NCBI GenBank assembly: GCA_028824555.1
Contig: JAPPDJ010000143.1
Location: 18,655-82,654 of the forward strand
Length of the DNA stretch: 64,000 bases
Source of the DNA: Gammaproteobacteria bacterium
GTDB lineage: Bacteria; Pseudomonadota; Gammaproteobacteria; Pseudomonadales; Azotimanducaceae
Direction of reading: 5' to 3'
Positions within the stretch are counted from its first letter, which is position 1. Every line of letters starts with the position of its first letter. The position numbers and the translations under genes are program-made. The notes under the pieces are model-generated. The model was given only the letters and a program-made list of their open reading frames with translations, did no database searches and had not been told where the DNA came from. Shown one piece after another: positions 1 through 64,000 of the stretch.

Positions 1-472
1 TGCCCACATCCACCGCAGCGAGGCCCACGCCACCGCCAGCTCCATGCACGAGCAGCGTTTCTGTGGCTTGCAGCCGGCCTCGCTGCATCCCGTAGAGCGC
101 GGTCGCATAGTTGGATCGGTACGACGCGGCCGCCTCGATGTCCACACCGTTCGGAATGCGATTGACCTGGGCGGCGTCCACCACGGCATGCTGCACGCAT
201 CCCGATGACAGCAGCACGGCGTCTCCGACGGCAAGGTCGGAAACGCCATCCCCCACCGCCGTGACATGCCCCGAAGCCTCTCCGCCCACCACGAACGGCA
301 TGGCCGGCTTGTTCTGATACCCGCCTCGGGTCATCAGCAGGTCGGCAAACGAAATGCCAGCCGCGCCCACCGCCACGCGAACCTGCCCTGGCCCCGGCTC
401 GCCGGGATCGTCCACCTCCCGAACCGCTACACCGTCAGCCCCATCCAAAGTCTCGCAAAGCGCCGCCTTCAT
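1..472 (-). CDS. Zinc-type NADPH:quinone oxidoreductase / alcohol dehydrogenase family protein (partial, runs off window start)
   Basis: Minus-strand translation from ATG at 472 reads MKAALRETLDGADGVAVREVDDPGEPGPGQVRVAVGAAGISFADLLMTRGGYQNKPAMPFVVGGEASGHV...VHGAGGGVGLAAVDVG; GroES-like fold and AGGGVG nucleotide motif. Confidence 0.85.
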   Translation of the reverse strand, partial: MKAALCETLDGADGVAVREVDDPGEPGPGQVRVAVGAAGISFADLLMTRGGYQNKPAMPFVVGGEASGHVTAVGDGVSDLAVGDAVLLSSGCVQHAVVDAAQVNRIPNGVDIEAAASYRSNYATALYGMQRGRLQATETLLVHGAGGGVGLAAVDVG

Positions 473-560
473 CCGTCGAGAGTCCCCTCAAGGCCCAAAA
501 GAAGGCGGCACTATAGCCCAGCAATGCCCAAGCCGGACCGGAGTCCATGGCAGAGGCGAG

Positions 561-1556
561 TCAGCGACCAAACGCGCCCGACGCCCGCATTGCTGGCGAG
601 GCTTGCGTGGCAAAGCCATCCTCGCTGCGGAAAACCAGCAAGGCGGCAACGTCGTGGGTTTCGGCAAACGCAGCGGCATCTCGGCCGAGCACCATCAGCG
701 CCGTCGCCAGCGCGTCCGCCTGCATGGCGGTGGGGGCAATGACGGTTGCCGATGCCAGGGTCCCGTCGATGGGCGTGCCGGTGCGAGCGTCGATGATGTG
801 GGTCGTGCGCTTACCGTCCCGTTCGCCAGTTTGGCGGTAGTCGCCGGATGTGGCGACGCCACCTTCGTCCAGGATGAGCGTGCCGGGAGCGAAGCCCTCG
901 CCCGGGGACTCGATGGCGACGCGCCATGCGCCGCCACCGGGTGCGGTACCGAAAACGCGCAGCTCGCCGCCGATCTCCACCAGGGCAGACCTGCAACCGG
1001 CACCGGCGAGCAGTTCCGCAACCCGATCCACGGCCAATCCCTTGGCGATGGCGGAAAGGTCCACCTGCAACGGCGCACGTTTGCGCAAGGCCGGGGGATG
1101 CTCACGGAACTCGAGCAAGTGGTAGTCCACTTGCACCGCCTCGTCGGCCAGCGCCGCCCCGGGCCCGAACCCATACTCGTCCACCAGCGGCAGAGCGGTC
1201 ACGTCGAACGCACCCTCGGTGGCGTCCGACACCACGGCGGCGGCAGCCACCACCCGAACCATGTCGGCCGAGACGCCGAACCACTCGCCTGGCGGGGCAC
1301 GGTTGAAACGCGAGAGGCCCGAGTCCTGCGCCCAGGTGGACATCTCCTGCACCACCTCGTCGAGCACCGCCGCGACCCGCGCCTCCGGCAACCCGTCCGG
1401 ACATGCTTCCCCCAGCACGCGATAGCGAGTGCCCATCGTTGCGCCGGACAGCGAGTCTGGACCGCAGCCGCCCAGCGATCCCATGCCGACCAGCACCACC
1501 AGCCCGAACACGGCCCGCCACAACACCCTGATCAAGGAACCCATCCGCCACAACAC
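561..1556 (-). CDS. apbE: FAD:protein FMN transferase (ApbE family lipoprotein)
   Basis: Lipobox-like GGCGPD, GATMGTRYRV, VDLSAIAKGLAVDRVAELL, GGELRVFG, ATVIAPTAMQADALATALMVLG typical of ApbE. Confidence 0.9.
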   Translation of the reverse strand: MLWRMGSLIRVLWRAVFGLVVLVGMGSLGGCGPDSLSGATMGTRYRVLGEACPDGLPEARVAAVLDEVVQEMSTWAQDSGLSRFNRAPPGEWFGVSADMVRVVAAAAVVSDATEGAFDVTALPLVDEYGFGPGAALADEAVQVDYHLLEFREHPPALRKRAPLQVDLSAIAKGLAVDRVAELLAGAGCRSALVEIGGELRVFGTAPGGGAWRVAIESPGEGFAPGTLILDEGGVATSGDYRQTGERDGKRTTHIIDARTGTPIDGTLASATVIAPTAMQADALATALMVLGRDAAAFAETHDVAALLVFRSEDGFATQASPAMRASGAFGR

Positions 1557-1616
1557 CCCGCCCCGCCTGTTCTACAATCCGCCGCTCGTTCGAATCAACC
1601 CATCAAGGGGAGGCAC

Positions 1617-2387
1617 ATGCCCGAATTCTGCAAGGTCGACAAGGCCGATCACATCATGACCGTGACCCTCAATCGTCCGGAGCGGCTCAACGCCCTGCAC
1701 CCCCCGGCCAACGCCGAGCTTGGCGAGGTGTTCGACGAGTTCGCAGCCGACGACGACATGTGGGTGGCCATCGTCACCGGCGAGGGTCGCGGCTTCAGCG
1801 CCGGCAACGACCTTCGCTACCAGGCCGAAGGGGGCGAGCGGGTGCCGGCGCCCAAGGGTTTCGGCGGCCTGTCGAGCAGGTTCGACCTCACCAAGCCCGT
1901 CTATGCCGCCGTGAACGGCGTGGCGATGGGCGGCGGCTTCGAGATCGCGCTGTCCTGCGACATCATCATCGCCTCCGAAAGCGCGGTTTTCGCGCTTCCA
2001 GAACCGAAGGTTGGTCTTGCCGCGCTCGCCGGCGGACTGCAGCGACTGCCGCGGCAGATCGGCTCCAAGCGCGCACTTGGCATGATCCTCACCGGCAGGC
2101 ACGTCTCGGCGCAGGAGGGCTACGAACTCGGCTTCGTCAACGCCGTCGTCCCGCACGACAAGCTCATGGAAGAAACCCGGCGCTGGGTGGGCATGACCCT
2201 CGAATGCGCCCCGCTCTCCATCCGCGCCAGCAAGGACGTGGTCTATCGCAGCCTCGACATGGAATCGCTGCAAAAGTCCATGGCTGTGCGCTACGACTCC
2301 GTGGCGGCGCTGAACCAGAGCCAGGACTTCATCGAGGGTCCGCGCGCCTTCGCCGAGAAGCGCCCGCCCAACTGGCAGGGGCGCTAG
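1617..2387 (+). CDS. Enoyl-CoA hydratase/isomerase family protein
   Basis: MPEFCKVDKADHIMTVTLNRPERLNAL...GRGFSAGNDL...GVAMGGGFEIALSCDIIIAS; crotonase motifs. Start is internal to the 354..2387 ORF. Confidence 0.92.
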   Translation: MPEFCKVDKADHIMTVTLNRPERLNALHPPANAELGEVFDEFAADDDMWVAIVTGEGRGFSAGNDLRYQAEGGERVPAPKGFGGLSSRFDLTKPVYAAVNGVAMGGGFEIALSCDIIIASESAVFALPEPKVGLAALAGGLQRLPRQIGSKRALGMILTGRHVSAQEGYELGFVNAVVPHDKLMEETRRWVGMTLECAPLSIRASKDVVYRSLDMESLQKSMAVRYDSVAALNQSQDFIEGPRAFAEKRPPNWQGR

Positions 2388-2461
2388 GGGAAACTCTGAT
2401 CGAGTCCGTTGGCGTGCCCGCCCGCGGACTCGACTCGTCGCCAGACGCCTTGCCATCCACG

Positions 2462-3457
2462 ATGAGGATTTGCCAAGTGCTCGCCGCGGCCGAGGATGGG
2501 GGCGTGGAGAACCACGTCTATGCCCTCGCGGGCGCGCTTGCCGAGCGCGGCGACGACGTTGCACTGATCGCCCATTCGAAGCACGCCACATCGGTGTGCA
2601 GCAACGTGGCCTTCCATGCCGTGGACCTCACCCGCAGCCGCCGCAACCCGCTAGCGCGACGCGATTTGCAGCGGGCCATAGCCGCCGCAAAGCCGGACGT
2701 CGTCCACGCCCACGCCGGCAAGGCAGCCGCACTGGTGGCCGCCTTGGCGCTCCCTTGCCCCACCGTCGGCACCGTGCATGGGACCAAGCGCGATCTCGCC
2801 GCCTACAAGCGCTTCACGCAGGTCATTGGCGTCAGCCAGGGCGTGATCGATCAACTCGACCATCCGGCCAAGGCGGTCGTGTACCACGGTGTGCCGGCGC
2901 CGAAACCCGGTGCCGGCGCCTGCCGCCAAACCATCGCCCGAGAGCTCGGCATCGACCCGAACCGCCCACTCTCCCTCGCCGTAGGGCGACTGGTCCCGGT
3001 GAAGGGGTTCCACACTCTCATCGAATTCTGGCACGAAGACCTCGGCAACCTCGTGATCGCCGGCGAGGGTCCCGAACGCCGTCGCCTGCAACGACTCGCC
3101 GCCGGACGCCCGGTGGTGCTGGCCGGCTTTCGAGGCGATGTCCGCAACCTGATGCAGGCGGCAGACCTCTTGGTGATCTCCTCCACCCGCGAGGCATTCC
3201 ACCTCGGCATGGCCGAGGCATTGCGTGAACGGCTGCCCGTGGTTTCGACCCGCGTTTGCGGCCCCGAGGAGATCCTGCCACCCGAACAGTTGGCAGACTC
3301 GGGCAGTCTCGAGGCCACCATCCGCCGCTCCCTTCTCGACCTCGACGCCACACGCGGGCGAATGGCTCCCACCTTCGACTGGGCGGAACGAACGCTCACC
3401 GTCGAGCGCATGGTGGATGAGACCCGTCGCGTGTATACCCAGGCGATGGCGGCATGA
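2462..3457 (+). CDS. Glycosyltransferase family 4 protein
   Basis: MRICQVLAAAEDGGVENHVYALAGALAERGDDVALIAHS...PDVVHAHAGKAAALV...VGRLVPVKGFHTLIEF...EGPERRRLQ. Confidence 0.88.
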   Translation: MRICQVLAAAEDGGVENHVYALAGALAERGDDVALIAHSKHATSVCSNVAFHAVDLTRSRRNPLARRDLQRAIAAAKPDVVHAHAGKAAALVAALALPCPTVGTVHGTKRDLAAYKRFTQVIGVSQGVIDQLDHPAKAVVYHGVPAPKPGAGACRQTIARELGIDPNRPLSLAVGRLVPVKGFHTLIEFWHEDLGNLVIAGEGPERRRLQRLAAGRPVVLAGFRGDVRNLMQAADLLVISSTREAFHLGMAEALRERLPVVSTRVCGPEEILPPEQLADSGSLEATIRRSLLDLDATRGRMAPTFDWAERTLTVERMVDETRRVYTQAMAA

Positions 3458-4506
3458 AGAGCCTCAATGTCCTCGTCGTCTCGGACGGCCTGCCGGGGCA
3501 TCTGAACCAGTCCCGCGGCCTCGCCCACTGGCTCGGCACGCGCTTCGCCGTAGAGACCCAGGAACTGGAAGTGCGCCTCAGAATGCGAGCGATGGCACGC
3601 CGCATCCTGCCGCTCGTGGTGGAAGTGGCACCGGCCATGGCGACGCTGCGCTCCTTCTACCAACTGCCGGCATTGGCGGGAGCGGCACCCGACGTGATCG
3701 TCTCGGCCGGCGGCAACACCTCCTTCGCCAACGTGCTCCTGGCCCGACATTTCTGCGTGCCCAACGTCTTCATCGGCTCCCGAAGGCGGCTCGCGCCAGG
3801 CTCCTTCGCCGCCCATCTGACGCTGGAACCAACCGGCGAGGCCGGCAACGTCGTGACACCGGTGGCGCCAAGCCCCGTTTCCCCCGAAGCCATCGCGCAG
3901 AGCGCGGCGGAGTTCCGCGCGCGGCACGGCTTTGCCGACGGAAGGCTTTGGCTCATGGCCTGCGGCGGCACCGGCGCTGGCAAGTCCTACAGCGCCGACG
4001 ACTGGAGCACGCTTGCCCACTGGATGAACGATGCCGCCGAGTCCCACGGCATACGCTGGCTGCTTTCCACGTCACGCCGCACGGGAGCTTCCGGCGAAGA
4101 GGCATTGGCGGCGAGCCTGAAGGCCGACCACCTCGCCTACGCAGTGTGGTGGAGCCGCCACCCGGAACGCATCCTCGGCACGCTGATGGGGGCCGCGGAG
4201 CGGCTGTTCGTGACCGTGGACAGCATGTCCATGGTCAGCGAGTGCATCGGCGCGCAGAAACCGGTAGCAGTGGTGGACGTGGGCGACGGCGCGCCCGAGC
4301 CGCTGTTGGCCAAGGCGCTCGATCGATATGCCCGACTGGGCCTGTGCCGGCGCGTCTCGGTGGCAGACTCGCTTGACGCCGCGCCAGAAACCCTTGCGAC
4401 CGCCGACGACCTCCGCGAGGAATCCATCGACCAACTGCTCGAGCGCTTGCGCCTCAAACCCTCGGCTGCTAGGAGGCCGCGCCGTAGAAACGGCGCTAGC
4501 TCCTAG
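3454..4506 (+). CDS. Mitochondrial-fission ELM1-like family protein (putative nucleotide-sugar/LPS-related)
   Basis: SDGLPGHLNQSRGLAHWL, VSAGGNTSFANVLLAR, LLSTSRRTGASGEEAL, VDSMSMVSECIGAQKPV; overlaps the upstream GT by 4 bp. Confidence 0.7.
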   Translation: MKSLNVLVVSDGLPGHLNQSRGLAHWLGTRFAVETQELEVRLRMRAMARRILPLVVEVAPAMATLRSFYQLPALAGAAPDVIVSAGGNTSFANVLLARHFCVPNVFIGSRRRLAPGSFAAHLTLEPTGEAGNVVTPVAPSPVSPEAIAQSAAEFRARHGFADGRLWLMACGGTGAGKSYSADDWSTLAHWMNDAAESHGIRWLLSTSRRTGASGEEALAASLKADHLAYAVWWSRHPERILGTLMGAAERLFVTVDSMSMVSECIGAQKPVAVVDVGDGAPEPLLAKALDRYARLGLCRRVSVADSLDAAPETLATADDLREESIDQLLERLRLKPSAARRPRRRNGASS

Positions 4507-4583
4507 CCGTAGCTGCGAGCAAATGCGAGCACTAAGGCCAGCAGTTGCGAAGCAACTGCCGACGCGCTCGTAGAGCGCGCTAG
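4469..4583 (+). repeat. Multi-hairpin dispersed repeat, copy A (full length, CTAG at both ends)
   Basis: CTAGGAGgccGCGCCGTAGAAACGGCGCtagCTCCTAG ... GCAGTTGCGAAGCAACTGC cgac GCGCTCGTAGAGCGC GCTAG. Same module order as the copy at 63707..63824 (inverted). Confidence 0.85.
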
Positions 4584-4598
4584 CTGAGCCCATTCCAC

Positions 4599-5360
4599 AT
4601 GGCGATGCGTCACTTGAGACCCAACCGAGGACTTGCACGCCGCACGGCACGGAAGGCAACCGCGCCGCTCTACCGCTTGCTGCATCCACGCAAGCCCGCC
4701 TTCACTTGCCCCATCTGCAACTACGAGGGTCCCTTCCGCAACAAGCGCGGCCGCCTCCACGCCAAATGCCCATCCTGCGGCGCCCTCGAACGAACGCGCC
4801 TGCTCTTCGCCGTGCTCTCGCCTCTACTCGAGTCGTTCTCGCCAGAACGCAAGCGCGTGCTCCACATCGCCCCGGAAGCACACCTCGACGAATGGCTGCA
4901 GGCTCGGTTCGGGCACTACGTCAGCGGCGACCTGCAACGCGCGGACGTGAACGCTCGCCTCGACATCCAGCGACTCGCCTTCCCCGACGCAACCTTCGAC
5001 CTTGTGGTCGCATCCCACGTGCTCGAATACCCCGAGGACGATCGCAAGGCCATCGCCGAAATCCGCCGCGTCCTCCGGCCAGACGGCATCGCCGCCCTGC
5101 CCGTTCCGCTTATGCATTTGCGCACCCGAGACCTACCCACCCGAGACCCCACGACCCGAGTGGTGCACGAACCCGGCCTCGACTACTTCGAGCGCATGGA
5201 AGCCAACTTCGCGGAAGTACGCCTGCACCGCTCGGACGAAGTGGACCCGACCCACCAATCCTTCATCCACGCCCCTACGGACGAAACCCCGCCCCCACTC
5301 ATCCATAAACCCAACATCCGGCTCGACATCGTCCCGATCTGTCTCGCTGGCAAACGATAG
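4599..5360 (+). CDS. SAM-dependent methyltransferase with N-terminal zinc ribbon
   Basis: FTCPICNYEGPFRNKRGRLHAKCPSCGALERTRL (two CxxC), VLHIAPEAHLDEWL, FDLVVASHVLEYPEDDRKAIAEIRRVLRPDG. Confidence 0.82.
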   Translation: MAMRHLRPNRGLARRTARKATAPLYRLLHPRKPAFTCPICNYEGPFRNKRGRLHAKCPSCGALERTRLLFAVLSPLLESFSPERKRVLHIAPEAHLDEWLQARFGHYVSGDLQRADVNARLDIQRLAFPDATFDLVVASHVLEYPEDDRKAIAEIRRVLRPDGIAALPVPLMHLRTRDLPTRDPTTRVVHEPGLDYFERMEANFAEVRLHRSDEVDPTHQSFIHAPTDETPPPLIHKPNIRLDIVPICLAGKR

Positions 5361-5545
5361 TCTCCTGCCAGCGTGCGAGGGTCGTCTCCAAGAAGAAGGC
5401 AGTGTGCCTGCCATGCGAAGCCTCGGCGTGCAAGTCCGCCACCGAGCATGAGTGGCGCAGCACTAGTACAATCGTTCGCCATGCCCCCCGACGACCAACC
5501 GGGTATGACCGCCATCTGTCCGCCTCCCGGTGACAGGTTCCGTTG

Positions 5546-6628
5546 ATGTACAGCCTGCTCCTGACCTTCTTCTTCCTCGCTCTCGTCTTCTCGTTCTTCT
5601 GCTCGCTTTGGGAAGCTGTGCTGCTCAGCATCACGCCGAGCCATGCCCGACTGGAGTTCCAGCAAGGCACCCGCGTTGGCCGCTACCTCGAAGACTTCAA
5701 GGCCAACGTGGACCGACCGCTCGCCGCAATCCTGACGCTCAACACGATTGCGCACACCGCCGGCGCCATTGGCGTCGGCGATCAGGCGGCGTCGATTTGG
5801 GCAGAGGCGAATCCTTGGATCACCAGGATCGCGGTCCCAGCCAGCATGACCATCGCCATACTGGTCTTCTCCGAAATCGTACCGAAGACCATCGGCGCAC
5901 TCTACTGGCAGTACTTCGTCACGTTCACCGTGCATTCCCTGCGGCTCCTGACGGTGGGTCTCGCGCCCTTCGTCTGGCTCAGCCAATACATCACCCGGCG
6001 CTTGAAGCGGGGCACCACCCAGCCCGTTTTGACGCGCACCGACTTCGTGGCAATGGCGGAGCTCGGCGCCCAGGAGGGCGTGTTCGAGGCCGAGGAAAGC
6101 GCGATGATCGGCCACTTGATCCGCTTCCAGACGATCCAGGCAGGGGACGTGATGACGCCCCGCACGGTGGTCGAGGTGGCTGCGGAGGACGAGAGCATCG
6201 CCGGCTACTACGAGAAGGCGAAGAACCTGCCGTTTTCGCGGATACCGCTCCACGACGAAACCAAGGACCAAATCACCGGGTATTTCCTGTGCACCGACCT
6301 AATGGTTGCCCTGCTGGACGGACGTGGCGACCAACCCATCGCCGCCTTGCGCCGCGATATCGTGGCCGTGGACCAGTCCTACGCCATCACGGACCTATTC
6401 ACCGTCCTGCGGGCGCGCCAGGAGCACTTGGCGGTGGTGCTCGACGATTTCGGCGGCATGGCGGGAATCGTCACCATGGAGGACATCATCGAAACCCTCC
6501 TTGGCCTCGAGATCGTCGACGAGACGGACGCGACCACGGACATGCGCGAGTTGGCCCGGCGCCATCGGGTCATGCGTGCCAAGGCGCTGGGCGCTCTGGA
6601 AGGTCCCTTGGACCAGGCCGAGGAGTGA
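5546..6628 (+). CDS. CNNM/HlyC-CorC family membrane protein (DUF21 + CBS pair)
   Basis: Hydrophobic DUF21-like N-terminus, IVFSEIVPKTIGALY, VMTPRTVVEV, LAVVLDDFGGMAGIVTMEDIIETLLGLEIVDETD. Confidence 0.9.
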   Translation: MYSLLLTFFFLALVFSFFCSLWEAVLLSITPSHARLEFQQGTRVGRYLEDFKANVDRPLAAILTLNTIAHTAGAIGVGDQAASIWAEANPWITRIAVPASMTIAILVFSEIVPKTIGALYWQYFVTFTVHSLRLLTVGLAPFVWLSQYITRRLKRGTTQPVLTRTDFVAMAELGAQEGVFEAEESAMIGHLIRFQTIQAGDVMTPRTVVEVAAEDESIAGYYEKAKNLPFSRIPLHDETKDQITGYFLCTDLMVALLDGRGDQPIAALRRDIVAVDQSYAITDLFTVLRARQEHLAVVLDDFGGMAGIVTMEDIIETLLGLEIVDETDATTDMRELARRHRVMRAKALGALEGPLDQAEE

Positions 6629-6811
6629 CCCTCGGCAAGCCCAATCCCCAAGCGAAACATCGTCGGTTCTCGCCGACGTCACCCTGACGCCTGGCGAGAG
6701 TGTTCACAGCATGGGTGCGAGTGCCAAGGCGATGCCGAGGAACGCGTACATCCTTGACCGCGGCGGCACAGGACCTCATAGGGACGCTTGCGGTTTGGGC
6801 AAAGCACGAAG

Positions 6812-7561
6812 CTAGCGAAAGTCGTCCGCCGCATCCTGCGGATCGAAGCCGACCGTCTCCTTCGAGTGCGAGAGGTCGCGATAGCCCCAGCGGTTGTTGG
6901 AGTTGGCGAAGAGGATGTCGTAGCGGAGGGCGCCTGGCGCGTCCACGCAGAGTTCCAGCATGTTGACGATGTCGCGTTTCGAGCACCAGACGCTGTAGTC
7001 GCGGGGGCGGCCTGGACGGTCGGGGGCGTTGACGTAGCCGAGACGGATGCAGAGCACGGAAAGGTCCGTGGTGTCTGCGTAGAACCGCCCGAGCGCTTCG
7101 CCCCACACCTTGGTGCTGCCGTACACGCCGGCGGGGCGGGGTGGCATGGTGTGGTCGATCATCGGCCACTCGCTTGGCACGTTGGCGTAGTCGCCGGCGA
7201 CCATGGAGCGGTAGGGTTCCTCGGTTTCCCAGCCAGAGACGGTGGCGCCGCTGCTCGCGAAGATGACGCGGCGGCAGCCGGCCTCGCGCGCGGCTTCGTA
7301 CACGTGGCGGGTACCGGCGACGTTGGTTTGCAGGAGTTCGTTGAAGGGGAAGCTCTCGCCGGCCTTGGCGGCGAGATGCACAACGGTGTCGATGCCGTCG
7401 AAGGCGGGACGGATGGCGTCGAAATCGCCGAGGTCCGCTTGGGTGGTGGGGATGCCCGGCACGTCGCTCCGGTTGAGTGCCGAGAGTTCGGAACGGGGTT
7501 CGAGGCGTTCACGTAGCGCGGTGCCGATGAGTCCGCTCATGCCAGTGACGAGAATCTTCAT
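6812..7561 (-). CDS. NAD(P)-dependent epimerase/dehydratase (SDR family)
   Basis: MKILVTGMSGLIGTALRERL, VVHLAAKAGES, IFASSGATVSG, VYGSTKVWGEALGRFY. Confidence 0.88.
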   Translation of the reverse strand: MKILVTGMSGLIGTALRERLEPRSELSALNRSDVPGIPTTQADLGDFDAIRPAFDGIDTVVHLAAKAGESFPFNELLQTNVAGTRHVYEAAREAGCRRVIFASSGATVSGWETEEPYRSMVAGDYANVPSEWPMIDHTMPPRPAGVYGSTKVWGEALGRFYADTTDLSVLCIRLGYVNAPDRPGRPRDYSVWCSKRDIVNMLELCVDAPGALRYDILFANSNNRWGYRDLSHSKETVGFDPQDAADDFR

Positions 7562-8379
7562 GCTTGCATCCTCTCCCGCGCGGCGACCAGCAAGTCGAGG
7601 CGCTGGCGGTATTCGTCCGCGTCTCGGTAGCGACCGCCAAAGACGAACCGTGATGCGCCGGCCTCTGCCAATGCCTGCAAGTTGTCGGCGGCTGCACCCG
7701 CGTCACTCGGCAGGCCGCCCATCACGACCACCTCGCCCACCTCCCGACCGGCCTCGTCGCAATACTCCGCGTATTGCGCCTTGCGCGCCGGCAGCATTGA
7801 AGCCGTCATGCCCATCGGCAGCCAGCCATCGCCATAGCGCGCCGCGCGCTCAAGCGCGTGGGGCGGGGCGCCGCCGACATAGATAGGCGGCGCTTTGGGT
7901 TTGGGTCGGAACAGGAAGCTCTGGCCGTGGGCCGTTACGACGTCGTCGTCGCCATCAAAGCAGTCGCGCAGGAACGCGAGGGTCTCGTCCGAGATGCGTC
8001 CGCGGGCGCGGCGGTTGACTCCCAAGGCGCGGAACTCGGGGTCCATCCAGCCGATGCCGACGCCGAGCAGCAACCGGCCGCGGGAGAGCTCCTGGATGCT
8101 GGCGACCTGCTTGGCGGTTGGCAGTTGCGGGCGGTACGGCAGAATCAGAACGCCGACCCCCACGCGAATGCTCTTGGTCAGGCCCGCAAGCCAGGCGAGG
8201 GAGACCAGCGGATCAACGTAGCGCCCGCCGGAACCCTCCGCGTCGTCCGGCGGGATGGCGATGTGGTCCACCACCCAGATGGACTCCATGCCGGCGTCCT
8301 CCGAGGCGAGCGCGCAGGTCGCCATGGTGTCCGCGGTGGATTGCTCGCCCATGTTGCGCAGCGTCACGCCTATGTGCAT
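7558..8379 (-). CDS. LLM class (F420/flavin-dependent) oxidoreductase
   Basis: MHIGVTLRNMGEQS...ESIWVVDHIAIP...RLLLGVGIGWMDPEFRALG...PPIYVGGAPPHALERAARYGDGWLP. Confidence 0.88.
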   Translation of the reverse strand: MHIGVTLRNMGEQSTADTMATCALASEDAGMESIWVVDHIAIPPDDAEGSGGRYVDPLVSLAWLAGLTKSIRVGVGVLILPYRPQLPTAKQVASIQELSRGRLLLGVGIGWMDPEFRALGVNRRARGRISDETLAFLRDCFDGDDDVVTAHGQSFLFRPKPKAPPIYVGGAPPHALERAARYGDGWLPMGMTASMLPARKAQYAEYCDEAGREVGEVVVMGGLPSDAGAAADNLQALAEAGASRFVFGGRYRDADEYRQRLDLLVAARERMQA

Positions 8380-8467
8380 CCGTTCTCCTTCACGTGCTGT
8401 TTCAACACGCGAGAGCATAGCGGCTCGTGACCCGCTGTCGGTCGCGCTCCGGAGCTCCTGCCGAGAG

Positions 8468-9070
8468 CTATGCCGCAGAGGGCCTCTGGAACAAGTGCGG
8501 CAAGTAGCGGCGTGCCTTGGCAAGCAGTTCGTCTTCCTTGGTGCTGCGGCCCGGCTGGCGGGTGACGCGGTGGCTTAGCCAGTTCCACATGCGGGCGATG
8601 CCTGGGTCCGAGGCCGGCACGGCGTCGCGGCCTTCGAGGCCGAGGTGGGTGTTGACCCAGGCGGCAATCTGCACGGGAGTGCTGAGGTCCAGCACGGCTC
8701 TGCGGCGTCGGAAGCCTTGCCTCGCAGCGCCGCGATGGGCGTGGCCGTGGCGCTTCATCTGGCCAAGCAGGACGCGGGAGGCACGGGAGTCCTGCATCAG
8801 CGCGTCGAGGTCGCCGGTATGCCTCGCCAGCACTTCGCGCCACTCGTCGCTGCGCTCGGCCTTTTCCATCAGGGTGCCGATGGCATGAGCCGCTCGGTCG
8901 CGCTCGCGCATTCCGCCGTTCAGGGCGCGGTCAAAGATCTCGCGCCAAAGGCCGGGGTCGCGAACGTGGCTGCGGCACGGGCAGGCGTCACGGAGTGCCG
9001 CACAGCGAATGTCGTAGCCGGAATCGCCGAGCGCTTTCAGCAGGCGGTCGGCATCACGGGCCTTAGACAT
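8468..9070 (-). CDS. Conserved hypothetical protein
   Basis: MSKARDADRLLKALGDSGYDIRCAALRDACPCRSHVRDPGLWREIFDRALNGGM...; coding-like composition, family not recognised. Confidence 0.6.
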   Translation of the reverse strand: MSKARDADRLLKALGDSGYDIRCAALRDACPCRSHVRDPGLWREIFDRALNGGMRERDRAAHAIGTLMEKAERSDEWREVLARHTGDLDALMQDSRASRVLLGQMKRHGHAHRGAARQGFRRRRAVLDLSTPVQIAAWVNTHLGLEGRDAVPASDPGIARMWNWLSHRVTRQPGRSTKEDELLAKARRYLPHLFQRPSAA

Positions 9071-9206
9071 ATGGGGATTCCCTACGCACAGAGGAAGAAA
9101 CCGTAACGCAATTTGGCAGTAGGTGCATCTTGGAACTGGACCCCCGGAGCACGTCAAAAAAAGTGTGACAAGCTTCGGTGCTCGGGGCTGAGCGGTGCGT
9201 CCCGAA

Positions 9207-10273
9207 TCAGGAAGCCGCCCATTCGAGCCACCAGCCGTGCGGCGAGGCCCTAGCCAGCAGTTCCGAGGGCGCTGCCGAGCCGTCGCGATAGCGGGTCAGC
9301 GTGAGTTCCATGATGTCGGCGCTCTCGCCCTCGAGCGCGACGCGCCAGACCTCCCGGCTTCGGCTGGCGTCGATGAGGACCGTTTCCATGCGCTCGCGCG
9401 CCGTACGCGGGAACTGGTAGAGGGCCACCGTCGTGTAGACGGTCAGGGCCTCGTCCTTGGGCGCCTCCGCGAGCAATTGCGGGAGGGTCTCCACGGCATC
9501 CCCCCCGAACAGCCGGACCGGGTGCGTGCGAAGTTCCTCGGCGGCGTCCACCAGGCGCTGGTGGCGCTCGACATGCTCCGGCCAGATAAGCGCCCGCAGC
9601 CACAGCAGAGCCTCCGGGTCGAGCGCGTCGATCGGGTCGAGGTCCACTCCGACGCGCCCGCCGACCGCGATGTGCCGCTTGAGCTCGGGCAGCCCGTCGC
9701 CGCGGAGTTCAGCCTCGAGCTGGACGACTGCACCAGCATCGCCCCAACGGAGGACTTCGCGGCCGCCGTGCGTGTAACGGATGCCGTACCGATCGAAGTT
9801 CAGGTTGAGGCCCGCGCTTGCCCCGAGGTCGATCAGGTGCAGCGGACGCCCCTGCGCCTCCCTGGATACCACGGAGAACGCCGGGACGAGGCACGTGCAT
9901 CGGCGTACGACGTTCGTCTGCGTGCGACGCGTGCGCACCAGTTCGGCAACCTCGCCGGCATGCGTGCGGCAGAAGTCGCGGAAGTCCGCCGCGGCCGGCG
10001 CCATCGGTCGGGGCTTGCCGGACACGATCGGATAGTGTGCGGCGAGAGGATGCGTAACACCGCGCAGCAGCAGGTACTGCGCGGCGCCGAACAGCATGTT
10101 CGGAGGCGGTTGATGCGGTCGCGTTTGCGCGGCGAGCGCCAGCAGGTCGGGGCTCTCGGACACCGCGTACGCGAGTTCAGCGTAGAGCGGCGATGCCAGC
10201 TCCATGGCCTCTACGCGCCCGAAGCGATGGAAGAGTGCGCGCAGGCGCTCGGGGCTTCGCGCGGTCAAAACAA
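9207..10273 (-). CDS. DUF2332 family protein (start uncertain)
   Basis: RVEAMELASPLYAELAYAVSESPDLLALAAQTRPHQPPPNMLFGAAQYLLL...LIDLGASAGLNLNFDRYGIRY. The N-terminal ~48 codons of the called ORF (to 10418) look out of frame. Confidence 0.78.
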
Positions 10274-10408
10274 CGCCACGGGATTGACGGCGTTCGGGAT
10301 GGCGTCCGAGATACCGTCGGAGCCAAGCACCGCCAGCCAGCGCTCGCGCAGCCCCTTCACGTCGGCGGGCACGGCCAGGGACCAGTCTTTCTCGAGCTGC
10401 AGCGCCAT
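10265..10408 (-). CDS. Short upstream ORF, 47 aa, overlapping the DUF2332 gene
   Basis: MALQLEKDWSLAVPADVKGLRERWLAVLGSDGISDAIPNAVNPVALF*; protein-like composition in a different frame from the long ORF. Confidence 0.45.
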   Translation of the reverse strand: MALQLEKDWSLAVPADVKGLRERWLAVLGSDGISDAIPNAVNPVALF

Positions 10409-10516
10409 GACGGTTCACCCCGTGTTTCGCGGGATGCTATCCCACGCCCGTGGGGATCCTCGGCTCAAGCACCTCGGAGCGGCCCACCCCCCAACCGAAG
10501 CGGCGATAATGCCGAC

Positions 10517-11182
10517 ATGAACGCGCCTTCACATCCGGATGCGGCGGCTCGGCCCGCCAACGAGCAATCCCCCAGCCTCGCGAAGGCCGCCACCGTCACC
10601 GTTCTCGCCTTTGCCGGCGGCTTCGTCATCATGTCGCTCGAACTGCTCGGCGGCCGGATGTTGGCACCGTGGTTCGGCAGCAGCATCTATGTTTGGGGCA
10701 GCATCATCACCGTTTTCATGCTGGCGCTCGCGCTCGGCTACTTGGTGGGCGGGCGGCTTTCCCTGCACGGGCCAACGCTAACCCGGTTCGCCGTCATCTT
10801 CCTCGGCGCTGGCTGCATTCTCGGACCGCTAGCGCTTGCCGCCGAACCCATCACCACGTGGGTTTTCGACCGCATCCACGACCCGCGCTACGGCAGCCTC
10901 GTGGCAGCTCTCGCGCTCTTCGTGGCACCGACGGTGGTTCTCGGCATGATCTCGCCGTATTCCGTGAGCCTTTTGGTGCGGGTGCGGGAAGAGTCCGGCA
11001 AGGTCGCCGGCACGCTCTACTTCGTCTCCACCATCGGCAGCGCGTTGGGCACGCTGGCGACGAGTTTCTATTTCGTGCTCTGGTTCGAGGTGAACAACAT
11101 CATCATCACGCTCTCGGCCACGCTGCTTGCGTTGGGAGTCGCTGCAGTGGCGCTCGATCGGGTGAGCGTGCATGGGCGCTGA
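10517..11182 (+). CDS. Membrane domain protein of the fused MFS/spermidine synthase type
   Basis: FAGGFVIMSLELLGGRMLAPWFGSSIYVWGSIITVFMLALALGYLVGGRLS...GMISPYSVSLL; polytopic. Confidence 0.82.
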   Translation: MNAPSHPDAAARPANEQSPSLAKAATVTVLAFAGGFVIMSLELLGGRMLAPWFGSSIYVWGSIITVFMLALALGYLVGGRLSLHGPTLTRFAVIFLGAGCILGPLALAAEPITTWVFDRIHDPRYGSLVAALALFVAPTVVLGMISPYSVSLLVRVREESGKVAGTLYFVSTIGSALGTLATSFYFVLWFEVNNIIITLSATLLALGVAAVALDRVSVHGR

Positions 11183-12203
11183 CGCGTCGATGGCGCAGAA
11201 GACTCGTAGCCGTATATGCGAGCGAACGCGAGCACGAAGGCCAACAGTTCGCGCGAGCGAACCGCCGACGCGCGCTTCAGGGCGCGCTAGCGCCGCGTTG
11301 CGGTGGAGCCTAGCGTCGCTCCTGCTGCCACTCTTCTTCGCAGCATCTCCTGCCGCCGGGGCGTGGGGCGCCGAGGTGATCCACCGCGAGCAGTCGCTCT
11401 ATCAGACCATCCTCGTCGTCCGCCGGGGCGATCTGCTGTGCCTGCAGTTCAGCACCCGGCAAGAACGGCGCAACCAATCCTGCCGCGACGAGACGGACCC
11501 GAGCCGCCTAGTGTTCGGCTACACCCGCATGATGCTGGCCGCATTGCTGCTGAACCCAGAGCCGGAACGCATCTTCATGGCTGGCCTCGGTGGCGGCTCG
11601 CTGGTGGTGGCGCTGACCGACCTGCTGCCCGAAGCCACCATCGACGTGGTGGAGATTGATCCCGCCGTGGTGGACGTCGCGCGCCGCTTCTTCGAATTTG
11701 AGCCGGGCTCGCGCACAAGGGTGATTGTTCGCGACGCCAGGGTGTTCGCCAAGCGGGCGCTCCGGGAGGGTGCCAGCTACGATCTCATCCTCCTCGACGC
11801 CTACGGTGGCGACTACATTCCGGAGCACCTGATGACCGCCGAGTTCTTGGAGGAAGTCGGGGAGCTTCTCGCGCCCGGTGGCGTGGTGGTGGCCAACACC
11901 TTCGCCCACAGCCAACTCTACGACCACGAGAGCGTCACCTACCGCCAGGTGTTCGGGCCTTTCTACAACCTCAAGCGCAACGACAGCGACAACCGCATTG
12001 TCCTCGCGATGAACGATTCGCTGCCGCCCAAGGAACTGCTCACGAGCAACGCCAACCGCTGGCGGGGCGCAATGCGGCCGCTCGGAGTCCCGGTTGCCTC
12101 CTATCCGAGAGCCCTGACGACCCGCATCGACTGGGACCGGGACAAGCGGGCCCTGACGGACCAGTACTCGCCGGCAAACCTGCTGCGGGAAAGGCCGCGG
12201 TGA
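11172..12203 (+). CDS. Spermidine synthase-like methyltransferase domain protein (start uncertain; N-terminus encoded by repeat copy B)
   Basis: RIFMAGLGGGSLVVALTDLLPEATIDVVEIDPAVVDVARRFF, YDLILLDAYGGDYIPEHLMTAEFL. Confidence 0.82.
   Translation: MGADASMAQKTRSRICERTRARRPTVRASEPPTRASGRASAALRWSLASLLLPLFFAASPAAGAWGAEVIHREQSLYQTILVVRRGDLLCLQFSTRQERRNQSCRDETDPSRLVFGYTRMMLAALLLNPEPERIFMAGLGGGSLVVALTDLLPEATIDVVEIDPAVVDVARRFFEFEPGSRTRVIVRDARVFAKRALREGASYDLILLDAYGGDYIPEHLMTAEFLEEVGELLAPGGVVVANTFAHSQLYDHESVTYRQVFGPFYNLKRNDSDNRIVLAMNDSLPPKELLTSNANRWRGAMRPLGVPVASYPRALTTRIDWDRDKRALTDQYSPANLLRERPR
11204..11290 (+). repeat. Multi-hairpin dispersed repeat, copy B (lacks recognisable hairpin 1)
   Basis: CGTAGCCGTATATGCGAGCGAACGCGAGCACGAAGGCCAACAGTTCGCGCGAGCGAACCGCCGACGCGCGCTTCAGGGCGCGCTAG, aligns with copies A and C. 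Confidence 0.8.
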
Positions 12204-12256
12204 GAGGTGGTCGTGGCGCCGCCATCCAGGCGGGCCGCAAGCCCCTCGCTGCACTT

Positions 12257-12391
12257 CCAGGTAAGTCGGACTTTGCCGCGCCGGCGGTGAAGCGCGACTT
12301 ACCTGGTAGCCGTAGCTGCGAGCGAACGCGAGCACGAAGGCCAGCAGTTCGCGCCAGCGAACTGCCGACGCGCCCTACAGGGCGCGCTACC
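12257..12391 (+). repeat. Multi-hairpin dispersed repeat, copy C (different outer hairpin)
   Basis: CCAGGTAAGTCG...CGACTTACCTGG outer inverted repeat followed by TAGCCGTAGCTGCGAGCGAACGCGAGCACGAAGGCCAGCAGTTCGCGCCAGCGAACTGCCGACGCGCCCTACAGGGCGCGCTACC. Confidence 0.8.
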
Positions 12392-14522
12392 ACCGCGCCT
12401 CCACCAGCAACCCCACCACCCGGTTCGAATAGCGCGGCATCGCACGGCCAGTCGTCAGGACGTTGCGAATCGTGTCCATCGCCACGCCATCGAACGCCCA
12501 ATCGGCACTTCGGTAGCGTTCGCCGTAGTGGCGCAAGGCCAACGTGACTCGGTCGCTGTAGCGGTATCGAACCGTGATGTCGAGAGAAGATTGTTCGGAG
12601 ACGAGAGCCGGGAAGATGGAGGCCGCCGCCGGCGTCTCGGCCAACGAACGGGTGGTCCGGTACACGCCTTCCCCGGAAGAGCGTACGTATGCGAAGGAAA
12701 GGTGCAGCCGGTCGTTTGCGAGCAGACTGGATTCGAGTGTGACGCCGTGGGCAGCCACGACGTCGCGGCTGGTGGACCACCAATCCGCCACACCAAACGC
12801 CCCGCTTCCCGCACTCGAAAAAGCGGCTCGCTGCCCGTCGTAGAAACCGGACAGAGTGGCCTTCATCCCGAACGCATAGCTGAAGTCCACGCCCCAGCCT
12901 CGGTCTTCGTCGTGGAGGCGGCCCAAGGCCGAGTCGGGGTAGTCGTTCCTGCGCCGGTCGGCATAGAGGCCGAGCGACAAGCCGGAAGCGCCCACGTCAC
13001 CATGCAGCCGCGCCTTCCACCCGCGCTGCTCCCGTTCGGCTTGGTGGAACCGCCGCGTAAGCGGGTTGTTGGTGCCGCGCGCTTCGAATGCCGCTGCCCG
13101 ACGCTCCCCTCGCGAGGCCTTGAGGGTCGCCCCCAAGCTGCGCCAGCGGGCAGCGGCTTCGAGCCAAAGCCCCGCCTCCTCGTTTCGAACCACCTCTGGC
13201 CGCGAACCCGACGAAACCTGTCGGCCGAGGGCAGCCTTCGATGCGCCCGCCGCCAGTCGCACGCCACGCGGCAGCCGATAGCGCAGGCGTAACTCCGTGC
13301 GGTGGCGGTCGAAGCCATGCGCGCGGTTGGTGCGCGCCGGCATCGCCACCAAGTCGCCGAGCACCGGTGTCCAGGTTCGAAGTGGCGTCCGGTTGTTTCG
13401 CTGCAATCGACGATGCGACACATCGAGTCGCAGTCGCCCGGTGACGCGGCTCACAGCCCGCACCGATCCCGCAAAGCCATGAATGTGGCCTTCGAGACTC
13501 GGCGCCGGAGGCGGGAATCCAGCAAGGGCATCCCCCGCGGCCCCGGAGACGAACGCCTCGTCCTGGTGCCCTCGCGACCACGACAGCCGGCTGTGGATGC
13601 TGGTGCGACCCAAGGTGGAACGTGCGGTCCACGACAGTGTGCGCAGCGCGTTGCTCGGTGCGAGGGATTTGCGGCCCATGGGCACGGGACCGGGATATGC
13701 ACTCTCCCACGCCAGCGCCGGCGTGGTGTTGGCGAAGCGCGCTTCGCGCGCTTCGACGGCGAGCAGCCAGGGGCGCGCTCGAAAGCTGGCGCGCACGCCA
13801 AACGCTTCCGTCCGGTAATCCACGGGCTTGGGCAAGATTGCCGCTTGGTAGAGGAAGTCCGCCCCCGTTTCCTCCGTGCCACGCTTGGTCTCGCGCAGGT
13901 AGTCGGTGTGCAGTCGCCAACCCGGGCTCGGCTCAAAACGCCAAGCCGCGCCGACGCGACGCCGATGGGTAGCGAAGCGAAAGGACCGCGCCGAGTTCAG
14001 ATCGGCCATGGCGGCGGTGTCGTAGGCCTTGGTCCAATCTGCCGGCAGCGACAGCGAGCCACCGTCGGCCCTGACATAGGGCGTGCGCCCATCGACCGCA
14101 ACGTTGCGCGGCGTCTCCCGCCACTGCAACGTCGTCGTGCCGGCACTCGGATGGGCGAACAGCACACGAAGTTGCCGGGCATCCAGCCCCAGATCGGCAC
14201 CTTCGACAGTCGCCATGCGACCATCCTCGCCGCTGTAGCGAACGTTGACGGCGACATCCGCATGATTGCCGTCGCGGTCCAGTCCGTTGTCCCGCCCGAA
14301 CCGAGGCTCTGCCTCTGCCACCGCCAACACGCCGGCCGCGACGCTCCCTTCACGACGAAACGCGTCGTCGAACGGGCAAAGCCGACATCGCCATCGGTCC
14401 GTGCGTGCCTTGGTGTAGTCGGCCGTGAGTGGCTCCCCAGACGCCGCCACTCCCGACTCGGCCACAGCAAACAAAAGGGCTGCGACGCACCAGTTCCCAA
14501 GCGGGCACCGCCTCGCGTTCAT
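12387..14522 (-). CDS. MtrB/PioB-family decaheme-associated outer membrane beta-barrel protein
   Basis: Signal peptide, N-terminal CRLC (CxxC), alternating amphipathic strands throughout, terminal aromatic VGLLVEARW; ATGA overlap with upstream decaheme cytochrome. Confidence 0.85.
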   Translation of the reverse strand: MNARRCPLGNWCVAALLFAVAESGVAASGEPLTADYTKARTDRWRCRLCPFDDAFRREGSVAAGVLAVAEAEPRFGRDNGLDRDGNHADVAVNVRYSGEDGRMATVEGADLGLDARQLRVLFAHPSAGTTTLQWRETPRNVAVDGRTPYVRADGGSLSLPADWTKAYDTAAMADLNSARSFRFATHRRRVGAAWRFEPSPGWRLHTDYLRETKRGTEETGADFLYQAAILPKPVDYRTEAFGVRASFRARPWLLAVEAREARFANTTPALAWESAYPGPVPMGRKSLAPSNALRTLSWTARSTLGRTSIHSRLSWSRGHQDEAFVSGAAGDALAGFPPPAPSLEGHIHGFAGSVRAVSRVTGRLRLDVSHRRLQRNNRTPLRTWTPVLGDLVAMPARTNRAHGFDRHRTELRLRYRLPRGVRLAAGASKAALGRQVSSGSRPEVVRNEEAGLWLEAAARWRSLGATLKASRGERRAAAFEARGTNNPLTRRFHQAEREQRGWKARLHGDVGASGLSLGLYADRRRNDYPDSALGRLHDEDRGWGVDFSYAFGMKATLSGFYDGQRAAFSSAGSGAFGVADWWSTSRDVVAAHGVTLESSLLANDRLHLSFAYVRSSGEGVYRTTRSLAETPAAASIFPALVSEQSSLDITVRYRYSDRVTLALRHYGERYRSADWAFDGVAMDTIRNVLTTGRAMPRYSNRVVGLLVEARW

Positions 14523-15523
14523 CGCCGCAACCACGCACCCGATGGATGGTTCGAGCCATGCACCTCTGAATGGCAGTTCAGGCAAGCGTTGGCAAGCACG
14601 AACTCCGACGCCGCTCCCGGCGGCAGTTGATCCGCCATCTGCGCCAAGCTGCGGTGACCTGCCGACGAATGGCATTCCTGACAGAGCTGGGGTGCCCGCC
14701 GCGTGAGCAACGCCGGCTGGTTCGAGCCGTGCGGCACGTGGCATGTAAGGCAGTCCTCGGCGGCTGGAGGATGCTCCCAAAGGAATGGCCCCCGCTTCTC
14801 GGCATGGCAGGAAAGGCAGGCCTCGTTCACCCCGTCATGCCGGGCCAACGCCTCCCCTACCCCGCCGTGCGGGTCGTGGCAGTCTCGGCAGACGAGCTGT
14901 CCCTGCCGCAGCGGATGCGACGAGCGCTTCAGCGCGTCCGCGAGCACGCTGCCGTGGCAGGCACCACACATTTGCCCTTGCATGTCCGGCACTCGCACCG
15001 GGTCCGTGTTGGCATGAAGTCGGTGGCAGTCTGCACACGCAAGTTCAGCCTCCTCGTGGGCACTGCCCAGCCAATGGGCACGCTCGTAGGTCTCGTGGCA
15101 GGCAAGACAAAGCGCATTCTGCAACGCCGGCGTCGCATTGCCGCGCTGCCCGAAGTTCAGCATCGGCTCGCGGCGAGCGCCGTCCGGCAGCATCCGGCGG
15201 TCGTGCTCCCCGGCCGGCCCGTGGCACGACTCGCACTGCAAGCCGCCCGGCGGGGTCGCAGCATCCACCGCAAATGGCGACCCCGCAATGGCTGGGTGTC
15301 CGTGCACGGTGGCGAACAGTTCCAAGGTGGGAAACGGTTCCTCCTCGTCGTGACAGCCGAGGCAGCCATCCGCACCGCGACGGGAGTAGTCGCCATTCGC
15401 GAGCTTCTGCGCGAGTTCCTCATGAGCATGGGTCCGATCGGGCTGGCCGCTAGGCGTAACCGCTAGAAACGCCACGGCGGTCGCAAGAACGGCCCGCAGC
15501 GAAGCGCCATCGCTCAAGCGCAA
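14519..15523 (-). CDS. Decaheme c-type cytochrome, MtrA/PioA/DmsE family (start uncertain, TTG proposed)
   Basis: Ten CxxCH motifs: CLGCH, CESCH, CLACH, CADCH, CGACH, CRDCH, CLSCH, CLTCH, CQECH, CLNCH. Confidence 0.92.
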   Translation of the reverse strand: MRLSDGASLRAVLATAVAFLAVTPSGQPDRTHAHEELAQKLANGDYSRRGADGCLGCHDEEEPFPTLELFATVHGHPAIAGSPFAVDAATPPGGLQCESCHGPAGEHDRRMLPDGARREPMLNFGQRGNATPALQNALCLACHETYERAHWLGSAHEEAELACADCHRLHANTDPVRVPDMQGQMCGACHGSVLADALKRSSHPLRQGQLVCRDCHDPHGGVGEALARHDGVNEACLSCHAEKRGPFLWEHPPAAEDCLTCHVPHGSNQPALLTRRAPQLCQECHSSAGHRSLAQMADQLPPGAASEFVLANACLNCHSEVHGSNHPSGAWLRR

Positions 15524-15578
15524 ACCCCACCGCGAACCCCATTTTTGGCGGCCTTGCCCAACGCGGCTATCCCGGTGA

Positions 15579-16265
15579 ATGATGAACCCTCCACACCATC
15601 TGCTCACGCTTCGCGCACCACGCCACACAGTGTCAACAACACCGGACAGCCGCACAAGCGTAGCCGCACGACGGGCGTCGCTCTGCATTTGCATTGCACT
15701 CGCCGTCCCCGCCGCCGCCCAGTTGGATGGAGCCGACCTCGCGAGCGCCTGCGACGACTGCCACGGCACCGGCGGCCGCAGCGAGAAGCCCGACATCCCC
15801 TCCATTGCCGGCTTCTCGGAGTTCGCCATCATGGACCTGATGCAAACCTACCGCGACGGCCTGCGCGAAGGTCGGCGCACGGAGCGCGCCGACGGCACCG
15901 AGACCGACATGGTGGAAGTGAGTCGGGCCATCACCGACGAAGAGCTAGAAGCCGTGGCGCTGCACTACGCCGGCAAGACCTGGATGCCGCACGCCCAGCC
16001 CTTCGACTCCCGACGCGCCCAGCGCGGCGAGGCCGTGCACAGGGTCAAGTGCGCCAAATGCCACATCGAGGGCGGTAGCATCCCCGAAGCAGACCTCGCC
16101 ATCCTCGCCGGCCAATGGCGCGATTACCTGACCTCCCAGTTCCAGGCCTTCGACGACAAAACTCGTCGCATGGTCCCCAAAATGGAAAGCAAGTACGAAT
16201 CACTGTCGGACGCCGACAAGCAGGCGCTGGTCGAGTTCTACGTCAGCGCCGGCGGACAGCCATAG
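15579..16265 (+). CDS. c-type cytochrome, c4-like, two CxxCH motifs
   Basis: Signal peptide then ASACDDCHGTGGRSEKPDIPSIAGFSEFAIMDLMQTY ... VKCAKCHIEGGSIPEADLAILAGQWRDYLTSQF. Confidence 0.88.
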   Translation: MMNPPHHLLTLRAPRHTVSTTPDSRTSVAARRASLCICIALAVPAAAQLDGADLASACDDCHGTGGRSEKPDIPSIAGFSEFAIMDLMQTYRDGLREGRRTERADGTETDMVEVSRAITDEELEAVALHYAGKTWMPHAQPFDSRRAQRGEAVHRVKCAKCHIEGGSIPEADLAILAGQWRDYLTSQFQAFDDKTRRMVPKMESKYESLSDADKQALVEFYVSAGGQP

Positions 16266-16321
16266 CCCGGACTATCGCCTCCGCAACCCCGAGCATGATC
16301 CCGTCGATCCCCAACGAGCCC

Positions 16322-16378
16322 CCCCTCCGAAAGGCGAGGACGCCTTTCGACTCCCCCGCGAGGGGGGAGTGATAGGAA
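16322..16378 (+). repeat. Double-hairpin repeat, second family (AAAGGCG-AGGA-CGCCTTT + CTCCCCCGCGAGGGGGGAGTGATAGGA)
   Basis: Shares organisation with copies at 63845..63908 and 63946..64000. Confidence 0.8.
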
Positions 16379-16508
16379 AGCGCTCGCGAGCACCGCCTGG
16401 TCGAACGGCGAGTGGGAAGCGAACTGCCAGACCAGCCCTTAGCTGGCACCACAAGAGCCGTTGCCTTCGGACAACGCCTCCTGCCCCAGCCCAAGCCGAC
16501 CTATCATC

Positions 16509-16544
16509 CTGTCGAGCTTCGCCGAGGGCGGCGAAGCTCGACAG
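16509..16544. repeat. Perfect 15-bp-arm hairpin upstream of gamma-glutamyltransferase
   Basis: CTGTCGAGCTTCGCC GAGGGC GGCGAAGCTCGACAG. Confidence 0.8.
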
Positions 16545-16561
16545 CATGCCAGGAGCCAAGC

Positions 16562-18145
16562 ATGAACTGGGATTTCCCTTATGCATCGCGCCGAGCGCCG
16601 GTTCTGGCGCGCAACGTCGTCGCCACTTCGCAACCGCTCGCCGCCCAAGCAGGGCTTGATGCCATGCGGCGAGGCGGCAATGCGGTCGACGCTGCGCTCG
16701 CCGCTGCCATCACGCTCACGGTGGTCGAACCGTCGATGAACGGGGTCGGCAGTGATGCCTTCGCCATCGTTTGGGACGGCGAAGCGATCAGCGGCATCAA
16801 CGGCTCGGGGCGTTCGCCGGCGGGATGGACCCCGGAGCGCTTTGCCGGCCTTGGCGAAATGCCGATGCATGGATGGGACGCAGTGACGGTGCCCGGCTGC
16901 GTGAGTGTTTGGGTGGCGCTCTCGGACCGCTTCGGTCACTTGCCCTTCGCGGACCTGTTTGGAGCCGCGATTGGCTACGCCCGAGACGGCTTCCACGTCG
17001 GCCACAAGACCGCTGCGGGGTGGCGTCATGCCGCCGAGACGTTGGGCGAGTTTCCGGCCTTCCGCGAGCACTTCCTGCCAAGCGGGAAGGCACCGGCACC
17101 GGGCGAGAAGTTCCGCCGACGCGATCTGGCCGACACCCTGACGCGCATCGCCGAGACCAAGGGCAAGGCCCTCTACCGCGGCGAACTGGCCGCACGCATC
17201 GCCGCCGCTGCTACTCAGGGCGGCGGTGCGATGACCGAGGACGACCTCGCCGCACATCAATGCGACTGGGTAGATCCCATCGCCCAGCCATACCGCGACG
17301 TGGAACTGCTCGAAATCCCCCCCAATGGCCAGGGGCTGGCGGCGCAGATCGCCCTTGCCATTCTTGAACACCAGGGCACCGCCTCACTCGAGCCAGGCAG
17401 CGCGGATTGGACGCACCTGCAAGTCGAGGCCATGAAGATCGCCATCCGCGCCGCCTTCGACCACTTCGCTGATCCGCGGGCGATGAAGCTGCCGCCAGAA
17501 GCCTTGCTCGAACGCGACTCGATTCGTCGCGCTGCGGCGACCATCTCGCGCGCGACTGCCGCGCCCCTGCCGCCGGTCGCCCTGCCCGTGAGCCACGACA
17601 CCGTGTATCTCACGGCCGCCGACGAAGAAGGCCGCATGATCTCCATGATCCAGTCGAACTACATGGGCTTCGGTTCCGGCATCGTCATCCCGGGCACTGG
17701 CATTGCCATGCAGAACCGGGGCGCTGGTTTCACGTTGCAGCCGGGGCACCCGAACGAGGTTGGCCCGAACAAGCGCCCCTTCCACACCATCATCCCGGGC
17801 TTCGTCACCAGGGCCGGCGTTCCCGCCATGAGCTTCGGCGTGATGGGCGGCCACATGCAGCACCAAGGCCACGTGCAGATGGTCACCCGCATCTTCGACC
17901 ACCACGAAAACCCGCAGGCCGCCTCCGACGCCCCCCGCTGGCACGTCACCCCGGACTTCCAGCTCGCCTTGGAGGCCGGCTTCCCCGAATCCGTCGCCCA
18001 AGACCTCGCCAATCGAGGCCACAGCGTCGGCATCGTCGAAGCGGAAGGGGTGTTCGGCGGTGCCCAACTCATCTACCGCATGGAAGACGGCGGCTACTGC
18101 GCGGCCTCGGATCACCGCAAGGAAGGTGCTGCCGTCGGCTTCTAG
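16562..18145 (+). CDS. ggt: Gamma-glutamyltransferase family protein
   Basis: VATSQPLAAQAGLDAMRRGGNAVDAALAAAITLTVVEPSMNGVGSDAFAIVWDG, SHDTVYLTAADEEGRMISMIQSNYMGFGSGIV. Confidence 0.9.
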   Translation: MNWDFPYASRRAPVLARNVVATSQPLAAQAGLDAMRRGGNAVDAALAAAITLTVVEPSMNGVGSDAFAIVWDGEAISGINGSGRSPAGWTPERFAGLGEMPMHGWDAVTVPGCVSVWVALSDRFGHLPFADLFGAAIGYARDGFHVGHKTAAGWRHAAETLGEFPAFREHFLPSGKAPAPGEKFRRRDLADTLTRIAETKGKALYRGELAARIAAAATQGGGAMTEDDLAAHQCDWVDPIAQPYRDVELLEIPPNGQGLAAQIALAILEHQGTASLEPGSADWTHLQVEAMKIAIRAAFDHFADPRAMKLPPEALLERDSIRRAAATISRATAAPLPPVALPVSHDTVYLTAADEEGRMISMIQSNYMGFGSGIVIPGTGIAMQNRGAGFTLQPGHPNEVGPNKRPFHTIIPGFVTRAGVPAMSFGVMGGHMQHQGHVQMVTRIFDHHENPQAASDAPRWHVTPDFQLALEAGFPESVAQDLANRGHSVGIVEAEGVFGGAQLIYRMEDGGYCAASDHRKEGAAVGF

Positions 18146-18190
18146 GCCAAAGGTAGGTGGGGCTTGGCGGCGTTACCCGTACGCGTTCAT

Positions 18191-18276
18191 AGGGGCGCCC
18201 CTCGTGGTCGCCTGTGTTCGTATGATGTACGGCCTCGGCTTGGCCAACACGGGCGACCACAAGGAGTCGCCCCCAC
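18191..18276. repeat. Imperfect inverted repeat upstream of MFS gene
   Basis: AGGGGCGCCCCTCGTGGTCGCCTGTGTT ... AACACGGGCGACCACAAGGAGTCGCCCCC. Confidence 0.65.
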
Positions 18277-18331
18277 CGTGCGAGCCGCCTCATTGGGTGC
18301 GAACGGCACCATCGGGAAGGGGACAAACTGC

Positions 18332-28680: not shown

Positions 28681-29988
28681 TCATGGCTTGATCAGACCGA
28701 TCACAAACTCCTGATGCATCCGCTCCTCAATGCGTGACGCTCGGGTCTTGCCCCAGCGAGCCGGCATCATGCGCTTGTCGCGGTCCAGCTCGCGCGTGCC
28801 AATGCCGGCAAGGTCGAGACCGGTCGCGACGCCGAGGGACGCGAGGCCCTTGTGGGTCTCAACGTCAATACCCCGCAGCCTCGAAGTGCCGACGACCACA
28901 ACGGCAGCCTTGCCAGGTTTCAGCACGCGGGTGACTTCAGCAAGCACGGAACCCATTTCCGAGAAGTAGCGCCGCAACACCTGCGCCTTGCGCTCGTCCA
29001 CGACGGCAAGTCTCTCGAGTGACCGTTCGCACTGCCTAGGCAACTGCGCGGTAGAGGCAGCGTCAATCGGCCGGCTGACGGCATCGTGACCCAGATAATG
29101 CTTGCGGATCTTCGTGAGTTCGCCGATGGGCCAGCCAAGCCACACGAGCGAGAATTTGTGGGCGCGCATGTAGTCGATGGCGTTGTTGGCGTAGGGCGGG
29201 CTGGTCACCACCAGGTCCACGCTCGCATCGGGAAGACCTGTCGCCTCGGCCGGGGCATCGCGTACTTCATGGCGGCCCGTTGGTGTCACATCGAATCGCT
29301 GGTTGTTCCGCAGCCGCCTCTCGAACTCCGCAAAGGCGGATCGAGGCGGCTTGTCACACACTCGGTGGGGGCGGGTGTGGGCGAGGTCGCGGGCCAACGA
29401 AACGCCGCCCGACTTGGCGATGATTGTCGAGGAGAAAACGACCTGCAAGTAGCGCCGAGCAACGTCGTCTGCCAGCGCTTCCACCTCCACCAGAAGCGCC
29501 AGCAACTCTCGCTGCACCGATTCCGAGAACCAGTAGTTCAGGAACTCTCGCGTCTTCGCGTCGAAGCGGCAGTCGCGCTCTGCCGCCAGCGCGCCGCTGT
29601 CAACGGCATGCCGCACCTTGGCTCGTTCGAGAATCTCCATGCCCACCGCCATTGCGAGGTCGGCGGGCAGGGGCGCCAGCTTTGCCCCAGCGATCAGCCG
29701 AGCCAATGGGTCGATGTCGCAGCCGATGGCATTGCGGCCGAGTCTTGCCGCTTCCACCAGCGTCGTTCCGGAACCCAACATTGGATCGAGCACGGTGTCG
29801 CCGCCATCGGTGAGCTCCTCGATGAAAAGCCCCGGCAACTGCGGCGGGAACTTGGCGGGGAACGGGTGCCAGCCGTGCGATCCCTGATTGGTGTTTGTGC
29901 CGTGGAAGCCGAGGTCTGCGTCAAGCAGCATCCTGAGCTTGCCCCGACTCGACGGCGGGATGTCCATCGTCGCTTGGACCGTGCTCAT
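28681..29988 (-). CDS. Site-specific DNA methyltransferase (no adjacent nuclease)
   Basis: HPFPAKFPPQLP..DTVLDPMLGSGTTLVEAARLGRNAIGCDIDP (SAM motif) and VVTSPPYANNAIDYMRAHKF (TSPPY). Confidence 0.88.
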   Translation of the reverse strand: MSTVQATMDIPPSSRGKLRMLLDADLGFHGTNTNQGSHGWHPFPAKFPPQLPGLFIEELTDGGDTVLDPMLGSGTTLVEAARLGRNAIGCDIDPLARLIAGAKLAPLPADLAMAVGMEILERAKVRHAVDSGALAAERDCRFDAKTREFLNYWFSESVQRELLALLVEVEALADDVARRYLQVVFSSTIIAKSGGVSLARDLAHTRPHRVCDKPPRSAFAEFERRLRNNQRFDVTPTGRHEVRDAPAEATGLPDASVDLVVTSPPYANNAIDYMRAHKFSLVWLGWPIGELTKIRKHYLGHDAVSRPIDAASTAQLPRQCERSLERLAVVDERKAQVLRRYFSEMGSVLAEVTRVLKPGKAAVVVVGTSRLRGIDVETHKGLASLGVATGLDLAGIGTRELDRDKRMMPARWGKTRASRIEERMHQEFVIGLIKP

Positions 29989-30617
29989 GCCCCGCTCGCC
30001 CTAGCGGCGGCGGGACGCCGGCGCGAGCGCCGCACGGCATCCACTATGCGCTCGCCGAACAACACCGCGAGCAGCGTGCCGTAGATCACGGCGTCGAGAT
30101 AGCTCACTTTGGAAAGCCACAGCAGGTGGATCCATGCGGCGAGGGCGGCTGGATACACGAGACGGTGGAGTTGGCGCCAGCGGCGGCCCAGGCGGCGTTG
30201 CCAGCCGCGGGTGGAGGTGATGGCGAGAGGGATCAACATCAGCACGGCAGCGAGGCCCATCGTGATGTAGGGGCGCTTGATGAAGTCTCCGAGGATCGTG
30301 TCGAGGTGGAAGCCGGCCAAGAGGCCAAGGTATGCGGTGAAGTGCAGCACGACATAGGCAAAGGCCCAAAGCCCGGCCATGCGGCGGAACTGGATCAGGC
30401 GCGGCTTGCGAGCAACGCGGGCGACGCTGGAGATGAGCAGGGTCACAAGGAGGGTTCTGAGACCCCACGTTCCGAGCTCGTGTACCACTGCCTCGCCGGG
30501 CTCGGCGCCAAGGGCGCTGCCCGGGGCGGCGACCTCGCGGGCGATGTTGCTTGCCAGCCACGCGAGCGGCAGCGCGAGCAACGCAAAGACTGTGACTTTC
30601 GCTAAGAAGCGCGGCAA
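29985..30617 (-). CDS. msrQ: MsrQ/YedZ heme-binding membrane subunit
   Basis: GLWAFAYVVLHFTAYLGLLAGFHLDTILGDFIKRPYITMGLAAVLMLIPLAITSTRGWQRRLGRRWRQLHRLVYPAALAAWIHLLW. Confidence 0.93.
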   Translation of the reverse strand: MPRFLAKVTVFALLALPLAWLASNIAREVAAPGSALGAEPGEAVVHELGTWGLRTLLVTLLISSVARVARKPRLIQFRRMAGLWAFAYVVLHFTAYLGLLAGFHLDTILGDFIKRPYITMGLAAVLMLIPLAITSTRGWQRRLGRRWRQLHRLVYPAALAAWIHLLWLSKVSYLDAVIYGTLLAVLFGERIVDAVRRSRRRPAAARASGA

Positions 30618-30662
30618 GGGCCTGCGTCCGATGGGTTCGTGCTGGTGAGAGCGCGCTGCTTT

Positions 30663-31622
30663 TCAATAAAGCAAGCGCAGGTCCATCCCGGAGTACAGGC
30701 TCGCGACCTCGTCGTAGCCGTTGAACATGCGCGTGTCGATGCGGTTGGGGGAGAACAGCGAACTCGGCAGGCGGCGCTCCGTCGCCTGGCTCCAGCGGGG
30801 GTGGTCCACCATGGGGTTGACGTTGGCATAGAAGCCGTATTCGTGCGGCGCGGAGACGTTCCACGTCGTTCTCGGTTCGCGCTCGGTCAGGCGGATGGAG
30901 ACGATGGATTTGATGCTCTTGAAGCCGTATTTCCACGGCACAACGATGCGCAAGGGGGCACCGTTCTGGTTCGGCAGCAGCTTGCCGTACATGCCGACGG
31001 CGAAGATGGCAAGGGGATGGTAGGCCTCGTCGAGTCTGAGGCCCTCGACGTAGGGGAAGTCGATGCTGGTGAAGAAGCCGCGCTGGCCGCGCATCTCGTC
31101 GGGGCGATAGAGGGTCTGGAACTCGACGTACTTGGCGTTGGCGGTGGGCTCGAAGCGCTCGATCAGCTTCTTCATCGGGAAGCCGATCCACGGAATGACC
31201 ATCGACCAGGCCTCGACGCAGCGCAACCGATAGATGCGCTCCTCAAGGTCGATGCCGGCGAGGAGATCCTCGATGCCGACCTTGCCGGGCCTCGCCACCT
31301 CTCCGGAAACCTCGACGGTCCAAGGGTCGATGCTCATCTCGTGGGCGTGGCTGACGGGGTCGTCCTTGTCCGTGCCGAACTCGTAGAAGTTGTTGTATTC
31401 GGTGGCGAGGCGCTCGGGCGTTGTCTCCTCGCCTATGGCGGCCGCCGGAGCGAGCTCCCGCCCTTCGAGCCAGGAGCTCGGCAGCGCCAACGCAGAGCCC
31501 GCGGCAATGCCGGCACCGCCGGCAAGCGCTTGCGCCATGAACCGGCGACGCGAGCGATACACGGTTTCCGGCGTGATTTCGGAAGGACGCACGTCTCGGG
31601 GCGCCGGCGCCTTAATCAACAT
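30663..31622 (-). CDS. msrP: MsrP/YedY molybdopterin-dependent catalytic subunit
   Basis: Tat-like [73 protein letters not shown]. Confidence 0.95.
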
Positions 31623-32505
31623 TCCTTGTCTCCTCCGTTGCCTGGGCCCGGTCCGACTCGTCCGGTTCCTCCGTCTCGGCCAGTGTTTCGAGCCCTCGAC
31701 TGCGGCGCCACAGATGCACCGCGGGGCCCGAAAGCGCATATCCGGTGAAGCACAGCAGCAGCATCGACGGTGGATCGATGAGCAGCAGGCCAAAGACGAG
31801 CACCACCGCCACCAGCGTCACGAACGGCACGCGTCCCTTCACGTGCAGGTGCTTGGGCGAATAGTAGGTGAAGCCTGACACCATCAGAAGGCCTGCGCCG
31901 GCGACGATGGCCGCCATCGCGAGGGCGGCAAACAACGTCGCCGGGCCATCCAGCGCCTGGCTCCACAGCCAAACCGTGCTGGCGACGATGGCGGCCGCGG
32001 CGGGGCTCGCGAGCCCCGTGAAGGAATAGTTGTCGCCGCTCGTGTTGAACCGGGCCAGCCGCAGCGCGGCGCAAGCCATGTAGATGAACGTGACGACCCA
32101 ACCCACCTGACCAAGCTGCGACAGTGCCCAGGAGAACGCCACCAAGGCCGGCGCCACCCCGAAGGCAACCATGTCCGAGAGGCTGTCGTATTGCGCGCCG
32201 AACTCGCTCTCGGAGCCGGTCCAGCGTGCGACTCGGCCATCCAGGACATCGAGGCACAAGGCGCCGAACACGGCCAGTGCCGCCGCCACAAAGTGGCCGT
32301 TCATGGCGGCGACGATGGCGTAGAAGCCGAAGAACAGGGCACCGGTGGTGATTAGATTGGGCAGGAGATAGACGCCGCGCCGACGCGGGCCGTCGCGTTC
32401 GCTTTCGCCGTGCCCGGCGCGAAGCTGCGTCCACCGATGGCGCATCCGACCTCGCCCGGAGGACGTTTGCCACCGGCTTCGCCGCCTTTCGTTCTGCATG
32501 GTCAT
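31612..32505 (-). CDS. pssA: CDP-diacylglycerol--serine O-phosphatidyltransferase
   Basis: [67 protein letters not shown] (D-G-x2-A-R motif). Confidence 0.93.
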
Positions 32506-32727
32506 CGACGCACCTGCACTCCAGTCAGTGCCTCGCCTTCATTCATCGAAGTTTGCGCCCAAAGCGGCTTGGGCGGAAGCGTTTTTCGACGCGAGGGAGC
32601 CTTCGTCAAGGGTGAGCCGGCCGTCCCCATCTGCCCATGAATAGCTGCCACGGCACGGCAAGATGGCAGCGCAAGGCTCGCCGTGTTGGAATAGGCAGCT
32701 TCAACAAGCGCCCCAGAGGGATTCGCG

Positions 32728-34179
32728 ATGACCATGCGGGAGGCCGAGACGGCGCTTCGCGCCTGCTTGCCGCGCAACGGCCTGGTCACCGATGCTGCGG
32801 CAGTGCGACCATTCGAGACCGATGGTCTCACTGCCATCCGGCAGAAGCCTTGGGCCGTGGCGCTGCCCGACAACGTCGGTCAAGTGCGCGCCGTGCTGGC
32901 GGCCTGTCGCGAGCACGACGTTCCGGTCGTCACCCGAGGCGCCGGCACCGGGCTCTCCGGCGGCGCCCGGCCGCTGGCAGAGGGATTGCTCCTCGTGCTC
33001 TCGAAGCTGCGCTCCATTCGGGAGATCGACCTCGAGGCGTGCACAGCCACCGTGGAGCCCGGCGTCACCAACCTCTCCATCAGCCAAGCGGTGGCGCGGC
33101 ATGGCCTTTTCTACGCTCCGGACCCGTCGTCGCAGATTGCCTGCAGCATCGGCGGCAACGTGGCCGAGAACTCCGGTGGCGTGCATTGCCTGAAGTACGG
33201 GCTGACAGTCCACAACGTCCTCGGCGTCCGCGTGCAGACCTACGAGGGCGACGAACTCGTGCTCGGCGGCAAGGCGCTCGACGCACCTGGCTACGACCTG
33301 CTTGCGGCAATGGTGGGTTCGGAGGGCATGCTGGGTGTGGTGACGGAGGTTACGGTCAAGCTGCTTCCGTTGCCGCGCGCCAAGCGGGTATTGCTGGCGG
33401 CGTTCGACGATGTGGAGACCGCCGGCGACGCGGTGGGCGCGATCATCGCCGCGGGCATCCTGCCGGCGGGGCTGGAGATGATGGATCGGCTCGCCATCAA
33501 CGCCGCCGAGGATTTCGTCGAGGCCGGCTATCCCCGCGACGCCGCTGCCATCCTGCTGTGCGAAGTGGACGGCACGGAGCAGGAGGTAGAGACCGATGTC
33601 GCGCGCGTGCGCGGCGTGCTTGAGGCTCGTGGCGCCAGCGTGATGCTCGCGGAGACCGAGGAGGAGCAGGCCAAGCTCTGGCAAGGCCGCAAGGCCGCGT
33701 TCCCTGCCGCTGGCCGGCTGGCGCCGGACTACTACTGCATGGATGGCACCATCCCCCGGAGCGAACTCGGGGGCGTTTTGCGTCGCATTGGCGAGATGTC
33801 CGACGCCTGCGGCCTTGCCGTGGCCAACGTCTTCCATGCCGGCGACGGCAACCTGCATCCCCTGATCCTCTACGATGCCAGCGTGCCGGGGCAGCTCGAA
33901 CAGGCGGAGAAGCTGGGCGGGCAGATTCTGTCGCTTTGCGTGCAAGTGGGTGGCACCGTCACCGGCGAGCACGGCGTCGGCGTTGAGAAACTCGACACCA
34001 TGTGCGAGCAATTCGGCGCGCCTGAGCTGGCCCAGTTCCATCGTCTCAAGGAGGCGTTCGATCCCGCTGGCCTCATGAATCCGGGCAAGGCCATTCCAAC
34101 GCTGGCGCGGTGTTCCGAGCTTGGTGGGATGCACGTTCACGGTGGCGCGCTGCCCTTTCCAGAACTCGATCGCCTTTAG
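32728..34179 (+). CDS. glcD: Glycolate oxidase subunit GlcD (FAD-linked oxidase)
   Basis: VVTRGAGTGLSGGARPL, DPSSQIACSIGGNVAENSGGVHCLKYG, GDGNLHPLILYD, GTVTGEHGVGVEK. Confidence 0.93.
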   Translation: MTMREAETALRACLPRNGLVTDAAAVRPFETDGLTAIRQKPWAVALPDNVGQVRAVLAACREHDVPVVTRGAGTGLSGGARPLAEGLLLVLSKLRSIREIDLEACTATVEPGVTNLSISQAVARHGLFYAPDPSSQIACSIGGNVAENSGGVHCLKYGLTVHNVLGVRVQTYEGDELVLGGKALDAPGYDLLAAMVGSEGMLGVVTEVTVKLLPLPRAKRVLLAAFDDVETAGDAVGAIIAAGILPAGLEMMDRLAINAAEDFVEAGYPRDAAAILLCEVDGTEQEVETDVARVRGVLEARGASVMLAETEEEQAKLWQGRKAAFPAAGRLAPDYYCMDGTIPRSELGGVLRRIGEMSDACGLAVANVFHAGDGNLHPLILYDASVPGQLEQAEKLGGQILSLCVQVGGTVTGEHGVGVEKLDTMCEQFGAPELAQFHRLKEAFDPAGLMNPGKAIPTLARCSELGGMHVHGGALPFPELDRL

Positions 34180-34199
34180 TGCCTCAGAGGGCAACAGGA

Positions 34200-35246
34200 G
34201 TGGCCATTTCCCCGAGCGGCGAAGACCGGGACGACGCCGAAGCGATAGTCGCCACCGTCGCGGCCTCGTACGCCGACGGTGCCACCCTCGCCATCAGCGG
34301 CCACGGCAGCAAGCGATTTCTCGGCGAAGCGCAGGCGAAGGCGATGTTGTCCGTCGCCGGCCACACCGGTGTCATAGCCCACCGCCCCAACGAACTGGTG
34401 CTCACCGCGCGCGCTGGCACGCCGCTCGCGCACATTGAACGGCTCCTCGACTCGCACCGTCAGATGCTCCCCTTCGACCCACCCCGATTCGGCGGCCAAG
34501 GCACGTTCGGCGGCGCCATCGCCACGGGCCTGGCGGGACCGGCACGTCCCTGGCGCGGCGGCGTGCGCGATTCGGTGCTCGGTGTTGAGATCGTCAACGG
34601 CCTGGGCGAGCGTCTGGTGTTCGGCGGCTCCGTCATCAAGAACGTGGCGGGTTACGACGTCTCACGCCTCGTTGCCGGTGCATTCGGAACCCTCGGCGTG
34701 ATCCTCTCCGCCAGCGTGCGCCTGCTGCCCAAACCGGAAGCGGAGCAAACGCTCGTCAGAGAGTGCGACGCCGCTCGCGCCGGCCGTTGGCTCCGCGCCT
34801 GGGCGCGCTGGCCCCTGCCCATCACCGCCACCTGCTTCGAAAGTGGCCTGCTGCGCGTGCGGGTGTCGGGAGCGCGCACGGCCATCGCCGACGCGGCAAC
34901 CGAACTCGGCATGCCCATGCGCGATCCGGACTCCACCTTCTGGGAGCGAGTGCGCGACCATGACCATCCCTGGTTTGACGGCGATGGTCCGCTGACGCGC
35001 ATCGCCATCCCGCGCGGCACGCCCTTCGAGCGCGACGATGCCTTGATCGAGTGGGGCGGCAGTCAGGCGTGGCTGCGGGACGACGATGTCAAGGCTCCCC
35101 CGGGGGGGCACGTCCGGAGCTATCGACCGGCAGTGGCAACCGCGGTAACGAATGCCGCCCTCGCTCGCTACATGCAGCGCATCAAAGACGCCTTCGACCC
35201 CAAGGGCATCCTCAACCCCGGCCTAGTGCCGCTGGACGCTGCGTGA
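34200..35246 (+). CDS. glcE: Glycolate oxidase subunit GlcE
   Basis: GTG start; GHGSKRFLG, FGGQGTFGGAIATGLAGPARPWRGGVRDSVLGVEIVNGLGERLVFGGSVIKNVAGYDVSRL. Confidence 0.92.
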   Translation: MAISPSGEDRDDAEAIVATVAASYADGATLAISGHGSKRFLGEAQAKAMLSVAGHTGVIAHRPNELVLTARAGTPLAHIERLLDSHRQMLPFDPPRFGGQGTFGGAIATGLAGPARPWRGGVRDSVLGVEIVNGLGERLVFGGSVIKNVAGYDVSRLVAGAFGTLGVILSASVRLLPKPEAEQTLVRECDAARAGRWLRAWARWPLPITATCFESGLLRVRVSGARTAIADAATELGMPMRDPDSTFWERVRDHDHPWFDGDGPLTRIAIPRGTPFERDDALIEWGGSQAWLRDDDVKAPPGGHVRSYRPAVATAVTNAALARYMQRIKDAFDPKGILNPGLVPLDAA

Positions 35247-36409
35247 AGACCGATATCCCAGCCGTTACTCTCGCCACGCCCCGCGGCGCTCGCGCCGACG
35301 AAATCCTGCGCTCGTGCGTCCATTGCGGCTTCTGCAACGCCACATGCCCCACCTATCAGGTGCGCGGCAACGAGCTCGACGGCCCCCGGGGCCGCATCTA
35401 CCTGATCAAGGGCATGCTCGAATCGGGCACCGTCAGCGATGCCGCCAAGCTGCATCTCGACCGTTGCCTCACCTGCCGTGCCTGCGAGACCACCTGCCCT
35501 TCCGGGGTGCCGTACGGCGAGCTTGCGGAAATCGGCCGGGAAATCGTCGCAGAGGAACGCGGACGGGGGGGGCTCGTCAAGCGCCTTCTGCTGGCGACCG
35601 TACCTCGCCCGCGTCTGCTGCAGGCGCTGTTGCTTCTGGCGCGTCCGCTTCGGTGGCTCGCGCCCACAAAACATCGCCGTCTGTTGCGCAAGCCACCGCC
35701 AACCCCGGAGCCGGAGTCCACGGGGTCGGTGCTAGTGCTTCAGGGATGCGTGCAGCGGGTGGTGACGCCGGAGGTGAACGCCCATCTTGCGGCGCTGCTC
35801 GACGCCCGCGGGGTGAAGGCGTTTAGCCTCACCCAAGAGGGCTGTTGCGGCGGCCTCCCCCTGCATTTGGGCGAGACATTCGACGCTCTCGCCATGGCGC
35901 GGCGCAATGTGCGCCGACTGGCGTCGCACGATGCGGCCGCGACCGCTGGTGCCATCGTCTCGACGGCTAGCGGCTGCGGCGTTACCTGGAAGGAATACGG
36001 CCGGCTGCTCGGCACCGACGCAGCCAAGGCTGTGGCGTCCCGTGTACGTGACGTGGCGGAAGTGCTCGAAGGGTTCGACTTCCGCAAGCGCGACGACATC
36101 GACCGCGTCGCCTGGCACCCGCCCTGCTCGCTGCAGCACGGCCAGCGCATCGGCGGGATCGTCGAGGGCATCCTGCAGCGTGCCGGCTACCGCCTGACGC
36201 GAGTGCCCGACTCCCACCTCTGCTGTGGCTCCGCTGGCACCTACTCGATCCTGCAGCCGCAGCTCGCCAGCGAACTCAAGGATCGCAAGGCCGACGCCCT
36301 GATGTCGGGAGAGCCGGACGTGATCGCCACCGCCAACATCGGCTGCCAGACGCACTTGGACGACGCCGTCTCGAAGCCGGTGCTGCACTGGATTGAGCTA
36401 CTTCGGTAA
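35243..36409 (+). CDS. glcF: Glycolate oxidase iron-sulfur subunit GlcF
   Basis: CVHCGFCNATCPTYQVRGNELDGPRGRIYLIKGMLE, CLTCRACETTCPSGVPYGEL, two CCG-type motifs. Confidence 0.94.
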   Translation: MKTDIPAVTLATPRGARADEILRSCVHCGFCNATCPTYQVRGNELDGPRGRIYLIKGMLESGTVSDAAKLHLDRCLTCRACETTCPSGVPYGELAEIGREIVAEERGRGGLVKRLLLATVPRPRLLQALLLLARPLRWLAPTKHRRLLRKPPPTPEPESTGSVLVLQGCVQRVVTPEVNAHLAALLDARGVKAFSLTQEGCCGGLPLHLGETFDALAMARRNVRRLASHDAAATAGAIVSTASGCGVTWKEYGRLLGTDAAKAVASRVRDVAEVLEGFDFRKRDDIDRVAWHPPCSLQHGQRIGGIVEGILQRAGYRLTRVPDSHLCCGSAGTYSILQPQLASELKDRKADALMSGEPDVIATANIGCQTHLDDAVSKPVLHWIELLR

Positions 36410-37313
36410 GTTGAACAAGACCCAAGCGCGCAAGAGCCTCATCGCGGCAATCCTGAGCGGCGACATAGACTCGGTGGCACGCGAGCTCGACCGACGCCCG
36501 GATGTGGTGGACGCCCGCAATGCACATGGGAACACGCCCGCCGGCGAAGCGGTCTCGCGTGGCGACGTCGAGATCGTGCGCCTGCTCGTCGAACGCGGCG
36601 CAGATGCGCGGCAAGTCAATGGCGGCGGCTCTTCTCTACTCGACCGGGCGGCCAGCGCAGGGCAGCGGGCCATCGCGAAGTATCTCGTCGCATGTGGATG
36701 CCCCTACTTGCCACACCACGCGGCGGCAGTCGACGACATCCATGCGCTTGCCCGAATGCTGGATGGCGACGCCAGAGCGGTGCTCGCACGCGACCGCCGC
36801 GACGCTACGCCCCTGCACCATGCAGCCCGTGCAGACTCGACGCGCTGCGTGCGAGCGTTGCTGACGGCCGGCGCCGACGTGCAAGCCATCGATCGCCACG
36901 GTCACGAGCCCCTCGCCTATGCCGTTGAGGCAAACGCAATACAAGCGGCTCGCGCCCTGCTCGACGCTGGCGCGAACTGCAACGCCGCTGCCGGCCACAA
37001 TGGCGGAGTGATGCTGCACCGCGCGCTCACCAATCGACACCTCGACATGGCCGAGCTTCTGCTGGAACAAGGCGCTTCGCCGAACCGACGCGACCACGCC
37101 GGCAAAACTGCGCTACACGAGGCCGTAGCCATCGCCAACCGAAGCGCCGTAGAGCTGCTTTTGCGCTATGACCCCGACCTCACCGCGCGCACCCGCAAGA
37201 CGCGCATGCAACCCGGCGGCGAAACACCCCTCGACTACGCGGTCCGCCGCCGCCAAAACAGCATCGTGGAACTGATTCGCAATGCACCGCAGCAGACGGG
37301 AGGCCCGAGTTGA
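36393..37313 (+). CDS. Ankyrin repeat protein (non-ATG start, possibly TTG 36411)
   Basis: Multiple ANK units: NTPAGEAVSRGDVEIVRLLVERGADA, DATPLHHAARADSTRCVRALLTAGADV, KTALHEAVAIANRSAVELLLRYDPD. Confidence 0.88.
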   Translation: MSYFGKLNKTQARKSLIAAILSGDIDSVARELDRRPDVVDARNAHGNTPAGEAVSRGDVEIVRLLVERGADARQVNGGGSSLLDRAASAGQRAIAKYLVACGCPYLPHHAAAVDDIHALARMLDGDARAVLARDRRDATPLHHAARADSTRCVRALLTAGADVQAIDRHGHEPLAYAVEANAIQAARALLDAGANCNAAAGHNGGVMLHRALTNRHLDMAELLLEQGASPNRRDHAGKTALHEAVAIANRSAVELLLRYDPDLTARTRKTRMQPGGETPLDYAVRRRQNSIVELIRNAPQQTGGPS

Positions 37314-37361
37314 GGCTTGGCACGATAATGACCCTTCGTTCGAGAAGCTGATGGGGCTGCC

Positions 37362-38522
37362 ATGAACGCTAGTGACTTCGTGACGCCGCGCCGCCTCGGG
37401 CGTGGTGGCCTGACGGTTACGCCGCTGGGCTTTGGTGGCGGCACGATCGGCAATCCTGCCATCGGCAACGAAACCAGTCTTGCCACGGTCGCGTCCGCTT
37501 GGGAGACCGGCGTCCGATTCTTCGACACTGCCCCCTGGTATGGCCTCGGCCGGTCTGAACGAAGGCTGGGGCTGGCGCTCGCACCGCTGGCGCAACGGGC
37601 CGACTATCGCATCAACACTAAAGTCGGCAAGCGGCTGGTGCCCGAGGCTTCCCGCGACGATGCAAACCGCACGCTGAGCCCAAACGGCCAGGTGCGCACG
37701 CCAAGGGACCGCGACACGGGAATGCGCGTTCGGTTCGCTTACGACGCCGACTCCCTGCAGCGCCAACACGAGGACTCGCTGCAACGACTCGGCACGTCAT
37801 TCGTGGATAGCCTGACCATCCACGACATCGACCTCGGCTACCACGCCCCCGAACAAATCGAAGCGCATCTCGCAGAACTTGCAGAGCAAGGCGGCGCAGA
37901 CTATCTGCACGCGCTGCGCGCCGAAGGCGCCATCGCCGCCATTGGCTGCGGCTGCAACCTCGAGGCGCGCAACGCCAGCAGTTGGGAGGTAGCGGCCGGA
38001 GGCGCGCAGAGCCCTCAGCTTGGGGGAGCGCGAGGGGCCTCCCCTCGCAGAAACAGCCCCCACGAGGAACTATGCGAACGCATTGCGGACATCGTCGAGC
38101 TCGATTTCTTCGTCGTCGCCGGCGGCTACACGCTGCTCGAAACCCGCGCCTTGCGACGCATCCTGCCGCTTTGCGAGGAACGCAGCATCCGCGTCGTGAT
38201 CGCCGCGCCCTATGCCAGCGGCTGGCTCGCAAACCCCGATGGCGCGACGACGTACATGTACGAGAAGGCCCCGGATTGGGTTGTGGAGCGATCGGCACGC
38301 ATGGCGCGCATCTGCGCCGAGCACGACGTGTCGCTGGCCAGCGTCGCGCTGCAGTTCGTGCTGGCTCACCCGGCAGTAGCAGCAGCCATCCCCGGTGCCC
38401 GCTCGCCCCAAGAGCCGCGTGCCAACCGCGAGAACCTCGAAGCCAACGTGCCAGCCGAGCTTTGGCATGCCTTGCGCAGCGAGGGATTACTACCGGACGC
38501 GGCGCCAACGCCTGAACCTTAG
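37362..38522 (+). CDS. Aldo/keto reductase with internal low-complexity insertion
   Basis: LGRGGLTVTPLGFGGGTIGNPAIGNE, RFFDTAPWYGLGRSERRLG, LTIHDIDLGYH, VVAGGYTLLE; insertion SSWEVAAGGAQSPQLGGARGASPRRNSP. Confidence 0.9.
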   Translation: MNASDFVTPRRLGRGGLTVTPLGFGGGTIGNPAIGNETSLATVASAWETGVRFFDTAPWYGLGRSERRLGLALAPLAQRADYRINTKVGKRLVPEASRDDANRTLSPNGQVRTPRDRDTGMRVRFAYDADSLQRQHEDSLQRLGTSFVDSLTIHDIDLGYHAPEQIEAHLAELAEQGGADYLHALRAEGAIAAIGCGCNLEARNASSWEVAAGGAQSPQLGGARGASPRRNSPHEELCERIADIVELDFFVVAGGYTLLETRALRRILPLCEERSIRVVIAAPYASGWLANPDGATTYMYEKAPDWVVERSARMARICAEHDVSLASVALQFVLAHPAVAAAIPGARSPQEPRANRENLEANVPAELWHALRSEGLLPDAAPTPEP

Positions 38523-38650
38523 CCCGCATTTCTCACCAGCCCGGGATTGCGGCGCGATTCGTCGCACCAACGCCCGACGGTGTTTATACTGCCGCGCCAT
38601 TGCCTTGCGACCCGACATTCTTCACGACACCCAGGAGCGGAAATCAGCCG

Positions 38651-39091
38651 ATGAGCATCGCGAGCCTCACCAACATCCTGAAGATCTTCGGCGGCGGCGA
38701 GCCGACGGCGGACGAAAAGAACGACCTCGTCAAGGAAACCGTGCTCCTGACCTTGGCCCGCGCCTCCGCCGCGGACAGCAACATCAAGCACATCGAGATC
38801 GAGACAGTGCGCGATGTGGTGGAGAAGACCACCGGTGAACAAGTCACCGCCCACGACGTGCGCATGGCGGCGCACTCCCGCCTCTATGAGTCCGCACCCC
38901 TCGAACGCCACCTCGCCAGTGTCGCGCGCAAGGTGGATGCCCAAGACCGCGCCATGATCGCCGGTGCTCTCGCTGAAGTGATCCTGAGCGACGGCCGCAT
39001 CAGCTCTCGCGAAGTCGGCTTCTACAACATGGTGGCCGAGGCACTCTCGCTCACCCCAGCCGAAATCGCAGGTCTGTTCGAGACCACCTGA
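38651..39091 (+). CDS. TerB-family tellurite resistance-like protein
   Basis: DLVKETVLLTLARASAADSNIKHIEIETVRDVVEKTTG...AEVILSDGRISSREVGFYNMVAEALSLTPAEI. Confidence 0.75.
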   Translation: MSIASLTNILKIFGGGEPTADEKNDLVKETVLLTLARASAADSNIKHIEIETVRDVVEKTTGEQVTAHDVRMAAHSRLYESAPLERHLASVARKVDAQDRAMIAGALAEVILSDGRISSREVGFYNMVAEALSLTPAEIAGLFETT

Positions 39092-39102
39092 CCGCGTCCC
39101 CT

Positions 39103-48177: not shown

Positions 48178-49086
48178 CTAATCCCCCGGCGCTGCCAAGT
48201 GCTGGCGGAAAAAATCAACAGTCGCTTGCGCGGCCGCCCGGCCATCCTCGCCACGGAAGCCGTGCGCTGCGCCTTCAATGACTATGAGCTGGTTGGCGAC
48301 GCCCGCTTCGTCGAGTGCAGACTCCATGCGTTGACTGTGCAGGATCGGCACGAGCTCGTCTTGGTCGCCATGGATCAGCAGGGTCGGCGGATCGTCCGCG
48401 CTGGCGAAGTGGATCGGCGACACGGACTGCGCGTCCGCGGGGTCGAACTCCAAGGCCGGAAAGCGCTCGTTCGGGCCGACGATGCCCTCCAGATCCACCG
48501 GTGGAAAGTAGGCCACCACGGCGTGGACTCGGTTGGACTCGCGCAGCACTGGATCCTCCGCTTCCCCATCGCCCGAGTCGCTGGCAAGGCCCAGCATCAG
48601 CGAAAGGTGGCCGCCAGCGCTGCCGCCGTGGACGCCGAGACGGGCCGGATCGATCCCGAATCGCTCCGCATGCATTCGCACATGGCGCACCGCACGGCGC
48701 ACGTCGGCGACAGCGTCGGGCACCTTGAACCGCGGCGCGCTGCCATGCTGGATCGTGAACACCGTGAATCCCGCATCGAGCAGATGCCCAAGCCACGCCA
48801 TGCGCCGCTCCGGCGGTTGCCAGCGTGAGAACCAGCCGCCGCTGACCATGTAGAGCACCGCAGCACCGTTCGCCTCCGCTGGCGTGAAGACATCGTAGAT
48901 CAGCGCCATGCCGTCCTTGTGGCCATACACCACATCCGGCGTAACCGAAACCTCAGCGCTCGCCGAGAAGCCCGCGACGAAGGCTAGCGCGGCAAACAGC
49001 AAGCGCTTGCCGGCCACGCCGCTCTGGCTCTGGCGCAAATTGCTGCGACGGCCCGCACAGCGGCGTTGCACAACGAGATTCAACAC
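48178..49086 (-). CDS. Secreted alpha/beta hydrolase (BD-FAE-like)
   Basis: VLYMVSGGWFSRWQPPERR, RRAVRHVRMHAERFGIDPARLGVHGGSAGGHLSLML, PPTLLIHGDQDELVP. Confidence 0.87.
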   Translation of the reverse strand: MLNLVVQRRCAGRRSNLRQSQSGVAGKRLLFAALAFVAGFSASAEVSVTPDVVYGHKDGMALIYDVFTPAEANGAAVLYMVSGGWFSRWQPPERRMAWLGHLLDAGFTVFTIQHGSAPRFKVPDAVADVRRAVRHVRMHAERFGIDPARLGVHGGSAGGHLSLMLGLASDSGDGEAEDPVLRESNRVHAVVAYFPPVDLEGIVGPNERFPALEFDPADAQSVSPIHFASADDPPTLLIHGDQDELVPILHSQRMESALDEAGVANQLIVIEGAAHGFRGEDGRAAAQATVDFFRQHLAAPGD

Positions 49087-49267
49087 GACCCCTCCTCGAA
49101 ATGTTTGGCCCCCAAGAGGGACATTGTGCCCGCAACGGCCCTGTCATTGTCCGCCAACTCCACTCCCTGTGATGCAGCGAACACGCGGCTTTGGGAGAAG
49201 GCAGGGACACATGCCCTCCTCCAAAGACATCGAAGCCGATTACGCCGCCTGGCGGTGACGGTTGCCG

Positions 49268-50779
49268 TTACGGAATGAACCAATCGTGCATCACTTCTGC
49301 CGAGTCGTCTGCCCCAACCGGAGCGACCCAATCCGCACCCGGCTCGAGGTCGAGCTCAAGCGCCTTGCCGTCCCATCGGAAGCGGGCGGGGTGATAGCCC
49401 GGGCTGGAGCACGTCATGTCGGTATCCGCCAAGGTCAACGGCAACTGCCGGCCCCTGCCGAGCACCACGAACGTCCCGGCCCACACCCCGTCGAGAGCCT
49501 CGCACTCGGCCGATTGCAGCTCCTTGCCCGACACCGCATCAGCAAGCTGCACGGGTCTCGTTTCACTCAGAGTTGGCTCGATGTCCATGTCTTCGAGCGA
49601 CTGGCCCAGCACCGTCACTTCACGCACCCCCTTGTAGTACGGAGAGGCATGGGAGACCGCGTAGTTGCCGTTCTCCAGCCCGTCAAAGGCATACATCTGC
49701 TGACTGTTGACGAAGTCGCGATAGACGATGGGTTCATCGCCTGGGTCCAGAAGTCTTGCCTGCATGAGGTGATTCCTGAATGAGAAGTGCCCTGGTGCGG
49801 TTGCACGCCCTACGTTGCCGGAAAGGCTGAACGGCCCCAAGCGAACGTCGAAGACCGTCTCACCCGTCAGGGTCACATCGAACGAGCGCCAAGTGCCTCG
49901 ATTGCCCAGTTTGACGAAGACCTGGTAGTCGCCGTAGCCGAGAGCGTTGACGGTGTAATGCCCCTCCCCATCGGTCCTGGCTTCGCCGAAAGGCATTACG
50001 ACATCGTCCGGAATGAGCTCCAGCCGCATGCCCGAGAGTGCACGCTCACCGGCCAACACCCTGCCAGTGAGACCGGCTGTGCCGGCCCCGAAATCGAAAT
50101 GAACCGAACCCCTCCCGCCCACTACCCGCACTTCGCGTTGCAGGGATGTGTCCCCGGCATCAGCCTCGACGACGTAGGCGCCGTCAGGAACGCCATTCAA
50201 CTCGAATGCTCCATTGCCGAACCGGGCGGCGTTACTGCGCACATGCTCCCAGGCCCGTCCCGAGTGCCAAGCGGGGCTGTGGACATGGCCCCACAGGATG
50301 CCTTCGCTGGGGCGCCGAACCGAGATACGCACGGACTCTGTGTCGCCGAGTCCGTTCACCAACCCGTCTAACCGGCCGAGTGGAACGACCACCAGGTCAA
50401 TCGCCGCTCTCTCGTTCTCGGTAACCGTCACTGCAACGGCCTCGACCACACCCGCCCCGGTGCTGACGCTGACGTCGTAGAGACCCGGATCAAGACGCTC
50501 AAAGCGAAAGCGGCCGGCGGAATCCACCTGCTGCGTGATCGTCTTGTCCCGCCAATGTGGAACCCCATCCACAATGCGTTCCAACCGCGCGGGGTTCCGC
50601 CGGACGGCGACCTTGCCTTGGACCATTACTCCGTTCGGCAACGTGAGTGACCCCTCGATGGTCGCGCTGCCGAGCTTGATGTCCGTTTGCCCCGGACCAT
50701 TCCAGTCGTTCTCCGGAGCCACTTCGTCCGACCAGGCGACCACCGAACCGAGCAGAAACCAGAGGCCAGCGAGGCGCAT
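49268..50779 (-). CDS. Secreted carboxypeptidase-regulatory-like (Ig-like) repeat protein
   Basis: MRLAGLWFLLGSVVAWSD signal; repeated GRFRFERLDPGLYDVSV, GAFELNGVPDGAYVVEADAG, GEGHYTVNALGYGDYQVFV. Start internal to called ORF. Confidence 0.72.
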   Translation of the reverse strand: MRLAGLWFLLGSVVAWSDEVAPENDWNGPGQTDIKLGSATIEGSLTLPNGVMVQGKVAVRRNPARLERIVDGVPHWRDKTITQQVDSAGRFRFERLDPGLYDVSVSTGAGVVEAVAVTVTENERAAIDLVVVPLGRLDGLVNGLGDTESVRISVRRPSEGILWGHVHSPAWHSGRAWEHVRSNAARFGNGAFELNGVPDGAYVVEADAGDTSLQREVRVVGGRGSVHFDFGAGTAGLTGRVLAGERALSGMRLELIPDDVVMPFGEARTDGEGHYTVNALGYGDYQVFVKLGNRGTWRSFDVTLTGETVFDVRLGPFSLSGNVGRATAPGHFSFRNHLMQARLLDPGDEPIVYRDFVNSQQMYAFDGLENGNYAVSHASPYYKGVREVTVLGQSLEDMDIEPTLSETRPVQLADAVSGKELQSAECEALDGVWAGTFVVLGRGRQLPLTLADTDMTCSSPGYHPARFRWDGKALELDLEPGADWVAPVGADDSAEVMHDWFIP

Positions 50780-50787
50780 CCGTACTC

Positions 50788-52620
50788 TCACTTGGGCGGC
50801 TCGGGAGTTGACTCCGGCGGGCCCATTGCCTGCATGGGCGCGAGAAGTGTGTCGTAGCGGGTACGGGCCACGCGTTTTGCCTGGCTGGGGCCGTCGAGCG
50901 CTCGACCCAGGAACTCGAATGTCGCCAGCATTCGTTCCGGCGCTATCGGGACATGGGCTTCGCCGTGGACGAGGCGGTATTCGTGGGGGATGCGTTGTTC
51001 TGTGAGGACGCGGTGCAGGAATTCGTTGCCGATGTGGTTGTGGAACTGATCCTCTGCGCCGCATTCGACGAGGATGGCTAGGCCGCTGTCGCGGAGGCGT
51101 TCGGGGTGCGCCGATGCAATGCTGGCGGGATTGTTTTCGGCCCAGAAGGCGGCGTCCACCGGGGTGCCGAAGCGGTCGCCGAGGCGGGGGCCCTTCCATC
51201 CTTCGTACCATGCCGGCAATTCGTCGAAAGCAAGCGCAGGCTCGATGCCGGCGGCCATGCCGGCTGCGGCGACGAACGCTTCGGGATTCTTGAAAGAAAC
51301 GCGAAGCGCCCCGACTCCGCCCATGGAGTACCCGGCGATGGCGACTCGTTCCGGATCGCCTCCGTGACGTTCTGCCACCAAGCGCGGGAACTCCCCGGCC
51401 AGGAGCGTGGTCCACATCTCGGAGCCGTCGTGATAGTCCATGTAGTAGCCAAGCGATGCCGCGGACGGAGTGGCGACAACCACCGGCGGCAGCAGGCCAG
51501 CCTCCCACGCGCGCTCGAACAGGCGACGGTTGCTCGCCAGCCAACGCCGGTCGCCATTGCCGCCGTGCAGGAAGAGGAGGATCGGCAGCGCATCGGCCCC
51601 TCCATCGGGCAGGAAGGCCGGGCCAGGCCGCAGCACGCTGTACTCGAGCGGGCTCGGCACCAGCTCTGTCTTCAACGTGGTTTCCGCGTAGTCCGATGCG
51701 TTTGCCTGGCGTCGCAGGAATCCGACAATCTGCCTGGTTGAACGGTCGCCTTCGGTGCCAAGGTAGGCATTGAGCGCGCCGTGGCTACGGCCGATGGCTT
51801 CCACTGCTGTGGCCGAATGGCCAGCATCGCGAAGACGTTGCGCGAACGGGATCGTCTGGCTGAGGGCCGCTGGCCGTCCCTCCGAATAGAAGATCAGGAA
51901 CGGCGGATGCGCCGCGTCGTACCGCACGTGGTGCCACGGCGAGACTTCCTCGACGTCGCGGGTGGTGCCGAAGACCATCTGATAGAAGTCCACGTCCGTT
52001 TCCGCCAACAGCTTCGGCAGGTCATACACCGCCGTGTCGAGCGAGACCACGCCCCGCACCGAGGCTAGATCGACGCTCGCCTCTTCAAGGAACGTCGCAT
52101 TGGTGCCGAGCAAGGAGACGAGATGGGCACCGGCGGAATGGCCGATCAGGAAGAGCTGGTGCGGGTCGCCGCCGAACTCTTCGGCGTTGCGCACCAGCCA
52201 CCCGGCCGCATCCGCAGCGCTTTGCGCCATTTCGGCAACGGTGGCCGCTGGCCCGAGTCGATAGTTTGCGCTGGCGTACACGAACCCTTGCGGCACGAAG
52301 GCGAGCGGCTGCAGGAACGATTGCGTCTTGTCCCCGGCAAACCAGCCGCCACCGTGCAGATAGAGCAGGATGGGAAGTCGCTCCTCGGGGCCGCGTTGCG
52401 CCGGTGTGTAGAGATCGAGGCGAAGTCGTTCGGCATCGACACCCGGCATCTCGCCGTAGACGACATCGTGCCGAACCTCGATCCCGGCGGCATCGAGCCG
52501 CTCTGCGGTCAGAGGCGCTGCCGGCTCGTCCCCATCCATCACAACTCCAATCCTGGCCGAATGGGCGTGCTGGCTCGTGGCCACCGCCAGAAACAGCGCA
52601 GTGAGTAGAAGCCGATACAT
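50788..52620 (-). CDS. Secreted protein with two alpha/beta-hydrolase domains
   Basis: N-terminal ILLYLHGGGWFAGD + LIGHSAGAHLVSLL; C-terminal PILLFLHGGNGDRRW + AIAGYSMGGVGALRVSF. Confidence 0.87.
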   Translation of the reverse strand: MYRLLLTALFLAVATSQHAHSARIGVVMDGDEPAAPLTAERLDAAGIEVRHDVVYGEMPGVDAERLRLDLYTPAQRGPEERLPILLYLHGGGWFAGDKTQSFLQPLAFVPQGFVYASANYRLGPAATVAEMAQSAADAAGWLVRNAEEFGGDPHQLFLIGHSAGAHLVSLLGTNATFLEEASVDLASVRGVVSLDTAVYDLPKLLAETDVDFYQMVFGTTRDVEEVSPWHHVRYDAAHPPFLIFYSEGRPAALSQTIPFAQRLRDAGHSATAVEAIGRSHGALNAYLGTEGDRSTRQIVGFLRRQANASDYAETTLKTELVPSPLEYSVLRPGPAFLPDGGADALPILLFLHGGNGDRRWLASNRRLFERAWEAGLLPPVVVATPSAASLGYYMDYHDGSEMWTTLLAGEFPRLVAERHGGDPERVAIAGYSMGGVGALRVSFKNPEAFVAAAGMAAGIEPALAFDELPAWYEGWKGPRLGDRFGTPVDAAFWAENNPASIASAHPERLRDSGLAILVECGAEDQFHNHIGNEFLHRVLTEQRIPHEYRLVHGEAHVPIAPERMLATFEFLGRALDGPSQAKRVARTRYDTLLAPMQAMGPPESTPEPPK

Positions 52621-52714
52621 CGCCGCGATGATACCGTCCATTGCTGTCCGACTTCGGTGTCCGGCCCTCGGAGGACGATGCCTTCCCTGTCGCGCACTAG
52701 CGCATGAGGAAGAA

Positions 52715-52789
52715 GGGCGACGCATGCGTCGCCCCTACGGCCCGGGACATGACCGACGCCTTCCTGTAGGGGCGACGCATGCGTCGCCC
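52715..52789. repeat. Inverted pair of perfect palindromes GGGCGACGCATGCGTCGCCC
   Basis: 24-bp perfect inverted arms 52715..52738 and 52766..52789, each containing a 20-bp self-complementary palindrome. Confidence 0.9.
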
Positions 52790-53199
52790 TGTCCGGCAGC
52801 CGGGTGCATCGCGGCCAAGTCCGACAGACTGCTAGCGCTTGAACATCAAGGGGACCGGGGGACCCGGAGGGAGGGCGTCCCGCCCTCCAAGGGCCCGGGC
52901 GATACCCGACAGGCTTCCTCGCGTTGGAGGCGTTGTTTGAGGCTGGCGCTTCGTTGGCATTGTCTGGGACGCATGCTGCGGTGGCCTTGGCCGCTCCGCT
53001 GCGTGCGTGCCTCCGGCACGCTTGGAGGGCGAGCGCCGCCAAACCCCTCGCTAGCGCTCGGGGTCTGGCCCCAGCCCCCACCTCCCCATGACCTTGCACC
53101 GCATCCGCGGCGGAACGCCGCTCCTGCGGTGCAAGCTCTTGGCGCCCTCCCTCCAGGCCCGTCCATGTGGAAGGAAGTGACCGTACACTTTGTCACACC

Positions 53200-55416
53200 A
53201 TGAACGCACTCCTGCTGGAATCCGCCCCTGCATTCCTTGACGCCGCTCCGGCGGAGGACGTGCTGATCCGGGCCCGTGCGGACGTCGCCGGCAACGGCTC
53301 GTTTGGCGAGCAGTGGGTCGTGGTGGACCAAACAAACGTGCGGGTGTTCGTTGGCGGCGCGCATGGAACGGTGCAGCGGGTGCCGATTGCAGAACTCATC
53401 GCCTGTCGCAGCGAATCGAGCGTTGGCGGTGGGGCGATAGTGCTCGAACGTGCTGGCGAGGCGCCCATCCGCATCCGCTACTCGCAATCGGAAGCGGCGA
53501 AGTTCTCCGAGGTGGTGCGCGGCATCGAGCAGTTGCGGGAAGGCAAGGCGTTCCACATCAACGGGCACGTTCAGCGGAATCGTTGCTCCACTTGCCGTCG
53601 CCTGCTGCCGGAAAAGGACGGCATCTGTCCTGCCTGCATTCACAAGGCTGCGACGCTGGCGCGGCTGGCGGTGCGGTTGTGGCCGTATAGGCTGCGGACG
53701 ATGGCCGTGGCAGTTGCGTCGCTGTTCGTGACTGCGGCTGCGCTCGCGCCGCCGCTTGTGACCGCCATGATCGTCGATGATGTGCTCGTGCCAGCCGATG
53801 GGCCTCCGCCTATGGAGGAGCGCCTCGGATTGCTTGCGCTGCTGGTGGCGGGGCTGGTCGGCATTCGGGTGGCTTCTTGGGCCGGCGAGTGGGTGCATGG
53901 CTGGAACGCCACCTGGCTCGGCGCACGGGTCACCGCCGACATCCGCGCCGAGCTCTACCACCGGCTGGAGATGCTCTCGCTGCCCTTCTACGACAAGCAT
54001 CCGGTGGGCTCGCTGATTGCCCGGGCAACCCGCGATGTGCAGATGCTGCAAGGGTTTCTGATCGATGGGGTGCCCTATCTCGTCACCAATCTGCTGACGC
54101 TGGTGGGCATCCTGGCGCTGATGGTCGGCATGAGCCTGCACCTCAGCCTCTACGTCCTCCTTCCGGTTCCCTTGATCCTGCTCTGGGGCGCGTTCTATTG
54201 GTCGCGGCTGCGCATGTTGTTCACGCGCCTGATGCAGTCTTGGGGGCGTCTGACGGATCGCACGGTAGAGACGCTCACGGGCATTCGCGTCGTGAAGGCG
54301 TTCGCGCAGGAAGCGCGGGAGATCGGTTCCTTCAACGTCGCCAACGGCGGCATACGCGCCGCCGGCATCCGCGTGAAGCTGCACCAGGGCATTTTCTTCG
54401 CCACGATGGCGCTCATCACGGCGCTTGGCATGATGCTGGTATGGGGCGTCGGTGGGCAGCAGGTGCTCGATGGCGCCATAACCCTCGGTACGCTGGTGGC
54501 CTTCTATTCCTACATGTGGATGTTCCTCGGCCCGATTCAATGGCTCGGCGAGATGAACGACCACATGTCCCGCGCGTTCGCGAGCGCCGAGCGCATCTTC
54601 GAGATCATCGACGCGCCGCCTGAAGGCGCCATCGAGGGTGCGGTGGTGAAGCGGCCCCCGATCGCGGGGCACGTGCACCTCTCAGATGTCACCTTCGGCT
54701 ACGACAAGAGCAAGCCCGTGCTCAAGGGCGTGGATCTGGAACTGCGACCCGGCGAAATGGTGGGCATCGTCGGCCGCTCCGGCGTCGGCAAGACCACCAT
54801 CGTCAACCTGATCGCCCGCTTCTACGACCCGGACCAGGGCAGCGTGGAGATCGACGGCATAGACGCGCGCGAGATGGACCCAGGGCACCTCCGCTCGCAC
54901 ATCGGCATGGTGCTGCAGGAGCCGTTGCTGTTCTCCGGCACCATTGTGGACAACATCGGCTACGGCAAGCCGGGCGCCACCTTGGCCGAGATCATGGACG
55001 CCGCCCGCGCCGCCAATGCCCACAACTTCATCATGGCGAAGCCGGACGGCTACGAGACGCCGGTGGGGGAGAAAGGCACCGGGCTTTCCGGCGGCGAACG
55101 GCAGCGGATTTCCATTGCGCGCGCCATCTTGCGCGACCCGCGCATCCTCATCTTCGACGAGGCCACGGCTTCCGTGGACGTGGAGACGGAGCGGCACATT
55201 CAGGTGGCCCTCGAACGATTGATGCAGGGCCGCACCACCATCGCCATCGCCCACCGCCTCTCCACACTGCGGGATGCAAGTCGCATCGTGGTCATAGAAG
55301 ACGGCCGCATCAGTGAACAGGGCTCTCATGCCGAACTCATGGAAAAGCGAGGCACGTTTCACGAACTGGTGCAGATGCAGCAGGCCACGTCCGAGATCAT
55401 CGCGGTGGCGGACTGA
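53200..55416 (+). CDS. ABC exporter (TMD-NBD) with N-terminal extension and zinc ribbon
   Basis: N-terminal ~110 aa, CSTCRRLLPEKDGICPAC, ABC TMD, Walker A GRSGVGKTT, LSGGERQR, ILIFDEATASVD. Confidence 0.93.
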   Translation: MNALLLESAPAFLDAAPAEDVLIRARADVAGNGSFGEQWVVVDQTNVRVFVGGAHGTVQRVPIAELIACRSESSVGGGAIVLERAGEAPIRIRYSQSEAAKFSEVVRGIEQLREGKAFHINGHVQRNRCSTCRRLLPEKDGICPACIHKAATLARLAVRLWPYRLRTMAVAVASLFVTAAALAPPLVTAMIVDDVLVPADGPPPMEERLGLLALLVAGLVGIRVASWAGEWVHGWNATWLGARVTADIRAELYHRLEMLSLPFYDKHPVGSLIARATRDVQMLQGFLIDGVPYLVTNLLTLVGILALMVGMSLHLSLYVLLPVPLILLWGAFYWSRLRMLFTRLMQSWGRLTDRTVETLTGIRVVKAFAQEAREIGSFNVANGGIRAAGIRVKLHQGIFFATMALITALGMMLVWGVGGQQVLDGAITLGTLVAFYSYMWMFLGPIQWLGEMNDHMSRAFASAERIFEIIDAPPEGAIEGAVVKRPPIAGHVHLSDVTFGYDKSKPVLKGVDLELRPGEMVGIVGRSGVGKTTIVNLIARFYDPDQGSVEIDGIDAREMDPGHLRSHIGMVLQEPLLFSGTIVDNIGYGKPGATLAEIMDAARAANAHNFIMAKPDGYETPVGEKGTGLSGGERQRISIARAILRDPRILIFDEATASVDVETERHIQVALERLMQGRTTIAIAHRLSTLRDASRIVVIEDGRISEQGSHAELMEKRGTFHELVQMQQATSEIIAVAD

Positions 55417-57659
55417 TGGCGGCTTTCGACCAGGCACTGCCACCGCGAGTCCGGCAGCGGGTCGAAGCCCAGAACGGGGGGCCGGTTGCGACTGTTGCGT
55501 GCCTTGCCAGCGACATGGCCACTGCCGGACGGTTTGGTCAGCAGTGGTTGGTGGTGACTCGCGAGGCGGTGTACCGAATCGGCGAACGGCCCGAGGACGA
55601 CCGCCGCCTGCCCGTCGACGCCATCACCGAAGTCGAAACCGTCAATCGCGTCGGCGCCGAAGTGTTGCGGCTGGGCACGCAAGATGGCCCGCCGCTTGAG
55701 ATCGTCCACTCGAGGTCGCTCGCATTTGCGTTTGGCGAAGCCGCCGAGGCGGTGCGGAGGCTCTTAGGCGAGAAGGAGCCCAGCCTGCCGCACGAGGTGG
55801 ACGACGCCCGCTGTAGCCGATGCAAGCGCCTGCTGCCGGAACGCGGGGGCATCTGCCCCGCCTGCATCCGCAAGCGCGACACCTTGCTGCGGCTCTTGCG
55901 CCTCGTGCTGCCGTATCGCTGGCCGGCGCTGGCGCTCTTGGGCCTCACGGCTTGCGGGTCGCTGCTCGGCCTTGCGCCGCCTTACATCACCAAGCGCATC
56001 GTCGATGATGTGCTCACCGCCGATGGCAGCACCGGCCTTCTGCTTGCTTTTGTTGGGGCTCTCGCCGGCATCGCCGTGCTCGCTTGGGGCATCGAAATCC
56101 TGCGCCGGTGGCTGAACGGCATCGTTGGCTTCCGCGTCTCCGAGCAACTGCGGGCAGACCTCTTCCGAGCGCTGCAGTTCCTGCCGCTTCGGTTCTACGA
56201 CAGGCGCAAGGTGGGCTCGCTCATCTCTCGCGTCAACACCGATTCCGAGCTCGTCGAGCTGCATCTCATTTTCGATGCGCCCTTCATCCTCTCCAACGCG
56301 GTGATGCTGGTGGGCGTCCTGACGATGCTGTTCGTGATGGACTGGCAACTCGCGCTCTGGGTGCTCGTACCCGTGCCACCGCTCGTGGTTGGTGCCGCGC
56401 TGGTGTGGAATCGGATGGAAGTGCATTGGCGGCGGTGGTCGATTCGCATGGCGAGCCTCGCCTCGCACCTGAACGAATCCATTGGCGGCATCAGAGTGGT
56501 GAAGGCATTCGCCCAGGAAGAGCGGGAAGGCCGCCGATTCGACGGCCGCAACCATGCCCTGCGCGACGCCACGGTGACCTCCGAGCGCTCGTGGCTGAAG
56601 TTCATGATGGTGACGCAGTTCGTGATGAGCTTCGGCGCGTTCTTCGTCTGGTACTTCGGCGGCGCGAGCGTCGTTCGGGAAGAGCTGACGCTGGGCGTGT
56701 TGCTGGCATTCGTGGCGTACCTGTGGATGCTCTATCAGCCGATGCAGTGGTTCAGTGACTACTACAGCTTCATGGTGCGCGCCTATGCCGGCGCCGAGCG
56801 CATCTTCGAGGTGATCGACAGCCGGCCGGAAGCGCACGACGGGCCTGCAGCCAGCCGCAAATGCGCTACCGGGAAGAGTGTGGGGATCGCCGGTCGGGTC
56901 ACCTTCGACAACGTGTCCTTCGGCTACGACCCGGGACAGATGGTGCTCCGCGACATCGATCTCGACGTGGCCCCCGGCGAGATGATTGGCTTGGTGGGCC
57001 GTTCCGGCGTCGGCAAAAGCACGATGATCAATCTCGTCACCCGCTTCTACGACGCCGAGCACGGCACTCTGCGGCTCGATGGCAGAGACATCCGAGAAGT
57101 GCCCCTCGATGAACTTCGATCCCGCATCGGGCTGGTGGCGCAGGACTCGCTGCTGTTCAACGTCAGCATCGCCGACAACATCCGCTACGGACGCCCGGAT
57201 GCATCCTTCGAGGAAGTGCTGCGTGCGGCCCGTGCCGCCAACGCCCACGAGTTCGTCATCGCTCGCCCAGACGGCTACGACACCCTGGCCGGCGAGATGG
57301 GCAACCGCCTCTCCGGTGGCGAGAAGCAGCGCATCGCCATCGCTCGCGCCATCCTGCACGACCCGCAGATTCTCATTCTCGATGAGGCAACCTCTTCGCT
57401 GGACACCGCCACGGAGAAGAAGATTCAAGAGGCCATCGCTCGGCTGGTGAAGGGCCGCACCACCTTCGCCATTGCCCACCGTCTCTCCACCCTGCGCAGT
57501 GCAGACCGGCTCGTCGTGCTAGATGAGGGCCGCATTGCCGAGACGGGCACCCATGAAGAGCTGATGGCCAAGCGAGGCATCTTCCACTCGCTTGTCGAGG
57601 CGCAGCGGGCGACCTCTCGCGTGCTTGCGGACGAGGTGGCCGAGCGGGAGGCGGCGTGA
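55416..57659 (+). CDS. ABC exporter (TMD-NBD) paralogue with N-terminal extension and zinc ribbon
   Basis: CSRCKRLLPERGGICPAC, GRSGVGKST, LSGGEKQR, ILILDEATSSLD; ATGA overlap with upstream ABC gene. Confidence 0.93.
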   Translation: MAAFDQALPPRVRQRVEAQNGGPVATVACLASDMATAGRFGQQWLVVTREAVYRIGERPEDDRRLPVDAITEVETVNRVGAEVLRLGTQDGPPLEIVHSRSLAFAFGEAAEAVRRLLGEKEPSLPHEVDDARCSRCKRLLPERGGICPACIRKRDTLLRLLRLVLPYRWPALALLGLTACGSLLGLAPPYITKRIVDDVLTADGSTGLLLAFVGALAGIAVLAWGIEILRRWLNGIVGFRVSEQLRADLFRALQFLPLRFYDRRKVGSLISRVNTDSELVELHLIFDAPFILSNAVMLVGVLTMLFVMDWQLALWVLVPVPPLVVGAALVWNRMEVHWRRWSIRMASLASHLNESIGGIRVVKAFAQEEREGRRFDGRNHALRDATVTSERSWLKFMMVTQFVMSFGAFFVWYFGGASVVREELTLGVLLAFVAYLWMLYQPMQWFSDYYSFMVRAYAGAERIFEVIDSRPEAHDGPAASRKCATGKSVGIAGRVTFDNVSFGYDPGQMVLRDIDLDVAPGEMIGLVGRSGVGKSTMINLVTRFYDAEHGTLRLDGRDIREVPLDELRSRIGLVAQDSLLFNVSIADNIRYGRPDASFEEVLRAARAANAHEFVIARPDGYDTLAGEMGNRLSGGEKQRIAIARAILHDPQILILDEATSSLDTATEKKIQEAIARLVKGRTTFAIAHRLSTLRSADRLVVLDEGRIAETGTHEELMAKRGIFHSLVEAQRATSRVLADEVAEREAA

Positions 57660-58180
57660 CGGCAGCGAACGAGGACGAGGCGAATCCTGCGGTGCTGGCG
57701 GCCAACGCGGAGCCGTCTAGCCTGCGCGTGTTTCGAGCGCCACCCTGGCAGACCCGGCTCACGGTGGACGGCGTCCTTTCCTTTCTAGTGGCAAGGCCTG
57801 TGCGGGCCGCGCCACTGACGGATCCAGACCGCTACATCTCCTTTCTCGACGCGAGGAACGAGGAGATCTGCATGGTGAACGACCTCGCGGAACTCGACGA
57901 CGAGTCCCGCCAAGTGGTGGAAGCGGACCTCGCCGCCCACTACCTCACCGCCACCATCCTCTCCATCGACTCGGCCCGCAACGAGTTCGGCACCTCGTAC
58001 TGGGACGTGCAGACAGACCGTGGTGCGCGAGACTTCGTGGTGCAGAACGCCGCGGAAAACGCCCGCTGGCTCGGCCCCAATCGCCTGCTGCTGCTCGATG
58101 TGGACGGCAACCGCTTCGAAATCCCCGCCATCGACCGCCTGAACAAACGCAGCATCGGCTTGCTCCGGCGAGTGCTCTAG
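57656..58180 (+). CDS. DUF1854 family protein
   Basis: GTG start overlapping upstream stop; RYISFLDARNEEICMVNDLAELDDESRQVVEADLAAHYLTATILSI...GPNRLLLLDVDGNRFEIPAIDRLNKRSIGLLRRVL. Confidence 0.82.
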   Translation: MTAANEDEANPAVLAANAEPSSLRVFRAPPWQTRLTVDGVLSFLVARPVRAAPLTDPDRYISFLDARNEEICMVNDLAELDDESRQVVEADLAAHYLTATILSIDSARNEFGTSYWDVQTDRGARDFVVQNAAENARWLGPNRLLLLDVDGNRFEIPAIDRLNKRSIGLLRRVL

Positions 58181-58375
58181 CGCCGGAACCCAACTGCGAA
58201 GCAAGTACCGCTCTTGGCGGCGCGCCGCCGGCGAACACACGGCCGGCGAAGTCGCACATAATGCGCCCCGCTTGCGAGAGCTCCAGCCGGGGGAGCTAAA
58301 TGGGTGCCGATGCGGGAGGCGCGGTCGCGCCCTTCCTCGCCGGTGCAGGCGGCGTGCATAAGAGGGGAGAAACGC

Positions 58376-64000: not shown

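Follow-up and report, generated by a model that had tools for sequence, protein, structure and literature searches.

A dispersed hairpin repeat bounded by CTAG and conserved in structure in a gammaproteobacterial genome and its relatives

A short repeat with CTAG at both ends, recognised in a 64,000-nucleotide stretch of a gammaproteobacterial genome (the whole of this stretch is called the window below), is real, dispersed and structure-conserved, and works like a small non-autonomous transposable element. Taking the evidence jointly, it is probably best explained as an element of ~107 bp (plus CTAG) that inserts at CTAG and may be moved by an HUH-type enzyme. Homologous elements, recognised by alignment, are also shown to exist in another phylum, the Acidobacteriota.

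Results

Copies in the window

The initial annotation described a 115-bp CTAG-bounded repeat at 4469-4583, and the letters are as described, with hairpins at 4470-4505, 4541-4559 and 4563-4579. This copy (copy A), its parts and the other copies in the window are given below in window coordinates. G014 and G009 are sister genomes, with stretches 88-99.8% identical to the genome that holds the window (G000).

4468..4584, plus strand: copy A, a full-length Type I element including one target base on each side (G-CTAG...CTAG-C)
4469..4472, no strand: left CTAG of copy A, the target site or first half of the insertion signature
4470..4505, plus strand: hairpin 1 of copy A, the conserved left-end hairpin (CTAGGAG..TGCGCCG..CGGCGC..CTCCTAG)
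4504..4506, plus strand: TAG within hairpin 1, the current end of the open reading frame 3454-4506 (Pfam ELM1-like)
4506..4538, plus strand: linker stem (fourth stem) of copy A, TGC/GCA here and GGGT/ACCC elsewhere
4541..4559, plus strand: hairpin 2 of copy A, GCAGTTGC-GAA-GCAACTGC
4563..4579, plus strand: hairpin 3 of copy A, GCGCTC/GAGCGC, flush with the right CTAG
4580..4583, no strand: right CTAG of copy A
11203..11291, plus strand: copy without hairpin 1, missing at the orthologous sites of G014 and G009, where the junctions are not clean
12257..12391, plus strand: composite copy with an alternative first hairpin, then the linker stem and hairpins 2 and 3
42711..42760, plus strand: short copy with hairpins 2-3 only, common to G014
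47212..47262, minus strand: short copy with hairpins 2-3, between divergent genes
48062..48115, plus strand: short copy with hairpins 2-3, within the predicted 3' part of gene 47331-48167
63706..63825, minus strand: full-length inverted copy (covariance model E 1.4e-24)

Copy A folds better than all 200 of its dinucleotide shuffles (z = -4.3 as RNA, -4.5 as DNA). The inverted full copy claimed at 63707..63824 is recovered by the covariance model as 63706-63825, and the claimed partial copies are located at 11203-11291, 12298-12391, 42711-42760, 47212-47262 and 48062-48115. The one claimed near 12257 is indeed a copy of the repeat but is not truncated; it begins with a different first hairpin (CCAGGTAAGTCGGACTTTGCCGCG..). 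The end of this composite overlaps the stop of a minus-strand gene (12387-14330), and the right CTAG of the inverted copy (63707-63710) is the stop codon of a cytochrome c-like gene (63324-63710). The target tetranucleotide is under-represented, with 49 CTAGs in the whole window against 99 expected from trinucleotides.

Two further features of the window were observed. Another set of dispersed repeats, distinct from this one, lies at 52693-53156; parts of it have dozens of matches in G014 and many in G009. At 53167-57659, two large adjoining genes share a 700-bp stretch with 70% DNA identity, a tandem duplication.

Copy number and structural conservation

A covariance model (R1) built from 23 copies finds at least 145 copies in the 4.2-Mb genome of the window at a threshold of E <= 0.001, out of at most 150 candidates scored per search; BLAST gives 41 matches there. 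The two sister genomes carry at least 143 and at least 136 copies, and a complete relative (G012) carries 37. A genome-wide model search of this kind had been proposed at the outset, and the copy number that it returns is far above control. Among 131 model-aligned copies, 95.8% of cells are paired compared with 83.1% after shuffling and 29-49% in slid controls; this estimate leans towards the model because the alignment was fitted to it, and the slid controls show the size of the effect. Compensatory changes, at least one with both sides changed for each pair, are seen at all 38 base pairs of these copies, which bears out the earlier claim that the sequence drifts while pairing is kept. The linker forms a covarying fourth stem, TGC/GCA in some copies and GGGT/ACCC in others. 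At one locus of G012 (L152) the layout is kept with most of the sequence after hairpin 1 different: the linker stem is built on TGGCCA and the third hairpin is CGCGATGCATCGCG, ahead of CTAG.

The initial annotation held that no annotated feature type explains the repeat, and no Rfam family matches it. At the gathering threshold the whole window yields one tRNA only, and six element-bearing loci of several types have no Rfam match at E <= 0.5.

A modular family

The original picture of a three-hairpin dispersed repeat holds as far as conserved structure and CTAG ends are concerned, but there is no one fixed unit; the copies form a modular family. The left hairpin, CTAGGAGNNTGCGCCG, is conserved and the remainder is modular, with a last hairpin that directly abuts CTAG. 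The copies comprise full elements, those with an alternative first hairpin (AGCCTGTCGGACTTTGCCGCG..) and short copies of hairpins 2-3. The left end CTAGGAGNNTGCGCCG also heads other interiors. One of these arrangements, Type II, consists of CTAGGAGCTTGCGCCG...GGGGCTGGGGCC...GGTTTGGCGGCG-CTAG, and its alignment contains 32 predicted pairs, 8 of which have changes on both sides. Terminal inverted repeats are absent from full elements, the left ends reading GAGGCTGCG / GAGCTTGCG and the right ends, read inwards, CGCGCCC / CGCCGCC. The ends are also unequal, since the left CTAG is intact with the right one changed in 16 copies and the reverse is seen in 4 (p = 0.012). A check for GTAG or GGAG 5' of the palindrome found that CTAGGAG precedes hairpin 1 and CCGTAG precedes the linker stem, with no single REP-like unit. 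In Acidobacteriota, tandem units can be identical (105 and 107 bp) and are joined head-to-tail by one CTAG.

Two comparisons with G014 concern changes within and between copies. Copy A (4468-4584) and its counterpart in G014 (L174 14008-14124) have almost identical flanks, but hairpin 1 holds several of the 7 differences, and its left arm in G014 is complementary to its right arm in G000; this looks like hairpin-templated correction. At another locus (L034 163-1299 against G014:C174:23068-23072), G014 lacks ~1.1 kb between two element copies and is joined over ~5 bp at repeats, possibly through a repeat-mediated deletion.

Empty sites

Flanks of 40 copies were joined and used as queries against the three genomes. 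Copy A is absent from G009, which reads GGCC-GCAAGC-TGAG against GGCT-GCTAGGAG...GCGCGCTAGC-TGAG at the filled site; the G009 counterpart of the open reading frame 3454-4506 stops at a TGA directly after the empty GCAAGC. Clear empty sites were found as GCTAGC for L119, as GCTAGT in two genomes for L193 and as GCTAGT for L095. A further copy (L091) interrupts another repeat, uninterrupted copies of which read GCTAGC, GCTAGT or GCAAGC. An empty N-CTAG-N thus corresponds to a filled N-CTAG-[element]-CTAG-N, as in a 4-bp target duplication or possibly with a CTAG borne by the element itself. The further base beside each CTAG in alignments is part of the target, not of the element. Two empty sites read CAAG or CGAG, so that either the target is loose or these sites have mutated. 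The remaining site differences are partial deletions or rearrangements between repeats. Clean empty and filled sites in close relatives are the mark of a non-autonomous mobile element with a CTAG target, and the element very probably enters CTAG and comes to be bounded by CTAG on both sides.

Gene ends and stop codons

Placement in the gammaproteobacterium was judged with a simple coding model for its own genus, the sample being 84% coding. None of 46 full copies, which include orthologous pairs of G000 and G014 and are therefore not all independent, lies inside a gene, and for 31 the distance to a stop is no more than 40 bp. Both orientations are represented, and the flanking genes may be convergent, tandem or divergent. 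A terminal CTAG serves as the stop codon of a neighbouring gene in 15 of the 46; one copy (L129) does so at both ends, for two convergent genes. Stop-codon CTAGs are enriched at elements (15/46) relative to CTAGs outside them (22/222; Fisher p = 2e-4), but the excess is not significant when only non-coding and stop CTAGs are compared (15/46 against 22/103, p = 0.16). Selection against gene disruption may therefore suffice in the gammaproteobacterium.

Of 27 non-tandem left ends from Acidobacteriota, 18 have their TAG exactly at the close of an open reading frame of 450 nt or more, with 3 and 11 doing so in the control frames; these loci were picked for a left end, not for gene position. In-frame Pfam domains, for example NupC, RadC, L25, MTHFR and YbbR, are found in 15 of the 18. 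The left end mostly faces the gene, and some right ends sit at the ends of long antisense frames. An acidobacterial gene caller, which scored only 2 sense stops and many positions as coding, had little training sequence and is contradicted by Pfam; it was set aside.

CTAG is its own reverse complement and carries TAG on both strands, so insertion in a C-TAG stop restores the stop on either side. With the stop restored for either flanking gene, the element can multiply at gene ends, up to hundreds of copies, and leave the genes intact.

Distribution across phyla

A scan of genome contigs found hairpin 1 in the Gammaproteobacteria MAGs SB0662_bin_60 and SB0665_bin_27, in an 'uncultured Pseudomonadales' chromosome and in Acidobacteria/Vicinamibacterales MAGs. 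From the isolate names, we read the hosts as sponge symbionts. With one mismatch allowed, the left end matches 216 times in the acidobacterial genome G060, and its reversed control 15 times. Between the phyla, Type II elements align with up to 82% identity (median 74%), whereas shuffles reach at most 59%. That Gammaproteobacteria and Acidobacteriota carry the same family suggests that it has moved from one phylum to another. Contamination of MAGs was considered as the cause of the cross-phylum pattern and rejected, as a 6.1-Mb Vicinamibacterales chromosome record (L110) and three acidobacterial genomes contain the left end, and copies sit on the stops of genes that belong to these genomes. Phages and plasmids gave no element match; the sole IMG/VR hit, on a contig of 45% GC, is a chance match, and carriage by phages or plasmids was rejected.

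Search for the moving enzyme

A Y1_Tnp profile search covered 16 genomes of the genus and acidobacterial genomes. Single RAYT-like genes are present in G000, G014 and G009. The initial annotation had suggested a RAYT/Y1 partner carrying the element at its ends, and the genes found by this search are not linked to the element. The sole Y1_Tnp/RAYT gene of the window's own genome is surrounded by a different REP pair, with no element nearby. Four carriers (G012, G013, G059 and G061) have no detectable Y1_Tnp; G012 has 37 element matches and no Y1, and G007 has two Y1 matches and no element. The Y1 gene of G060 is an interrupted fragment without element ends.

The RAYT-like Y1 gene of G000 is a single gene at ~1333-2196 of L056 (G000:C24:8666-11896), beside an inverted pair of the other REP (GCGGGCTTGCGCCCGCGATGGAGGGCGGGACGCCCTCC). 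That REP recurs inside other CTAGGAG-headed composites (L213, L221, L225).

Discussion

The absence of terminal inverted repeats, together with the unequal ends, limits the choice of mechanism. An HUH-type, IS91-like mechanism would fit best, and could quite plausibly be the right one. The HUH-type enzyme may act in trans on single strands, a step proposed with the same reserve; the conserved left hairpin (CTAGGAGNNTGCGCCG) would be its recognition site, and the cut would fall at a CTAG-like tetranucleotide past any sequence that happens to follow downstream. The proposed step resembles the one-ended transposition of IS91/IS801, and IS801 yields one-ended products bounded by a target-like tetranucleotide (PMC3189936); cleavage between C and T would be shared with TnpA_REP. 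Such a one-ended model would explain the conserved left end with its variable interior and right end, and also the missing terminal inverted repeats and the identical head-to-tail tandems with one CTAG.

A MITE of IS5 type, moved by a DDE transposase encoded elsewhere and duplicating a 4-bp CTAG, is an unlikely alternative that would leave the same footprint. IS5 duplicates Py-T-A-Pu (YTAR), mostly CTAG and once CAAG (PMC5493358), and MITEPsy1, of 100 nt, duplicates CTAG or YTAA (PMC3189936). Hairpin 1 alone is moreover a CTAG-bounded palindrome and could represent two back-to-back inverted ends (L211). Against this, the termini of full elements are not inverted repeats of each other (GAGGCTGCGCCG on the left, CGCGCCC inwards on the right), their ends are unequal in variability, and no insertion sequence with such ends was seen among the sequence examined. 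It is similarly improbable that the element is a REP/BIME-like repeat spread by the resident RAYT (TnpA_REP), which would cut CTAG between C and T with GTAG as guide. TnpA_REP does cleave between C and T and uses a GTAG guide (PMC8266576), the element has the same C-T step in the CTAG at both ends as well as CCGTAG before the linker stem, and each of the three close genomes has its single RAYT-like gene. However, the resident RAYT is flanked by a different REP pair, and the element and Y1 occur apart in G012 and G007. An RNA element under selection for a regulatory or 3'-end role (as mRNA stabiliser or terminator), spread by recombination and only secondarily mobile, would account for the strong stem conservation, the placement just after stop codons and the mostly gene-facing left end in Acidobacteriota, but is highly improbable given that presence varies at orthologous sites of close relatives, that both orientations and all three gene settings occur, that no T-run follows the hairpins and that copies can be tandem or nested.

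The non-autonomous element favoured here shares features with several known systems. Like REP, BIME and REPIN sequences it is short, high-copy, palindromic, extragenic and modular, C-T cleavage would fit its CTAG ends, and GTAG is present; unlike REP/RAYT systems, the resident RAYT has another REP, several carriers are without Y1, and the element is ~107 bp long with four stems and a fixed CTAG target. IS5-family MITEs such as MITEPsy1 are likewise ~100 bp with CTAG on both sides, but the element has no terminal inverted repeats, only its left hairpin is conserved, and its right half is variable. One conserved end, another set by a target-like tetranucleotide and the lack of inverted repeats recall the one-ended products of IS91/IS801; the target is however CTAG and not GAAC/CAAG, the conserved end is a CTAG-containing hairpin, and a Y2 transposase for the element is putative. 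PATEs, non-autonomous IS200/IS605 derivatives, also have end palindromes and a tetranucleotide target, whereas no related IS200/IS605 element was found in the carriers and the left and right hairpins of the element are mutually unrelated. The element is not filed as REP, MITE or PATE because a defining feature of each was looked for and is missing.

No description of the repeat was found in the literature available as open-licence papers. A tentative overall view is that it represents an undescribed, cross-phylum family of mobile hairpins in sponge-type bacteria, which would enter C-TAG stops, restore them on both strands and be recognised by their enzyme at one end only.

Few unexplained components of bacterial genomes are as abundant as short palindromic repeats, and their harmless arrival at gene ends has mostly been a matter of guesswork. 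With filled and empty sites available in a close trio of genomes, the mechanism is open to testing. A simple answer would be a rare palindromic target that doubles as a stop codon, as insertion would repair the stop that it enters, on either strand.
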